In this document: one piece after another, positions 1 through 64,000 of the stretch
Position numbering within the stretch: position 1 is the stretch's first letter
Layout of the letters: the number at the start of each line of letters is the position of its first letter
Source: Bifidobacterium asteroides
Lineage (GTDB): Bacteria; Actinomycetota; Actinomycetes; Actinomycetales; Bifidobacteriaceae
Assembly (NCBI RefSeq): GCF_030758775.1
Contig: NZ_CP132384.1
Span: forward strand, 434,001 to 498,000
DNA: 64,000 bases
Direction: 5' to 3'
Position numbers and translations under genes: made by a program
The notes under the pieces: model-generated
Databases searched by the model: none
The model's input: only the letters and a program-made list of their open reading frames with translations
What the model was told of the DNA's origin: nothing

Positions 1-38
1 GCTGGTGCGCTGTGAACCGTGAATCCTTGGAGGCGGGC

Positions 39-896
39 ATGACCATTGCCAATACCGTATATCGACAGGGGGAGGGGCTGCCCTTGGTGCTGGTCCATGC
101 CTTCCCTGTGGACCATCGCATGTGGGATCGGTGTGCGGCCTTGCTGATCGACCAGGCGGATCGTGCGGGTATGGCCCCCTTCCCTGTCTATGCTCCGGAT
201 ATGCCCGGGGCGGGCGATTGTCCCCTGCCTGAGCCGGCGTCCTGTGGTCCAGCTGACTCTGATGGCGCCCTGCCTGGTGCCCTGGATGCCATGGCTCAGG
301 CCTTTGTAGACATGGTCGCCGCCACGGGGGCGCAGAAGGCCATCTGGGTCGGACTTTCCATGGGAGGCTATCTGGTCGAGGCCGTAGCCAGGCTTTACCC
401 TCAGGTGGTGGCTGGGCTGGCCCTGTGCGATACCACCATGAAGGCTGACCGCCCGTCCTCCCGAGCCAACCGGCTGCAGATCGCCAGAACCTGCGAGGTG
501 GAGGGGACGCTGGATCCGGTCATGCACTTCGCCAGGCCCCAGGAGGGCGATTCCACGGTCAAGCGCTCGCCCGCCTTCGTGCAGACCATGACCGAATGGA
601 TACAGTCCCAGGACCCCCGGGGCATCGCCTGGCGGGAACGGATGGCTGCAGGACGCCCGGATCAGAGCGGCCTGGCCGGCAGCATCAGAGTGCCCGTGGC
701 CCTGGTCAGCGGCCGCTGCGATCCCTCCAGCCCTCCACACGCCATGGAGCCTCTGGCTCAGGCCATGCGCCAGGCTGGAACCGACGTGACTTTCACCGCC
801 ATCGACGACTGCGGCCACTTCAGCGCCGTCGAGCATCCCGATCAGGTGGCCGCTGCCCTGCTGGACCTGGTTCATCGCGTAGGGAGGCAAGCATGA
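39..896 (+). CDS. alpha/beta hydrolase
   Basis: Predicted 285-residue cytoplasmic alpha/beta-hydrolase-fold enzyme; the substrate cannot be told from sequence. Visible motifs are the oxyanion-region strand VLVHAFPVDHRMWD, the nucleophile elbow GLSMGG, an acid in GRCDPSSPP and the C-terminal histidine in DDCGHFS, in the normal order. The ATG at 39 was chosen because GGAGG lies five bases upstream (29-33); an in-frame GTG at 12 is possible. The stop overlaps the next start (ATGA), so it is probably translationally coupled to the Nudix gene downstream. The gene may be part of an operon that begins before the window. Confidence 0.85.
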   Translation: MTIANTVYRQGEGLPLVLVHAFPVDHRMWDRCAALLIDQADRAGMAPFPVYAPDMPGAGDCPLPEPASCGPADSDGALPGALDAMAQAFVDMVAATGAQKAIWVGLSMGGYLVEAVARLYPQVVAGLALCDTTMKADRPSSRANRLQIARTCEVEGTLDPVMHFARPQEGDSTVKRSPAFVQTMTEWIQSQDPRGIAWRERMAAGRPDQSGLAGSIRVPVALVSGRCDPSSPPHAMEPLAQAMRQAGTDVTFTAIDDCGHFSAVEHPDQVAAALLDLVHRVGRQA

Positions 897-1930
897 GCGA
901 TCCTGAAACGGTCTTCTCCCCGCTGGCCCTTACCGGGCCCCTGCCCTTCCTGCCCCTGGCTCAGGGGGATGTGGACTATGACACGGCATCGCGGCAACAG
1001 CCCGGGCTGCTTGACCGTCTGCTGGAACAGGAAGGCACTGGGGTCATCCTGGTGCGGGGCGAGAAAGTGGCCGTGCCCAGGGGCAAGGGGGCCTTGGCCT
1101 CTCGCACCGGGGCCAGCATCCGTCTGGCTACCCTGCCTGCCGCATACTTGCGGGGTCCTCTGGCAGGCTCGACGGGCCAGTCTGAGCCTCCCTGCTACTA
1201 CCTGGGGACGGCCAACAATCAGTCCTGGCTGGCCCTGGATCTGAATCTTGCCTGCGCCGGTCAGGCTGTCCAGGGTCCTCTTCGTGACTTGGCTCAGGCC
1301 GCGGACCAGCGCTTCGATTGGCTCGCCCTGCGCGAATATGCTCCTCATGGCCGTCCGCGGCAGGTGGGCCTGGCAACCTGCGCGGTCGCCCTGTCAGTGT
1401 GGCATGGACGCCAGGCCTTCTGCCCCCGCTGCGGCGCTCCGGTCCATCCTTGCCAGGCCGGATGGGCTCAGATCTGCCAGGGGAGTGCATCAGGAGACAG
1501 GCACACGCTCTTTCCCCGCATCGAGCCCGCAGTGATCATGGCCGTGGTGGACAGCCACGATCGGCTTCTGCTCCAGCACAATCGGCAGTGGGCTCCCGGT
1601 TTTCGTTCAGTCACTGCTGGATTCGTCGAGGCCGGGGAGAATCTGGAGCATGCAGTCCGGCGGGAGACCCTGGAGGAGGTGGGCCTGAACCTGGGGGAGA
1701 TGCGGTACCTGGGCTCCCAGCCCTGGCCCTTCCCATCCTCCCTGATGGTGGCCTTCAGAGCCAGATCAATGAATACGGACATCCGGGTGGATGGTCAGGA
1801 GACCGATGCTGCCGACTGGTTCACGCGGGAGGAACTCGGCGCTGCCTTGGCCTCGGGCCGGTTGCGCATACCCCAGACGGCCAGCGTGGCCAGGTACATG
1901 ATTGAGCAGTGGTATGGCAGCGAGCTCTGA
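893..1930 (+). CDS. nudC: NADH pyrophosphatase (NudC-type Nudix hydrolase)
   Basis: Predicted 345-residue Nudix hydrolase that cleaves the pyrophosphate bond of NAD(H), and in known NudC enzymes removes NAD caps from RNA. The order is an N-terminal NudC domain, a zinc-ribbon start (CPRCGAPVHPC), then the Nudix box from GFVEAGENLEHA to RRETLEEVGL (GX5EX7REUXEEXGU), followed by the NudC signature SQPWPFPSS. The second zinc-binding pair is less regular: I see C in QICQG but no clear CxxC. The start overlaps the stop of the hydrolase by four bases. Family identity is firm; the RNA-decapping role is only inferred from the family. Confidence 0.92.
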   Translation: MSDPETVFSPLALTGPLPFLPLAQGDVDYDTASRQQPGLLDRLLEQEGTGVILVRGEKVAVPRGKGALASRTGASIRLATLPAAYLRGPLAGSTGQSEPPCYYLGTANNQSWLALDLNLACAGQAVQGPLRDLAQAADQRFDWLALREYAPHGRPRQVGLATCAVALSVWHGRQAFCPRCGAPVHPCQAGWAQICQGSASGDRHTLFPRIEPAVIMAVVDSHDRLLLQHNRQWAPGFRSVTAGFVEAGENLEHAVRRETLEEVGLNLGEMRYLGSQPWPFPSSLMVAFRARSMNTDIRVDGQETDAADWFTREELGAALASGRLRIPQTASVARYMIEQWYGSEL

Positions 1931-1971
1931 CCCATTTGGGAAGTCCCGTGCTTTCGGACCTGGTCCTGTCG

Positions 1972-1977
1972 TAAGAT
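1972..1977 (+). promoter_or_regulatory. -10 element before L,D-transpeptidase gene
   Basis: TAAGAT hexamer; a transcript would start near 1984, leaving a short 5' UTR that contains the AAAGG ribosome site at 2001-2005. No good -35 was found. Confidence 0.4.
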
Positions 1978-2011
1978 ATTACAGGGAACTGTAAGCAGCG
2001 AAAGGTGTGCT

Positions 2012-3616
2012 ATGGCCATGGAGGGGCAAGAAGAGCCTCGTATCTCGGACGTCGACCAGGCCGAAACTGTGACCATGCCGCCGACGGCCGGCGAGGGGCC
2101 CGACCCTGTGGACCTGTCCGCTGATAAGCAGGCGAATCGGGCACTGGGCGCAGGTCCCGCCCACGAGGCCCAGTCGAGCCGTCATCGGGGGCGTACCATC
2201 CTGGCCCTGCTGCTTCTGGCTGTGCTGATTCTGGTAGGGTGCTGGTTCGGCGCCCGTGCTTTCTTCCGCGATCGGGTGGCCCCCGGCGTCACCTTGGGCG
2301 GAAAGATGATGATGGGCCGGACCAGCGACCAGGTCCGTCAGATCGTCGATCAGCAGGTGCGCGACTCCCAGGTGGAGCTCAAAGGCGAAGGGGCCTCCGC
2401 GCGGGCCGGGCTAAAGGATTTGGGTGTGAGCGTGGATCAGGATGCCACGGTCACACGGGTCATGACTGCCAAGGGCTCTGCAGGCCTCTCCCGGCTCAAC
2501 CCCTTCCATAGCGAAGCTGTACCCCTGGTGGCCGAGCGGGACCAACTGGCCATGAATAAGTATCTGACCGAGCACTTCATCGACCGCCAGGACCGTTCCG
2601 TCCCTTCTACCATCGTCTTTGACTCCGGCGCTCACGCTTTCAGGGCCCAGGAGGGGCGTGGCGGCAAGGGACCCGAGCTGGGCCGTGTGCAAAATGCTGT
2701 CTCCTCCCTGATAGACAAGCCCGGCAGGCGGCTGGCCGTTGGGCTGGTCTACAAGGACGTGGGCATGCCCATCAGTCTGGATACCGCCAATCAGGTGGCT
2801 GCTCAAGCCAATCAACGGCTGGCCAAGGATCTGGTCATCAAGGGGACCGATGACGATGTCATGACTGTTCCGGCCGCCACCGTGGCCACCTGGGTCAAGC
2901 CGGTGACAGACCTGGGCAAGGGGACCATGGAGCTGGGCTTCGATCGGCAGGCCATCCAGCAGTACCTGGACCAGGAGCTGGCCCGGCATCTGGATCGGGA
3001 TATGGTCACCGCCGTCAACGTCAAGAACACCAAGGGTGAAGTGGTGGCTGAGACCACCAAGGGTGTGGACGGGGTTCGGGTTTCGGATGTACCCGCTACA
3101 GCTGATCTGGTCGTCAAAGCCCTGGTCCAGGGTGACACGAACCCGGTTCAGGCGCGTGCCGATGTCACCCCGCATAAGGAGCAGACACGTGTGGCCCGCT
3201 ACGACGTGCCTGACGGTGACACCTGGATCCAGGTCAACCTGAGCGATCAGACCGCCACCGCCTACCATGGCACCACCGAGGTCAAGACCTTCCCCATCTG
3301 CTCGGGTAAGCCCTACGATGGGGACCAGTCAGATACCGGCACCTTCTTCATCAACGTGCGTTACACAGTCCAGACCATGCGCGGCCCCGGCTACGTCTCG
3401 CCCAATGTCAGATGGGTCTCCTACTACAACGGCAGCGAGGGCTTCCATACGGCCGACTGGAACTACGGGGGCATCGCCAAGGGCGACCCCACCCACTACG
3501 GATCCCACGGCTGCATCAATATGTACGAGCAGGATGCCAAGTGGATCTACGACAACGCCCCGGCCGGGACCATGGTCAAGGTGGAGGGGCAGGTTCCGCC
3601 GGGTCCGGCCCGGTAG
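2012..3616 (+). CDS. L,D-transpeptidase (YkuD) with PG-binding domains
   Basis: Predicted 534-residue membrane-anchored cell-wall enzyme making or remodelling 3-3 type peptidoglycan cross-links. A polar N-terminal cytoplasmic part (about 1-52) is followed by one membrane helix (about 54-75, rich in L, V and A), then a VanW-type peptidoglycan-binding region (about 85-390), then a C-terminal YkuD catalytic domain with HYGSHGCINM, which carries the His/Ser-His-Gly-Cys signature. The ATG at 2012 follows AAAGG by six bases; ATG 2018 is an alternative. It is a single gene with its own likely promoter. The catalytic residues are all present. Confidence 0.9.
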   Translation: MAMEGQEEPRISDVDQAETVTMPPTAGEGPDPVDLSADKQANRALGAGPAHEAQSSRHRGRTILALLLLAVLILVGCWFGARAFFRDRVAPGVTLGGKMMMGRTSDQVRQIVDQQVRDSQVELKGEGASARAGLKDLGVSVDQDATVTRVMTAKGSAGLSRLNPFHSEAVPLVAERDQLAMNKYLTEHFIDRQDRSVPSTIVFDSGAHAFRAQEGRGGKGPELGRVQNAVSSLIDKPGRRLAVGLVYKDVGMPISLDTANQVAAQANQRLAKDLVIKGTDDDVMTVPAATVATWVKPVTDLGKGTMELGFDRQAIQQYLDQELARHLDRDMVTAVNVKNTKGEVVAETTKGVDGVRVSDVPATADLVVKALVQGDTNPVQARADVTPHKEQTRVARYDVPDGDTWIQVNLSDQTATAYHGTTEVKTFPICSGKPYDGDQSDTGTFFINVRYTVQTMRGPGYVSPNVRWVSYYNGSEGFHTADWNYGGIAKGDPTHYGSHGCINMYEQDAKWIYDNAPAGTMVKVEGQVPPGPAR

Positions 3617-3643
3617 ATGCACCTGTCGCGGCAGACGGTCGAG

Positions 3644-3649
3644 TAGGCT
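3644..3649 (+). promoter_or_regulatory. -10 element, leaderless gcvH
   Basis: TAGGCT ends seven bases before the A of the gcvH ATG (3656), so the predicted transcript starts at or next to the start codon. No convincing -35 was seen. Confidence 0.5.
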
Positions 3650-3655
3650 GGAACC

Positions 3656-4069
3656 ATGAGCGATGAACACAGTGATGGAACCTCCCGTTTGGACGTGCCC
3701 GACCACCTGCGGTATTCCCAGGATCACGTCTGGATCGACCCCAGTCAGTCTCCTGCGCCTATGGGCGTGACCGAATATGCGGCGGACCAGTTGGGAGACC
3801 TGGTATTTTTGGATCTGCCCGAGACCGGCACCCACGTCGATGCTGGCGACGAGGTCATCGAGCTTGAGTCCTCCAAGGCGGTGGAGCCGGTGGTTTGCCC
3901 AGTGGCGGGCACCATCGCCTACGTCAACAGGGCGGCCTCGGACGATCCTGAAGTCATCAATTCAGACCCTTATGGGGAGGGCTGGATAGCCAAGATCGAC
4001 CTGGAAGATGACGAGCCCGATCTGATGAGCGCCGAGGAGTACGGTCAGCTGCTGAAGAGCCTGAACTGA
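3656..4069 (+). CDS. gcvH: Glycine cleavage system H-like lipoyl protein
   Basis: Predicted 137-residue lipoyl carrier. It has the H-protein core YSQDHVWID near the N terminus and the lipoyl-lysine hairpin ELESSKAVEPV, with Lys74 as the attachment site, then the GEGWIAKI strand typical of GcvH. No gcvT, gcvP or lpd is in this window, while a lipoate ligase gene lies 5.7 kb downstream on the same strand. The start is set by a -10-like TAGGCT seven bases upstream with no ribosome site, suggesting leaderless translation. The role in glycine cleavage is not demonstrated here; a stand-alone H-like protein could carry lipoate for another purpose. Confidence 0.9.
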   Translation: MSDEHSDGTSRLDVPDHLRYSQDHVWIDPSQSPAPMGVTEYAADQLGDLVFLDLPETGTHVDAGDEVIELESSKAVEPVVCPVAGTIAYVNRAASDDPEVINSDPYGEGWIAKIDLEDDEPDLMSAEEYGQLLKSLN

Positions 4070-4079
4070 CGGTTCGGAT

Positions 4080-5270
4080 ATGACCAGGCGATCCGGCCGT
4101 GACGGAGGGCCCCTGCGGGTTCGATCGGTCAGCACCACCTTCGATTCAGCTACGCCCGGGGAGGACATCCAGAGCAGACCTGCTCCGGTGCGTCTGCTGA
4201 GGCATCTGGTAACGGGCGCCTTCGACCTCTGGGTGGGCCTGTCCATCAATATGACAGGCCGCATGGGTTGGTCGGCCGACGTCCAACCCTATGTGGGTTA
4301 TGGCACTGAGTCATACTCCCGGCTGATCTGTCGCACTATTCTGACCGACGGCCGCAGACGCGAGGATCCGGCCATCCGAGGCATTCGCGGTCTGCTGACC
4401 GTACCCGCGCCCCGGACCAGGGTCAGGCTGGCCATCGACAGCACCGCCATCGGGAGGGTCCAGGTGGGCGATTCCTCGGTCTACGATGCCGTCGACCCCA
4501 GCCGCAGCCTGAGCGCGGATGCGGTCTTCTCCGACCGATCGGGCTACCTTGATCTGGTGGCCGAGCATCGGCTGACCCCAGGCGTGCACCGGGTCTCCTA
4601 CCAGGTGCGGGGCCGCAGGCCTGTGGACGCGCCGCTGTACATCGTGCCAGGCCAAACGCCGGTTGGCGTCATATCCGACGTGGACGACACCATCATGATC
4701 AGCCAGGTGCCCAATCATTGGAAGGCTGCTTGGAACCTGCTCCTGTCAAATCCGCACCGCAGGTCCTCGGTGCCGGGCATGGCCGTGCTCTACAACCGCA
4801 TCCGCGACCTGGATCCCCGGATGCCCTTTTTCTACCTGTCGGCTTCGCCCTGGAATGTGGAGGGGTCCATACGCGGCTTCATTCGCGACCACGGCTTTCC
4901 GTCCGGCCCCCTGCTGCTGCGGGATCTGGATCCCAGGCCCAAGACCTTCGTGCCCTCCATCGTGCAGCACAAGATGGAGTTCATCCACCAGCTCATGGCC
5001 GACTTCCCTCGGATGCGCTTCGTGCTCATGGGCGATGACGGGCAGAGCGACCCCGCCACCTTCGCCCAGGTGGTGCGTCAATATCCGGACCGGGTCCTGG
5101 CCATCGGCATCCGTCAGCTGAGCCCCTCGGAGACCGGGCTGGGATCCTTGTTCAAGCGCACTGCCACCCAGCCGATGCCGGTGACGCAGGTGCCGGTCTT
5201 CTACGGAACCACGGGCGCCAACCTGATGCGGACCCTGCTGCCCTATCTGCGTCGTCGCGCCCGAATATAA
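4080..5270 (+). CDS. App1-family phosphatase domain protein (DUF2183)
   Basis: Predicted 396-residue protein with the App1 catalytic domain (DUF2183) in its C-terminal half. It shows the HAD-like phosphatase motif GVISDVDDTI at about 198-207, FFYLSASPWN at about 254-263, and MGDDGQSDP at about 319-327. Yeast App1 is a phosphatidate phosphatase; bacterial members are mostly uncharacterised, so the lipid substrate is only a suggestion. The N-terminal 190 residues are a beta-rich region without motifs known to me. It begins 10 bases after gcvH and ends 7 bases before oligopeptidase B. The ribosome site is weak. Confidence 0.8.
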   Translation: MTRRSGRDGGPLRVRSVSTTFDSATPGEDIQSRPAPVRLLRHLVTGAFDLWVGLSINMTGRMGWSADVQPYVGYGTESYSRLICRTILTDGRRREDPAIRGIRGLLTVPAPRTRVRLAIDSTAIGRVQVGDSSVYDAVDPSRSLSADAVFSDRSGYLDLVAEHRLTPGVHRVSYQVRGRRPVDAPLYIVPGQTPVGVISDVDDTIMISQVPNHWKAAWNLLLSNPHRRSSVPGMAVLYNRIRDLDPRMPFFYLSASPWNVEGSIRGFIRDHGFPSGPLLLRDLDPRPKTFVPSIVQHKMEFIHQLMADFPRMRFVLMGDDGQSDPATFAQVVRQYPDRVLAIGIRQLSPSETGLGSLFKRTATQPMPVTQVPVFYGTTGANLMRTLLPYLRRRARI

Positions 5271-5271
5271 T
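5266..5271 (+). promoter_or_regulatory. -10 element, leaderless ptrB
   Basis: A perfect TATAAT ends seven bases before the ATG at 5278. It overlaps the last codons of the upstream phosphatase gene. Confidence 0.6.
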
Positions 5272-5277
5272 CGCCCC

Positions 5278-7701
5278 ATGAGTTTTTCGGCAGTCAACTC
5301 CACTCCTCCTCGTGCACAACGCTGTCCCGCTGATCGGTGCTTCCATGGGGATCACTTCGAAGATCCCTACGAGTGGATGCGCAACCGGGAGGATCCTGCC
5401 ACCCAGGCCTATGTGCGCGACCAGAACAGCTACTGCCAGGAACGGCTGGCTGGCCAGAAGGGCCTGCGGGCTACCTTGCTCAAGGAGTTCACCGACCGGG
5501 TGCAGCAGACCGACATGTCGGTGCCAACCCGGATGCACGGCTACTGGTACTTCTCACGGACGCTCAAGGGCCAGGAGTACGGGGTGCAGTGCCGTCTGCC
5601 GGTGCGCGGCCAGAATGACTGGGATCCTCCAACGGTTCAGGCTTCATCGGCGCCCGGGTCCATGCCGGGCGAGGAGGTCATCTTCGACGCCAACGCCGAG
5701 GCGGAGGGCTACGACTTTTTCTCCCTGGGTTGCCTGGATCTGAGCGCTGACGGTCGATGGATGCTCTACGGACTGGACACCAGGGGCAACGAACGCTACG
5801 ACCTGCGCATCCGGGATCTTTCCCAAGGCCGAGACCTGCCTGATCGGATCGACCAGGTCTCCTCCGGGGCAGTGCTGACCCCCGACGGCCGATGGGTCTT
5901 CTACACCGGCCTGGACAAGGCCTGGCGTCCGGACACGGTCTGGCGGCATAAGGTGGGCACTTCGGCCGACCAGGATGTCCTGGTCTACCAGGAGGGCGAC
6001 GAGCGTTTCTGGGTGGGGCTGGGCCTCAGCTACGACGAATCCGCCATGCTGATTGCCACCGGGTCCAAGACCACCAGCGAGGTGCTCATGCTGGACCTGA
6101 AGGATCCGCAGGGCGAGTTTGTGCCCTTGATCCCCCGCAAGGAGGGGGTCGAGTACGACATCAGCCTGGCCAGGTTCGAAGATGCCGGTCCGGCAGGGGA
6201 GGATCTGCCGGTAGCTGTGGTCTACCACAATGTAAACAACCCCAACTTCGAGGTGGATCTGATCGATTTGCGCAGCCACCGTCCGCCGTTTCGCCTGGGA
6301 GAAGGGGTGCGGCTGGCCCAGGGCAGCCCCTATGGCTGCGAGCGCTCCGGAGGCCTGGCCTCCCTGCCGCCCGAAAAGCCCTACCATTACCCGGGCAATC
6401 CTGCCATTCTTCAAGGCGCTCGCGGGCTGGGAATCGAGGGGCTGGGCATCCACCGCAGCTTTGTGGTTCTGACCTACCGGGCCGACAGCCTGCCTCATAT
6501 GGCTGTCATCGCCAAGGACCAGGCACTTGAAGATCTGCGGGCTGGTCGGCCCTGGCGCTTCCATGAGGTCCTGCCCGGCCAGGCCAGGGACGGCATTGAC
6601 CGTCTCTACAGCATCAGCCCCACGGACAACCCCTCCTACCAGGCCCCCGGGCTGCGCTACATTCGGGGCAGCTATGGGACCCCGGCCGAGCTGCGCGAGC
6701 TGGACCCGGTCCGGGGCGTGGACCGGTTGCTCAAGCGGGCCCGGGTGCTGGGCGACTTCCGGCCCGAGCGCTACGCCGAGCGTCGGGTTCTGGTACGTGT
6801 CAGGGATGGGGCTTTGGTGCCGGTGTCTCTGGTCTGGCGTCGGGGCATGCATCCGGAGCTGGATGCCTGCGGGAGGACCGGGCCCGACGATACGGTCATC
6901 CAGGCTCCCGGAAACCCTGAACGCCGCCCTTGGCCGGACCATGATCCGGGCAGGTCTGCACCCATGTTCATCACCGGGTATGGAGCCTACGAGATCAGCC
7001 AGGATCCGGGCTTCTCCACCGGTAGGCTGAGCCTGCTGGACCGAGGCGTGCTCTACGCCGTCCCCCATGTGCGCGGCGGCGGGGAGATGGGCCGCGCATG
7101 GTACGAGCAGGGCCGCCGGCTGCACAAGGTCAACACCTTCCTGGACTTCATCGACGTGACTGCCGCCCTGCAGGCCCAGGGTTGGGCGGATCCACGTCAT
7201 ACGGTGGCCAACGGCGGGTCGGCCGGCGGGCTGTTGATGGGGGCCGTGGCCAACATGGCCCCTCAGCTCTATGCCGGCATCGAGGCGGATGTGCCCTTCG
7301 TGGATGCGCTGACCAGCATCCTGGACCCGGACCTGCCGCTGACCGTGACCGAATGGGACGAGTGGGGAGACCCCCTGCATGATCAGCAGGTCTACCGGTA
7401 TATGCGCTCCTACTCGCCCTACGAGAACGTGCCTGACGCTGATAGCAGGCGCCGGCTCTTCGGCAGCGACCACTTCCCTGCCATCCTGGTGACCACATCC
7501 ATGAACGACACCCGGGTGCTCTACGTGGAGCCGCTCAAGTGGGTGGCCAGGCTGCAGGAGCCGCAGGTGGGGGCCGATGCGCTGATCAGGATCGAGGTCC
7601 AGGCAGGCCACGGAGGCATCAGCGGACGTTACCGGCAGTGGGAGGAGCTGGCCTTCGAGAACGCCTGGTGTCTGTCCATCATGGTCCCTCAAAGCTGCTG
7701 A
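5278..7701 (+). CDS. ptrB: Oligopeptidase B / prolyl oligopeptidase family (S9A)
   Basis: Predicted 807-residue cytosolic serine peptidase that trims short peptides, normally after basic residues. An N-terminal beta-propeller region (about 1-430) precedes the alpha/beta hydrolase domain with the catalytic serine in NGGSAGGLLMG (about 645), the aspartate in MNDTRVLYVEPLKW and the histidine in AGHGGISGRYRQWEE. The length is somewhat greater than typical OpdB (near 700); an extra segment lies around residues 530-560 (GRTGPDDTVIQAPGNPERRP). The start is fixed by TATAAT seven bases upstream, consistent with leaderless translation. Whether it prefers Arg/Lys or Pro cannot be settled from sequence. 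Confidence 0.88.
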   Translation: MSFSAVNSTPPRAQRCPADRCFHGDHFEDPYEWMRNREDPATQAYVRDQNSYCQERLAGQKGLRATLLKEFTDRVQQTDMSVPTRMHGYWYFSRTLKGQEYGVQCRLPVRGQNDWDPPTVQASSAPGSMPGEEVIFDANAEAEGYDFFSLGCLDLSADGRWMLYGLDTRGNERYDLRIRDLSQGRDLPDRIDQVSSGAVLTPDGRWVFYTGLDKAWRPDTVWRHKVGTSADQDVLVYQEGDERFWVGLGLSYDESAMLIATGSKTTSEVLMLDLKDPQGEFVPLIPRKEGVEYDISLARFEDAGPAGEDLPVAVVYHNVNNPNFEVDLIDLRSHRPPFRLGEGVRLAQGSPYGCERSGGLASLPPEKPYHYPGNPAILQGARGLGIEGLGIHRSFVVLTYRADSLPHMAVIAKDQALEDLRAGRPWRFHEVLPGQARDGIDRLYSISPTDNPSYQAPGLRYIRGSYGTPAELRELDPVRGVDRLLKRARVLGDFRPERYAERRVLVRVRDGALVPVSLVWRRGMHPELDACGRTGPDDTVIQAPGNPERRPWPDHDPGRSAPMFITGYGAYEISQDPGFSTGRLSLLDRGVLYAVPHVRGGGEMGRAWYEQGRRLHKVNTFLDFIDVTAALQAQGWADPRHTVANGGSAGGLLMGAVANMAPQLYAGIEADVPFVDALTSILDPDLPLTVTEWDEWGDPLHDQQVYRYMRSYSPYENVPDADSRRRLFGSDHFPAILVTTSMNDTRVLYVEPLKWVARLQEPQVGADALIRIEVQAGHGGISGRYRQWEELAFENAWCLSIMVPQSC

Positions 7702-7755
7702 ACCTGGCCTGTCCGGGATTCGGTCGGGGTCGGGAAAGGGCCCTGGCAGGCTCGT

Positions 7756-7761
7756 TATGCT
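7756..7761 (+). promoter_or_regulatory. -10 element, leaderless leuB
   Basis: TATGCT ends seven bases before ATG 7768; same spacing as at ptrB and gcvH. Confidence 0.5.
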
Positions 7762-7767
7762 CGGGGT

Positions 7768-8811
7768 ATGACAAATAGCAAGCAGAAAACATATCACATT
7801 GCGGTCATTGCCGGTGACGGCATCGGCAAGGAGATCGTTCCCCAGGCTCAGGCTGTGCTGGAGAAGGTGACCCGGGGCAAGGCTGATATCCGCTATGAGG
7901 ACTTCGACCTGGGCGCTGAGCGCTACCTGCGTGATGGAGCCGTTCTGCCCGACGAGGATCTGGACCGGCTCAAGCAGCAGGATGCCATCCTCCTAGGCGC
8001 CATCGGCGACCCCCGGATCAAGGCCGGCATTCTGGAGCGGGGACTGCTGCTCAAAATGCGTTTCGAGCTGGACCAGTATGTCAACCTTCGTCCATCCAAG
8101 CTCTACAAGGGCGTGGTGTCGCCCCTGGCCAATCCGGGTGACATCGACTTCGTGGTCGTGCGGGAGGGCACCGAGGGGCTTTATGCCGGGGCCGGCGGCT
8201 CCATTCGCCGTGGCACCCCCCAGGAAGTGGCCACCGAGGTCTCCATCAACACGGCCTACGGGGCGGAACGGGTCATCCGCTACGCTTTCCAGCTGGCCAT
8301 GAAGCGTCGCCGTCGCTTGACCTTGGTCCATAAGAAGAACGTGCTGACCAACGCGGGAGACATGTGGCAGCGGCTGGTCGACCAGGTGGGCCAGGAGTAC
8401 CCCGACGTGGAGCGCGAGTACCTGCACATCGATGCCTCCACCATATTCCTGGTGACCGAGCCCAGCCGCTTCGACGTGATCGTGACCGACAACCTCTTCG
8501 GCGACATCCTCACGGACGAGGCGGGGGCTGTGGTGGGAGGCGTGGGCTACTCGGCCTCCGGCTGCATCAACGCCTCGGGCACCTACCCATCCATGTTCGA
8601 GCCCATCCACGGGTCCGCCCCTGACATCGCTGGCAAGGGGATCGCCAACCCCACGGCGGCCATCCTCTCGGCCGGGATGCTCCTGGATCATCTGGGCTTT
8701 GAGGACGAGGCGGCCAGCATCGAACGGGCCGTGGAAGACGACATCGAACGCTCCGGCTCCACCCAGCGGAACACGGAGCAGATCGGCAGAGATATCCTAA
8801 GCCGACTGTGA
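7768..8811 (+). CDS. leuB: 3-isopropylmalate dehydrogenase
   Basis: Predicted 347-residue NAD-dependent dehydrogenase that oxidatively decarboxylates 3-isopropylmalate in leucine synthesis. Family motifs seen are the N-terminal [12 protein letters not shown], the substrate-binding stretch [20 protein letters not shown], the metal site [13 protein letters not shown] and the NAD site [18 protein letters not shown]. Length agrees with the shorter actinobacterial type. It stands alone, with no leuA, leuC or leuD beside it. A tartrate or isocitrate dehydrogenase is the main alternative, but the motif set favours LeuB. Confidence 0.9.
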
Positions 8812-8828
8812 TCGGGCCGGATGGCGGC

Positions 8829-8834
8829 TAGACT
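8829..8834 (+). promoter_or_regulatory. -10 element before TM2-domain protein gene
   Basis: TAGACT ends eight bases before ATG 8842; GGAGGG (8835-8840) lies directly between, so transcript and start may coincide at 8842. Confidence 0.45.
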
Positions 8835-8841
8835 GGAGGGC

Positions 8842-9831
8842 ATGACTATGGATGATGCCCCCCAGCCGGACGACCGGCAGTCCAGCGATATGCCGACAGG
8901 GAATCCCGGCTTCGGTCCCTCCCCGTTCCCGCAGGTTCCGCCCGAGCATCAGGAACCTGCCGGGGGAGACACCGATGCCAGAGCAGCCCAGCCGGGCCAG
9001 TCAGGTCCAGATGCAGCCGACGGGCAGAAGCAGGCTTCGGGCTATCCAGCTGGACATGATTTTGGCGGGGGGAATCAGAATCCGTATCAGACCGGTCAGT
9101 ATTCCTCCGGTCAGTATTCCACGAATCAGTATCCCCATGGTGGGTATCCGACAGGGCAGAGGGCCAATGCCGGATACCCGTTTGCCCCTCAGGAGGGCGA
9201 ACAATATCCTGGGGCGTATCAGGCAGGGCCCTATCGGCCCAATCAGTATCCGACGGCCGGGTATCCAGCCGGTCAGCAGTATCCGACCGGTCAGCAGTAT
9301 CCTGCTGGGCAGTATTCCGGTGGCCAGTATCCTGGGGGCCAGAATCCTCCAAGGCCCTATCAGCCGGGACCGGGCTATCCCGGCCAGTACCCGTCTGGCC
9401 AGTACCCACCGAGCGGGTATCCGGGCAATCAATACCCAACAGGCCAGTATCCGGGCAACCAATATCCTGGTGGGCAGTATCCGCCGCAGGCTCCTATGCC
9501 TTGGCCCTACCCGGGCATGCCCCAGGGCGGGTATCCCGGGGCTATGCCCAGCGGCAGGAGTCCCTATCCAATATCACCCACTCCGCACAGCAAGCTGGCT
9601 GCCGGACTGCTCAGCATCTTTCTGGGCTGCTTCGGCGTGGGCAACTTCTACCTGGGCAGAACCGGCCGGGGTGTGGCTCAGCTCATGCTCACCCTGATCG
9701 GCTTCCTCTTCTTCTTCATCGGGCCGACCATCGCCATAATTTGGGGGCTGATCGAAGGCATCCTGATTCTGACATCCTCATCCGGCTCCTTCTGGCATCG
9801 TGACGCTCGCGGGTGGGAGTTGACGGATTGA
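8842..9831 (+). CDS. TM2-domain membrane protein with Gly-Tyr-Pro-Gln repeats
   Basis: Predicted 329-residue protein in two parts. The first roughly 245 residues are low complexity, rich in G, Y, P, Q and N, with recurring QYP, GYP and TGQ units. The last 80 residues form a TM2 domain: [21 protein letters not shown], then FYLGRTGRG, and a second hydrophobic helix ending in [10 protein letters not shown]2 proteins are small polytopic membrane proteins of unclear function. ATG 8842 is preferred because a -10-like TAGACT ends eight bases upstream; ATG 8848 has better spacing to GGAGGG (8835-8840). The repeat region is probably disordered and cytoplasmic. Confidence 0.82.
9075..9490 (+). repeat. 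degenerate GYP/QYP coding repeats
   Basis: In-frame imperfect repeats built on CAGTATCC and GGGTATCC codons (Gln-Tyr-Pro, Gly-Tyr-Pro with Thr/Ala-Gly-Gln spacers). They account for most of the N-terminal half of the TM2-domain protein. Confidence 0.8.
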
Positions 9832-11039
9832 ATCCGGCCCTTCTGCGCGGCGTCGGCAAGCAGATGGGCGGTAAGCTTGCGGCCGTAACCCTGACCTTGG
9901 GCCAGGGGCCAGACTCCCGTCCAGTCATTGCTTCCTGCAGGATTGACGGCGACTTCTTTACGGAGCCGGCCCCGGCAGCCTCCCGTGAATACGAGGAGGA
10001 TCGCAGTCCGGTATCCCGGCTGGAATCCGCAATTTGTGGCATCCCGCTGCCCTTGGATCCTGGTCTGGCTCTGAAGCGGCTGGGCAGGATCATGGCAGAA
10101 GGGGATGGCCAACGGGTTGTCGGCGTGTCCCCATGGACCCTGGTGACCGCACTGGAGCGCGCCCTGCCGGCTGGGCTGGTCATCCACAGGCACGAAGAGT
10201 CCGACCAGGCGTCTTTTCAACAGCCGCAGCCGGACGAGGTCGAATGCCGCCGCCGTTGGTCTGGCCTGAAGCTGAATCTGATCAGGGACCGTCCACGCCA
10301 GCCGGTCATGCAGATGGCCATGGATCAGGCTCTCAATGATGCCGTAGCCCAGGGCCAGCTGCCACCCACCCTGCGCATCTGGAACTGGGCGGCGCCGGCG
10401 GTGATCCTGGGACGCTTCCAGTCCCTGAGCCGGGAGGTCCACGCGGAGCGGGCGCGCAGTCTGGGCTTCACCCTGGTTCGCCGATGCACCGGCGGTGGCA
10501 CCATGGTCATTCAGCCCGACCGGGCCATCACCTATTCGCTCTATCTGCCCCTGGACTTCGTCAAGGGGACCGATCTGATCGACTCCTACCGGATCTGCGA
10601 CTACTGGCTGGTTCGCGGTCTGCGCATGCAGGGGATTCAGGCCGGATGGCAGGGCATGAATGACATCGCCTCCCCGCGGGGCAAGATGGGGGGCGCCGCC
10701 CAGCGCAGGCTGCCAGCAGGCTCCCGCGGACCGGGCGGACTGCTCCACCACACCACCCTTTCCTATTCAGTGGATGCCGATCTGATGGCCCAGGTGCTCA
10801 AGGTGGATCCGGCGAAATTCCACGACAAGGCCGTAACCTCGGTCAGAAGCCGGGTGGATCCCATCAACAGGCAGACCAGGCTGTCCCGCCGATCCCTGAT
10901 CGATGCCCTTCTGGACACCCTGCCCTCCCTGGTGTCGGATCTACGCATATCGAGTCCTGCGCCCGAGGTCGAGCAGCGGGCCCGCACTCTGGCCCAGCAG
11001 CGCTACGGCCGTGGGGAGTGGACCGCCCAGATCGCCTGA
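9813..11039 (+). CDS. lplA: Lipoate-protein ligase, accessory domain at N terminus
   Basis: Predicted 408-residue ligase activating free lipoate with ATP and attaching it to lipoyl-domain lysines. The catalytic domain (about 145-400) has [14 protein letters not shown] (the RRxSGGGAVxHD motif) and the lysine motif GKMGGAAQR. The N-terminal 95 residues contain [11 protein letters not shown] and [11 protein letters not shown], which resemble the small accessory domain normally at the C terminus of LplA, so the order appears swapped. The start is uncertain: GTG 9813 overlaps the upstream gene's end, with TTG 9828 and ATG 9864 possible. GcvH, the only lipoyl protein seen here, is a plausible substrate. 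Confidence 0.82.
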
Positions 11040-11065
11040 CCGGCAAGGGGGTTGATGTGTATGGG

Positions 11066-11071
11066 TATAAT
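11066..11071 (+). promoter_or_regulatory. -10 element of crp-family gene
   Basis: A perfect TATAAT with no clear -35. A transcript from about 11078 would have a UTR of about 85 bases before the ribosome site AAGGAG at 11149-11154. Confidence 0.45.
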
Positions 11072-11162
11072 CGTGCTCAGTCGCGTCGAACCCGGCGCGA
11101 GGTCATCAACCATGCGTGAGTCGGTGCAGACCCGCCAGACATGGCGAAAAGGAGTGCGGAGT

Positions 11163-11882
11163 ATGGCGGTTCACAAGCCCAACGAGATTCCCGATGACGG
11201 GAACGCCCTCAGGCAGACCGCCCTATTCAAACAGGTGCCCCGGCAGGACGCCGACCAGCTTTTGGACACCATGCACGAGTCCACCTATGCCAAGGGGTCC
11301 ACGGTCTTCCGACAGGGGGACACCGACCATCGGATGTATCTGCTGGAGGAGGGCAGGGTCAAGCTGGTCCGCCAGTCGCCCGACCGTCGCATCCAGCTGC
11401 TCAGCATCCATGGGCGCGGGGAGATCCTGGGCGAGATTCCCGTCTTTGACCCCTCCGGCGGGCCGCGCACCGCCTCGGCTGTGGTCATGGTCAACAAGAC
11501 CAAGGTGGCTGCCCTGGATCACGATGCCCTCTTCGATTGGCTCAACCAGCATCCCAAGGTGGCTGTGGACATGCTTCAGGTGCTGGCCCACCGCCTGCGG
11601 ACCGACAACGAGCGCATCTCCGACCTGGTCTTCCTCGACGTGCCGGCCCGTCTGGCCAAGACCCTGCTGGATCTGGCCACACGCTTCGGCGAACCATTCG
11701 AGCAGGGGCTGATGGTCCCCTACGATCTGACCCAGGAGGAGCTGGCCCAGCTGGTCGGTGCCTCGCGGGAGACCGTCAACAAGGCCCTGATGGACTTCTC
11801 CAACCGGGGATGGATCTCTCGCAAGGGCCGCACCATCATCATTTTCCAGCCCGGACCTTTGATTCGACGCTCACGCATGTGA
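11163..11882 (+). CDS. Crp/Fnr-family transcriptional regulator
   Basis: Predicted 239-residue regulator. An N-terminal cyclic-nucleotide-binding beta-roll (about 20-135) contains VFRQGDTDHRMYLLEEGRVK and the phosphate cassette GEIPVFDPSGGPRTASAV. It is followed by the dimerisation helix and a C-terminal winged helix (about 175-230) with DLTQEELAQLVGASRETVNK as helix-turn-helix. The cassette resembles GlxR-type actinobacterial cAMP receptors, apart from two extra residues before PRT. ATG 11163 follows AAGGAG by eight bases. Its targets cannot be read here, and ligand binding is inferred from the family. Confidence 0.88.
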   Translation: MAVHKPNEIPDDGNALRQTALFKQVPRQDADQLLDTMHESTYAKGSTVFRQGDTDHRMYLLEEGRVKLVRQSPDRRIQLLSIHGRGEILGEIPVFDPSGGPRTASAVVMVNKTKVAALDHDALFDWLNQHPKVAVDMLQVLAHRLRTDNERISDLVFLDVPARLAKTLLDLATRFGEPFEQGLMVPYDLTQEELAQLVGASRETVNKALMDFSNRGWISRKGRTIIIFQPGPLIRRSRM

Positions 11883-11910
11883 ACGCCGCTGCCAGGTAGA
11901 GCCAACGGCC

Positions 11911-11916
11911 TAGGAT
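11911..11916 (+). promoter_or_regulatory. -10 element, leaderless PBP gene
   Basis: TAGGAT ends eight bases before ATG 11924. Confidence 0.45.
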
Positions 11917-11923
11917 GGAGACC

Positions 11924-14185
11924 ATGCCCGAACAAAAGAAATCCATGTCGGTAAGGCGCTTCTTCACGCTGCTGCTGGCTTACCTCATCTTCTGCGTCGC
12001 AGGTGGCGTGGTCGTCTCTGGTTTTCTGTTCCCCGCAGTCTTCGGCATCAACGCCGTCTCCAGGAATCTGATGCCCGCCCTGAAGACGGAGAACATCGAC
12101 TTCAACGTCAACGATCTGCCCCAGCAGTCCCGCCTCTACGCCTCCGACGGGCATACCGTCATCGCCACGTTCTACGCGCAAAACCGGATTGTGGTACCCA
12201 TCAAGGATGTCTCCGACTACATGCAGAAGGCCGTGGTGGCCCGTGAGGACCGTCGTTTCTTCGAGCATGCAGGCGTGGATACCCAGGGCGTGCTCAGGGC
12301 CTTCATCCAGACCTACATCAAGCAGGGTGACACCCAGGGCGGTTCCTCCCTGACCCAGCAGTACGTCAAGAACGTGCTCATGAACCAGGCCGAGGAAAAC
12401 AACGACCCCATCGCCGAGTACCACGCCCAGGAGGAGACCATAGCCCGCAAGATGCGGGAGATGCTGATAGCGGTGCAGATGGAGAAGAAGTACTCCAAGG
12501 CCGAGATTCTTCAAGGGTACTTGAACATCGCCCAGTTCGGCACCAACGTCTACGGGGTTGAGTCGGCAGCCAGGCGCTACTTCAGCAAGTCGGCCAAGGA
12601 TCTGGATCCGGGCGAGTCGGCCACCATCGCCGCCGTGACCAAGAATCCCGCACGCTTCGACCCCACAGTCAATATCAAGGCCGCTCAGGAGCAGCGGAAC
12701 ATCGTCCTGGATCTGATGAGGCAGGAGAACTACATCAGCCAGCGCCAGTATGAGGAGAACAAGGCCAAGCCGCTGGATCAGATGCTGCATGTGCAGTCTG
12801 CGGACGCCGGCTGCCAGGCGGCCGGGGACGCGGCCTTCTTCTGTGACTACGTGACCAAGCAGATCCTCAACTCCAAGGAGTTCGGCAAGAGCCAAGAGGA
12901 TCGCAACAAACTCCTCAAGGAGGGCGGCCTGGACATCTACACCACCATGGACGTCAACGCCAACGCCGCAGCCATGAAGGCGGCCCGGGACACCATCCCC
13001 GTGGATGATCCGTCCGGCTTCGAAGTCACCATGGCGGCCATTCGCCCGGGCACCGGCGAGGTCTTGGGCTTCGGCATCAACCGCATTTACGACGCCACCC
13101 AGAACTCCGGCGGCGGCACCCGCACGGCCATCAACTATGCAGTGGACCAGCAGGACGGCGGCGGCTGGGGCTTCCCCGTGGGCTCCACCTGGAAACCCAT
13201 CAATCTGGTGGCCTGGATGAAGGCCGGCAAGTCCATCAACCAGCCCCTGCGCACCTCTACCAGCTATCCGCAGACTGCCTTCGCCTGCAAGACGGCTGAC
13301 GGCACCTCCTATGGATTCGGCACTGGCAGCTGGCACGTTGAGAACTCGGGCGGCGGCACCACTTCGCCGGAGAGCCCCCTGCAGGGCCTGATCCGCTCGC
13401 ACAACACCACCCAGGCCTCCATGGCCCAGCAGATTGGTCTGTGCAGCATAGCGGATACAGCCAAGGACATGGGCTACCACAATTCGCCCAAGGACCAGAT
13501 GGACATACACTCAGACAACAGCTTCCAGCCGCCCATGACCATCGGATCGGTCCAGGCCTCCCCGCTGACCATGGCCAACGTCTACGCCACCATCGCGGCC
13601 AAGGGCGTGGCCTGCAGCCCTATAGCCATGACCAAGGTGATCGATAAGAACAAACGGTCCATCAAGGTGCCCAAGGCCAACTGCCATCAGGCCATCGACC
13701 CGGGCATCGCCGAGACCACCGCCTATGCCCTCAACCAGGGCGTGGTCCAGCCCGGAGGCGAGGCGGCCGTGACCCAGCTGGACGGGGGTCGCAAGACCTT
13801 CGCCAAGACGGGCACCCATGAGGACAAGTACATGCTGACCGGCGGATTCGTGCCCCAGGTGGCGTCCTTCGTCACTGTGGGCAATGCCGAGGGCCAGGTC
13901 TCCTTCAACGGCAAGTCCATCAACGGACGGTCCATGGGTACCTGGTACGGCATGTACATCGCCACCCCGGCATGGAAGGAGTTCATGAACACCTACCTGG
14001 CCGCTGCCAACATTCAACCGGACAACTCCTACGGCAATCCCGATGCACGCTTCACTGGCGGGGTCCAGCCTCAGCAGCCAGCTCCGATGCAGCAGCGTCA
14101 GATGACCCGTGGCGTAGAAGCGCAGGAGCCGGAGATCGGGGAGTTGACCTCGGAAGAGGCTCAAACAGTGCCCGCGGCCGACTAG
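11924..14185 (+). CDS. Bifunctional class A penicillin-binding protein
   Basis: Predicted 753-residue cell-wall synthase anchored by one N-terminal helix (about 18-40). The glycosyltransferase domain (GT51) shows the catalytic VAREDRRFFEHAG and GGSSLTQQYVKN. The transpeptidase domain has the active serine in GSTWKPINL (SxxK), SHN in IRSHNTTQ (SxN) and FAKTGTHEDK (KTG). It polymerises lipid II and cross-links stem peptides outside the membrane. A Pro/Gln/Met-rich tail of about 50 residues ends the protein. The start at 11924 is supported by a -10-like TAGGAT eight bases upstream; ATG 11915 lies inside that element and is less likely. Confidence 0.92.
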   Translation: MPEQKKSMSVRRFFTLLLAYLIFCVAGGVVVSGFLFPAVFGINAVSRNLMPALKTENIDFNVNDLPQQSRLYASDGHTVIATFYAQNRIVVPIKDVSDYMQKAVVAREDRRFFEHAGVDTQGVLRAFIQTYIKQGDTQGGSSLTQQYVKNVLMNQAEENNDPIAEYHAQEETIARKMREMLIAVQMEKKYSKAEILQGYLNIAQFGTNVYGVESAARRYFSKSAKDLDPGESATIAAVTKNPARFDPTVNIKAAQEQRNIVLDLMRQENYISQRQYEENKAKPLDQMLHVQSADAGCQAAGDAAFFCDYVTKQILNSKEFGKSQEDRNKLLKEGGLDIYTTMDVNANAAAMKAARDTIPVDDPSGFEVTMAAIRPGTGEVLGFGINRIYDATQNSGGGTRTAINYAVDQQDGGGWGFPVGSTWKPINLVAWMKAGKSINQPLRTSTSYPQTAFACKTADGTSYGFGTGSWHVENSGGGTTSPESPLQGLIRSHNTTQASMAQQIGLCSIADTAKDMGYHNSPKDQMDIHSDNSFQPPMTIGSVQASPLTMANVYATIAAKGVACSPIAMTKVIDKNKRSIKVPKANCHQAIDPGIAETTAYALNQGVVQPGGEAAVTQLDGGRKTFAKTGTHEDKYMLTGGFVPQVASFVTVGNAEGQVSFNGKSINGRSMGTWYGMYIATPAWKEFMNTYLAAANIQPDNSYGNPDARFTGGVQPQQPAPMQQRQMTRGVEAQEPEIGELTSEEAQTVPAAD

Positions 14186-14242
14186 TACCTGGCTGGATGA
14201 CTGCTTGTCGGGTCCCGGCTGGGATCCGAGCGAGGCTGTGCC

Positions 14243-14248
14243 TACAAT
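14243..14248 (+). promoter_or_regulatory. -10 element of OYE-family gene
   Basis: TACAAT; a transcript would begin near 14255, about 67 bases before ATG 14322, excluding the upstream in-frame ATG codons as starts. Confidence 0.4.
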
Positions 14249-14321
14249 GGAGACCATCAGGGATTCGTCGACGGGCGGGACCACGAGGGGTACGGCCGTC
14301 CGCCGGGAGAGGCAGGAACAG

Positions 14322-15692
14322 ATGGTCCAGGAATATTCAGAGCTGGATGACAAGGCCCCTCGGGCCGACGGCCGGGTTAACGAGGATCAGGCCATGCCGG
14401 GGCCGGTGAGCGGCTCTGGCAGGTTGGATGTGTCCAAACCGATCTGGTCCTTTGAGTCGGATGCCGCCGACGGAAAGAAGAAGACTGGCAAGGCTGCCAA
14501 GGGGATCAAATCGTCCAAAAAGGACAAGAAGGCCAAGAAGGCGAAAAGAGTCAAAAAGGCCAGGAAACCAAAATCGGGAAGAAGACGGGAGAAGGCCCTG
14601 CCTGCGCTCTTCCAGCCCATGGAACTGCGCGACCAGCACATCCGCAATAGGATCTGGATGCCGCCCATGGACACTTATTCGTCCCTGCGGCATGACGGGG
14701 TTCCTACCAACTTCCACTATCAGCACTATGTGTCCAGGGCCCTGGGCGGCTTCGGAGTCGTCATCGGGGAGGCCACGGCCGTAAACCCCCAGGGGCGGAT
14801 CTCTCCCTGCGACGTGGGGCTGTGGGATGACGAGCAGACCAGGGCCTGGCAGGGCATCGTCCGGGATGTCAAAGCCGCTGGAGCCGTCCCCATCGTCCAG
14901 CTCAACCATTCGGGGCGCAAGGGCTCCTCCGGGTGCTCCTCCATGGGCTATATCAACGCCACCGTGCCCGTGGCCGAAGGAGGCTGGCAACCCGTGGGCC
15001 CCAGCCCCATCGCCTTCGGGAGGATGGCGGTTCCGGTCCAGCTCTCACGGGCGCAGATAGCCTCCATTGTGGCTGACTTCCGTTCCGCTGCCGTACGAGC
15101 CGTTCAAGCCGGCTTCCTGGGTGTGGAGCTGCACGCCGCCCACGGCTACCTGCTCTCCCAATTCCTGGATCCCCTGATCAACCGCCGCAGCGACGAGTAC
15201 GGGGGTGACCTGTCCGGCAGAATGCGCCTGCTGATCCAGGTGACCGATGCCGTGCGCGAGGTCATTCCCTCGGGCATGCCCCTGCTGGTGCGCATGTCCG
15301 CCACCGACTGGGCCACTGGCGGCTGGGGTCTGGACGAGACCATCCGCACCGCCAAGGTGCTCAAGCTGCACGGGGTGGATCTGATTGACGTTTCCACCGG
15401 GGGTCTGGTGCCAGGCGTGAAGATCCCGGCCGCTCCCAACTACCAGGTGCCCTTCTCCTACCAGGTGCGCAGCCAGGTGCTGATTCCCACCACAGCCGTG
15501 GGGCTGATCACCAAGCCCAGGCAGGCTGACCGGATCGTACGCAAGGGTCTGGCCGATGCGGTCGAGATCGGTCGAGCCAGCCTGCGCGACCCCTACTGGC
15601 CGCTCAGGGCCGCCTACAAACTGGGGCTGTCCGCTCAGCAGGCCCCCTACCCTGAGCCTTACCGGCGCGGGGCCTACGGCATCGCACGCTGA
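14322..15692 (+). CDS. NADH:flavin oxidoreductase, Old Yellow Enzyme family, Lys-rich extension
   Basis: Predicted 456-residue FMN enzyme with a TIM-barrel from about residue 88: ALFQPMELRDQHIRNRIWMP, the histidine motif VQLNHSGRKG, HAAHGYLLSQFLDPLINRR and the C-terminal EIGRASLRDPYWPL. Such enzymes reduce activated C=C bonds; the natural substrate is unknown. The first 87 residues are unusual, with a run of Lys-Lys and Lys-Ala units (about 46-84) absent from ordinary family members. ATG 14322 was chosen because AGGAA lies just upstream and a TACAAT -10-like element (14243-14248) would start the transcript after the earlier in-frame ATG codons. Confidence 0.85.
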   Translation: MVQEYSELDDKAPRADGRVNEDQAMPGPVSGSGRLDVSKPIWSFESDAADGKKKTGKAAKGIKSSKKDKKAKKAKRVKKARKPKSGRRREKALPALFQPMELRDQHIRNRIWMPPMDTYSSLRHDGVPTNFHYQHYVSRALGGFGVVIGEATAVNPQGRISPCDVGLWDDEQTRAWQGIVRDVKAAGAVPIVQLNHSGRKGSSGCSSMGYINATVPVAEGGWQPVGPSPIAFGRMAVPVQLSRAQIASIVADFRSAAVRAVQAGFLGVELHAAHGYLLSQFLDPLINRRSDEYGGDLSGRMRLLIQVTDAVREVIPSGMPLLVRMSATDWATGGWGLDETIRTAKVLKLHGVDLIDVSTGGLVPGVKIPAAPNYQVPFSYQVRSQVLIPTTAVGLITKPRQADRIVRKGLADAVEIGRASLRDPYWPLRAAYKLGLSAQQAPYPEPYRRGAYGIAR

Positions 15693-15700
15693 GAGCGGCC

Positions 15701-16444
15701 ATGGACGCTGTTCGTGGTGGAGCAGGGACCATTGTGGTCATGCCTACGTATCAAGAGGCTGACAATATCGGAGTGACCCTTCCACAGCTGCTGGCCTGCT
15801 GCCCGGAAGTCGATGTCCTGGTCGTCGACGACAACTCGCCGGACGGCACCGGTGCCAAGGCCGAGGATATGGCCGAGCGCGACCCTCGCGTGCACGTCAT
15901 CCATCGGCATGACCGCCGCGGGTTGGGTCCTGCCTACGTGCAGGGTTTCCGCTGGGCTTTGGGGCATGGCTATGACCTGATCTGCGAGATGGACATGGAT
16001 GGCTCCCATCGGCCCCAGGATCTGGCCAGGATGCTGGCGGTGGCCCGAGGCGAGGCGCATCCGGATCTGGTCATCGGCTCGCGCCGGGTGCGTGGAGGCC
16101 GCACCCAACATTGGCCCTGGTATCGGGACCTGATTTCGCGTATGGGATCCTGGTATGCCCGCACCGCCCTGGGATCCTCAGTGCGTGACATGACCGCCGG
16201 CCTGCGGGTCTATCGAGCGGATGTGCTCAGGCGGATCGACCTGCGAAGGGTCCACTCCAGCGGCTACGTCTTTCAGGTGGATATGCTGCGTCGGGTCCAG
16301 GCCATGGGTCTGAGCGTCGTCGAAGTGCCTATAGTCTTCGTGGAGCGGGTTCGCGGCAGCTCGAAGATGGATGCCGGGATCGTACTGGAGGCCATGGTCC
16401 AGGTGACCCTGTGGGGACTTGAACGGTTGACCCATCGAAACTGA
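15701..16444 (+). CDS. Polyprenol-phosphate mannosyltransferase-type glycosyltransferase (GT2)
   Basis: Predicted 247-residue family 2 glycosyltransferase similar to dolichol/polyprenol-phosphate mannose synthases. Seen are the nucleotide-binding start VVMPTYQEADNI, the DDNSPDGTG motif, the metal site EMDMDGSHRP, the GSRRVRGG stretch and the acceptor region SGYVFQVDMLRR. It lacks the C-terminal membrane helices found in fused versions, so it would act at the inner face of the membrane. It starts 8 bases after the oxidoreductase stop. ATG 15701 has a weak ribosome site and ATG 15740 is an alternative. The mannose specificity is inferred from family resemblance. Confidence 0.82.
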   Translation: MDAVRGGAGTIVVMPTYQEADNIGVTLPQLLACCPEVDVLVVDDNSPDGTGAKAEDMAERDPRVHVIHRHDRRGLGPAYVQGFRWALGHGYDLICEMDMDGSHRPQDLARMLAVARGEAHPDLVIGSRRVRGGRTQHWPWYRDLISRMGSWYARTALGSSVRDMTAGLRVYRADVLRRIDLRRVHSSGYVFQVDMLRRVQAMGLSVVEVPIVFVERVRGSSKMDAGIVLEAMVQVTLWGLERLTHRN

Positions 16445-16646
16445 CATTGCATCGCCATCGTGTTCGCTTTCTCAGGCGACCCCGCAGGCCCTTGTGGGCG
16501 ACTTGAAGACAGAATGTGCCTTGGTTGACTGATTGTTGCTATAGTCTCGACAGGCCTCTGGCATATGGAAGAATGGTCGGGGTATCGAAGAAACATTGAT
16601 TGTTCGCCCCTGTTTTTTGGATCGCGACCACAGTCCAATGGTCGGC

Positions 16647-16676
16647 TTGCCAATTTGGGCGAATGTGTGCGATAAT
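16647..16676 (+). promoter_or_regulatory. promoter of deoR-family gene
   Basis: -35 TTGCCA (16647-16652), 18-base spacer, -10 GATAAT (16671-16676). The -10 ends seven bases before ATG 16683, so the transcript is predicted leaderless. A second extended -10 (TGCTATAGT, 16537-16545) lies farther upstream. Confidence 0.6.
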
Positions 16677-16682
16677 GTTCGA

Positions 16683-17522
16683 ATGATATCGTCACAACGC
16701 CAACACCTGATATTGAACCGGTTGCGTACTCGTGGCGCAGTCCGTATCACCGCCCTCTCCAAGGAGCTGGGCGTTTCCGCCATGACCATCCGTCGGGACA
16801 TTGCCGACCTGGCGGACAAGGGCCTGCTCAAGAGGGTCCACGGAGGGGCCGTCACCACCAGCTCGCTGCTGGCTGAGCCGCTCTTCTCGGTCAAGTCGCA
16901 GATGGACATGGGCCTCAAGGACACCATTGCCCGTCACGCCATCGACTATGTCTCCCCGGGCGATGTCATCGCCATCGGCGGCGGGACCACGGCCTATGTC
17001 TTCGCCCAGCACCTCCTGGAGAGCCGTCAGTGCGCCGGCGTGACCCTGCTGACCAATTCCATCCCCGTGGCCGAGCTGGTTCAGGCCATGGAGAGCAAGG
17101 ACGTCGAGGTCATCGTCACCGGCGGCGTCATCACCCGGTCCAACTCCCTGGTAGGCCCCATCGCGGACAAGGTCATCGCCTCCCTGCGGGTCAACACGGT
17201 CTTTCTGGGGACCCACTCGGTCTCCATCCCACGCGGCTTCCTGATGCCCAACTCCCTGGAGGCGGCCACCGACATGGCGCTCATGGACATCGCCGACCGG
17301 ACCATCATCCTGACCGACCATACCAAGTGGAGCTGCACCTCCCTGTCCTTGTTCGCTTCCTTCGACCAGGTGGACACCGTCATCACCGACGACCAGCTGG
17401 ACCAGGAGTCGGCCGAGGCCACCCGGTCCCTGGTCAAACGGCTGGTGCTGGTGCCGGTCAACCCCGAGGAAGGCCAGTCTCAGGACGGAGCCTCAGACGG
17501 GTCTGGGGACCAGGTTCAATGA
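16683..17522 (+). CDS. DeoR-family transcriptional regulator
   Basis: Predicted 279-residue repressor-type protein. The N-terminal winged helix (about 1-56) reads QRQHLILNRLRTRGAVRITA, and LGVSAMTIRRDIADL is the recognition part. The C-terminal sensor domain of the DeoR type has GGGTTAYVFA and LTNSIPVAELV, and ends with ADRTIILTDHTKW. Members sense phosphorylated sugars. It lies immediately before galT-galK in the same direction, which suggests control of galactose metabolism, but this is inference. The start is supported by the promoter TTGCCA-18-GATAAT whose -10 ends seven bases upstream; the preceding in-frame ATG codons would lie before the transcript. Confidence 0.88.
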   Translation: MISSQRQHLILNRLRTRGAVRITALSKELGVSAMTIRRDIADLADKGLLKRVHGGAVTTSSLLAEPLFSVKSQMDMGLKDTIARHAIDYVSPGDVIAIGGGTTAYVFAQHLLESRQCAGVTLLTNSIPVAELVQAMESKDVEVIVTGGVITRSNSLVGPIADKVIASLRVNTVFLGTHSVSIPRGFLMPNSLEAATDMALMDIADRTIILTDHTKWSCTSLSLFASFDQVDTVITDDQLDQESAEATRSLVKRLVLVPVNPEEGQSQDGASDGSGDQVQ

Positions 17523-17547
17523 GCGGCCGGTCACACTGGGGTGCGTG

Positions 17548-17569
17548 GGTTGCCATAGCTGGTTGCCAT
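17548..17569 (+). repeat. direct repeat GGTTGCCAT before galT
   Basis: Two perfect copies of GGTTGCCAT at 17548-17556 and 17561-17569, 13 bases apart, in the 82-base gap between the DeoR-family gene and galT. It could be an operator for the DeoR-family protein, but there is no direct support beyond position. Confidence 0.4.
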
Positions 17570-17604
17570 GGATTGTCAATCATCACGGACGATGAAGGAG
17601 CAGC

Positions 17605-18884
17605 ATGAAGTCAGAGCAGTATGTCCCCCAACGGTATGTTCCCGGCGACTACGCCAGGGGGCATATCCGCATCACCCCCACCAGGCTGGCCGACGGGCGA
17701 CGGTTCTTCTACCTGGACGACGATCCCGAGTACGTCTCCGGCCGCAGGACCAGGCGTCTGGACGATCCCCGTCCACTGACCGACCGGTTCGCCCCCCATC
17801 AGGATCAGGAGGGCAGGACGGTGCCCTTCCAGCCGCCGCAGATGCGCCGGGATCCTTTGACCGGTGACTGGATCCCCATGGCCACGGCCCGGATGAACCG
17901 GCCCATCACCGCCGGTCCACAGGCCACCGCCAAGGGCAACCCCCTGGCCGCCAGAAAGCCGGGAGACCCCTACCAGGATGGGGAGATCCCCGATGTGGAC
18001 TACAACGTGGCGGTCTTCGAGAACCGCTTCCCTTCCATGATGCAGGTGCCCAATACCCAGGCGGCCAACCAGCCCTCCCTGGTGGACGGCAACCCCCTCT
18101 GGCCGGTGCGCGAGGCCAACGGGCGCTGCGAGGTGGTCTGCTTCGACCCTGACGAACATGCGCTCCCCGCCGATCTGCCGGTCTCCCGTCTGCGGACAGT
18201 GGTGGAGGCCTGGGCCTTCCGGACTGCTGAGATCTCGGCCATGGAGGGCATCGAACAGATCTTCCCCTTTGAGAACCACGGCCAGGAGATCGGCGTCTCC
18301 CTGGCTCACCCCCACGGACAGATCTACTGCTACCCCTTCATCGCCCCCCGGCTGGAGCAGGAGTTGAGGCAGTGCGCCGACTACCGGGAGCGCACCGGCG
18401 GCAACCTCCTGGGGGACATCCTCAAGGCCGAGCTGGACTCTGGCCGGCGGGTGGTCTTCCGCAACGCCACTTGGGTGGCCTATGTGCCCGCCGCCGCCCG
18501 CTGGCCCCTGGAGGTCCACGTGGCACCCGTCCGCGACGGGATTCTGAGCCTGGACCAGCTGGACGACCAGGAGCGCTGGGACCTGGCCGTCATGTATTCG
18601 ACCCTGCTCAAGCGGGGCAATGCCTTCTTCGACAAGGGCGACGGCAGGGGGATGGATCTGCCCTACATCGCTGCCTGGCACCAGGCCCCGCTGCACGATC
18701 CGCGGCGGGAGGACTACAGACTCAACCTGCAGTTCTTCTCCTTCCGTCGGGCCGTGGACAAAATCAAGTATCTTGCCGGGTCCGAGTCAGGCATGGCTGC
18801 CTGGGTGTCGGACACCACCCCGGAGCGGATCGCCGACCGCTTCCGCCAATTGGGGCCCATGGACCTGGAGAATGGAGAGAATCA

Positions 18885-18888
<4 letters not shown>
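17605..18888 (+). CDS. galT: Galactose-1-phosphate uridylyltransferase
   Basis: Predicted 427-residue enzyme of the Leloir pathway that exchanges UMP between UDP-glucose and galactose-1-phosphate. The active-site histidine motif HPHGQIYCYPF (HxPH-like, in SLAHPHGQ) is present near residue 234, and EIFPFENHGQEIG-type residues (EQIFPFENHG) precede it. The C-terminal half contains APLHDPRREDYRLNLQF. The ATG at 17605 follows GAAGGAG. It overlaps galK by four bases (ATGA), so the two are co-translated. Length is longer than the E. coli enzyme (348) and agrees with the actinobacterial form. Confidence 0.92.
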
Positions 18889-20147
<1,259 letters not shown>

Positions 20148-20167
20148 ATCGGACTGCAGACCTTTGC

Positions 20168-20220
20168 GACCCCGCTTCTCCCGGCGCTCCTCTAAGCTGG
20201 GGGAGCGGGGTCCCGGTTTT
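20168..20220 (+). terminator. terminator after galK
   Basis: Inverted repeat with arms beginning GACCCCGCT (20168-20176) and ending AGCGGGGTC (20204-20212), extended by a C-rich/G-rich part and followed by GGTTTT. It lies between galK and the ACT-domain gene. Confidence 0.65.
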
Positions 20221-20262
20221 CAGAGGGGCCGGTCAAGGGCGAGGTGGATGAGGAGGACGGCC

Positions 20263-20535
20263 ATGGACAAGGCGATCATCACAGTGGTGGGCAAGGATGC
20301 CATCGGCATCATCGGCAGGGTCTGCACAGACCTCTCCCAGCAGGGTGTCAATGTGCTGGACATTTCGCAGACCATATTGGACGGCTTCTTCACCATGATG
20401 ATGATCGTGGACTGCACCTCCTGCCGGGATGATTTCGACGCGCTCAGCCAGCGGATGGAATCCCTGGGAGAAGAGATCGGGGTCTCCATCCGCTGCCAGC
20501 GCGAGGAGATCTTCACCAGGATGCATCGGGTCTGA
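20263..20535 (+). CDS. ACT-domain protein, UPF0237 family
   Basis: Predicted 90-residue stand-alone ACT domain (beta-alpha-beta-beta-alpha-beta), a fold that usually binds amino acids. It has [20 protein letters not shown] at the start and the conserved [13 protein letters not shown] stretch. It is followed 10 bases later by a UPF0210 gene, a pairing seen in many Gram-positive bacteria, which suggests a joint but unknown function. The ATG at 20263 follows AGGAGG by six bases; longer in-frame versions would overlap the terminator hairpin after galK. Confidence 0.9.
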
Positions 20536-20545
20536 GGAGGCGGCC

Positions 20546-21910
20546 ATGATCACACGCGACGAGGTCCTCGAGACCAACGACATGATCGACCGGGAGCGCC
20601 TGGACGTGCGCACCATCACCATGGGCATCAGCCTGCTGGATTGTGTGAGCGGTGATGTGGACATGCTCTGCCGGAACATTCATCGCCGGATCGTCTCCCT
20701 GGCAGGCGACCTGGTGTCCACAGGCGATGCCATCGCCCGTGAGTACGGCATTCCCATCGTCAACAAGCGCATCACCGTCACCCCCATCTCCCTAGTGGCC
20801 GCCGGAGCCTGCCACAGCGTGGAGGACTATGTGGCCGTGGCCAAGGCCCTGGACCGCTCGGCCCAGGAGGTCGGGGTCAACCTGATCGGCGGCTACTCGG
20901 CCCTGGTAGGCAAGGGCATGACCCCGGCCGAGCGGCTGCTGATCAAGTCCCTGCCCAGGGCGCTGAGCCAGACTGAACGCGTCTGCGCCAGCGTCAACGT
21001 GGGCTCCACCAGAACGGGCATCGATATGGATGCCGTCGCCCTCATGGGACGGGTCGTCAAGGCCACTGCCGAAAGCACCGCCGACTCGGACAGCTCTGGC
21101 TGCACCAAGCTGGTGGTCTTCTGCAATGCTCCGGACGACAACCCCTTCATGGCCGGTGGCTTCCATGGGGTCAGCCAGGGGTCGGCCGTCATCAACGTGG
21201 GGGTCTCCGGACCCGGCGTGGTCAAGACCGCCTTGGAATCGGCCAAGGGAGCGGACTTCGGGCAGCTCTGCGAGACCATCAAGCGGACGGCCTTCAAGAT
21301 CACCCGGGTGGGTCAGCTGGTGGCCCAGGAGGCCAGCCGTCGCCTGGAGGTGCCCTTCGGGATCATCGACCTGTCCCTGGCGCCCACCCCGGCTGTCGGA
21401 GACTCAGTGGGGGAGGTCCTGCAGACCATGGGCCTGGAGCAGGTGGGCGCCCCCGGGACCACTGCGGCCCTGGCCATCCTCAACGATCAGGTCAAGAAGG
21501 GCGGCATCATGGCTTCCAGCTCGGTGGGCGGGCTGTCCGGGGCCTTCATCCCCGTGTCCGAGGACGCCGCCATGATCCAGGCTGCGCAAGAGGGGAGCCT
21601 GACCCTGGAGAAGCTTGAGGCCATGACCTGCGTCTGTTCGGTGGGGCTGGACATGATCCCCATCCCAGGGGACACTTCTGCGGAGTCCATCTCCGGTCTG
21701 ATCGCCGACGAGGCGGCTATCGGCATGATCAATCAGAAGACCACCGCAGTCAGGGTCATTCCTGTCATCGGCAAGCAGGTGGGCGAGTGGGCCGAGTTCG
21801 GCGGGCTCATGGGCGGCGGGCCGGTCGTGCCCGTCAATACCCGTTCCTGCGCCGACTTCGTCAATCGGGGCGGACACATTCCGGCGCCCATTCACAGCTT
21901 CAAGAACTGA
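20546..21910 (+). CDS. UPF0210 (DUF711) family protein
   Basis: Predicted 454-residue protein of the UPF0210/DUF711 family, whose fold is related to pyruvate formate-lyase but which lacks a known reaction. Conserved stretches include [12 protein letters not shown] near the N terminus, [38 protein letters not shown] and the C-terminal [13 protein letters not shown]. It is coupled to the UPF0237 ACT protein 10 bases upstream, and ATG 20546 follows GAGGAGG. It probably acts on, or is regulated by, a small metabolite bound to the ACT partner; this is inference only. Confidence 0.88.
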
Positions 21911-21925
21911 GTGCGCTCGCGGAGT

Positions 21926-22579
21926 TCAGCGGCCGCCTTGGAATCCCAGCTGCCGCCAGGCCTCGTAGATGGCGATGGAGGCGCAGTTGGTCAGGTTCAG
22001 GCTGCGCAGGCTGGGCCGCATGGGCAGCCTGACCTGCTCGGCTACATGAGGGCCGGCCATGATGTCCATGGGGTCGGGGATGTCGCCCGGTTCGGGGCCG
22101 AACAGGAGGATGTCGTCCGGCCGGTAGCTGACCTCGGTGTAGAGCTTGTCGGCGTGGGCGGTGAAAGCGATGATCCGGCTGTCGGGCATGGAGCGGACCA
22201 GGTCGTCGAAGTCCGGGTGCAGGACCACGTGGGCCATGTCATGGTAGTCCAGGCCGGCCCGGCGCAGCTTGGTGTCCTTGAGGTTGAAGCCCAAGGGCTC
22301 TATCAGATGCAGGATGGTCCCGGTCACGGCGCACAGGCGGATGGCCGAGCCGGTGTTGCCGGGGATCCGCGGCGAGTAGTAGCACAGGTGGGGCGTGGAG
22401 GTCTTCACCCGGCTGGCCTGATCGGCCTTCATCATGGCGTCCACTACCGATATGGGGTTGCCGTGGGCATCGGTGACCAGCTCGTCGGGACCATAATTCG
22501 ATTTCCGGTATCCATACTCGTACATGCTTTCGACGGCTTTCGACGGGTCGCCGGACCGCTCCTGCTCCTGCCTGTTCAT
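21926..22579 (-). CDS. trmL: tRNA (cytidine(34)-2'-O)-methyltransferase
   Basis: Predicted 217-residue SPOUT-class enzyme that methylates the ribose at the wobble position of certain tRNA-Leu. Motifs include YYSPRIPGNTGSAIRLCAVT, LLFGPEPGDIP and the knot region RLPMRPSLRSLNLTNCASIA. It carries about 40 extra N-terminal residues relative to TrmL of enterobacteria (about 157 residues), with no motif I recognise. It is convergent with the UPF0210 gene, with only 15 bases between stops. The start is supported by a minus-strand TAGGTT (22591-22586) seven bases upstream, implying leaderless translation. Confidence 0.88.
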   Translation of the reverse strand: MNRQEQERSGDPSKAVESMYEYGYRKSNYGPDELVTDAHGNPISVVDAMMKADQASRVKTSTPHLCYYSPRIPGNTGSAIRLCAVTGTILHLIEPLGFNLKDTKLRRAGLDYHDMAHVVLHPDFDDLVRSMPDSRIIAFTAHADKLYTEVSYRPDDILLFGPEPGDIPDPMDIMAGPHVAEQVRLPMRPSLRSLNLTNCASIAIYEAWRQLGFQGGR

Positions 22580-22585
22580 GAGGCC

Positions 22586-22591
22586 AACCTA
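22586..22591 (-). promoter_or_regulatory. -10 element, leaderless trmL
   Basis: TAGGTT on the minus strand, ending seven bases before the A of the trmL ATG at 22579. Confidence 0.5.
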
Positions 22592-22654
22592 CCGTCGCCA
22601 AACGACAGGCCAGGCAGTGACGGTCGGCACCGTCGGGCAGAATACGGCGGTTGA

Positions 22655-23683
22655 ATGAGGCAGGATCGAGTGGCGAAGGGCGGTGTGACCATGGAGAACA
22701 CGGAAACGGCCTTGGCGGAGACTGAGCCCATCCGCCTGCGGCTGTTCGACTGGTGGAGCCGTTATGCCCGCGACCTGCCCTGGCGCTTTGGACGAACCAC
22801 GCCCTGGGGGGTCTTGGTTTCAGAGGTCATGAGCCAACAGACCCAGATGAGCCGGGTGGTGCCCTACTGGACGGCCTGGATGAGAGTCTGGCCGGATGCG
22901 GCCTCACTGGCCGCCGCCCCCAAGGCCGAGGTCATTACGGCCTGGGGCCGTCTGGGCTACCCGCGCCGAGCCCTGCGCCTGCAGGAATGCGCGCGGCAGG
23001 TGGCCGGCCAGTATGCAGACCGGCTGCCCCGGGATTACGACCAGCTGGTGGCCCTGCCCGGCATCGGCGACTATACGGCCAGCGCTGTCATGAGCTTTGC
23101 CTACGGCGAGAGGATCGCCGTCATCGATACCAATATCCGCAGGGTGCTCTCCAGGGTTTTTCTGGGGCGTGAATCCACCGGGGGGGCTGCCAGCCGAGAA
23201 GAGCGCCAGCTGGCCTGGCAGGTTCTGCCTGAGGACGAAGATCCAGGGACTTCTGATCATCGCGTGAACGGTGACGACCGCTTGGAAACGGCTGACCCGC
23301 AGGTCCGGTCGGCAGCCTGGCGGGAGCCGCCCTCGGCCCGATGGAACCAGGCCGTCATGGAGCTGGGCGCCACGGTTTGCGTGGCCCGCAAGCCGGCCTG
23401 CGACATCTGCCCTCTAGCTGGTCACTGCCGTTTCCTCAAGGCGGGGCTGCCCGGTCTGGGTGCAGGCAGGACCAGGCCCCGGCAGCGCTTCGCAGGCACC
23501 GACCGGCAGATTCGCGGATCCATCCTCCAGGCACTGCGGCAGGCTTCGGGCGCGCCCGTCTCCAGGAAGGACCTGAAACCCCTGTGCGACGACGAAATCC
23601 GACTTGATCGGTGCATCGCCTCCCTGGACGAGGACGGCCTTCTGGAGATCGGCCCAGATGGCCTCCTGAGTCTGCCGCAGTGA
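22655..23683 (+). CDS. mutY: A/G-specific adenine glycosylase
   Basis: Predicted 342-residue DNA repair glycosylase removing adenine mispaired with 8-oxoguanine. It shows the catalytic glutamate in VSEVMSQQTQMSRVVPYW, the helix-hairpin-helix LPGIGDYTASAVM, the aspartate in VIDTNIRRVLSR, and the [4Fe-4S] cysteines in CVARKPACDICPLAGHC. An insert of about 45 residues rich in acidic and polar residues lies between the HhH-Asp region and the iron-sulphur motif. The C-terminal 8-oxoG-recognition (Nudix-like) domain is replaced by a shorter tail with a winged-helix look. ATG 22691 is a possible later start. Confidence 0.9.
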   Translation: MRQDRVAKGGVTMENTETALAETEPIRLRLFDWWSRYARDLPWRFGRTTPWGVLVSEVMSQQTQMSRVVPYWTAWMRVWPDAASLAAAPKAEVITAWGRLGYPRRALRLQECARQVAGQYADRLPRDYDQLVALPGIGDYTASAVMSFAYGERIAVIDTNIRRVLSRVFLGRESTGGAASREERQLAWQVLPEDEDPGTSDHRVNGDDRLETADPQVRSAAWREPPSARWNQAVMELGATVCVARKPACDICPLAGHCRFLKAGLPGLGAGRTRPRQRFAGTDRQIRGSILQALRQASGAPVSRKDLKPLCDDEIRLDRCIASLDEDGLLEIGPDGLLSLPQ

Positions 23684-23699
23684 AGGCAGCCCTGACGAT

Positions 23700-23705
23700 T
23701 AGACT
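23700..23705 (+). promoter_or_regulatory. -10 element of Lys-rich protein gene
   Basis: TAGACT ends nine bases before ATG 23714, with GGAG between them. Confidence 0.4.
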
Positions 23706-23713
23706 GGAGAAGT

Positions 23714-24376
23714 ATGGCCAAGCGACGCATGAGCGAGAAGAAGCGGCGGATGTACCGTCGCCGGAGGATTGCGGCCGCCCTGCTGGCGGTGCTCTTCCTG
23801 CTGGTCTGCGCCGGTCTGGTCTGGGGCGTGGGGGCCGGCATCCGAGCACTGCGTGGAGGCAATGGGGCCCAGGGAACCTCGACCAGTGTCCAGCAGAGCT
23901 CAAAGACCAAATCCAAGGACAAAGACAAGCAGAAGAAGGATCAGAAGAAGGACTCCGGCAAAAAGCGTTCCTCAGGAGCTCCTGACTGCGGCAAGGAGGA
24001 CTTGGCCTTGGAACTGGCCGCGCCCGATCCCAGTACCGGGGTCGGCGGATCCATCGACTTTACGGCGACCATTCGTCACAAGGGAACGGGCTCCTGTCTG
24101 GTGGACGGCTCCGACGGCGGACGGGTGCTGATCATCACCAGCGGCCAGGAGACCATCTGGCGTTCCGATGCCTGTCCGGTTGGGGCTCGCACCCTGCTCA
24201 TGGCCACCGGCGACAAGGACGTGCAGACCATCACCTGGAATGCTGACAGCAGCCAGGACAGCTGCCTGCCCGACGACCAGTTGCCTCGAGTCAATGCCGG
24301 CTCCTACCAGGCCAAGCTGGTCCTCAAGGCCAATCCCCGGGTGGCTTCCCAGCCTGTGCCGGTCATGGTCCAATAG
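23714..24376 (+). CDS. single-pass membrane protein, Lys-rich linker
   Basis: Predicted 220-residue protein that I do not recognise. A short very basic N terminus (RRMSEKKRRMYRRRRIAAAL) is followed by one membrane helix (about 20-42), a Lys/Ser/Asp-rich linker (about 55-90) and an extracytoplasmic domain of about 130 residues with three or four cysteines (PDCGKED, GSCLVDG, DACPVG, DSCLPDD), which may form disulphides. The inside-positive topology suggests the C-terminal domain faces outward. It sits between mutY and rpoB, on the same strand. The start has both a -10-like TAGACT nine bases upstream and GGAG. Confidence 0.7.
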   Translation: MAKRRMSEKKRRMYRRRRIAAALLAVLFLLVCAGLVWGVGAGIRALRGGNGAQGTSTSVQQSSKTKSKDKDKQKKDQKKDSGKKRSSGAPDCGKEDLALELAAPDPSTGVGGSIDFTATIRHKGTGSCLVDGSDGGRVLIITSGQETIWRSDACPVGARTLLMATGDKDVQTITWNADSSQDSCLPDDQLPRVNAGSYQAKLVLKANPRVASQPVPVMVQ

Positions 24377-24401
24377 CAGCTTTCCAAAGACGACACGCCG
24401 A

Positions 24402-24430
24402 TTGCATCCATGATTCTTGTCTGCTATAGT
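24402..24430 (+). promoter_or_regulatory. rpoBC promoter
   Basis: -35 TTGCAT (24402-24407), 17-base spacer, -10 TATAGT (24425-24430). The predicted start near 24437 gives a leader of about 134 bases before the TTG start of rpoB. Confidence 0.65.
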
Positions 24431-24436
24431 TTTGTC

Positions 24437-24570
24437 TTTGCATGAGGTGTGTCATATAGCGGGCATGCATCATCGAGGAGATGCCCGCGAATAGGCATAT
24501 GGCGGCCATTCGGCATCTCCCTGGGGTAACAGGAATGATCGAGTACGGCGAGCGATAAGGAACGTCCATT
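24437..24570 (+). promoter_or_regulatory. structured rpoB leader with alternative hairpins
   Basis: Hairpin 1 pairs GCGGGCAT (24459-24466) with ATGCCCGC (24481-24488). Hairpin 2 pairs GGAGATGCC (24477-24485) with GGCATCTCC (24512-24520). They share bases 24481-24485 and cannot form together. Two tiny frames lie in the leader: ATG 24442 to TAG 24459 (5 codons) and ATG 24465 to TAG 24494 (9 codons). This looks like an attenuation or translation-responsive leader, but no U-run follows either hairpin. Confidence 0.5.
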
Positions 24571-28137
<3,567 letters not shown>

Positions 28138-28150
28138 ACCACCAGTCACA

Positions 28151-28175
28151 GGGATGCCCGCCTGACGGGCATCCC
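28151..28175 (+). other. hairpin in rpoB-rpoC gap
   Basis: Perfect 10-bp stem: GGGATGCCCG (28151-28160), loop CCTGA, CGGGCATCCC (28166-28175). No U-run follows, so a processing or stability element is more likely than a strong terminator. Confidence 0.6.
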
Positions 28176-28225
28176 GCTAAAAGGCAAACTTCAGAGCAGT
28201 TACAAGATCAGAGACAGGACATAGA

Positions 28226-32386
<4,161 letters not shown>

Positions 32387-32398
32387 GCGTCTGAACAA

Positions 32399-32456
32399 CC
32401 GGTAGCCGCAGATCCGCTTGGGCCGGATGACCCGGCCTAGCGGATTCGGCTGCCGG
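32399..32456 (+). terminator. first of tandem hairpins after rpoC
   Basis: Long imperfect hairpin: left arm 32399-32426, loop ATGAC (32427-32431), right arm 32432-32456, with AGCCG/CGGCT and ATCCGCT/AGCGGAT paired blocks separated by two small bulges. There is no U-run, so it may act together with the next hairpin. Confidence 0.55.
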
Positions 32457-32469
32457 ATATGTGATAAAG

Positions 32470-32520
32470 GATGAGGGCCCGTGCGATCATAGCGATCGCA
32501 CGGGCCCTCATCTTGTTTTT
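32470..32520 (+). terminator. rho-independent terminator of rpoBC
   Basis: Perfect 19-bp stem: arms 32470-32488 and 32494-32512 around the loop ATAGC, followed by TTGTTTTT (32513-32520). A strong terminator in the + direction. Confidence 0.9.
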
Positions 32521-32626
32521 CTTGCGATCTAGGTTCTGCCGGTAGATAGTGGCAGACGATGGCTGTTTAGTGACCGGTTCTGGGCGCGAAGGACACGTCA
32601 CGGCGATTTCAGCCATGGCAGATAGG

Positions 32627-35038
32627 TCAGCGCAGGTGCCTCGGGGAAAGCAGGGTCCGCCAGCGTCGGGTTCGTGGCAGGGATGCCAGGATGGCGGATC
32701 GCAGCTTGTCCACCAGCTGCCAGCAGTCTACGGCCTCCTGCTCGTCTGAAGGGTGCCGGTCGAACGAGGCCTGATCGGCCATGTTGCGCAGTCGATCCAG
32801 ATCCCGGCGCAGACCAGCCGACGAGGACCCTGGGGGGTCAGCCAGCAGGGTCTGGGCGATCAGAGCTGCCTGCTCGCTACGGGTGCCCTCCAGGGGCAGG
32901 CCGGTTTGTCTGCCCAGGTTGCCGATCTGTCGCCAGCCGGCGCGGATGCGTGTCTTCGGGTCGCCGGTCGACCGGGCCCGTCGGCGTAGCCAAGCCTTGA
33001 CAGCCAGCAGGGCCAGAACCAGGAGAGCCGGCAGCCAGAGCGGCATGGTCCAGAGCGTCACTCTGGCTATCAAAGGTCCGTACCGTTTCCAGAAGGAGGG
33101 TGAAGATTGTCGCGATGCTTCCTGTCCGCCGACGGTAGTTCGACCCTGGGTGGCCCGGTCGTCGCGGGGAGGATCGACCAGCGGGGGCGGCGGCTGGCGG
33201 ACCAGGGTGCGCGGATTGGGTGGGGTGGAGTCCAAGGACTTGTCCGGGATCTTGGTCTCCGGTGGGGTGGGGTAGAAGGGGACCCACCCTAGTCCTTTCA
33301 GACTGACCTCCACCCAGGCCTGGGCATCGCGTCCGGTGAAGTCGATTCTGGTGCTCCCGTCCGCCTGGGTCCTGGTCCGTGCCCGGCTGATGGAGCCATC
33401 GCGGTTCTTGGGCAGGAATCCCAAGACCACTCGGGATGGCAGGCCCATCTGCCGGGCCAGGAGGGCCATGGCCGAGGCGTATTGTTCGCTGTCGCCCACC
33501 ATGGCCTGGCCTTGCAGGAGCTGATTGATCCGATAGTCGCCATGGCCGGAGGGCGACGGGTAGTCTCCTGCCAGACCGTGGGAGAACCATCCCTCCCGGT
33601 GCAGCCGTTCCTCAATGGCCAGGGCCCTGGCGCCGCCGCGCACCTGCATGGAGGTCATGGAAGCAGCCGCCTTGGGCAGGCTCTCAGGTGCATCCGCCAG
33701 GGCAGGCACCTGCGCATCTCCAGGATCGCTGTCAGCTATACGACGGGTTGCAGGTCGGCCTTCGGCCACGCCGTGCACCGAATAGCTGGTCCCCTTCTGC
33801 AGGGGCTGATCGGTCAGTGCGGTGTCTGTGGCCTTGTTGAAGTAGAGGTCCTTGCGTTGCAGGCCCTGATCCGTATCGATGCCGTCGACTTGTCCGGCGG
33901 AGGGCAACCAGGCATGGTCGAACCCCTCCCGGATCAGGAAGGTCGCGGTAAAAGGCTGTCCGGCCTGTCCGCTGTCTTGGGCCTGCTCCTGCTGCCTTTC
34001 CGTGCGGATCTGGGCGCCGATGCGCCGGTAGTCGGCTGCTCCTGCGCCCGAGGAGTCGGACAGATTCCAGACCTTGCCGTCATAACGGTCCATGACGGCC
34101 ATACGGACCGGGGTGCCAGCGGGCAGGTTGCGGACCGTGACCAGGGTATCGTCGCGGTGGCGTTTGATGTACGCCCGGTAGTCGCTCAAGGGGCTGGTGA
34201 ACTGGTAGGGGTCCATGGGCGGCTGATAGTGGTCACGAATGACCAGCCGGGTCGGGGCGGGCAGCAGTCCAGCGGAGAAAATCAGTCCAGCTGTCAGTGC
34301 CAAGGCCAGAAGAGTGGATGCGAGCCCTTGCAGACGGATCAGCCCCAGCCCGCTGGCGCACCAGATCAGCAGGAGCAGCCAGAGGATGCCACCCGTCAAT
34401 GCCGGGTAGAGGCCCCTGCTGGTGCCTAGGGCTGCTGACACAGCCATGGCGGCCAGGATGGGCAGCGTGGCTGTCAGGACGGCCACGGGGTGCGCGGGCC
34501 GTCCCAGGTTGCGACCCAGGCCATGGCGGGCCAGCAGCACGGCCAGATAGCAGGTCCAGAGCATCAGCGTCCACAGAGCCATCAGTCCGCCTGCTTCCTG
34601 GCCGAGTGGGGGATCGATGGCTGCCAGGGTCTTGAAAGCGCCGAAGGTGGCGGACCAACCTTGTGCCAGGGTTGCCCAGGTGGGCAGGACATGGGCCAGG
34701 GTGGTCCCGTTCAGAGCGAGGATGGGGCCCAGCAGGAACTGGGCTGCGATCAGCAGCAGAGGCTGCAGGAGGGCTGTGGCAATGCCGCGGCGGGGGAGCA
34801 TGGCGATCAACAGTCCGGCCAGACATGCTGCGGCTCCCACTGTCAGCCAGAAGGGCAGACTGCCATAGACCGGCAGCAGCTGCAGTCCGGCCAGCAGATC
34901 GAGTGGAGCCAATGCGGCGACCAGAATCATGGGGGAGCGGCGCCTGGTCGGGTCGACAGTGGACTGCAGACCAGTCCGGTCGATCAGGCGGATAGGCTCC
35001 CTCTGGGCTTGGTCCATCCACGATGCTGATGTGCTCAT
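32627..35038 (-). CDS. transglutaminase-like membrane protein, catalytic triad lost
   Basis: Predicted 803-residue membrane protein, last gene of the cluster. Six or seven N-terminal helices (about 38-300) are followed by an extracytoplasmic transglutaminase-like domain (about 480-600), one more helix (about 660-685) and a cytoplasmic tail. The expected catalytic residues are all changed. The usual GDCEQYA is GDSEQYA (Ser517), the usual HAWVEV is QAWVEV (Gln573), and the usual Asp of WVPFDPTP is Tyr589. Enzyme activity of the classic type is therefore unlikely; a binding or scaffold role is inferred. The start overlaps the DUF58 gene stop (ATGA). Confidence 0.88.
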   Translation of the reverse strand: MSTSASWMDQAQREPIRLIDRTGLQSTVDPTRRRSPMILVAALAPLDLLAGLQLLPVYGSLPFWLTVGAAACLAGLLIAMLPRRGIATALLQPLLLIAAQFLLGPILALNGTTLAHVLPTWATLAQGWSATFGAFKTLAAIDPPLGQEAGGLMALWTLMLWTCYLAVLLARHGLGRNLGRPAHPVAVLTATLPILAAMAVSAALGTSRGLYPALTGGILWLLLLIWCASGLGLIRLQGLASTLLALALTAGLIFSAGLLPAPTRLVIRDHYQPPMDPYQFTSPLSDYRAYIKRHRDDTLVTVRNLPAGTPVRMAVMDRYDGKVWNLSDSSGAGAADYRRIGAQIRTERQQEQAQDSGQAGQPFTATFLIREGFDHAWLPSAGQVDGIDTDQGLQRKDLYFNKATDTALTDQPLQKGTSYSVHGVAEGRPATRRIADSDPGDAQVPALADAPESLPKAAASMTSMQVRGGARALAIEERLHREGWFSHGLAGDYPSPSGHGDYRINQLLQGQAMVGDSEQYASAMALLARQMGLPSRVVLGFLPKNRDGSISRARTRTQADGSTRIDFTGRDAQAWVEVSLKGLGWVPFYPTPPETKIPDKSLDSTPPNPRTLVRQPPPPLVDPPRDDRATQGRTTVGGQEASRQSSPSFWKRYGPLIARVTLWTMPLWLPALLVLALLAVKAWLRRRARSTGDPKTRIRAGWRQIGNLGRQTGLPLEGTRSEQAALIAQTLLADPPGSSSAGLRRDLDRLRNMADQASFDRHPSDEQEAVDCWQLVDKLRSAILASLPRTRRWRTLLSPRHLR

Positions 35039-36282
35039 GGCTGGTTCTCCAAGAGGATGGGAAGGTCCTTCCTGTTGCCCAAAACAGCGTTGACCAACCC
35101 CGGCTGCGTCTGCAGGCTTGGATGGGCGCCCAAGTCAGCAGCCAGCAGCATGACCGGAGATGCGCTTTGGGCCGATCCGTCCATCAGGGCTGAGGGTTGG
35201 CGGTCGCCCAGCGAACCGGTCACCAGGATGGTCAGACAGGTCCGCTCGGGAGCCTCAGCCAGGTCGGGCTTGTCGTAGCTGTCCTGACGGGGGCGGATGG
35301 CGCTGCAGGCATCCAGAAAGCTACGGGGATCCTCCGTAGGCAGGGTGGTTCCATGGGCATCAGGATCGTCCGGTTCCGGAGCCAACGCTTGCAGCCGACG
35401 GCCGTCAAGCAGGCATCGGCAGCCAAGGGAAGCATAAATTTCGACCGCCAGTTCGAACTCATCCGCGTTCCGGTAGGAGGCGGCCTGGCCGTCCAGGATC
35501 AGTTCGGTCCTGGTGCGCAGGGTGGGCTCGTACTGGCGGACCATCAGGGTGCCGGCCCGGGCAGTGGACAACCAGTGGACCCGTTTTATGTCATCGCCCG
35601 GAACGTAGGGGCGCAGGGCATGAAATTCCAGATCGTCGTCGACAATGCCGGAACCAGGATCCCCCTCCAGGTCGCGTTCCAGCCCGGCTTCGAGGGGCGG
35701 CAGGGCCACCGTGCGGGGATGGATGTAGAGTTTTCGGGCGCCGGTCAGAATTCGGCGGCGACGGATGAACCCCAGCGGATCGCCGGCCTCCATGGTCACC
35801 GGGCCCAGGTCAATCACGCCACGGGACCTGGCTTCCAGCTTCAAGCTGATCTGGTGACTCTGGCCGGGGGCAAGGGCTGGCAGGGGCGCAATGACCGTTC
35901 CTTGGCCTAGAGCCAGACCGATTCGGCCGCGACGGGTGGAACGGCTGCCTGGGTTGGTCAGAACCAGGACCAGCTCGGCCTGGCCACCCACCTCCAGATG
36001 GCCTTGGTTCAGACTCGTTTCAGCGTTGCAGGACAGGTTGCCCAGGCTCGTCAGCAGCCCAAACAGCAGCATGCCCGCGCCCAGCAGAGCGCCCGCCAGC
36101 AGTTCACGCCAGCCTGTAGGGACGAAGGCCAAAGCGCACAGGAGTGCGGCCAGAGCCATAGCCCGGCCCAGGGCGGTGATCGACTGCCATAGGCCGGCGG
36201 CCCGGGATCGCAGGCTCTGTTCGGATCCTGTCGAGGATGCCGGTCTCGCTTTCGGGGCAGGTCGGCTGGCGAAGGCGGTCAT
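35035..36282 (-). CDS. DUF58 protein
   Basis: Predicted 415-residue membrane-anchored DUF58 protein. Two close N-terminal helices (about 38-82) precede a cytoplasmic part with the family signature ALRPYVPGDDIKRVHWLSTA and RAGTLMVRQYEP; the later region resembles a von Willebrand A-like fold. DUF58 proteins are regular partners of MoxR ATPases, and here the MoxR gene ends four bases upstream while the transglutaminase-like gene overlaps downstream. This points to one functional complex. Biochemical function is unknown for the family. Confidence 0.9.
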   Translation of the reverse strand: MTAFASRPAPKARPASSTGSEQSLRSRAAGLWQSITALGRAMALAALLCALAFVPTGWRELLAGALLGAGMLLFGLLTSLGNLSCNAETSLNQGHLEVGGQAELVLVLTNPGSRSTRRGRIGLALGQGTVIAPLPALAPGQSHQISLKLEARSRGVIDLGPVTMEAGDPLGFIRRRRILTGARKLYIHPRTVALPPLEAGLERDLEGDPGSGIVDDDLEFHALRPYVPGDDIKRVHWLSTARAGTLMVRQYEPTLRTRTELILDGQAASYRNADEFELAVEIYASLGCRCLLDGRRLQALAPEPDDPDAHGTTLPTEDPRSFLDACSAIRPRQDSYDKPDLAEAPERTCLTILVTGSLGDRQPSALMDGSAQSASPVMLLAADLGAHPSLQTQPGLVNAVLGNRKDLPILLENQP

Positions 36283-36285
36283 GGC

Positions 36286-37824
36286 TCACTGCTCTCCTGT
36301 GGGGACGGGGACCTTGGCCAGGGCTTCGGCCAGCGCTTGGTGTTCATCCATGTCCGCCAGCCTGCTCTGGGCGGTCAGGACCAGCCGGTGGGCCAGGATG
36401 GGGTCGACCAGGTCCTTGACGTCATCGGGGATCACGTAGTCGCGGCCCTGGGCACAGGCCCGGATCCTGGCGCAACGGACCAGAGCCAGCCCGCCTCTGA
36501 TGGAGGAGCCGACCCGGATGGCGGGGCTGTGCCGTGTGGCTTCGATGATGTGGATGACGTATTCCATGATGGAGGAATCGCAGAAGACCTTGGAGGCGCA
36601 GGCGGCCATGGCCTCCACCTGGGCGGCGTCGACCACCGGTTCCACCAGGCCTGCCCGGTCGCGGATGTCGGCCTCTTGAAGGATGCGCATGCTGGCATCG
36701 TGCCCAGGCGCCCCAAGCGAGGTGCGGATCAGAAAGCGGTCCATCTGCGCCTCGGGCAGGGCATAGGTGCCCAGCTGCTCGATGGGATTCTGGGTGGCCA
36801 TAACCATGAATGGCCGGGGGAGGCGGTAGGTGCGGCCATCCACGGTCACCTGGCCTTCCTCCATGACCTCCAGCAGGGCCGACTGGGTCTTGGGGGAGGC
36901 CCTGTTGATCTCGTCGGCCAGAACCAGGGAGGCGAAGACCGGCCCAGGCCGGAAGGAGAATCGTCCTTGAGACTGGTCATAGAAGGTCACGCCCAGCAGA
37001 TCAGAGGGCAGCAGGTCGGGGGTGAACTGGATTCGCTTGCAGTCCACGGCGATGGAGGCAGCCAGGGCGCGTGACAGCTGGGTCTTGCCGGTGCCTGGAT
37101 TGTCTTCCAGGAGCACATGGCCTCCCGCGATCAGGGCAGTGACGCACAGGGCGATGGTCTCCTCCTTGCCCAGCACCGCCTGGCCGACGTTGTCCACGAT
37201 GGAGCGGAAGAGGCCGGCGAAGGTCGGCACATCCACGGCGGCCTGGCTGCTTCCTGCGGTCTGGACTGATCGCCTCTGCTGCCTGGCGCCTGCTGCTCGA
37301 TCCGCTGCTTCGGTGGAAGACCGTCTGTCCCGTTCTGTCTCTTCCATCTCCCCGGGTTCGTCGGTCCTGACTGCGTACGTGGGGGCCGAGGTCTTCCCCG
37401 GCTGGGTATGACGGGACTGATCAGTGACATCGACAAGGTCAGGCCTTGCAGGAGCTGATGAGGGCCGGGCGAACAGGTCACGGACCGGCTGGCGGCCGGG
37501 GATGGTCCCGTCTTCAATCATGGTGCGGTCAGATGGGCTGGATTCCGCTCCGGACTCCCGGCTTGTTCTTTGTCTGGCAGACACAGGGATGCGACCGGGC
37601 CGGGTCCGGTCGTCGCTCACCGCAGGAGTGGATTCCTGCTGGCCCAGACCGGCCATGAGGGCTTGGCGCTGCCGCTTGAGTACATCCAGTCGGTCGGCAG
37701 GGATCCGTCGGCTCTCGTTGCCCTCCTCGCGGACGGCTTTGGGGGTACTTCTCCTGGTCGCGTCATCCGGGATGGTGCCGTCCTGCTGGATGGGTTCGTG
37801 TGCGTTTCGTTCATCCATGGTCAT
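36286..37824 (-). CDS. MoxR-family AAA+ ATPase with long N-terminal extension
   Basis: Predicted 512-residue ATPase. Residues 1 to about 200 are hydrophilic, rich in R, E, D and T, and look disordered. The AAA+ domain follows with Walker A LLEDNPGTGKTQLSRALA, Walker B VLADEINRASPKTQSALLEV, and the C-terminal lid VRCARIRACAQGRDYVIPDD. MoxR proteins act as chaperone-like remodelling ATPases. The usual family length is about 320-350, so the extension is notable. The start overlaps the end of the FN3 gene by 14 bases; ATG 37818 is an alternative start. Confidence 0.9.
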   Translation of the reverse strand: MTMDERNAHEPIQQDGTIPDDATRRSTPKAVREEGNESRRIPADRLDVLKRQRQALMAGLGQQESTPAVSDDRTRPGRIPVSARQRTSRESGAESSPSDRTMIEDGTIPGRQPVRDLFARPSSAPARPDLVDVTDQSRHTQPGKTSAPTYAVRTDEPGEMEETERDRRSSTEAADRAAGARQQRRSVQTAGSSQAAVDVPTFAGLFRSIVDNVGQAVLGKEETIALCVTALIAGGHVLLEDNPGTGKTQLSRALAASIAVDCKRIQFTPDLLPSDLLGVTFYDQSQGRFSFRPGPVFASLVLADEINRASPKTQSALLEVMEEGQVTVDGRTYRLPRPFMVMATQNPIEQLGTYALPEAQMDRFLIRTSLGAPGHDASMRILQEADIRDRAGLVEPVVDAAQVEAMAACASKVFCDSSIMEYVIHIIEATRHSPAIRVGSSIRGGLALVRCARIRACAQGRDYVIPDDVKDLVDPILAHRLVLTAQSRLADMDEHQALAEALAKVPVPTGEQ

Positions 37825-40800
37825 TCATCCTTGTCTGCTGAGGGGACCCCTGACGGGTAAGGGTCTTGTCTCTTGGCTTGTCGGTCTCCTTGGGCAGGAT
37901 CAGCTCCTTGGTGGCGGCAGGCGAATGGCCTTCGGACCCCATCCCGCGGATGCGAGCGACTGCCCGGAAGGTCAGCGTGTCACCTGGCTTGGCGGATCCA
38001 GCAGGCAGGGTGATGACTTCACTGACCTCCGGCTGGTTGCAGGGCAGGGTCCAGGAGGCCTTGTCGGAGTCGAGGCCATCGATGCTCACCTGGATGTCTG
38101 CGCAGGACCGGCCGTGTTCGCCCCCGGGGGCAAGGACCAGCTTGACCTGGTCCTTGCCCTGGTACTCAAGAGTCTGGAATGCAGGGGGATCCGGATGCGA
38201 CCAGGTGGCTCCAGAGGCTGAGGCCACAGGTCCGGATCCGGCCATATTGGCCGGAGTCACGCTCACCGTGCAGGTGGCTCCTGCCTCGTCATGGCCGACA
38301 TCGAAGACCGCCTTGGTGGCGGTGGCCGCGCGCCATCGTGGCGAACCGCAGCCGGAACCCTCGCCGTGGACCGCATAGCCCTGGATGGGCGAGCCATGAT
38401 TCTCTGGCGGGCGCCAGGTGACGGTCAGAGTTTCCTTGCTGCCGCCGTCCACGGTCAGTGCCTGCACGCCTCCGGGAAGCGCGTCCGGTCTGGCTGCCGC
38501 CGGCGAGGAGGCAGGGGACCAGCCCACCTGGTTGTGGGCTTGGACAGTGAAGGAGTAGTCATGGCCGTTGGCCAGCCCGTCGACCCGGCAGGTGACGGCA
38601 TTGCCGCAGGAACGTTGTCCCGAGCCTGCCGATGAGGTGTAGGAGACCCGGTACTCGTCCACCGGACTGCCGTTGGCTGCGCCCGGCTCCCAGGCCAGGC
38701 GAACCGTTCCGTCGCCGGCCTGGGCCGCGCCCGCCAGCATTCTGGGGGCCTGCGGGCGGTCGATGATGCCCACGGTGATGGTGGCGCTCACCCGGCGTCC
38801 CGGATCACGGCTGCCATCCTCGACCGTGGCCAGAATGGTATTGGTGGAGGCGCCGATGTCACGATCGGCCTTGATGGCGATCCTCCCGTCGCCCAGGTTG
38901 CTGGCTGTCAGTCGTGAAGCGTCATCGCTGACCAGGCCGACCAAGCGCAGCGGAGTGTCGGGGAAGGGGTTGAGGGCGCCGTCGAACAGGTTCAGCTCCA
39001 TGCTCTGCCCGGCTTTGAGCCCCACCTGACGTGAGGGGACCGAAGCCAGGGGCCGGGTGGTGGCGACGATGCGGAAGGCCAGGGCCGTATGTACATCGCC
39101 GGATGAACCGGTAATGGTCACCGGCAGGGTTGCCTTGGTGCCAGGCGTTGCGGTCTTGTCAGCGGACACGTTCAGCTGGCCCCGAGGACTCAGCCTGGCA
39201 TGGATCGGCCCCTGGGGGTCCCCGGAGGAGAAGGTGCTGTCTGCCGGGTCGCTTCCCTGGGGCCAACGGGTCATGGCATGCAGGGATATGGTCTGTGCAG
39301 GCTCCCCGGCCACCAGATCGATGACCGGTGCCGAGAGGACCGGCGGGGATGCTCTGCCGCCTGTTACGGTGATGGGCAGGGTCAGCACCGACTCGTTGAT
39401 GATGGCCTGGCCGCCTGGATCCCCGTCACGGACGGCAAAGGTCAGTGAGGCTGGACCGGCATAGTCCTTGGCGGCGGTGAACCTCAGGGTGTGCTCATCC
39501 ACATAGGGGTCGGATCCGTCGGACTTGGTGGCCGAAACGGACTGGCGGGAGGTGATCCGTGCGGTCTTGCCTGCACCCACCCTGACCTGATCGGCGATGT
39601 CGATGGTGATGCTCTGACCAGCCCGCACTTTGAGGGCCGGAGCGCGGGGTCTTAGGACTGGAGGGAATACCCCATAGGCGGGGACCTTCACAAAGGCCAT
39701 TGAGGTGATCTTGTACCGGGTGTTGGTGACGGTGTAGGGCACAGCCCTGGCCTGGTCGGTCAGATCGATGACCAGCTTGGCGGAGCCGGCTTCGCCTGCG
39801 GTCCTGGCGTGGGCCCTGGCTCCAGGATGAATCCCAAGGCGCAGGTCATCGAGGGTGCCGGATGGATTGCTGATGGAGTCGGCCAGATTGACTTCCACGC
39901 TGCGCTTGTCCACGGTGTCCTCGGGAGCCACCTGGTAATCCTGGGCTATGGGCGGCTGGATGGGGGCTTGAGGATCCGAGACCACGGTCAGGGTGGCCTG
40001 GTCGCTCAGTCCCGCCCGGTTGCGTGCCCGGTAGACCAGGTAGGAGGTGCCTGGCTGTGAGGGGGAGGTCAGCCGGATCATGCCGTTTTCCACGCTGGCC
40101 TGGTCCAGGCCCTGGCGCTCCAGGTGGGGGTCCAGACTCAAGGAGTCATCATCCCCGGAGATGTCGTTGAGCAGGACTGGCACATCGGCCACGGTCCCAG
40201 GCCGCAGCCTGACCTTGTCGTCCCGGGCGAAGACCCCGGTCACCGACGAGTCAGGGAAGACCCCGATGCGTACGCGCGCCTGGGCACGCTGCCCCACCCA
40301 GTCCTCCACGGCGTAGGTGAACTCGTCGGTGCCGTGCGAGTCGGGATAGGCCTCATAGATCAGGTAGTCGGCCCCGGCTTTGACGATCCTGCCCAGCCTG
40401 GGCGCCTGGTTGCCCAAGCCGGACAGGGTGTCGCAATCTCCATCCTGGTCGATGCCGGTCAATGGGACGGGGATGCGCACCTTGGTCCCGGCAGCCACCT
40501 GGGCCCGCAAATCCTTGGGTGTAGGCGCGGGCTTGCTGGCCGGGTCGGAGGCATGCACCCGGAAGGTGATGGTGCCTGAGGCCGCGTTGCCCAGATCGTC
40601 CCTGACTGTATAGGTGGCCGGGAAGTCCCCGGTGCGCTCGCTGGCCTGATATCTGACCGTGTCCCCGGATACGAAGGCCAAGCCTGCAAAGGTCCGCTGA
40701 TCCGTAGTCAGCTGCTGGTCCAGGGTGACGCTGGTCCCGTCAGCGTGAGCGACCTTGTCCATGACCGAAACCGTGACCAGGCCCGATGAGCGGACCCCAA

Positions 40801-43252
40801 CCGTCAGATTCGGGGCCTTGGGCGCCGAGGCCGCCCTGCTCAGGGAGGGGGGCTGCAGGACGATGGTCCCCTGAGCCGTACCATCGGCGTTGGCAACTGT
40901 GTAGGCGATGCTCAGCGGCCGTGTGGGGATTTTTCTGGCAGACAGGTAGACCCGGCGGTGGTCCACGATGCCGACCTTGATGCCGGAGTCCGGATCCACG
41001 CGCACATCGGTCAGGGCCAGCACTCCGCCCATGGGATCCAGGTCGTTGTCAAGCGGATCGACGATGGCGGTCTGGTCGGCCCCCAGCAGGGCTACGTCGT
41101 TGACAGGAACCGGCAGCGCGGATCCGCCCTGGCCGTGTTCTACCTCCAGCCTGACCAGCCCCTGGGTCTCCCGGTCACCCTGGGCCACCCGGTAGGGCAC
41201 ATAATAGGTGCCCGGGTTGGCGGCGGTGGCGGTGAAGGAAAGGCTTTCGGCGTTGACCTCCACCTGGATTCCATCGGGTTTGTCGACCCGGACCAGGCGG
41301 AGCGGCTGAGCGGCATTGGCGTGTACGCTCCTGCTCAGGTCCACGGTGGCCTCTCGGCCGGGAGCGGCCTGGCGAATGACCGGATCGACCAGTGGAGCCA
41401 GGGTATTGACGGGTTTGACGGTGAAGTAGATCAGTCCCTGACCGCTCATGACTCCGTCGGAAACAGTGACTTTGACAGCCAGCCGACCGGAGGTGGCCGA
41501 CCCGGCGCTCATGGTCAGCTGTCCGTCAGCCCTGGTGGACAGGGATATCCGATCCGAATTGACGGACTCGGCGCCGGCCAGGGTCAGCGGGTCCCCATCA
41601 GGATCCTCGAAGCCGGCCAGGGCGTTGACAGTGGTCGTGGCGCCCTGCTCCACTTCGTATTCGGGAGGGGTGTCGTTCTGGACCGGTGCCTGGTCGCCTC
41701 GGTCCATCTTGGCAGGGGCGATGCTGAGGTCGATGCCAGCCGAGGAGACCTGTCCGCGTCCGTCGGTTATGGAGTAGTTGATTCGGGCCCGACCCACAGG
41801 TGCGTCGCTGGCATCCACCTGCAGGTAGCGGCCGTTCATGACCGGAGACAGGCGCAGATTCCCTTGCGAGCTGCGCGCATCCTCGATTCGCAGAACCGAG
41901 CAGTCCGTCTGGCGATCGTTGCGCAGGGGGTCCAGCAGGGCTCTGGAACCGGCCCGGATGCCCAGACTGTCGTCCTCGGCCTTGATGGGTTGGGATCCTG
42001 ATCGACAGGTGGCCGCGAACCGCTGGCGATTGTCGGCCGAGTCCTGACGCTGATCGGTCCTGTCCGCGTGCTTGACCTCCATGGTCTGCCACTGCGGCCG
42101 AATCACCTTGGTGGAGGATCGAGGATTCCAGACATCGCCAGTCAGCACGTCGTTGAGGATGACCCTCCGGTGGTTGGCCCGGAAGACCAGATCCGAGGTG
42201 GGACTGATGGCCTCCAGGGTGGAGGGGCGCGGCTGCGGTGACCGGACCCGCGGTACGGCTGTCCCTGTTGCGCACAGCCGCAGGAAATTGTTCCCCGAGG
42301 AGGCCCAGGCCGTCCAAAGGCATCCGCCCGAGGATACCGGCTGGGCGGGTTGGCCGCTGCCGCCGGTGCCTAGAGTCTCAACCTGATTCCGGGGGTGATC
42401 CAGATCGACCAGGTGGACGCTTTCCTGATCGGTCAGGCCCACCCAGGGTCCCTGGCGGTCCATATCCACTGGAGTGGACTGGAGCTGCAGGTCTCCCTGG
42501 TGCGCTATCCGGATGGATCCCTTAGGCCAGTAGAGCCGGTCGCCTGCCAAGAGGACGGGTCTTCCGTCGATGACGCTGAATGCAGTGGCCCGGACGGGAG
42601 TGTGGTCCGTCAGAGAGTCCAGCTCACGGTGGGCCCGGGAGTCCGGTCCGTCGATCCTTAACACGACCCCGTCCGAGGGCCGGTAGGCGTAGACGGCCCC
42701 GGAGGCATCCACAGTGACGGCGGCCCCGGAGCCTAGGGTCAGCACAGGGTCTCGGCGCTGAGGGTCCAGATCTCCCGGCGAAGCGGCCCGGCCCACCCAG
42801 ATTCTGCCGGTCCGTGCCTGGAAGAGGGCCAGAGTGGGCCCGTTGACCATCCGTTGAACCCTGGCATCCGACCGGGTGGTGTCCCCCAGGGTGGCGGTGG
42901 AGGCCGCTATGGGAGCCATGCCTCCCTCACGGCCCAGGATGACCGCGTATCCGCTCTGGGCCAGGTCGAAGCGGTCGGTGCCCGTCGACAGGGCCACGTC
43001 CGCCTCTCCGATGTCGGGCTTGAACCGGGCTACCTTGCGCTCGTTCTGGGAGGTGATCCAGATGCTGCCGTCATCCACCTGAACGGCACGGCGGTCCACC
43101 CCATGCACGAATAAGACGCCCAGGACGAGCAGGACCAGCGCCGTCAGCGTGACGGCCAGGATGGCGGCAGGGTTCCTGGCGCGGACGGCCAGAGCATGCC
43201 GCAGGCGCAGCCCGGCCCGGCGCATCCGCAGGAATCGTCCCTGCAAGTACAT
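37811..43252 (-). CDS. giant Ig-like/FN3 surface protein of PFNA-type cluster
   Basis: Predicted 1813-residue membrane-anchored protein. A basic cytoplasmic N terminus and one helix (about 30-52) precede a region of short repeats that could form a propeller (about 60-380). Then come many Ig/cadherin-like units (for example EDPDGDPLTLAG, TDEFTYAVEDWVG) and at least two fibronectin type III domains near the C terminus (YRVSYTSSAGSGQ, VDGLANGHDYSFTV, LTVTWRPPENHGSPIQGYAV). No LPxTG anchor is seen; the tail is Lys/Thr-rich. It follows the kinase gene by 165 bases and overlaps the ATPase gene. ATG 43252 is favoured over GTG 43285 because AGGGG lies just upstream. Confidence 0.85.
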   Translation of the reverse strand: MYLQGRFLRMRRAGLRLRHALAVRARNPAAILAVTLTALVLLVLGVLFVHGVDRRAVQVDDGSIWITSQNERKVARFKPDIGEADVALSTGTDRFDLAQSGYAVILGREGGMAPIAASTATLGDTTRSDARVQRMVNGPTLALFQARTGRIWVGRAASPGDLDPQRRDPVLTLGSGAAVTVDASGAVYAYRPSDGVVLRIDGPDSRAHRELDSLTDHTPVRATAFSVIDGRPVLLAGDRLYWPKGSIRIAHQGDLQLQSTPVDMDRQGPWVGLTDQESVHLVDLDHPRNQVETLGTGGSGQPAQPVSSGGCLWTAWASSGNNFLRLCATGTAVPRVRSPQPRPSTLEAISPTSDLVFRANHRRVILNDVLTGDVWNPRSSTKVIRPQWQTMEVKHADRTDQRQDSADNRQRFAATCRSGSQPIKAEDDSLGIRAGSRALLDPLRNDRQTDCSVLRIEDARSSQGNLRLSPVMNGRYLQVDASDAPVGRARINYSITDGRGQVSSAGIDLSIAPAKMDRGDQAPVQNDTPPEYEVEQGATTTVNALAGFEDPDGDPLTLAGAESVNSDRISLSTRADGQLTMSAGSATSGRLAVKVTVSDGVMSGQGLIYFTVKPVNTLAPLVDPVIRQAAPGREATVDLSRSVHANAAQPLRLVRVDKPDGIQVEVNAESLSFTATAANPGTYYVPYRVAQGDRETQGLVRLEVEHGQGGSALPVPVNDVALLGADQTAIVDPLDNDLDPMGGVLALTDVRVDPDSGIKVGIVDHRRVYLSARKIPTRPLSIAYTVANADGTAQGTIVLQPPSLSRAASAPKAPNLTVGVRSSGLVTVSVMDKVAHADGTSVTLDQQLTTDQRTFAGLAFVSGDTVRYQASERTGDFPATYTVRDDLGNAASGTITFRVHASDPASKPAPTPKDLRAQVAAGTKVRIPVPLTGIDQDGDCDTLSGLGNQAPRLGRIVKAGADYLIYEAYPDSHGTDEFTYAVEDWVGQRAQARVRIGVFPDSSVTGVFARDDKVRLRPGTVADVPVLLNDISGDDDSLSLDPHLERQGLDQASVENGMIRLTSPSQPGTSYLVYRARNRAGLSDQATLTVVSDPQAPIQPPIAQDYQVAPEDTVDKRSVEVNLADSISNPSGTLDDLRLGIHPGARAHARTAGEAGSAKLVIDLTDQARAVPYTVTNTRYKITSMAFVKVPAYGVFPPVLRPRAPALKVRAGQSITIDIADQVRVGAGKTARITSRQSVSATKSDGSDPYVDEHTLRFTAAKDYAGPASLTFAVRDGDPGGQAIINESVLTLPITVTGGRASPPVLSAPVIDLVAGEPAQTISLHAMTRWPQGSDPADSTFSSGDPQGPIHARLSPRGQLNVSADKTATPGTKATLPVTITGSSGDVHTALAFRIVATTRPLASVPSRQVGLKAGQSMELNLFDGALNPFPDTPLRLVGLVSDDASRLTASNLGDGRIAIKADRDIGASTNTILATVEDGSRDPGRRVSATITVGIIDRPQAPRMLAGAAQAGDGTVRLAWEPGAANGSPVDEYRVSYTSSAGSGQRSCGNAVTCRVDGLANGHDYSFTVQAHNQVGWSPASSPAAARPDALPGGVQALTVDGGSKETLTVTWRPPENHGSPIQGYAVHGEGSGCGSPRWRAATATKAVFDVGHDEAGATCTVSVTPANMAGSGPVASASGATWSHPDPPAFQTLEYQGKDQVKLVLAPGGEHGRSCADIQVSIDGLDSDKASWTLPCNQPEVSEVITLPAGSAKPGDTLTFRAVARIRGMGSEGHSPAATKELILPKETDKPRDKTLTRQGSPQQTRMNDHG

Positions 43253-43417
43253 AATCCCCTGGGTTCCTTTCCTGTCCTGCCACACAGGCTTGGCTTCTTA
43301 ACTCGTCCCGGACCGCCGTCAATGCTCTCTCTGAGGACTGATTTTAGCTGGTTTGCAGGGTCTTGGCGGTCTGTGAAAGTCGGGGTGGTCGAATGTGAAA
43401 ATTCATCCACCGAGGGT

Positions 43418-44974
43418 TCACTGAACGGCGCAGATAATGGTCGGTTCCTGGGACATGCTCCGGTCGGCCCGCACCAGGGTGACGCTGATGCAGGTCTGGC
43501 CCCCCTGCGGATCGTCGATGCGGGCGGTCGGCTGTCGGGTCTGTACGCTGCGGCCACGATCTTCGGCGCCGCCCTGGCCCAAGGGATGCCAAACATAGCT
43601 GTCTCCCGGTTTGGGGTCGGGATTGGCCCAAGCGAAAACTGCCGTGGTGCCCTGGTAGCGGCCCTGACCCTGGGTGGGCGAGGGAACTGAGCCCTCCTGC
43701 AGGTCATGAGGGTCGCTCGAATCCGTCGGGTCCGGGGACTGCGCCTGCTGGGTTTGGATCTGGGAGGAACCTGCAGTCGGCTGTGAACCTCGCTCGGATC
43801 CGTTTGGCAGGCCGACAACCAAGGCCCAGACCAGGGCAACGGCCAGGATGGCAGCGAGGATCAGCGCCAGAAGAATCACACGGCGGCGGCCGCCAGGAAA
43901 CCGCCTAGCCTGGCTGCCTTCATGGTTAGCCGCCGCCTCCCTGTCTTGTTGCAGGCGCGATTTTGAGCTGACCCCAGTCCCGGTCCAGGAGTGAACGGAC
44001 TCCTTGCTTTTTGTCCGGCCTGACATGGCTCCGGTATGGGCGTGCGAGCGTGCATCTCCCTGCGGATAGGGGGCGATTCCCTCGCCGATGAAGGGCGTCG
44101 CATGGCCGTAGAGCTGCTGCTGGACCTCCTGCAGGGCGCGGCCGAACTCCAGCGCCGAGTAGTAGCGGTCGTCCCGGTCATGGGCCATGGCCTTCTCCAG
44201 AACCGTAGCCAGCATAGGGGAGGCCTCACCCATGTGCAGAACCGGGGTTTCCGCTGTCAGGATCAGCTGGGCCAGGTGATCCTCATCCCTGGCCCGGTAG
44301 GCGTACTCGTAGGGGGAGCGGCCGGCCAGCATGCCGAAGAGCGAGGCGCCCAGGGAGTAGATGTCGCTGGCCTCGGACCCTCCCGAGCGATTGGCCAGGA
44401 CCTCCGGGGCCGCCCAGGGTATGGAAAGCCCGCCGGCCCGTTCGCCTCCATAGATGCCAGAGGAGATGCCGAAGTCGGCCAGGACGGGCAGGCCCTGGTC
44501 GGTGATCAGAAAGTTGCTGGGTTTGACGTCCCGGTGCAGGATCCCGCGTTCATGGGCGCAGCAGAGGGCCGAAGCCATGCGCACTCCCAGGTCCAGTACG
44601 CCTTCCTGGTCCATGCCCCCCTTGAGCATGATGGTCTTGCAGCTGCCGCCCGGAGCGTATTCGAGCACCAGGCAATCCCGTCCGTCATCGCTGACCAGCG
44701 CCTGGTGGATGCTCAGGATGCAGGGGTGGGTGGAGAGCTTGGCCAGGGTCTTGGCCTCGCGCAGAAAGAGCTGATGGGTCTGCTGGTCCATGCTGCCTTG
44801 GAGGGCCGCCTTGACCGCCACAGGTCGGTTGAGCCCCTCCTGCTCGTACAGGTAGACGGCGGCGGTGCCTCCCAGATCAAGGGGTCGCAGGAGCCGCAGC
44901 CCGGGCAGCGCCGGCGCCTGGTCCATGGCTGGAACCGCACCCGGGCGCCAGGCCTGGGAACCATTCTGCTGCAA
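43418..44974 (-). CDS. transmembrane Ser/Thr protein kinase (Pkb2-like)
   Basis: Predicted 518-residue receptor-type kinase. The N-terminal kinase domain (about 25-290) has the ATP lysine in RPVAVKAAL, the catalytic loop LHRDVKPSNFL, the DFG of VLADFGIS and the APE of PWAAPEVLA, all intact. A membrane helix (about 366-388) precedes an outer domain of about 120 residues with Thr/Ser/Gln-rich spacing. It is the first gene of a five-gene minus-strand cluster (kinase, FN3 protein, MoxR, DUF58, transglutaminase-like) known in bifidobacteria as PFNA. The start appears to be TTG 44974, with GGAGGTGAT upstream. No PP2C phosphatase is next to the cluster here. Confidence 0.88.
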   Translation of the reverse strand: MQQNGSQAWRPGAVPAMDQAPALPGLRLLRPLDLGGTAAVYLYEQEGLNRPVAVKAALQGSMDQQTHQLFLREAKTLAKLSTHPCILSIHQALVSDDGRDCLVLEYAPGGSCKTIMLKGGMDQEGVLDLGVRMASALCCAHERGILHRDVKPSNFLITDQGLPVLADFGISSGIYGGERAGGLSIPWAAPEVLANRSGGSEASDIYSLGASLFGMLAGRSPYEYAYRARDEDHLAQLILTAETPVLHMGEASPMLATVLEKAMAHDRDDRYYSALEFGRALQEVQQQLYGHATPFIGEGIAPYPQGDARSHAHTGAMSGRTKSKESVHSWTGTGVSSKSRLQQDREAAANHEGSQARRFPGGRRRVILLALILAAILAVALVWALVVGLPNGSERGSQPTAGSSQIQTQQAQSPDPTDSSDPHDLQEGSVPSPTQGQGRYQGTTAVFAWANPDPKPGDSYVWHPLGQGGAEDRGRSVQTRQPTARIDDPQGGQTCISVTLVRADRSMSQEPTIICAVQ

Positions 44975-45114
44975 GGGACATCACCTCCGGGGGACTGCCT
45001 GAGAACTGTAATCCACGATAACAGCACGCCGCTCCCGATCAGGCTTCCTTTGAGCCTCCTGCGGGGTTCAGGACCAGTGGGTTCCGGGGCCTGCAGATGG
45101 ACCATGCCGACTCC

Positions 45115-45120
45115 TATTCT
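45115..45120 (+). promoter_or_regulatory. -10 element, leaderless helicase-nuclease operon
   Basis: TATTCT ends eight bases before ATG 45128, within the 153-base gap separating the divergent kinase gene. Confidence 0.45.
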
Positions 45121-45127
45121 TGTAGTT

Positions 45128-48100
45128 ATGAGCAAGCAGCCACCGGTGGATCCGCAAGAGGCCATGGAACCGGTCCGCGCCCTTATCGGCGATCGGCTCC
45201 GGAACGAGGAGGGTCGGCCCACCCGGGCCCTGGTGGTGGCTGGCCCCCCCCGCAGCGGCAAGACCAGGCTGGCCACCCGGGCCCTGCTGGCTGGCATGGA
45301 GCAGTTCGGCGATGGTGCCAGCATGGCCGTATCAGGTAGGACCGCGGCCGACCAGGTCAGCCGCCAGGTCATTCTGGAGCGGGGCAGGTCCGACCGCACC
45401 CGGCCTGTGGGCACCCTGCAGGCCCTGGCCTTCCGTCTGCTGACACGGTCCCGGCTGGCCCAGGGGGGCCACGATCCGCTCCTGCCCAGACTGCTTAACG
45501 GTGCCGAGGAGGATGCCCTGCTCAGGCAGGTCATGACCGTCCATCTGGAGCATGTACAGGCCGGGGATGACTGTGCGGTCTGCCGACTCCTGGAACGCTA
45601 CTTCCGCAACGGGGCAGGCTGGTCGGCCGTCCTGGTTGGCGACGGTCAAGGACGGGTCGTAGGGGTCGCCGACAGGTTCATCGCCCAGCTGCGGGACATG
45701 TTCGCCCGCATGACGGAATTAGGCCTGGACAGGGGTGACCGGGACCAGCTTCTGGATGCCTTGGCCGTACAGCCCATGGACCCTGACCGTCGCGACCGGC
45801 TGGGCCTGCAGTGGCGGCTGGCTTTCGCCCTGGAAGATGAGTATCGCCAGAGCATCACCGAGAGCTACCCGGACGAATTCCGTCTGGACCCCTCCATGCT
45901 CATGGTCGAAGCTTCCCGCACCCTAGGCGGGCTGGCTGATGACGACCTGCCTGACCTGCTGGTCGTGGACGACTGGCAGGACATCACCCTGGCCGGGATG
46001 GGCCTCTTGCAGGGCTTGAACCAGGCTGGCTGCCGACTCCTTCTGGTGGGCAACCCCAATCAGTCGGTCCAGTCCTTCCGCGGCTCCTATCCTGAGTTTC
46101 TGGCCACTCGCCTGACGGCCTTGTCCAAGCCCATGCCAGGTGCCGCCGCCCCCCTGCTGGCCCAGGATTTCGCCTGCCTGGGCGCCGCCACCGTGACCCT
46201 GAAACCCCGGAGGATGGTGGTTCCTGAAGCGGCCGCAGAGCATGCCAAAAGCGTCCAGGGCTCCTACGCCGATCTGGTGGCTGCCAGGGTCAGCCTGGGC
46301 ATCGCCGGGGTTGAGGAGAGCGACACCCCTCTGCCCGACAGACCCGGCAAGCTGCCCGCCTGGCCCGGCGCCGGCCCGGTGGCGCCCCTGGCCGCCGGTG
46401 ACAGCCTTATCTGCGACGGCAGCGTGCAGACCAGGCTCTTCCACACCCCTGACCAGGAGGACGATGACCTGGTTTGGCAGATCAAGCATGAGTTTCTGGC
46501 CAACGATCGTGACTGGAACGACATGGCCGTCATCGCCCACGACAACATGACCCTGCGCAACCTGGGCCGCAAGCTGCGCGTTCAGGGCGTGCCGGTGCGC
46601 TTCTCCTCGGTTACCCGTCCGCTCAGCCAGGAGCCCGCCATCCAGGGGCTCTTCGCCCTGGTCGAGCTGGCCCAATCGGTGCTGGACCCTGGTGTTGCCG
46701 GAAGCGCCCCGGACGATCCCGCCCAGGTGGCAGCCTGGATCCGTTCGCGCCTGCGCACCCTGATGGCTGGCCCGCTCTTCCGGGTTCCCGCAACCGCCGC
46801 TCGTCAAGAGCGTCCCGTCAGGATGGAACGCCTGGAGTCCATCATGGAGACCATGGCTGCATTGGCCCCCCTGTCCGACCAGCAGGGGAGCGACCCGGAC
46901 TCAGCGGGCTCCTTGGAGGACCTGCCACTCCTGGGACAGGCCTGGCAGACCTGGGTCGAGGACCTGGCCGAGCGGCGGGCTCAAAGGGACCGTTCATCCG
47001 GCATCAGCGTCGATGACTCCCTGTTGACCAGGCACGATTCCGTCGAGCCAGGGGACGGGTCTGGTCCCTTCTCCGCCGCCTCGGCCCCAGACCAGCCGGT
47101 GGATCTGGGAGACCGGGATGGTCAACAGCCAGCAATTCTGTCGGTTCAGGCCTTGGAGACCCTGCTGGTGCTGGACCCGGATGACCGATCCTCGGGAATC
47201 ATTCTGGAGGCCATGACCGCCATCGCAGGAGGTCGCCGTGAGGATCCTGACGTTCAGGTCCTGGACAAGGCCCTGCAGGTTCTGCGCCTGACGGCCACAC
47301 GCATCAGCGCCCTGGAGGACCGTCAGCCCCAATACGTGCTCTGGGAGGCCTGGCGGAGCCTGGACCTGGCCGACGACTGGCAGCGGCGGGCCTTGATGGC
47401 CACCCAGGAGGGTGAGGAGGCCAATGACCGTCTGGACGCGCTTATGCGGCTCTTCCAGTACGCGGCTGGCTCCCGTCGTTTCCCCACGGTCGAGGCCTTC
47501 ATGGACCAGGTGCGCACCATGCAGATCGAGGCCGACTCACTGGCGCGGATCGGGCCCATCGAGCACGCCGTCACCCTGACCACACCCGCCGGGGCCGCGG
47601 CCCTGGCCACTGACTGGCCTCTGGTCTGGCTGCCCGCCGTCCAGGACGGGGTCTGGCCCAATCTGATTCCCCGCGACACCATGTTCGGGGCCGAGGAGCT
47701 GGCCGATCTGGTCCTGCACGACCGCATCGGCGACCCCCTGGCGGACACGCTCAGCCACGATCCTGCCCTGCGCTCCATCCTCTACGCCGAGAAGAAGGGT
47801 TTTCTGGAGGCGCTGACCCGGGCCCGGACCCAGGTACGCATCAGCGCGGTCTGGAACGATGACCTGGTTCCTTCGGACTTCCTCTACGGCTATCTGCCTG
47901 AACGTTATCCGCGCACTGCAGATATGAGCCAGGCCGAGTTCAGCATGGTCGGCGCTGGCTCAGGCGGCAGTGAGCGCTACGGGGGGCTGGAGGTGTCTGC
48001 TAGGGGCCTGACGGCGGCCGCCCGGTCCATCCTGGCTGTCCAGGCGCTGCTCCCGGAAGATCGAGTCGACCGTGAGCGAGTGGACGATGCCGTGCAAGCT

Positions 48101-49636
48101 CTGCGGCTGCTGGCCGATCAGGGCCAGGATTCTGCCGATCCCCGGCATTGGCCTTTCCTCTATGACCATGACCAGGAGGGTGCTGCTGAACCGGCCTCGG
48201 CGGAAGAAGTTCATACTGCACAGGCCGCCGAGTCAAGGGCTGTGGGCGCCGCCACAGGTGTCGCATCGGTTACTGAAAGGGACCATGCCCCTCGTTCTGC
48301 ACATGCTTCCGTCCATCAAACCGGGCAGGCGGATCAAACGCAAAACCGTGACCAGGGTCGTGAGCACCGCCATGAGCACCGGTTCGACCGCCAGGTGGTC
48401 CTTCTTTCGCCCTCAGCGGTCGATGCCATCTGGAACTGCCCACTGGAGTGGGCCCTGGGTGACCAGTTCTCCGGCCCCTCCCCGTCAAGGGTGCCCACGG
48501 AGTTCGGATCCCTGATTCACAAGGTGGCCAGTGAGGGCACGGCCCAGGGTCTGGACCGTCCCGGCCAGGGTGATCCTGACGCCCGCCAGCAGCAGGTGCG
48601 GGATGCGCTCCTGGACATCTACCAGGATCTGGCTCCTCAGGAACAGCGCCTGCGGGACCCTGACGAACTCTATGACCAGCGCGGTCGCAGCAGCAGGGTG
48701 GGGCCCATCCTGGACAACCTGGCCTCTTATTTCGTCCGCTCATCGGATTCCGAATACGGCCTGGAGGGCAAGAGCCCGGTCCCGGTCGGCGACCTGCTGG
48801 GGGTCCAGAGCGAGCGTTCCTTCGACGTCAGCCTGTCCGTAGAGGACCTGGTCCCTCTTTGGAAAGCCACCTTCCCTGACAGGCCTTTGGATGCCGACGG
48901 GCTCTTTGCCCTGATGTCAGGCCTGGTCGACGGCTTCCCCGCAGCCCTGGATGCCAGGACGACGGTCAGGCTGACCGGCCGCATCGACCGTCTGGAGGTC
49001 AGGTCCCTGCCCGAGGGCATCCGTCTGCGGCTGGTGGACTACAAGACCGGCAGGGTCCCCTATACCCAGGGGCAGCTCTTCAACGACCTGCAGCTGGTCT
49101 GCTATCAGCTGGGACTGGCCTTCCCGCCCACGCCCGGCAGCAGCCCGGAGGTGGGGGCGGCCTGGAGCTCGCCCCAGGCACCCGATCTGGAGAGGACCGA
49201 GGGGATGAAGCTGAGCCAGTCCCTGCTCCTGCAGCTGCAGGCTCCGCCCAAGGATGCGCAAACGGGCCTGCGCCGGGAGGAGATGGCCTATCAGCCGCCC
49301 CTGTTCGAGGGTGACAGGCTGGTCACCATCGCTCAGCCCAGAACCGGCATGCCCTCCCCGCTCAAGTCCAAGGCCGAGCCTGCGGATCTGCCTGATCAGG
49401 TGCCGCCTGGGGTGGATGCGGACCTGTGGGCCATGGTCCGAGCCGCCAGGGTCTCCTCCCAGGCTGTATGGGGGCTGACCATGATAGCCAGGGTCTTCTT
49501 CGCTGCCGGGGTCAAACTGGCGGCTGGCCTGGATGACGCGGTCTTCGACCCGGCCCGTTGCCATCGGGCCGGCAATGGCCAGGAATGCCAGGCATGGCAA
49601 CTGGTGGCGCCCAATCTACTGGAGGATCAGGAATGA
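45128..49636 (+). CDS. AdnAB-type helicase-nuclease, first subunit
   Basis: Predicted 1502-residue UvrD-like helicase fused to a PD-(D/E)XK nuclease, acting in double-strand break resection. Walker A VAGPPRSGKTRLA lies at about 37-49, Walker B LLVVDDWQDIT near 277, and the motif VI arginine in LEALTRAR. The nuclease domain near the C terminus has RIDRLEV and VDYKTGR. The stretch expected to be THxAKGLEW (motif V) reads TTPAGAAALATDW, so this motor looks weakened. Iron-sulphur cysteines at the end are not in the usual spacing. It is longer than known AdnA (about 1050), with acidic inserts at 800-860 and 1010-1060. It overlaps the next gene by four bases. Confidence 0.85.
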   Translation: MSKQPPVDPQEAMEPVRALIGDRLRNEEGRPTRALVVAGPPRSGKTRLATRALLAGMEQFGDGASMAVSGRTAADQVSRQVILERGRSDRTRPVGTLQALAFRLLTRSRLAQGGHDPLLPRLLNGAEEDALLRQVMTVHLEHVQAGDDCAVCRLLERYFRNGAGWSAVLVGDGQGRVVGVADRFIAQLRDMFARMTELGLDRGDRDQLLDALAVQPMDPDRRDRLGLQWRLAFALEDEYRQSITESYPDEFRLDPSMLMVEASRTLGGLADDDLPDLLVVDDWQDITLAGMGLLQGLNQAGCRLLLVGNPNQSVQSFRGSYPEFLATRLTALSKPMPGAAAPLLAQDFACLGAATVTLKPRRMVVPEAAAEHAKSVQGSYADLVAARVSLGIAGVEESDTPLPDRPGKLPAWPGAGPVAPLAAGDSLICDGSVQTRLFHTPDQEDDDLVWQIKHEFLANDRDWNDMAVIAHDNMTLRNLGRKLRVQGVPVRFSSVTRPLSQEPAIQGLFALVELAQSVLDPGVAGSAPDDPAQVAAWIRSRLRTLMAGPLFRVPATAARQERPVRMERLESIMETMAALAPLSDQQGSDPDSAGSLEDLPLLGQAWQTWVEDLAERRAQRDRSSGISVDDSLLTRHDSVEPGDGSGPFSAASAPDQPVDLGDRDGQQPAILSVQALETLLVLDPDDRSSGIILEAMTAIAGGRREDPDVQVLDKALQVLRLTATRISALEDRQPQYVLWEAWRSLDLADDWQRRALMATQEGEEANDRLDALMRLFQYAAGSRRFPTVEAFMDQVRTMQIEADSLARIGPIEHAVTLTTPAGAAALATDWPLVWLPAVQDGVWPNLIPRDTMFGAEELADLVLHDRIGDPLADTLSHDPALRSILYAEKKGFLEALTRARTQVRISAVWNDDLVPSDFLYGYLPERYPRTADMSQAEFSMVGAGSGGSERYGGLEVSARGLTAAARSILAVQALLPEDRVDRERVDDAVQALRLLADQGQDSADPRHWPFLYDHDQEGAAEPASAEEVHTAQAAESRAVGAATGVASVTERDHAPRSAHASVHQTGQADQTQNRDQGREHRHEHRFDRQVVLLSPSAVDAIWNCPLEWALGDQFSGPSPSRVPTEFGSLIHKVASEGTAQGLDRPGQGDPDARQQQVRDALLDIYQDLAPQEQRLRDPDELYDQRGRSSRVGPILDNLASYFVRSSDSEYGLEGKSPVPVGDLLGVQSERSFDVSLSVEDLVPLWKATFPDRPLDADGLFALMSGLVDGFPAALDARTTVRLTGRIDRLEVRSLPEGIRLRLVDYKTGRVPYTQGQLFNDLQLVCYQLGLAFPPTPGSSPEVGAAWSSPQAPDLERTEGMKLSQSLLLQLQAPPKDAQTGLRREEMAYQPPLFEGDRLVTIAQPRTGMPSPLKSKAEPADLPDQVPPGVDADLWAMVRAARVSSQAVWGLTMIARVFFAAGVKLAAGLDDAVFDPARCHRAGNGQECQAWQLVAPNLLEDQE

Positions 49637-52600
49637 AGCAGACTGCCGAACAGTCCGCCATTGTCGATGCGGATGTCAATGAGGATCTTCTGGTGGTGGC
49701 CGGCGCCGGCTCGGGCAAGACCATGACCATGACCAGCCGGATCATCGCCCTGATCCGCCGGGGAGTGCCCTCCGAGCAGATCCTGGGGCTGACCTTCACC
49801 CGCAAGGCCGCCTCCGAGCTCCAGTCCAGGGTGGGGGCTGCGGTCATCCGACGCGACCAGGGCAGAGGCGCCCCGACCGTGGATCCCGAACGCAACTTCC
49901 TCAAGCCGACCGTGTCCACCTATGATGCCTTCTTCCAGTCCATCGTGCGCCAGTATGGCTTGCTGGTGGGCATGGACCAGGACACCCGTCCACTGAGTTC
50001 GGCAGGGGCCTACCAGCTGGCCTCCCAGGTGGTCGCCGACCATCTGGATCTGATCTTTCCCGCTGGTTCCTCGGCGCAGGAGGGCGACTCCGACGACCTG
50101 GGCTCTGCGACCTTCTCGACCACCGTCAACCGGGTCCTGGCCCTGACCGGGGCGGTGACCACCTCCATGATCAGCAGCGACTGCCCTGATTTCGATCAGG
50201 CGGTGGAGCGGATCCGCGCCTGGGACCGCGCCTTTGTGGATCGAGCGGACCAGCTCATCGGCGACCAGCCCGTGCCGGCCGCCGAGACCAAACCCAGCGG
50301 GACGCCGCCCAAGCGCAGCAAGAAGGAGACCGACGAGCACTATCAAGGCAAAATCAAGGCCTTCCAAGACAAGCGGCAGAGCATTCGCCTCTACCGGGTG
50401 GATGCCATGCGACGGGCGGTTCTGACACGCGAGAAGCTGCTGACCCTGGTCCAGGACTACCAGCGGGCCAAGCGGCAGGCCAACATGGCCGAGTTCGGCG
50501 ACTTCACCCTGGCCGCCTTCCAGCTGGTCGAGCGTTTCCCCTCCATCAGCGCCCAGCTGCGGCGCCGCTACAGTCACGTTTTTCTGGACGAATACCAGGA
50601 CACCTCCACCACCCAGGCTCTGCTTCTAGCGGCCATCTTCCATCCGCAAAATCGACAGGAGGATCAGGGGAGTGCGGACCAGGCGCCCGGCAGATCCGCT
50701 GTGACCGCCGTGGGCGACCCCTTCCAGTCCATCTATGCCTGGCGCGGGGCCAGTCCCGGGGCCTTCCGCACCTTCCAGGCCCAGTTCGGCATGCTGGCTG
50801 ACCGGCCCGCCTCCGGCGGCGGTCCTCTGTCTGGCGTGACCGCCTTTGGGCGCTCGCAGGACCAGGACCCGCTGACCCTGTCACGCACCTTCCGCAACTC
50901 CAGCTGGGTGCTCAAGGCCGCCAACCAGCTGACCGTCCCCCTGCGCCATCGGGGCCAGGAGAGCCGGTCCGAAGCTGAACTGCGCGAGGTGGACGTGGCC
51001 AGGCTCCGTCCCCGTGAGGATGCCGACCCGGGTACCGTGGGCCTCCTGGGCTACAGCACCGGCGGCCAGGAGATCGATGGGGTGGTCAGGTTCGCCCTCA
51101 AGGCGCGCGAGCTCTATGGCAATCAGGGTGACGCGCCGCACGTGGCTGTTCTCTTCCGCTCCAAGGCCGCCCTGCCCAGGTACCGCGAGGCCCTGGAGGC
51201 TGCAGGGCTGAGCTGCCAGGTCGTCGGGTACTCCTCCCTCTTTGATCGACCCGAGGTCATGGATCTGCGGGCTCTGCTCTCTCTGATCTGTGACCACACC
51301 GACAGCGATTCTCTGATGCGTCTGCTGGCCTCGGCCCGGTTCGGCATGGACGCGGCCGACCTGAGCGCTCTGGCCTCCCTGGCCGCCAAGGTCAATGAGG
51401 ACAGCCAGTACCGGGCCCTGGTTAGGGCCGGCCTGGTCGAGTCCGACCCTGATCCGCGCCGCCGTCGCGAGGATCTGCACCGTTACCGTGACCAGGTTCC
51501 CAACGACGTTTTCCTGGTGGATTTGCTCCTGCGCGACGACCTGCCAGACCTCTTGAAGAGTTCCGGGCTCTCTGTTAGAGGGCGGGCCCTGGCCGCCGAG
51601 GCCGCCCGGGTCATTTGCCAGGTCCAGGCCGAGTCCTCGGCCCCCCTGCGTCAGGTGGTCATCGCCGCCATCCGCGCCCTGGATCTGGACGTGGACCTGG
51701 TGCTGGCCCGCTCCCTGGCCAATCCTGGACATCCTCTGGAGCCCAGCCAGGCCAAGATGGGCATCCAAGCCCTGCTGGATCAGGTGGATGTCTACCTGTC
51801 CGAGCTGCCCCAAGGCCTGGGGCCCAGCCTGCGCGGGTTCGTCTCCTGGCTGTCATCCCTGGACCAGAGTCCCGAAATGCCTGCTGACGGGGACGACCGC
51901 CATGCCGATGTGGCCCTGATGACCGTCCACCAGGCCAAGGGTCTGGAGTGGGATGCCGTGGCGGTTGTCGGGCTCAAGCGTGGAGCCTTCCCCAGCAGCC
52001 AGGGCGACCGGCTCACGGTCAAGCCCGCCTCGGACCGGCCGGTGGTCCAATCCCCGGATGGCCCGGTCTACCAGTACGACTGCACGGCCCGTACCTGGCT
52101 GGTCGATCCCGAGTCCGTGCCGGTGCCGGTGCGGGCTGATGCCATGATTCTGCCCCGCTTTCCTCACGATGCCCCCTTGGGCGCTGACCCTGAAGACCTG
52201 CTGGGTCGGCTGGATCTGGCGGGCCTGGAGGAGGAGGCCATGGGCCTGTCTCGGGAGAGCGGGCTGGATGACCAGGCGCGCCCGGTCCGGGCCGATGCCA
52301 TAGTCCCCTCTCAGCGCGAACAGTACGGCCGTCGGCTGCTGGACGACGAGCGGCGGCTGATCTATGTGGCGGCGACCAGGGCCCGACATGACCTGCTGAT
52401 GACCTTCAGCCAGGATTCCCAGGCGGAGTCTGCGGCCCTGAACACACCGGCTCCGGACCCGGATAAGGCCTCCAACTTCTGGACCGAGCTGGCGGAGCTT
52501 TTCCAGGAAGAGCCCGATGCGGTCAAGCTGGAACAGGCAGAGGATGCGCAGGAGGGCCAGCCAACGCCGCCCTTGGGGCTCTTTGTCGGTGAGAACGCCC

Positions 52601-53673
52601 AGTCCTACCGCCAGGCCATTGTCGACCGTGCTCTGAAAGAGGTGGATCAGGTCGCCGCCCGCGACGGCGAACGGGATCAGGCGCTCTGGCCTCCGATGCT
52701 GAATGCGCGTACCCGTGAAGCCCTGGATCGCTCGGCCGCCTGGGTGCGCGCCGGGGAACCAGGCGACCCCGCAGTTGATCAGGAGGGCGATGACGGGCTC
52801 TACGCCAATGCGGTCCGCGTCCTGCAGGTCAGCACGGGTCGTCTGGGTGTCGCTGATGACCAGCTGCTCACGGATCTGGATCTGCTGCGGCGCACCGGCC
52901 GACGGATCCTGGGGCATGGGGCTAGCAGCGTCACCGCAATCCAGGCTGGTTCGGCAGGGGACGACCCCAAGATGGAGAGGGATTACTGGCAGGGGCTGGT
53001 CAGACCCATACCTCAGGTGGCCTCCCCGCAGGCTGAGGCGGGCACCCGCTTCCACGACTGGGCCAGACGCTTCATCCTGCCCGATGTCTCCGCCCCTGAA
53101 GGACTGGTGGACCTGCCCGATCAGGCGGAAGCGCCGAATCTGCTCGATGGTCCGCTGGGTCCCGGGGCCATGGCTGAGCGGGCCCGCATGCTGGCCAGGC
53201 TTGACCAGGAGCGGGAGTCCCTGGATTCCCAGGCCGATCCCGTGCAGGCCCGTCTGCTGACCTGGGAGCAGCGGCTGGCTGAGTCTGACTGGGCCCAGCG
53301 CACCCCCGTCTGGGTGGAACGGCCCATCGTGGCGGTGCTGGCAGGCCAAATCGTCAAGGGCAAGCTGGATGCCGTCTTCGCAGGCGGACTGGACCCAGAT
53401 CGAACGGATCTGCGTTACACCATCGTGGACTGGAAGACCGGAGCCCGGCCGCGCGGTGAGGAGTCGACCAACCGCCGTCTGGTCCAGCTGGACTTCTACC
53501 GGCTGCTCCTGTCACGCTTGGAGGGTATCGGCCTGTCGACCATCGACGCCTGCCTTTATTATGTAAGCGAAGACCGGCCCCAGGATCGACTCATCAGGGC
53601 CCGTGCCAGGACCGAAGAAGAAATTCTCGCATCCCTGGCCGAGGGCATACCCGAGCAGTCGGACGAGGACTGA
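49633..53673 (+). CDS. AdnAB-type helicase-nuclease, second subunit
   Basis: Predicted 1346-residue UvrD-family helicase with a C-terminal PD-(D/E)XK nuclease. The helicase motifs are complete: Q motif TAEQSAIV, Walker A AGAGSGKTMTM (from about residue 23), Walker B FLDEYQDTS, GDPFQSIYAWRGASPG, SRTFRNS, MTVHQAKGLEWDAV and VAATRARHDLL. The nuclease core KGKLDAVF and IVDWKTG is at about 1245-1270. With the intact motor it is likely the main translocating subunit, paired with the product of the upstream overlapping gene (ATGA). Longer than mycobacterial AdnB (about 1095), with a Lys-rich insert near residues 215-240. Confidence 0.88.
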   Translation: MKQTAEQSAIVDADVNEDLLVVAGAGSGKTMTMTSRIIALIRRGVPSEQILGLTFTRKAASELQSRVGAAVIRRDQGRGAPTVDPERNFLKPTVSTYDAFFQSIVRQYGLLVGMDQDTRPLSSAGAYQLASQVVADHLDLIFPAGSSAQEGDSDDLGSATFSTTVNRVLALTGAVTTSMISSDCPDFDQAVERIRAWDRAFVDRADQLIGDQPVPAAETKPSGTPPKRSKKETDEHYQGKIKAFQDKRQSIRLYRVDAMRRAVLTREKLLTLVQDYQRAKRQANMAEFGDFTLAAFQLVERFPSISAQLRRRYSHVFLDEYQDTSTTQALLLAAIFHPQNRQEDQGSADQAPGRSAVTAVGDPFQSIYAWRGASPGAFRTFQAQFGMLADRPASGGGPLSGVTAFGRSQDQDPLTLSRTFRNSSWVLKAANQLTVPLRHRGQESRSEAELREVDVARLRPREDADPGTVGLLGYSTGGQEIDGVVRFALKARELYGNQGDAPHVAVLFRSKAALPRYREALEAAGLSCQVVGYSSLFDRPEVMDLRALLSLICDHTDSDSLMRLLASARFGMDAADLSALASLAAKVNEDSQYRALVRAGLVESDPDPRRRREDLHRYRDQVPNDVFLVDLLLRDDLPDLLKSSGLSVRGRALAAEAARVICQVQAESSAPLRQVVIAAIRALDLDVDLVLARSLANPGHPLEPSQAKMGIQALLDQVDVYLSELPQGLGPSLRGFVSWLSSLDQSPEMPADGDDRHADVALMTVHQAKGLEWDAVAVVGLKRGAFPSSQGDRLTVKPASDRPVVQSPDGPVYQYDCTARTWLVDPESVPVPVRADAMILPRFPHDAPLGADPEDLLGRLDLAGLEEEAMGLSRESGLDDQARPVRADAIVPSQREQYGRRLLDDERRLIYVAATRARHDLLMTFSQDSQAESAALNTPAPDPDKASNFWTELAELFQEEPDAVKLEQAEDAQEGQPTPPLGLFVGENAQSYRQAIVDRALKEVDQVAARDGERDQALWPPMLNARTREALDRSAAWVRAGEPGDPAVDQEGDDGLYANAVRVLQVSTGRLGVADDQLLTDLDLLRRTGRRILGHGASSVTAIQAGSAGDDPKMERDYWQGLVRPIPQVASPQAEAGTRFHDWARRFILPDVSAPEGLVDLPDQAEAPNLLDGPLGPGAMAERARMLARLDQERESLDSQADPVQARLLTWEQRLAESDWAQRTPVWVERPIVAVLAGQIVKGKLDAVFAGGLDPDRTDLRYTIVDWKTGARPRGEESTNRRLVQLDFYRLLLSRLEGIGLSTIDACLYYVSEDRPQDRLIRARARTEEEILASLAEGIPEQSDED

Positions 53674-53800
53674 GTCTGCGGCAGACCCCGCCGGATAAGG
53701 CGATGGGTGCCGCGCATCAGTAATCATGAACAGCAGGCGATCGGCAGACGGCCAAAGGCCGGCATGGGGCCGGGCACGCCCGAATGGAGCAATGAGACAG

Positions 53801-54541
53801 ATGACTACGTCCAGTATTCACGACCAGGCCTCCCGGCGGAGGGGGAGTGTGGAAATACGACCCATGGTCTGGGCGGACATGCCCGACCTGGTGGGGACTT
53901 TTGACGCTACTTGGAAGGTGCAGGAGGATCCCGAGGGCACCGTGTCCCGGCTGAGCGCCGCCCACTTCATCCTGCACTACCTGGTGGGTACCACCAGGGC
54001 CCGGATAGCTGTCGATGGGCAGGACTTTCTGGGGGTGACCCTGCTGGCCGAGGGGGTTGGCGAACTGTGCTTCCCCCAGGCCCAAGACGAGCTGGAGCGA
54101 GTGGACCAACAGCTGTCTGCCACAACCTTGGGCGCCCAGACCCTGGACCGGGCCCGCCAGTGGCAGCTGACCGAGGTCAGGCTGGAGGAGCAGTGCGGCC
54201 TGGCGGTCCCGCCCCAGGCTGAATTGAGGCTCTTCCTGGTCTCCAGCCGTGCCCGGGGACGCGGCGTGGGCGGTTCCCTGTGGCGGGACACCCTGGAGCA
54301 TCTGGACCAGGCGGGTATCGAGCGCTTCTACCTGCATACGGATTCCTCCTGCGACGTGGGCTTCTACGACCACAAGGGCATGGAGCGGTTGGCTGAGCTC
54401 AAGGGGCGGGACCATGCGGCCTTCGCCGGGCGCGACCCCTCCGACGACCCGCAGTTCTTCGAGGGAATCGACGACATCTTCATTTACGGAGGCCGTGTGA
54501 GCGACCAGCTGGGCAAGGACGGTGATCATGGCGGCCGCTAA
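53801..54541 (+). CDS. GNAT-family N-acetyltransferase
   Basis: Predicted 246-residue acetyltransferase. The acetyl-CoA loop is visible in ELRLFLVSSRARGRGVGGSL (R/QxxGxG/A), followed by FYLHTDSSCDVGFYDHKGME, typical of motif B. The first about 130 residues also carry a half-repeat-like region with FLGVTLLAEG. The substrate is unknown. It overlaps the MFS gene by 14 bases, so an acetylated compound could be transported, but this is only inference. The ATG at 53801 has GGAG eleven bases upstream; ATG 53792 is possible. Confidence 0.75.
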   Translation: MTTSSIHDQASRRRGSVEIRPMVWADMPDLVGTFDATWKVQEDPEGTVSRLSAAHFILHYLVGTTRARIAVDGQDFLGVTLLAEGVGELCFPQAQDELERVDQQLSATTLGAQTLDRARQWQLTEVRLEEQCGLAVPPQAELRLFLVSSRARGRGVGGSLWRDTLEHLDQAGIERFYLHTDSSCDVGFYDHKGMERLAELKGRDHAAFAGRDPSDDPQFFEGIDDIFIYGGRVSDQLGKDGDHGGR

Positions 54542-55835
54542 ATCCCCCTTCCTGCGCCTGTTCACCTACCCGGGCGCCGCCGGTTTCTGCCTGTCGGCCG
54601 TCCTGGCCCGCCTGCCCCTGGGCATGATGGGTCTGGGCATCGTACTGGCCCTGAACAACATCTATGACAACTGGACCTCGGCCGGGCTGATGAGCGCCGT
54701 CTACACGCTCTGCGCGGCCCTGGTCACCCCCTTCTACGCTCGTCTGTTCGACCGGTTCGGCCAGCGTCGGGTTGGAGTGACCGCCCTGATCGTGCAGGCT
54801 CTGGCCATACTGGGATTTGCGGTGGGAGCCATGCGCCGGGTTCCCTTGGGAGTGCTCTTTGTGCTGGCGGCCCTGATGGGCCTGACCCAGTTCGCCTTCG
54901 GAGCCCTGGTGCGCACCCGCTGGGCCTGGGTGCTGCGCGATGACAAGACCAATCTGCTCAACACCGCCTACGCCCTGGAGTCAGGTCTGGACGAGTGCGT
55001 CTTCATCCTGGGGCCTATCCTCTCCGCCTACCTGGCCACCTCGGTCAGCCCGGTCTCCCAGCTCTACCTGCCCGCTCTGGCCCTGCTGGTTGGCGGACTG
55101 ACCTTCTTCGCCATGCGTTCCACCGAGCCCCCGGCCGTCGTTCGCATGGAGGCCGTCGACCAGTCGCCAGCGGATCATTCCCCGGTGGACGCCCACGGAA
55201 CCGTTCTGCCAGGTGACACTGACGGCCACCAGGGCTCGCGCTCGGCTCTGGTCTATCCGGGCATCCTCCTGCTGGTGGTGATCTTCGTCGTCTTCAACAT
55301 GAGCTTCTCGGCGGTGGACGTCTCGGTGACCGCCCTGACCAAGTCCATGGGCCGCGAGGGTGCGGTAGGCCTGCAGCTGGCCCTGTTCGCCCTGGGGTCC
55401 CTGTGTGGGGCGCTGATCTTCGGCTCGGTCAAGCTCAAAGGATCCCGCTGGCGCTATCTGACGACCTTCCTGGTGCTGCTGACCCTGGGCTACGTGGTCT
55501 TCCGCCTGGTCATGGACAACCTGGTCCTGCTGGGTCTGGCCGAGGTGCTGACCGGCCTGTGCGTCTCGCCCATCTTCGCCACCGGCAACCTGATCGTGCG
55601 CGAGAACGTGGATGCCCGGGCCCTGACCGAGGGCCTCTCCTGGCTGTCCACAGGCGGATCCATCGGCACATCCTTGGGATCAACCCTGGCCGGAGTCGCC
55701 CTGGATCAGTTCGGGCCCCACGGCGGCATGACCATCCCCGCGGTGGTCACCTGCTGCGCTGTTCCTCTGGCCCTGCTGGGCTGGGCCAGGAGCCGCAGGA
55801 GGGGTATGGTCGTGGAAAAGACCGAAAATGCATAG
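54528..55835 (+). CDS. MFS transporter
   Basis: Predicted 435-residue polytopic membrane protein with about 12 helices in two halves, separated by a charged loop around residues 200-245 (VRMEAVDQSPADHSPVDAHG). The conserved loop between helices 2 and 3 is seen as ARLFDRFGQRRVGV. Substrate unknown; drug or peptide export is possible. The start overlaps the acetyltransferase gene; GTG 54522 or ATG 54528 could be used, the latter having AAGGAC upstream. dapB follows 29 bases later with a strong ribosome site. Confidence 0.85.
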   Translation: MAAAKSPFLRLFTYPGAAGFCLSAVLARLPLGMMGLGIVLALNNIYDNWTSAGLMSAVYTLCAALVTPFYARLFDRFGQRRVGVTALIVQALAILGFAVGAMRRVPLGVLFVLAALMGLTQFAFGALVRTRWAWVLRDDKTNLLNTAYALESGLDECVFILGPILSAYLATSVSPVSQLYLPALALLVGGLTFFAMRSTEPPAVVRMEAVDQSPADHSPVDAHGTVLPGDTDGHQGSRSALVYPGILLLVVIFVVFNMSFSAVDVSVTALTKSMGREGAVGLQLALFALGSLCGALIFGSVKLKGSRWRYLTTFLVLLTLGYVVFRLVMDNLVLLGLAEVLTGLCVSPIFATGNLIVRENVDARALTEGLSWLSTGGSIGTSLGSTLAGVALDQFGPHGGMTIPAVVTCCAVPLALLGWARSRRRGMVVEKTENA

Positions 55836-55864
55836 TGAATGAACAGTCGAGAAGGAGGCAGCCG

Positions 55865-56602
55865 ATGATCCGCGTATCGGTGCTGGGCGCAGGCGGACGC
55901 ATGGGAACCGAGGTGGTGCGTGCTCTGAAGGGCGCGCAGGATATGCAGACGGCCCTGCTGCTGGGGCCGGATGACGATCCGTCGTCCATCAATCCGAGCA
56001 ACACGGATGTGGCGGTCGACTTCACCAGCCCCGATGCCGTCCTGGCCAATACCCTGACCCTGATAGGGCAGGGGGTTCACTCCGTCATAGGCACCACCGG
56101 CTGGACCAAGGAGCGTCTGGACCAGGTCAGGCAGGCTCTGGACGGCCATCCCGGGCTCAGCGTCTTCATCGCCCCCAACTTCGCCATCTCCGCAGTGCTG
56201 GCCGACCGGTTCGCAGCCATGGCTGCCCGCTACTTCGAGTCGGCCGAGGTGGTCGAGCTGCACCATCCTGACAAGGTCGATGCCCCTTCCGGCACGGCTC
56301 TGGGGACCGCTTCCGCCATCGCCGAGGCCCGCCGTCAGGCTGGCATGGGTCCCATGCCCGACGCGACCCAGCAGGCTGATGCTTCCAGGGGCCGGGTGGT
56401 TGACGGTGTCCATGTCCACGCCGTCCGGCTGCGGGGACTCAATGCGCACGAGGAGATCCTCATGGGCAACCCCGGCGAGCAGCTGACCATCCGCGCAGAC
56501 AGCTTCGAGCGTGTCTCCTTCATGCCCGGAGTCCTCCTGGCCGTGCGCCGTGCCGGGAGCATTCCCGGACTGACCGTGGGCCTGGATCACTATCTGTTCT
56601 GA
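55865..56602 (+). CDS. dapB: 4-hydroxy-tetrahydrodipicolinate reductase
   Basis: Predicted 245-residue NAD(P)H-dependent reductase of the diaminopimelate/lysine pathway. The Rossmann start VLGAGGRMGTEVVRAL, the IGTTGW stretch, APNFAISA and the active region ELHHPDKVDAPSGTALG are all present. The short actinobacterial form (about 245 residues) is matched. ATG 55865 follows AAGGAGG by six bases, one of the best ribosome sites in the window. It directly precedes dapA, giving a compact lysine/peptidoglycan precursor unit. Confidence 0.95.
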   Translation: MIRVSVLGAGGRMGTEVVRALKGAQDMQTALLLGPDDDPSSINPSNTDVAVDFTSPDAVLANTLTLIGQGVHSVIGTTGWTKERLDQVRQALDGHPGLSVFIAPNFAISAVLADRFAAMAARYFESAEVVELHHPDKVDAPSGTALGTASAIAEARRQAGMGPMPDATQQADASRGRVVDGVHVHAVRLRGLNAHEEILMGNPGEQLTIRADSFERVSFMPGVLLAVRRAGSIPGLTVGLDHYLF

Positions 56603-56630
56603 TATCCGCAAGAGCGTCCCCTTCTGCAAG

Positions 56631-56636
56631 TAGCGT
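56631..56636 (+). promoter_or_regulatory. -10 element, leaderless dapA
   Basis: TAGCGT ends seven bases before ATG 56643. The preceding CTGCAAG and this hexamer are repeated before the second dapA (63346-63351). Confidence 0.45.
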
Positions 56637-56642
56637 GAAGAT

Positions 56643-57548
56643 ATGACTGAGACTGGTGTCCATCTGCTTCCTCCTGCCCCGTTTGGCCGGGTGATCCCCG
56701 CCATGATCACGCCTATGAATAAAGACGGATCCGTTGATTACGAGGCTGCCGCCAATCTGGCCCGGACCCTGGTGGCCGATGGGGCTGACGGCATCCTGGT
56801 CAACGGCACCACAGGCGAGTCTCCCGTCACCCACATGGAGGAGAAGGTCAACCTGGTCAGGGCCGTCAAGGATGCCGTCGAAGTGCCTGTCATCTCCGGA
56901 GCGGGATCCAACGACACCGCGCACACGGTACGGATGGTGGAGATGACCCAGGAGGCCGGGGCCGATGCCCTGCTGGTGGTCATGCCCTACTATTCGCGGC
57001 CCTCCCAGGATGGGGTGGTGGCCCACTTCCGCTCGGTCTGCCAGTCGGCTCAGCGACCGATTATTCTCTACGATGTGCCTGGACGGACCGGACTGCACGT
57101 CGAGCTGGACACCTACCGGCGGCTGGCCGAGCTGGACGGGGTAACAGCCGTCAAGGATGCCACAGGCGACCTGGCCTCCATGCCCCGCAAGCGCCAGGAG
57201 ACCGGCCTGACCTGGTATTCAGGTGACGATGGCCTCTATCTGCCCTTCCTGGCCCTGGGCGCGGTAGGCATCATTTCGGTGATCGCCCATGTAGCCTCCG
57301 GGCCTATGAAGCGCCTGGCCGATGAATTCGATGCCGGTGACCTGGATGGCGCAAGGAATTTGGCTGCACGTCTGGATCCGCTGGTCCAGACTCTGAATGG
57401 CCAGGGTCAGCAGGCCGTCATGGCCAAGGCTGCTCTGAAGGCAGCCGGAAGACTGGATCAGACCGCCATGAGGCTGCCCAATCTGGGTCCCGATGAGGAT
57501 CAGGTGGCTCTTGCCCGTAAGGGCATGAAGGCTGCTGGACTGATCTGA
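56643..57548 (+). CDS. dapA: 4-hydroxy-tetrahydrodipicolinate synthase, copy 1
   Basis: Predicted 301-residue aldolase that condenses pyruvate with aspartate semialdehyde. The Schiff-base lysine is in AVKDATGDLAS, the threonine pair in NGTTGESP and the tyrosine in MPYYSRPSQDG. A second copy begins at 63358. Over the 213 residues available the two proteins align without gaps and differ at about 32 positions by my count. The promoter-like CTGCAAGTAGCGT before each ATG is shared. A palindrome follows the stop at 57562-57577. This copy lies in the expected dapB-dapA order. Confidence 0.95.
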   Translation: MTETGVHLLPPAPFGRVIPAMITPMNKDGSVDYEAAANLARTLVADGADGILVNGTTGESPVTHMEEKVNLVRAVKDAVEVPVISGAGSNDTAHTVRMVEMTQEAGADALLVVMPYYSRPSQDGVVAHFRSVCQSAQRPIILYDVPGRTGLHVELDTYRRLAELDGVTAVKDATGDLASMPRKRQETGLTWYSGDDGLYLPFLALGAVGIISVIAHVASGPMKRLADEFDAGDLDGARNLAARLDPLVQTLNGQGQQAVMAKAALKAAGRLDQTAMRLPNLGPDEDQVALARKGMKAAGLI

Positions 57549-57561
57549 ATTACTCCTAAAA

Positions 57562-57577
57562 GCAATAGCGCTATTGC
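57562..57577. other. 16-base perfect palindrome after dapA
   Basis: GCAATAGCGCTATTGC, 14 bases after the dapA stop. It could be a short terminator stem or a binding site for a dimeric regulator. It has no U-run, only CCCCTTCT downstream. Confidence 0.5.
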
Positions 57578-57919
57578 CCCTTCTCCAGCCACGTCCACCG
57601 GGTACAGCAGGTGGGAGTAAACCGTTACTGGTTGTTGGCCGCTCCCGCCGGCTGTTAAGGCAAGGGGGGTCTGTGCCGGGGGATGTTCAGCAGTGTTCGG
57701 CTTGAAGGTTGTGGGTAAGAGTCTTTCAATAGGGCTTGAATTATTCCAAAGCTGAGGCTTTTGGGTGACCTTATGCAACAAGGTGGTTATTTGGTTTCCC
57801 ACTTTTCGATGATGCTGGGTAAATAGAACGGCATCCTGCCGGTTTCGAAGAGGTTGAAATTCGTTTCTTGTGAAATCCGATCCGTGGTCAAAGACGAGGT
57901 CGATGCCTTAAAGCCTCAG

Positions 57920-57988
57920 GTCTATAATCAGAATAAAGGTGGTGTCGGGTGGAAGACGTCGTTGTCTGAGGCCCTTGGTTATTTGTGA
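57920..57988 (+). pseudogene. fragment resembling ParA Walker A region
   Basis: Open stretch translating as VYNQNKGGVGWKTSLSEALG followed by YL and TGA. ParA/Soj ATPases begin with a strand and KGGVGKT; here a Trp is inserted between G and K and an Asn within NQK. There is no start codon with a ribosome site and no downstream ParA sequence. It is probably a relic of a plasmid or integrative element. Only about 20 residues support this. Confidence 0.3.
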
Positions 57989-58062
57989 AGCCTTTCTCGC
58001 CGTTAGCAGGGTTCTTGGGTTCCGTGCTTGCGCAGGTGCAGGGCGAAGGGTGAGTGGTGGTG

Positions 58063-58659
58063 ATGTCTGTGTCCAGCGGGGTGTCGGATGGCGCCGAGGA
58101 TCGGGTTGATGCGTTTGTCCTGTCGTCGGTGATGTCGAGTGTGGTCGGGAGCGTCCCGCATGCGCGGCCTGGCGCCCGTGAGTTCTCCTTGGGCGGGGTC
58201 CTGTGGAAGACGGTGCTGTACGCGTTGACCTATGTGGCCGGGTTCGCCTGCGGCTGGTTCCTCCTGTTTGACCAGGACCAGGATTGGGTGCGCATGCGGA
58301 TAGGTCAAGCTACGTTTCCCGTACTGTTCTCTATTTTTGCTGTGACTATCCTGTTGGGGCGGTATGAGGATGGGAAGGGGTGTCCGGGGCCTTGGTTTGT
58401 GGTGTTGTGCGTGGTGCCGTCCTGGATGCTGGCCAAGGCGACGGGGTCTGCTGGCGCGTCCTTGTTCTGGTGCTGCGTGGTGGGCGTCGTCGGCGCCTTG
58501 TGGTTCGTGCTGGACATGTGGGCGATCGGGAAGTGCGCGAGCACACATCGTGACGCGGCTTTCGAGTGGCTGGCGGCCTGGGCGCTGGTGTTCGATCTGA
58601 TCGTGCTGATCGCCTCCCTCCTGGGAGCCTCCAATGATGACGACGATGCCAGCCGGTGA
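58063..58659 (+). CDS. polytopic membrane protein, island family A, copy 1
   Basis: Predicted 198-residue membrane protein of a family with three members in this island. Helices are seen at about 52-70 (LYALTYVAGFACGWFLLF), 85-103, 115-140 and 145-165, and a last one after the conserved RDAAFEWLAAWALVFDL. Relative to the other copies it lacks about 60 central residues (two helices). The N-terminal 45 residues are soluble and variable. I do not recognise the family. GAAGGG lies upstream; GTG 58054, 58057 or 58060 are alternative starts. The following DUF805-type gene begins 110 bases later. Confidence 0.7.
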   Translation: MSVSSGVSDGAEDRVDAFVLSSVMSSVVGSVPHARPGAREFSLGGVLWKTVLYALTYVAGFACGWFLLFDQDQDWVRMRIGQATFPVLFSIFAVTILLGRYEDGKGCPGPWFVVLCVVPSWMLAKATGSAGASLFWCCVVGVVGALWFVLDMWAIGKCASTHRDAAFEWLAAWALVFDLIVLIASLLGASNDDDDASR

Positions 58660-58718
58660 AGCCGGACGGCGGGCTGCGCCATGGGTGTGTTTGCGTTGAT
58701 GTCGATATTGGATGTTCC

Positions 58719-58739
58719 GTTCCGACAATTCGTCGGGAC
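58719..58739. other. inverted repeat before DUF805-type copy 1
   Basis: GTTCCGAC, loop AATTC, GTCGGGAC with one G-T pair. It lies about 30 bases before the ATG at 58770. Confidence 0.4.
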
Positions 58740-58769
58740 GGGCTTATGAAGAAAGTGAAGGTGAGGATT

Positions 58770-59339
58770 ATGGCCAGTGCCTTGTTATCGAAGAGGCCGC
58801 CTCGTGTGGATGTGATGAAGGGGTACGAGCCCATGTACGATGCGACCATGCAGGAGTGCATGCAGCGGCCCTTCTACCTGTATGCGAGGGGGAGGGGGCG
58901 TTCCTGCCGCAAGGAGATATGGGTTTTCGCCGCGTTCATCTGGGTCTTGGACACCTTCCTGACCCGCTTGTTCTCTTCGGGTCTCTTGGCCGTCATACCG
59001 GGGCTGTTCTCCCTGGCGGTTCTGGTGCCTATGTATGCCCTGATGGTGCGGCGTCTGCATGATCTGGCCCTGTCGGGGTGGTTGGCGCTCGTCCCCTATG
59101 TGCTGGAGGTGGTGGGCGTGGGTCTGATTGTCGGTCCGATGGTGTCGGATGCCTTGGAAGGGCTGGATCCGTCCGCCCCTTCGCCTACGGGGATCGTCAT
59201 CCTCCTTCTGGCTGTGGTAGTCCGGCTGGCCATCATGTGCGTTCCCTCGCGTCGCCGTCATCCAGTTGTCGATAACGGAAGCCTCGGTGCGAGTCAGACT
59301 GGCACGGCACAGTATCCAGGGGACCCGAACGGACAGTGA
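58770..59339 (+). CDS. DUF805-type membrane protein, copy 1
   Basis: Predicted 189-residue membrane protein. A conserved cytoplasmic N terminus (RPPRVDVMKGYEPMYDAT) leads into the DUF805 signature RPFYLYARGRGRSCRKEIWV, then three or four helices with RRLHDLALSGW in the loop between them. The C-terminal tail is polar (VVDNGSLGASQTG). The second copy at 60543 is similar along its length. The start ATG 58770 was chosen because the second copy begins at the equivalent residue and GGTGAGG precedes it. DUF805 proteins have no established function. Confidence 0.82.
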   Translation: MASALLSKRPPRVDVMKGYEPMYDATMQECMQRPFYLYARGRGRSCRKEIWVFAAFIWVLDTFLTRLFSSGLLAVIPGLFSLAVLVPMYALMVRRLHDLALSGWLALVPYVLEVVGVGLIVGPMVSDALEGLDPSAPSPTGIVILLLAVVVRLAIMCVPSRRRHPVVDNGSLGASQTGTAQYPGDPNGQ

Positions 59340-59340
59340 C

Positions 59341-59363
59341 CCCTCTCCTGTAACAGGAAAGGG
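59341..59363 (+). terminator. hairpin after DUF805-type copy 1
   Basis: CCCTCTCCTG, loop TAA, CAGGAAAGGG; nine pairs with one mismatch, starting two bases after the stop. No U-run. A related hairpin CCTGC-TTTC-GCAGG is at 62192-62205. Confidence 0.4.
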
Positions 59364-59484
59364 TGAACCTCGACGATGCGGGATGGAAAGAGACCTGCAT
59401 GAACGGCACTGATGCAGGACCGGAATCGACGGCTTGGCGGGCCGGACGGCGAATTCGAGGCCTTAAACAGGATGGTGGTGCGTG
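59364..59484 (+). repeat. conserved leader element, copy A
   Basis: About 120 bases before the second family A gene, closely matching 62216-62333 before the third. Both contain GATGCGGGATGG, the inverted repeat CCTGCAT (59394-59400) / ATGCAGG (59412-59418), then GACCGGAATCGACG. The match continues into the coding sequence. Confidence 0.75.
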
Positions 59485-60264
59485 ATGGCTGATGGTGTTT
59501 CCGGTTCCTTGCGGCTTCCTGCGGGGAGGTCCTGGCTGCAGAGCGCGTCTTCGATCATGTCGCGGGTGGCGGGGTGCGCGCGTCATGCGCCCGCGGGTGA
59601 GCGTGTCTTTTCGCGTGCCGGCGTGGTGCGCAAGCTGGCGGTGTACGGGGCGGCCTTTCTGGCGGGGTTTGTGCCGGGCTGGGCGTTCCTGTACGACCAG
59701 GATGAGCTGTGGGTGCGGTACCGTTTTGCTCTGTTTCTTCTGGTGGGCCTGTTCTCCATTTTTGCGATGGCGTGGTTTTTAGGCCGGTTCGAGGGCCGTG
59801 GGGGGCGTCCGGGGTTCTGGTGTCTGGCTTTGACGATGCCGCTGATGCCCTGCTGGGGGGTGGTGTTCGGCGCGATTACTGGCATGTATCCGGGGGTGAT
59901 GCGCTGGGTGTTGGTGTCGGTGGCCGTGTTGGTGGTTGCCGGGGTGACCTGGCTGCGGTTCGTGTCGGATCGGGTGCATAGCCGTGTGGCGGCGTGGGCG
60001 GCTTCGGCTGTGTCGTGCGTGGTGCCGTCGTGGATGCTGTGCCTGTTGTTCGGGGGCTCTCCATTGTCGTGCCTGCCCTGGTGCATAGCGGTGGGCGCGA
60101 CGGGCGCCTTGTGGTTTCTGCAGGACCTGTGGGCTATCGATTATTGCGCGGGCGACGATCGCGATGCCTCCTTCGAGTGGCTGGCGGCCTGGGCGCTGAT
60201 CTTCGACCTGATGACCCTGGTGGCCGCCCTGGCACGCGGCGGCACCGCCGCACAGGATCAATGA
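59485..60264 (+). CDS. polytopic membrane protein, island family A, copy 2
   Basis: Predicted 259-residue membrane protein, the full-length member of the family. Helices are at about 53-70 (AVYGAAFLAGFVPGWAFLY), 80-100, 112-130, 140-158, 170-190 and 200-222; the conserved end has DLWAIDYCAGDDRDASFEWL and AAWALIFDLMTLVAALARGG. Compared with copy 1 it has an extra central pair of helices. At 59855-59860 it has six G, keeping the frame open; copy 3 has seven. ATG 59485 follows GTG 59482. It is preceded by an element of about 120 bases shared with copy 3. Function unknown. Confidence 0.75.
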   Translation: MADGVSGSLRLPAGRSWLQSASSIMSRVAGCARHAPAGERVFSRAGVVRKLAVYGAAFLAGFVPGWAFLYDQDELWVRYRFALFLLVGLFSIFAMAWFLGRFEGRGGRPGFWCLALTMPLMPCWGVVFGAITGMYPGVMRWVLVSVAVLVVAGVTWLRFVSDRVHSRVAAWAASAVSCVVPSWMLCLLFGGSPLSCLPWCIAVGATGALWFLQDLWAIDYCAGDDRDASFEWLAAWALIFDLMTLVAALARGGTAAQDQ

Positions 60265-60542
60265 GGGGGTTGCTGGTAAGGGAAGGAAGGTTGACGTACC
60301 TGTCGCGCATGTGGTCTGCTTGGCCGCAGTCGGGTTGGATGCAGGCTGTTTTGTTTGCTACTGCGCGGCGGCAAGTGGAGTCCTGTAGTATAAGTAATCG
60401 TTCAGGCTTTTACTGGGCTTCAGGCCTTACGTGAACGATATCTACAGCCGTAATGCAATCTACGCTGGTTGTCGACAATGAAGTTGGTCGCGGCGGAATC
60501 TGTTCTGGTTGGCCGCTCGAGTTGCATGGAAGGAAAGGGACC
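60265..60542 (+). other. 278-base gap between island genes
   Basis: No gene seen. It contains TTGACG (60291-60296) without a matching -10, and TATAAG (60389-60394) without a -35. The ribosome site GGAAAGGGA at its end belongs to the DUF805-type gene. Confidence 0.4.
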
Positions 60543-61112
60543 ATGGCTGTTGCCTTGTTTGAAAATAGACCGCCTCGTGTGGCAGAGATGAAGGGTTTCG
60601 AACCCATGTATGACGCTACATTTCGAGAATGTCTGCAGCGGCCGTTCTACCTGTTTGCCCGGGGTCGGGGGAGATCGTGCCGCAAGGAGATATGGGTGTT
60701 CTTCATCGTTCTATCAATTGTAGAGCAGGGCCTGAGTAAGGTCTGCGGCGGGGGATCCTGGGCTCTCATCCCCCTGGTCTTCGACCTGATCATGGTGGTG
60801 CCAGAGTATGCTCTGGAGGTGCGGCGTCTTCATGATTTATTGCTGTCGGGATGGCTGACTTTGATACCGTACGGTCTTATGGTTATAGCCACGATTGGTC
60901 TGGTGAAATCTCGAATGTTGACCATAGGTGGCGGTCCTTTGCTCTTGGCTGTCATCCCGCTGCTTGTGGCGATAGTGATTCAGCTGGTCATCATGTGCAC
61001 GCCTTCCCGTCATCGCCGTCTGTCTTTTGACAACGGGGTAATCGACAACGGAGTAATCGACAACGGGACAATAGGGGCGGGAGTGAACCAGTCGGGTACT
61101 ACCCGACCTTGA
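60543..61112 (+). CDS. DUF805-type membrane protein, copy 2
   Basis: Predicted 189-residue paralogue of the 58770 gene, same length. It shares the N-terminal block (RPPRVAEMKGFEPMYDAT), the DUF805 signature RPFYLFARGRGRSCRKEIWV and RRLHDLLLSGW with helices around it. The C-terminal tail has DNGVI repeated three times (see the repeat at 61029), where copy 1 has a single DNG. ATG 60543 follows GGAAAGGGA. Copy divergence suggests the duplication is not recent. Confidence 0.82.
   Translation: MAVALFENRPPRVAEMKGFEPMYDATFRECLQRPFYLFARGRGRSCRKEIWVFFIVLSIVEQGLSKVCGGGSWALIPLVFDLIMVVPEYALEVRRLHDLLLSGWLTLIPYGLMVIATIGLVKSRMLTIGGGPLLLAVIPLLVAIVIQLVIMCTPSRHRRLSFDNGVIDNGVIDNGTIGAGVNQSGTTRP
61029..61073 (+). 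repeat. three 15-base coding repeats
   Basis: GACAACGGGGTAATC, GACAACGGAGTAATC and GACAACGGGACAATA in tandem, encoding DNGVI, DNGVI and DNGTI at the C terminus of the DUF805-type protein. Unit number could vary between strains without a frameshift. Confidence 0.8.
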
Positions 61113-61153
61113 CTGACTAGCCTGCACGGGTGGATTTATATAAGGAGACTGGG

Positions 61154-61678
61154 ATGACTGATACTGCTGCGGATGTGGGAGGACAAGGAACCGCTGGGAC
61201 GAGTGTGGATGAGCAATTATTGCAAGGCCTTCCAACTCCCATTGCCCGCATAATACGACTGCTCGCTCAGCGGGGGATACCCTCGTACGTCAATGCCAGC
61301 GGCGGTCCTGTACTGGTGCCGCTGGTCGATTGCGGCATTACTTTTGTAATGAGCAAAAGTCTGGATTCCATTGGTTTCACAAGTCTGTGGAGCCGGGGAT
61401 TCAGCTCCGCCAGGTATCGGGATGCGGTGAATGTCTGTACTGAATGGAACCGATCAGTTGGATATCTCAAGGCCTATGCCACCGAACCTTCCTTAGAGCA
61501 GAACCAGGCCGTCAGGATAGCGGGAGTCGGGCAGATTATGCGCGACGAGCGGGATGAGGTACTGGGACAGCGTCTCGATGATTCCATCTATCTGATACAG
61601 AATCTTTATGCTTGGGTGAATGAGCAGTGCCCGGATCCCATACGCATACCGAATGCGCCATACGGAAGAGGGGCATGA
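61154..61678 (+). CDS. YbjN-like soluble protein 1
   Basis: Predicted 174-residue soluble protein with the general look of the YbjN (sensory-regulator-like) fold: a helix PIARIIRLLAQRGIPSYV, a beta meander, then a helix with VNVCTEWNRSVGYLKAYA and a C-terminal helix. The identification is by pattern and uncertain. The codon use is less GC-rich than in core genes. ATG 61154 follows AAGGAG by six bases. It precedes the second YbjN-like gene by only four bases, so both are probably made together. Confidence 0.6.
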   Translation: MTDTAADVGGQGTAGTSVDEQLLQGLPTPIARIIRLLAQRGIPSYVNASGGPVLVPLVDCGITFVMSKSLDSIGFTSLWSRGFSSARYRDAVNVCTEWNRSVGYLKAYATEPSLEQNQAVRIAGVGQIMRDERDEVLGQRLDDSIYLIQNLYAWVNEQCPDPIRIPNAPYGRGA

Positions 61679-61682
61679 ACAA

Positions 61683-62114
61683 ATGGAACAGCCGATGAAA
61701 TCCGTCGTTGACGGGAAGAGAATACAGCAGTGGTTGGATGCCCAAGGATACCGTGTCGAATATCATGAGCAGGCCTGGATCGGTTTATGGGGGAATATCG
61801 CGCTCGATTTCAGTGTCCGTGGCGAGCATGATAAGTATCTGGTGGTTCATGGGACTGAGCAGGGCAGTCATCCGAATGGCCAGCATGATTTGCTTGAGGA
61901 TGTCTGCAATGCCTGGAACCGGTACTATGAGGGGCCGGGTGCCTATTTGCAGAGTTCCGAGAACGGCTTGATCTTCCACACGTTGTTCGTGGTGAACTGC
62001 CAGGGCGGTATGGATGATGACCAGTTCGATCGCCTGATGAAGTATGCCATGGCGGGTTCGGAAGGTTTCCTTGGCTTTGCCCGGGAGCAGCTGTCGAGGA
62101 TGAGGATGGCCTAG
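61683..62114 (+). CDS. YbjN-like soluble protein 2
   Basis: Predicted 143-residue soluble protein with the same order as its neighbour: helix DGKRIQQWLDAQGYRVEY, strands, then DVCNAWNRYYEGPGAYLQSS and a C-terminal helix (FDRLMKYAMAGSEGFLGFAR). The shared VCxxWNR motif supports distant homology with the gene just before it. The start ATG 61683 has GAGGGG upstream. YbjN proteins resemble secretion chaperones in fold, but no role is shown. The region after its stop holds a leader element for the third membrane-protein copy. Confidence 0.6.
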   Translation: MEQPMKSVVDGKRIQQWLDAQGYRVEYHEQAWIGLWGNIALDFSVRGEHDKYLVVHGTEQGSHPNGQHDLLEDVCNAWNRYYEGPGAYLQSSENGLIFHTLFVVNCQGGMDDDQFDRLMKYAMAGSEGFLGFAREQLSRMRMA

Positions 62115-62215
62115 GACGAAGTGCAGAGTCAGACGTGACCGTGCTTCCGGGAAGGTATACGGAAGATGTCGGTGTCTGATGTCCTTGGGGTCCTGCTTTC
62201 GCAGGTGTGGGGCGA

Positions 62216-62333
62216 ACTCCGGCGATGCGGGATGGGAAGAGGCCTGCATGAACGGCACTGATGCAGGACCGGAATCGACGCTCTGGCGGGTCGAGTGCCG
62301 GATTTGGGGCTTTGAGCAGGAGAGTGGTGTGTG
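62216..62333 (+). repeat. conserved leader element, copy B
   Basis: Matches 59364-59484, with the inverted repeat CCTGCAT (62243-62249) / ATGCAGG (62261-62267). A further upstream hairpin CCTGC-TTTC-GCAGG (62192-62205) is also similar to sequence at 58011-58050 before the first copy. Confidence 0.75.
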
Positions 62334-63114
62334 ATGGCTGATGGTGTTTCCGGTTCCTTGCGGCTTCCTGCGGGGAGGTCCTGGCTGCAGAGCGCGTCTT
62401 CGGTCATGTCGCGGGTGGCAGGGTGCGCACGTCATGCGCCCGTGGGGGAGCGTGCCTTTTCCCGTGCCGGTGTGGTGCGCAAGCTGGCGGTGTACGGGGC
62501 GGCCTTTCTGGCGGGGTTTGTGCCGGGCTGGGCCTTCCTGTACGACCAGGAGGAGCAGTGGGTGCGCGGCCGTTGCATCCAGTTTCTTCTGGTGGGCCTG
62601 TTTTCGGGTTTTGCGATGTGGTGGTTTCTGAGCCGGTTCGAGAGCCGTGGGGGGCGTCCGGGGTTCTGGTGCCTGGCGCTGACGATGCCGATGATGCCCT
62701 GCTGGGGGGGTTGTGTTCGGTGCGATGACCGGCGCGAATCCGGGGGTGATGCGTTGGGTGTTCGTGTCGGTGGCTGTGCTGGTGGTTGCCGGGGTGACTT
62801 GGCTGCGGTTTGTGTCGGATCTGGTGCGTGTCCGTGTGGCGGCGTGGGCGGCTTCGGCTGCTTCGTGTGTGCTGCCGTCGTGGTTGGTGTGTCTGTTGTT
62901 CGGAGGTTCCCCCCTGTCGTGCCTGCCCTGGTGCGTGGCGGTGGGCGCAACCGGAGCCTTGTGGTTTCTGCAGGACCTGTGGGCTATCGATTATTGCGCG
63001 GGCGACAATCGTGACGCCTCCTTCGAGTGGCTGGCGGCCTGGGCGCTGATCTTCGACCTGATGACCCTGGTGGCCGCCCTGGCACGCGGCGGCACCGCTG
63101 CACAAGGGCAATGA
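62334..63114 (+). pseudogene. polytopic membrane protein, island family A, copy 3, frameshifted at poly-G
   Basis: Close paralogue of the 59485 gene, interrupted by one extra base. A run of seven G (62704-62710) replaces six, so the frame shifts after PMMPCWGG. Reading on gives an unrelated tail ending at 63014, about 226 residues in all. The other frame continues the family sequence from about 62713 to 63114 (GVMRWVFVSVAVLVV, RDASFEWLAAWALIFDLMTL). With six G a full-length 259-residue protein would result. The start ATG 62334 has AGGAGAG nine bases upstream. Phase variation, a sequencing error or simple decay are all possible. Confidence 0.78.
62704..62710 (+). repeat. G7 homopolymer in coding sequence
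   Basis: Seven G where the paralogue at 59855-59860 has six. One base fewer restores the family reading frame. Confidence 0.85.
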
Positions 63115-63357
63115 GCTTGCCCCGGGGGGATGCTGCTCTCTGCCCGGCTGAGTAGTGCCAGGTGATGGATAGACGCGGATCGAACGCGCAGCGTGGGAGG
63201 CGGCAGGGTGGCCGGGCTTGCCCTGCCTTCTGGCTTATGCTACTGGGAAGCGCCTCTTTCCCCTTCTGTTGATTTGGGCAGGGACCGTGACTGACAGTGT
63301 GAGGGGGGAGGGGTGTCGCGAGGGTGATGAGTCCCCATCTGCAAGTAGCGTTGAAGT
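63115..63357 (+). other. 243-base gap before second dapA
   Basis: No gene seen. It ends with TCCCCATCTGCAAGTAGCGT, nearly identical to the sequence before the first dapA, which ends the non-homologous part of the island. Confidence 0.5.
63346..63351 (+). promoter_or_regulatory. -10 element, leaderless second dapA
   Basis: TAGCGT ends seven bases before ATG 63358, same as in the first copy. Confidence 0.45.
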
Positions 63358-64000
63358 ATGTCTGAGCTTCAAACCCATCTGTTGGACAAGGCCCCGTTTG
63401 GGCGGGTCGTGCCGGCCATGGTCACCCCTATGAACCATGACGGGTCCGTGGATTTTGAGGCCGCTGGCAAACTGGCCCGCAGACTTGTCGCTGATGGGGC
63501 GGATGGGTTGCTGGTCAACGGCACCACCGGCGAATCTCCGGCCACCCACATGGAAGAGAAAGTCGATTTGGTGCGAGCCGTAAAGGCTTCGGTGGACGTG
63601 CCGGTCATCTCGGGTGCGGGCTCCAATGACACGGCCCATACGGTTCGTATGGCCGAGATGACCCAGGAAGCCGGGGCGGATGCGCTCCTGGTGGTCATGC
63701 CTTACTATTCCAGACCCTCCCAGGATGGGGTGGTAGCGCATTTCAGGTCCGTCTGCCAGTCTGCGGATCGTCCCATTGTGCTCTACGATGTACCCGGCCG
63801 CACCGGGTTGCACGTGACTGTGGATACCTACCGTCGTCTTGCCGAATTGCCGCATGTCGAGGCGGTCAAGGATGCCACTGGTGATCTGGCCGCAGTTCCT
63901 ATCAAGCGCAAGGAGACGGGGCTGATCTGGTATTCCGGTGATGACGGGCTGTACCTGCCCTTCCTGGCCTTGGGTGCCGTCGGCATCATATCGGTCATGG
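63358..64000 (+). CDS. dapA: 4-hydroxy-tetrahydrodipicolinate synthase, copy 2 (partial)
   Basis: First 214 codons of a second dapA, cut by the window end. The same catalytic motifs are present: NGTTGESP, MPYYSRPSQDG and AVKDATGDLAA. It aligns without gaps to the first copy, with most differences conservative, so both are probably functional. The leader (CTGCAAGTAGCGT and seven-base spacing) is duplicated with the gene. The two copies flank the accessory island, so one may have arrived with it, or the island may have entered between tandem copies. Confidence 0.93.
   Translation, partial: MSELQTHLLDKAPFGRVVPAMVTPMNHDGSVDFEAAGKLARRLVADGADGLLVNGTTGESPATHMEEKVDLVRAVKASVDVPVISGAGSNDTAHTVRMAEMTQEAGADALLVVMPYYSRPSQDGVVAHFRSVCQSADRPIVLYDVPGRTGLHVTVDTYRRLAELPHVEAVKDATGDLAAVPIKRKETGLIWYSGDDGLYLPFLALGAVGIISVM

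What the first reader, a model, noticed from the sequence alone, without database searches (positions are those of the whole stretch)
57549..63357. Accessory island held between two dapA copies
A 5.8-kb block of non-housekeeping genes sits exactly between two dapA genes that are about 85% identical over the readable part (about 32 differences in 213 residues, hand count) and share the short promoter sequence before the ATG. This could be an insertion through homologous recombination with dapA-bearing foreign DNA, or a tandem duplication later filled. Direct repeats of this size could also let the island be lost, although 15% divergence would slow that.
Basis: partly seen in the sequence, partly recalled or inferred. 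Interest (0 to 1): 0.75.

Follow-up and report, generated by a model that had tools for sequence, protein, structure and literature searches.

The report
Leftover immunity genes between two dapAs
In this bee-gut Bifidobacterium, the genes between two unlike copies of dapA look like what remains of a toxin-exporting type VII secretion locus: the weapon is gone and its probable membrane immunity proteins stay, as if the strain had disarmed but kept its armour.

Summary
In detail: two dapA genes (84.6% identical over 214 readable residues, 81.6% full length) flank 5.8 kb of low GC and odd codon use. Among 19 Bifidobacterium genomes read at this locus, four close relatives have dapB-dapA1-rnj with nothing inserted, seven (this one included) have dapA1-[rnj fragment]-island-dapA2-rnj, and one has the island with dapA2 only. 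In four of these eight the island is a type VII secretion (T7SS) locus ending in an effector gene and a membrane-protein array. The window island is a deletion derivative: a 36-nt rnj remnant, the broken 3' end of an effector gene, then the array (tmA/tmB, DUF805, YbjN proteins). Effector tail type tends to match the next membrane gene (5 of 7 whole effectors, the other 2 uninformative; 7 of 9 remnants). Best reading: an orphan T7SS immunity array, like staphylococcal 'antitoxin islands'. The immunity function is inferred. Which dapA is native stays open.

The parts
56643..57548 (+). dapA1 (dapB-adjacent copy, 301 aa)
   Evidence: Pfam DHDPS 240.7 bits; group 1
57579..57614 (+). rnj (RNase J) remnant, 36 nt at 97%, ends at the same rnj position as in G011, G017, G020 and G021
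   Evidence: island positions 34-69; position 1 is window 57546
57740..58038 (+). Broken 3' end of a T7SS effector gene, tail type A (pieces matching residues 5-41, 138-178 and 177-195 of a 195-residue tail)
   Evidence: tblastn E 3e-16; inner joint 41|138 shared with G020 and G021
58063..58659 (+). tmA: polytopic membrane protein, shortened by a 183-nt in-frame internal deletion relative to the G021 copy; predicted immunity protein
58656..59339 (+). DUF805 protein a; its longest ORF overlaps the tmA stop
   Evidence: PF05656 43.7 bits, cut-off 25.7; follows tmA in 6 of 6 clear cases
59485..60264 (+). tmB: open 259-aa membrane protein, seven long helices in a low-confidence model; predicted immunity protein
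   Evidence: narrow family: 12 of 27 genus genomes, 1 weak match among 393 other class genomes
60453..61112 (+). DUF805 protein b
   Evidence: PF05656 40.6 bits; follows tmB in 6 of 6 clear cases
61130..61678 (+). YbjN-like protein a
   Evidence: PF10722 19 bits, below cut-off 22
61620..62114 (+). YbjN protein b (an ATG at 61683 would avoid the overlap; start not tested)
   Evidence: PF10722 46.9 bits; only YbjN match in the genome
62331..63114 (+). Second tmB copy, frameshifted in its middle
63115..63357 (+). Sequence upstream of dapA2; its 3' part matches G002 (75%) and G008 (76%)
63358..64000 (+). dapA2 (rnj-adjacent copy), continues beyond the window
   Evidence: TIGR00674 247 bits; group 2

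Best explanation
The block is a deletion remnant of a T7SS toxin-immunity locus that sits between two allelic lineages of dapA. SHOWN BY SEQUENCE: (1) In relatives the same place holds a full T7SS locus with an effector gene followed by an array of membrane proteins. (2) Here everything from the rnj fragment to within the effector gene is missing; the effector's broken 3' end and the array remain. (3) The unit was combined with a second dapA and a repeated piece of rnj, so a dapA-rnj block, not dapA alone, was involved. INFERRED: (4) The effectors act against related bacteria, probably on the membrane; they have a WXG100-like secretion domain, a conserved hydrophobic stretch and a variable tail. 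(5) The membrane protein encoded just after the effector gene, perhaps with the DUF805 protein encoded next to it, protects against secreted effector. (6) Strains that lost the weapon keep the array because neighbours still carry it. (7) Most likely the island reached this place by duplicative insertion of DNA through dapA-rnj homology, and it now spreads as an allele by homologous recombination in the flanking genes. My confidence: steps 1-3 about 0.9, steps 4-6 about 0.6, step 7 about 0.5.
For: Full T7SS locus between dapA1 and dapA2 in G011, G013 and G017, and in G039 as far as its separate contigs show; EssC profile 584 bits (below its curated cut-off of 778), FtsK/SpoIIIE, WXG100, FHA, Ser/Thr kinase, T7SS_signal on the G011 effector. 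rnj remnant after dapA1 in 7 of 7 genomes that keep dapA1 and the island; in five it ends at the same rnj position. Effector-tail remnant in the window. No EssC of this type and no effector N-domain in the own genome: each is in 6 of 27 genus genomes, the same six, while the TM family is in 12 of 27. Tail-TM pairing of whole effectors: A then tmA in G011 and G039; B then tmB in G008, G017 and G039_C11. DUF805a after tmA 6 of 6, DUF805b after tmB 6 of 6 clear cases. Allele boundaries. dapA2 94.1% to G002 against gyrB 89.5% and dapB 65.3%. Parallels in print: TspA with an array of 10 membrane proteins (PMC7456083, passages); ExiC/ExiD, a pair of polytopic membrane immunity proteins also found as orphans in antitoxin islands (PMC12744356, passages).
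Against: No experiment shows toxicity or immunity. Two of nine effector remnants break the pairing (A-like tail then tmB, in G005 and G011), though these pieces lie in the last ~51 residues, where tails A and B resemble each other (37%). Two of seven whole effectors are uninformative: G013 (masked gap) and G022 (TM scores 103 against 99). In G039_C11 the tmB match is only 135 nt at a contig end. Two of the three TM genes here are damaged, and the tmB of G020, another orphan array, is frameshifted too, so the array may be decaying rather than kept. Conserved order could reflect shared descent. Structure models are poor (mean pLDDT 54 and 44), and a Foldseek search gave nothing at E <= 0.001. 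The effectors lack an extended glycine zipper. The rnj fragment lacks the rnj start in the two genomes with the longest remnants, so a simple one-step crossover in rnj is not proved.
Confidence: 0.7

Rival explanations
1. dapA2-rnj is the native end and the left part (uvrD to dapB, dapA1 and an rnj fragment) is the foreign allele, inserted beside a T7SS that lay upstream of uvrD; the old uvrD-dapB and most of gene X were then lost.
For: G008 has the full T7SS about 5 kb upstream of uvrD and an order dapB-X-dapA-rnj; G010 has the orphan array upstream of uvrD. dapB of this genome is only 65.3% and 68.4% identical to that of G002 and G008, against gyrB 89.5% and 94.5%. A remnant of X lies just upstream of dapA2 in G039. 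The careful tree does not exclude G002 dapA as sister to all core dapAs (51/83).
Against: All four empty-site core genomes carry dapA1 joined to rnj. The dapA1-like tract in three dapA2 copies blurs the rooting. Three T7SS or array positions (G008, G010, G022) differ from one another, so no home locus is shown.
Confidence: 0.35
2. The TM, DUF805 and YbjN proteins are structural or assembly parts of the T7SS, not immunity proteins.
For: TM genes occur in all 6 genomes with this EssC, and a YbjN match in all 6; [quoted passage not shown]
Against: TM genes persist without this EssC in 5 of 27 genomes (G000, G005, G010, G020, G021). TM copy number varies (five in G021, two in G008 and G017). TM type tends to follow effector tail type. 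YbjN is missing from two of the five orphan arrays (G005, G020), so it may indeed belong to the machinery rather than to immunity.
Confidence: 0.2
3. Simple decay: a T7SS locus was lost and the leftovers have no function.
For: tmA has a 61-codon deletion, the second tmB is frameshifted and the effector is broken; the tmB of G020 is frameshifted; dapA1 decays in G011, G013 and G020.
Against: One tmB, both DUF805 and both YbjN ORFs are open here; in the orphan arrays of G010 and G021 the TM genes found are open.
Confidence: 0.25
4. Recent tandem duplication of dapA filled later by other genes.
For: Two similar genes in direct orientation; the rnj fragment shows that a block was repeated.
Against: The copies differ by 26% nt and fall into two groups shared across species.
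Confidence: 0.05

Closest known systems
Staphylococcal antitoxin islands with ExiC/ExiD (EsxX immunity)
   Same: Polytopic membrane immunity proteins, working as a pair, also kept in genomes without the toxin or the secretion machinery (PMC12744356, passages read).
   Different: Bacillota; LXG effector with an extended glycine zipper. Here actinobacterial, WXG100/T7SS_signal-type effector, TM + DUF805 neighbours, no test of function; sequence relation to ExiC/ExiD was not tested.
Staphylococcus aureus TspA / TsaI (DUF443) array
   Same: T7SS membrane-acting effector followed by a repeat of polytopic membrane proteins (10 genes, five predicted helices; PMC7456083, passages read).
   Different: No DUF443 match here; other helix number; no activity shown.
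T7SS/WXG100 clusters of Bifidobacterium choerinum and B. dentium
   Same: T7SS in the genus, reported with unknown role (PMC4965825, passages read).
   Different: Effector-immunity cassettes and orphan arrays are not described in the passages read; species differ; the gene sets were not compared.
Acquired interbacterial defence (orphan immunity) systems of Bacteroidales
   Same: Immunity genes kept apart from their toxins, protecting against neighbours (PMC10470768, passages read).
   Different: T6SS, nuclease toxin, association with mobile elements; no integrase or recombinase among the window island ORFs scanned.

Membership tests
T7SS locus (T7SSb-like, EssC) | EssC/EccC FtsK-type ATPase and WXG100 proteins in the locus | tested here: not met
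   Window genome: not met, it has only other FtsK-type proteins. Relatives G008, G011, G013, G017, G022, G039: met, though TIGR03928 at 584 bits is below its curated cut-off of 778 for the one EssC scanned (G011).
T7SS effector gene | N-terminal WXG100 / T7SS secretion domain and variable C-terminus | tested here: not met
   Window: only a broken tail, no N-domain in the genome. Relatives: PF21725 32.7 bits (cut-off 27) on the G011 effector; the G017 effector is below both cut-offs (PF21725 18.4; WXG100 26.1 against 27.3).
Orphan T7SS immunity array (antitoxin island) | Immunity-type genes without the toxin or machinery in the same genome | tested here: met
   TM family present, EssC of this type and effector N-domain absent in G000, G005, G010, G020, G021. 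That the genes are immunity genes is the inference under test.
Orphan T7SS immunity array (antitoxin island) | Gene products neutralise a cognate toxin | not testable with these tools
   Only tail-TM pairing supports it.
TsaI / DUF443 | DUF443 domain | tested here: not met
   17 TM proteins scanned against Pfam; only BaxI_1 (8 of 17, best E 7.5e-4) and TauE (1 of 17) appear at E <= 0.1.
Bax inhibitor-1-like membrane proteins | PF12811 match over the cut-off, BI-1 fold | tested here: inconclusive
   Weak matches in 8 of 17 (the one with printed scores is 17.4 bits against a cut-off of 26.2); model too poor and Foldseek empty at E <= 0.001.
Integrative or transposable element | Integrase, transposase or attachment repeats at the island ends | tested here: not met
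   None among the Pfam matches of the 8 island ORFs scanned; no tRNA in the window; no inverted repeats of 20 nt or more in window 54000-64000. Larger islands of relatives were not scanned whole for such genes.

The most novel reading that the evidence does not exclude
Bee-gut bifidobacteria fight each other with a T7SS whose effector types A and B are each matched by a two-protein membrane immunity module of a new kind (TM protein + DUF805 protein). The dapA-rnj interval is the exchange site through which weapon-plus-armour, armour-only and empty alleles circulate among species, with the second dapA as the recombination handle.
Probability: 0.35. Interest if true: 0.7.

Novelty: new variant of a known kind. 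Interest (0 to 1): 0.52.

Why it matters
If right, it extends armour-without-weapon islands, known from staphylococcal T7SS, to an actinobacterial gut symbiont and proposes new immunity families that ordinary assays can test. It also links strain coexistence in the honeybee gut to a natural series of alleles (empty, armed, disarmed but protected) at one chromosomal site, whose shared junctions let the order of events be read. Searches for T7SS together with B. asteroides or with Bifidobacterium and Apis mellifera found no paper, in a library of open-licence papers only.

Tried and rejected
Structure: AlphaFold2 for tmB (17 sequences, mean pLDDT 54.1) and for the effector (3 sequences, 43.6) gave weak models; a Foldseek search of the first gave nothing at E <= 0.001. 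I use these models for nothing beyond a count of helices.

A first gene caller failed on masked bases and was replaced by a longest-ORF caller, which picked antisense ORFs in GC-rich stretches; gene identities therefore rest on homology. One search prints window coordinates 3 too high, because island position 1 is window 57546; the numbers here are corrected.

Recombination of dapA1 with dapA2 as the source of empty sites: rejected for the two genes examined along their length, and by the spacers of all four. Mobile element: no integrase among the ORFs scanned, no inverted end repeats. A single crossover in rnj alone as the full mechanism: kept only as an option, because the longest rnj fragments lack the rnj start. 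A strict rule that tail type decides the next TM type: two exceptions among nine remnants, so it is stated as a tendency.

Dropped before counts: in the pairing count, G013 (masked gap) and G022 (scores 103 to 99) of seven whole effectors; in the DUF805 count, two G022 clusters with near-equal scores (one of them tmA before a DUF805 scored nearer b) and one end-of-contig fragment of G039. The dapA locus was read in 18 of the 27 genus genomes plus one named contig (L056), which may be one of the nine not read: G006, G007, G012, G015, G018, G019, G022, G024, G040.
Full report
WHAT IS THERE. The window lies at 434001-498000 of a 2,083,947-base single-contig genome. Named relatives found with dapA1 are the Bifidobacterium asteroides group and similar species; that these live in bees is from general knowledge. 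The order is uvrD - acetyltransferase-like - MFS - dapB - dapA1 - island - dapA2 - rnj (dapA by profile, the other names by recognition and conserved order). Both dapA genes are whole and the only profile matches in the genome. The island has GC 59.5%, below all 259 tiles of equal size in the rest of the window, and unusual codon use.

RELATIVES. I read this locus in 19 genomes, own included. Single dapA directly between dapB and rnj: 5 outlying species (G004, G009, G016, G023, B. psychraerophilum) and 4 core relatives (G001, G003, G010, G014). A 2.7-kb stretch with one reversed gene X (830 aa in G002, DUF4855) between dapB and dapA: G002 and G008. Island between two dapAs, the first whole or decayed: 7 (G000, G011, G013, G017, G020, G021, G039/ESL0200; in the last the two sides lie on separate contigs, so adjacency is inferred). 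Island with dapA2 only: G005.

THE LARGER ISLANDS ARE A T7SS LOCUS. In G011, G013, G017 and G039 the island carries WXG100, a Ser/Thr kinase, a 1,797-1,799-aa Ig-like protein, an EssC-type ATPase (1,523 aa in G011, G013 and G017; matched over residues 1-1513 in G039), an FHA protein, a second small WXG100-like protein, a protein of about 206-212 aa and an effector of about 500 aa, then membrane proteins. The stretch up to dapA2 is 23.8 kb in G011 and 19.8 kb in G013 (both from dapB, with 1,674 masked bases in G013) and 21.3 kb in G017 (from dapA1). G008 has the same locus about 5 kb upstream of uvrD, and G022 on another contig. EssC of this kind is in 6 of 27 genus genomes, and two more have distant versions. 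The effector N-domain is strong in the same 6 of 27. The TM family of the array is in 12 of 27, one of them only 37% alike (G018). So five genomes (G000, G005, G010, G020, G021) have the array without this EssC and without the effector N-domain. In a class sample, one weak match among 393 other genomes. YbjN is in 9 of 27: the six with EssC, plus G000, G010 and G021.

HOW THE WINDOW ISLAND AROSE. After the dapA1 stop come 30 nt of residual spacer, then 36 nt of rnj (97%) at 57579-57614. All seven genomes with dapA1 and the island have such an rnj remnant; in G000, G011, G017, G020 and G021 it ends at the same rnj position, while ESL0200 and G013 hold other, longer pieces. In ESL0200 the remnant is identical over 456 nt to its own complete rnj, against 77-90% to the other 18 rnj genes compared, which points to conversion or a recent repeat. 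The left junction of the window matches G011 up to about 57654, and from about 57685 the window matches the 3' part of the effector region of G013 and then G011 (coordinates corrected by -3). The T7SS core that lies between these points in G011 and G013 is absent. The effector tail carries an inner joint (tail residues 41|138) shared by G000, G020 and G021, so that deletion is older than this genome or has been exchanged. G010 has an empty dapA-rnj site but an orphan array upstream of uvrD, at 16.4-21.1 kb of a stretch in which uvrD starts at 38.6 kb.

TWO dapA LINEAGES. IQ-TREE parts dapB-side copies plus all four empty-site copies (11 rows) from rnj-side copies plus G002 and G005 (9 rows) with 100/100 support. 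In that tree the root falls among group 2 rows, probably because dapA2 of G011, G013 and G017 has a dapA1-like tract at about nt 500-800; FastTree placed the groups as sisters. dapA2 of this genome is 94.1% identical to dapA of G002, more than gyrB (89.5%) and far more than dapB (65.3%), but the careful tree leaves the place of G002 open (51/83). In 300-nt steps, this genome is about as close to empty-site as to island genomes up to dapA1 (G020 and G021 slightly closer in dapA1), resembles only island genomes from the dapA1 stop to about the rnj start, and beyond that G014, an empty-site genome, is often the closest. The block thus behaves as an allele exchanged by homologous recombination. 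Which side is native remains open (rival 1).

FUNCTION. In G008, G011, G017 and G039_C11 the TM gene starts within about 15-25 nt of the effector stop. Effector tails A and B differ except for a related last ~51 residues (37%, E 2.5e-6). Whole effectors, seven in all: A then tmA in G011 and G039; B then tmB in G008, G017 and G039_C11 (the last a 135-nt match at a contig end); G013 and G022 uninformative. Remnants, nine in all: A then tmA in G000, G005, G010, G011, G020 and G021; B then tmB in G021; against: A-like then tmB in G005 and G011 (all). DUF805a follows tmA in 6 of 6 and DUF805b follows tmB in 6 of 6 clear cases, with three unclear ones left out. These counts are not phylogenetically independent. 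The effectors have a conserved hydrophobic stretch at about residues 232-300 (alignment by eye), but only short matches to a glycine-zipper pattern in A and none in B. The nearest printed parallel is EsxX of S. aureus, countered outside the cell by two polytopic membrane proteins that also occur as orphans in antitoxin islands (PMC12744356, passages); TspA with its ten DUF443 genes is the second (PMC7456083, passages). Recombination among T7SS immunity paralogues is known (PMC9484751, abstract). By analogy I predict that tmA/DUF805a and tmB/DUF805b protect against effectors A and B. In this genome the B pair is open, the A pair has a shortened tmA, and the extra tmB copy is frameshifted, so any present protection would be against type B first.

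JUDGEMENT. The feature is real and was well spotted. The specific reading (armour kept, weapon lost) is new for this group as far as my searches go (open-licence library only). T7SS in Bifidobacterium was reported in 2016 with role unknown (PMC4965825, passages). A paper on genomic islands of bee bifidobacteria and lactobacilli (PMC4449606, passages) does not hold the word dapA in its main text. It is a new variant of a known kind, with the function unproved.

Noticed in passing
L053:462-701 and G002/G008 between dapB and dapA: Gene X (DUF4855, 830 aa in G002, reversed) lies between dapB and dapA in G002 and G008; its N-terminal remnant lies just upstream of dapA2 in ESL0200.
   Followed up: partly
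L045:10920-11396: The rnj fragment after dapA1 in ESL0200 is 100% identical over 456 nt to that strain's complete rnj, while the other 18 rnj genes compared are 77-90% alike.
   Followed up: partly
dapA2 of G011, G013, G017 (L033:8913-9821, L035:5704-6612, L039:7758-8666): A tract of about 300 nt resembles dapA1, a probable gene conversion between the diverged copies.
   Followed up: partly
L023:15277-16341 (just beyond the window end): The dehydrogenase downstream of rnj has two allele classes among most close relatives (about 95-99% or about 81-82% aa to this genome), not aligned with the presence of the island.
   Followed up: no
G008 C1, dapB (L029:3673-4416): G008 has gyrB 94.5% but dapB only 68.4% identical to this genome, so uvrD-dapB may exist as two allele classes in the group.
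   Followed up: no
L033:6159-6325: In G011 a dapA fragment and an rnj fragment lie inside the island before a second effector-tail plus tmA, as if the left junction had been duplicated.
   Followed up: no
G000:C1:293206-293607: A third DUF805 gene of the genome, with the strongest family score (72.6 bits), lies far from the island.
   Followed up: no
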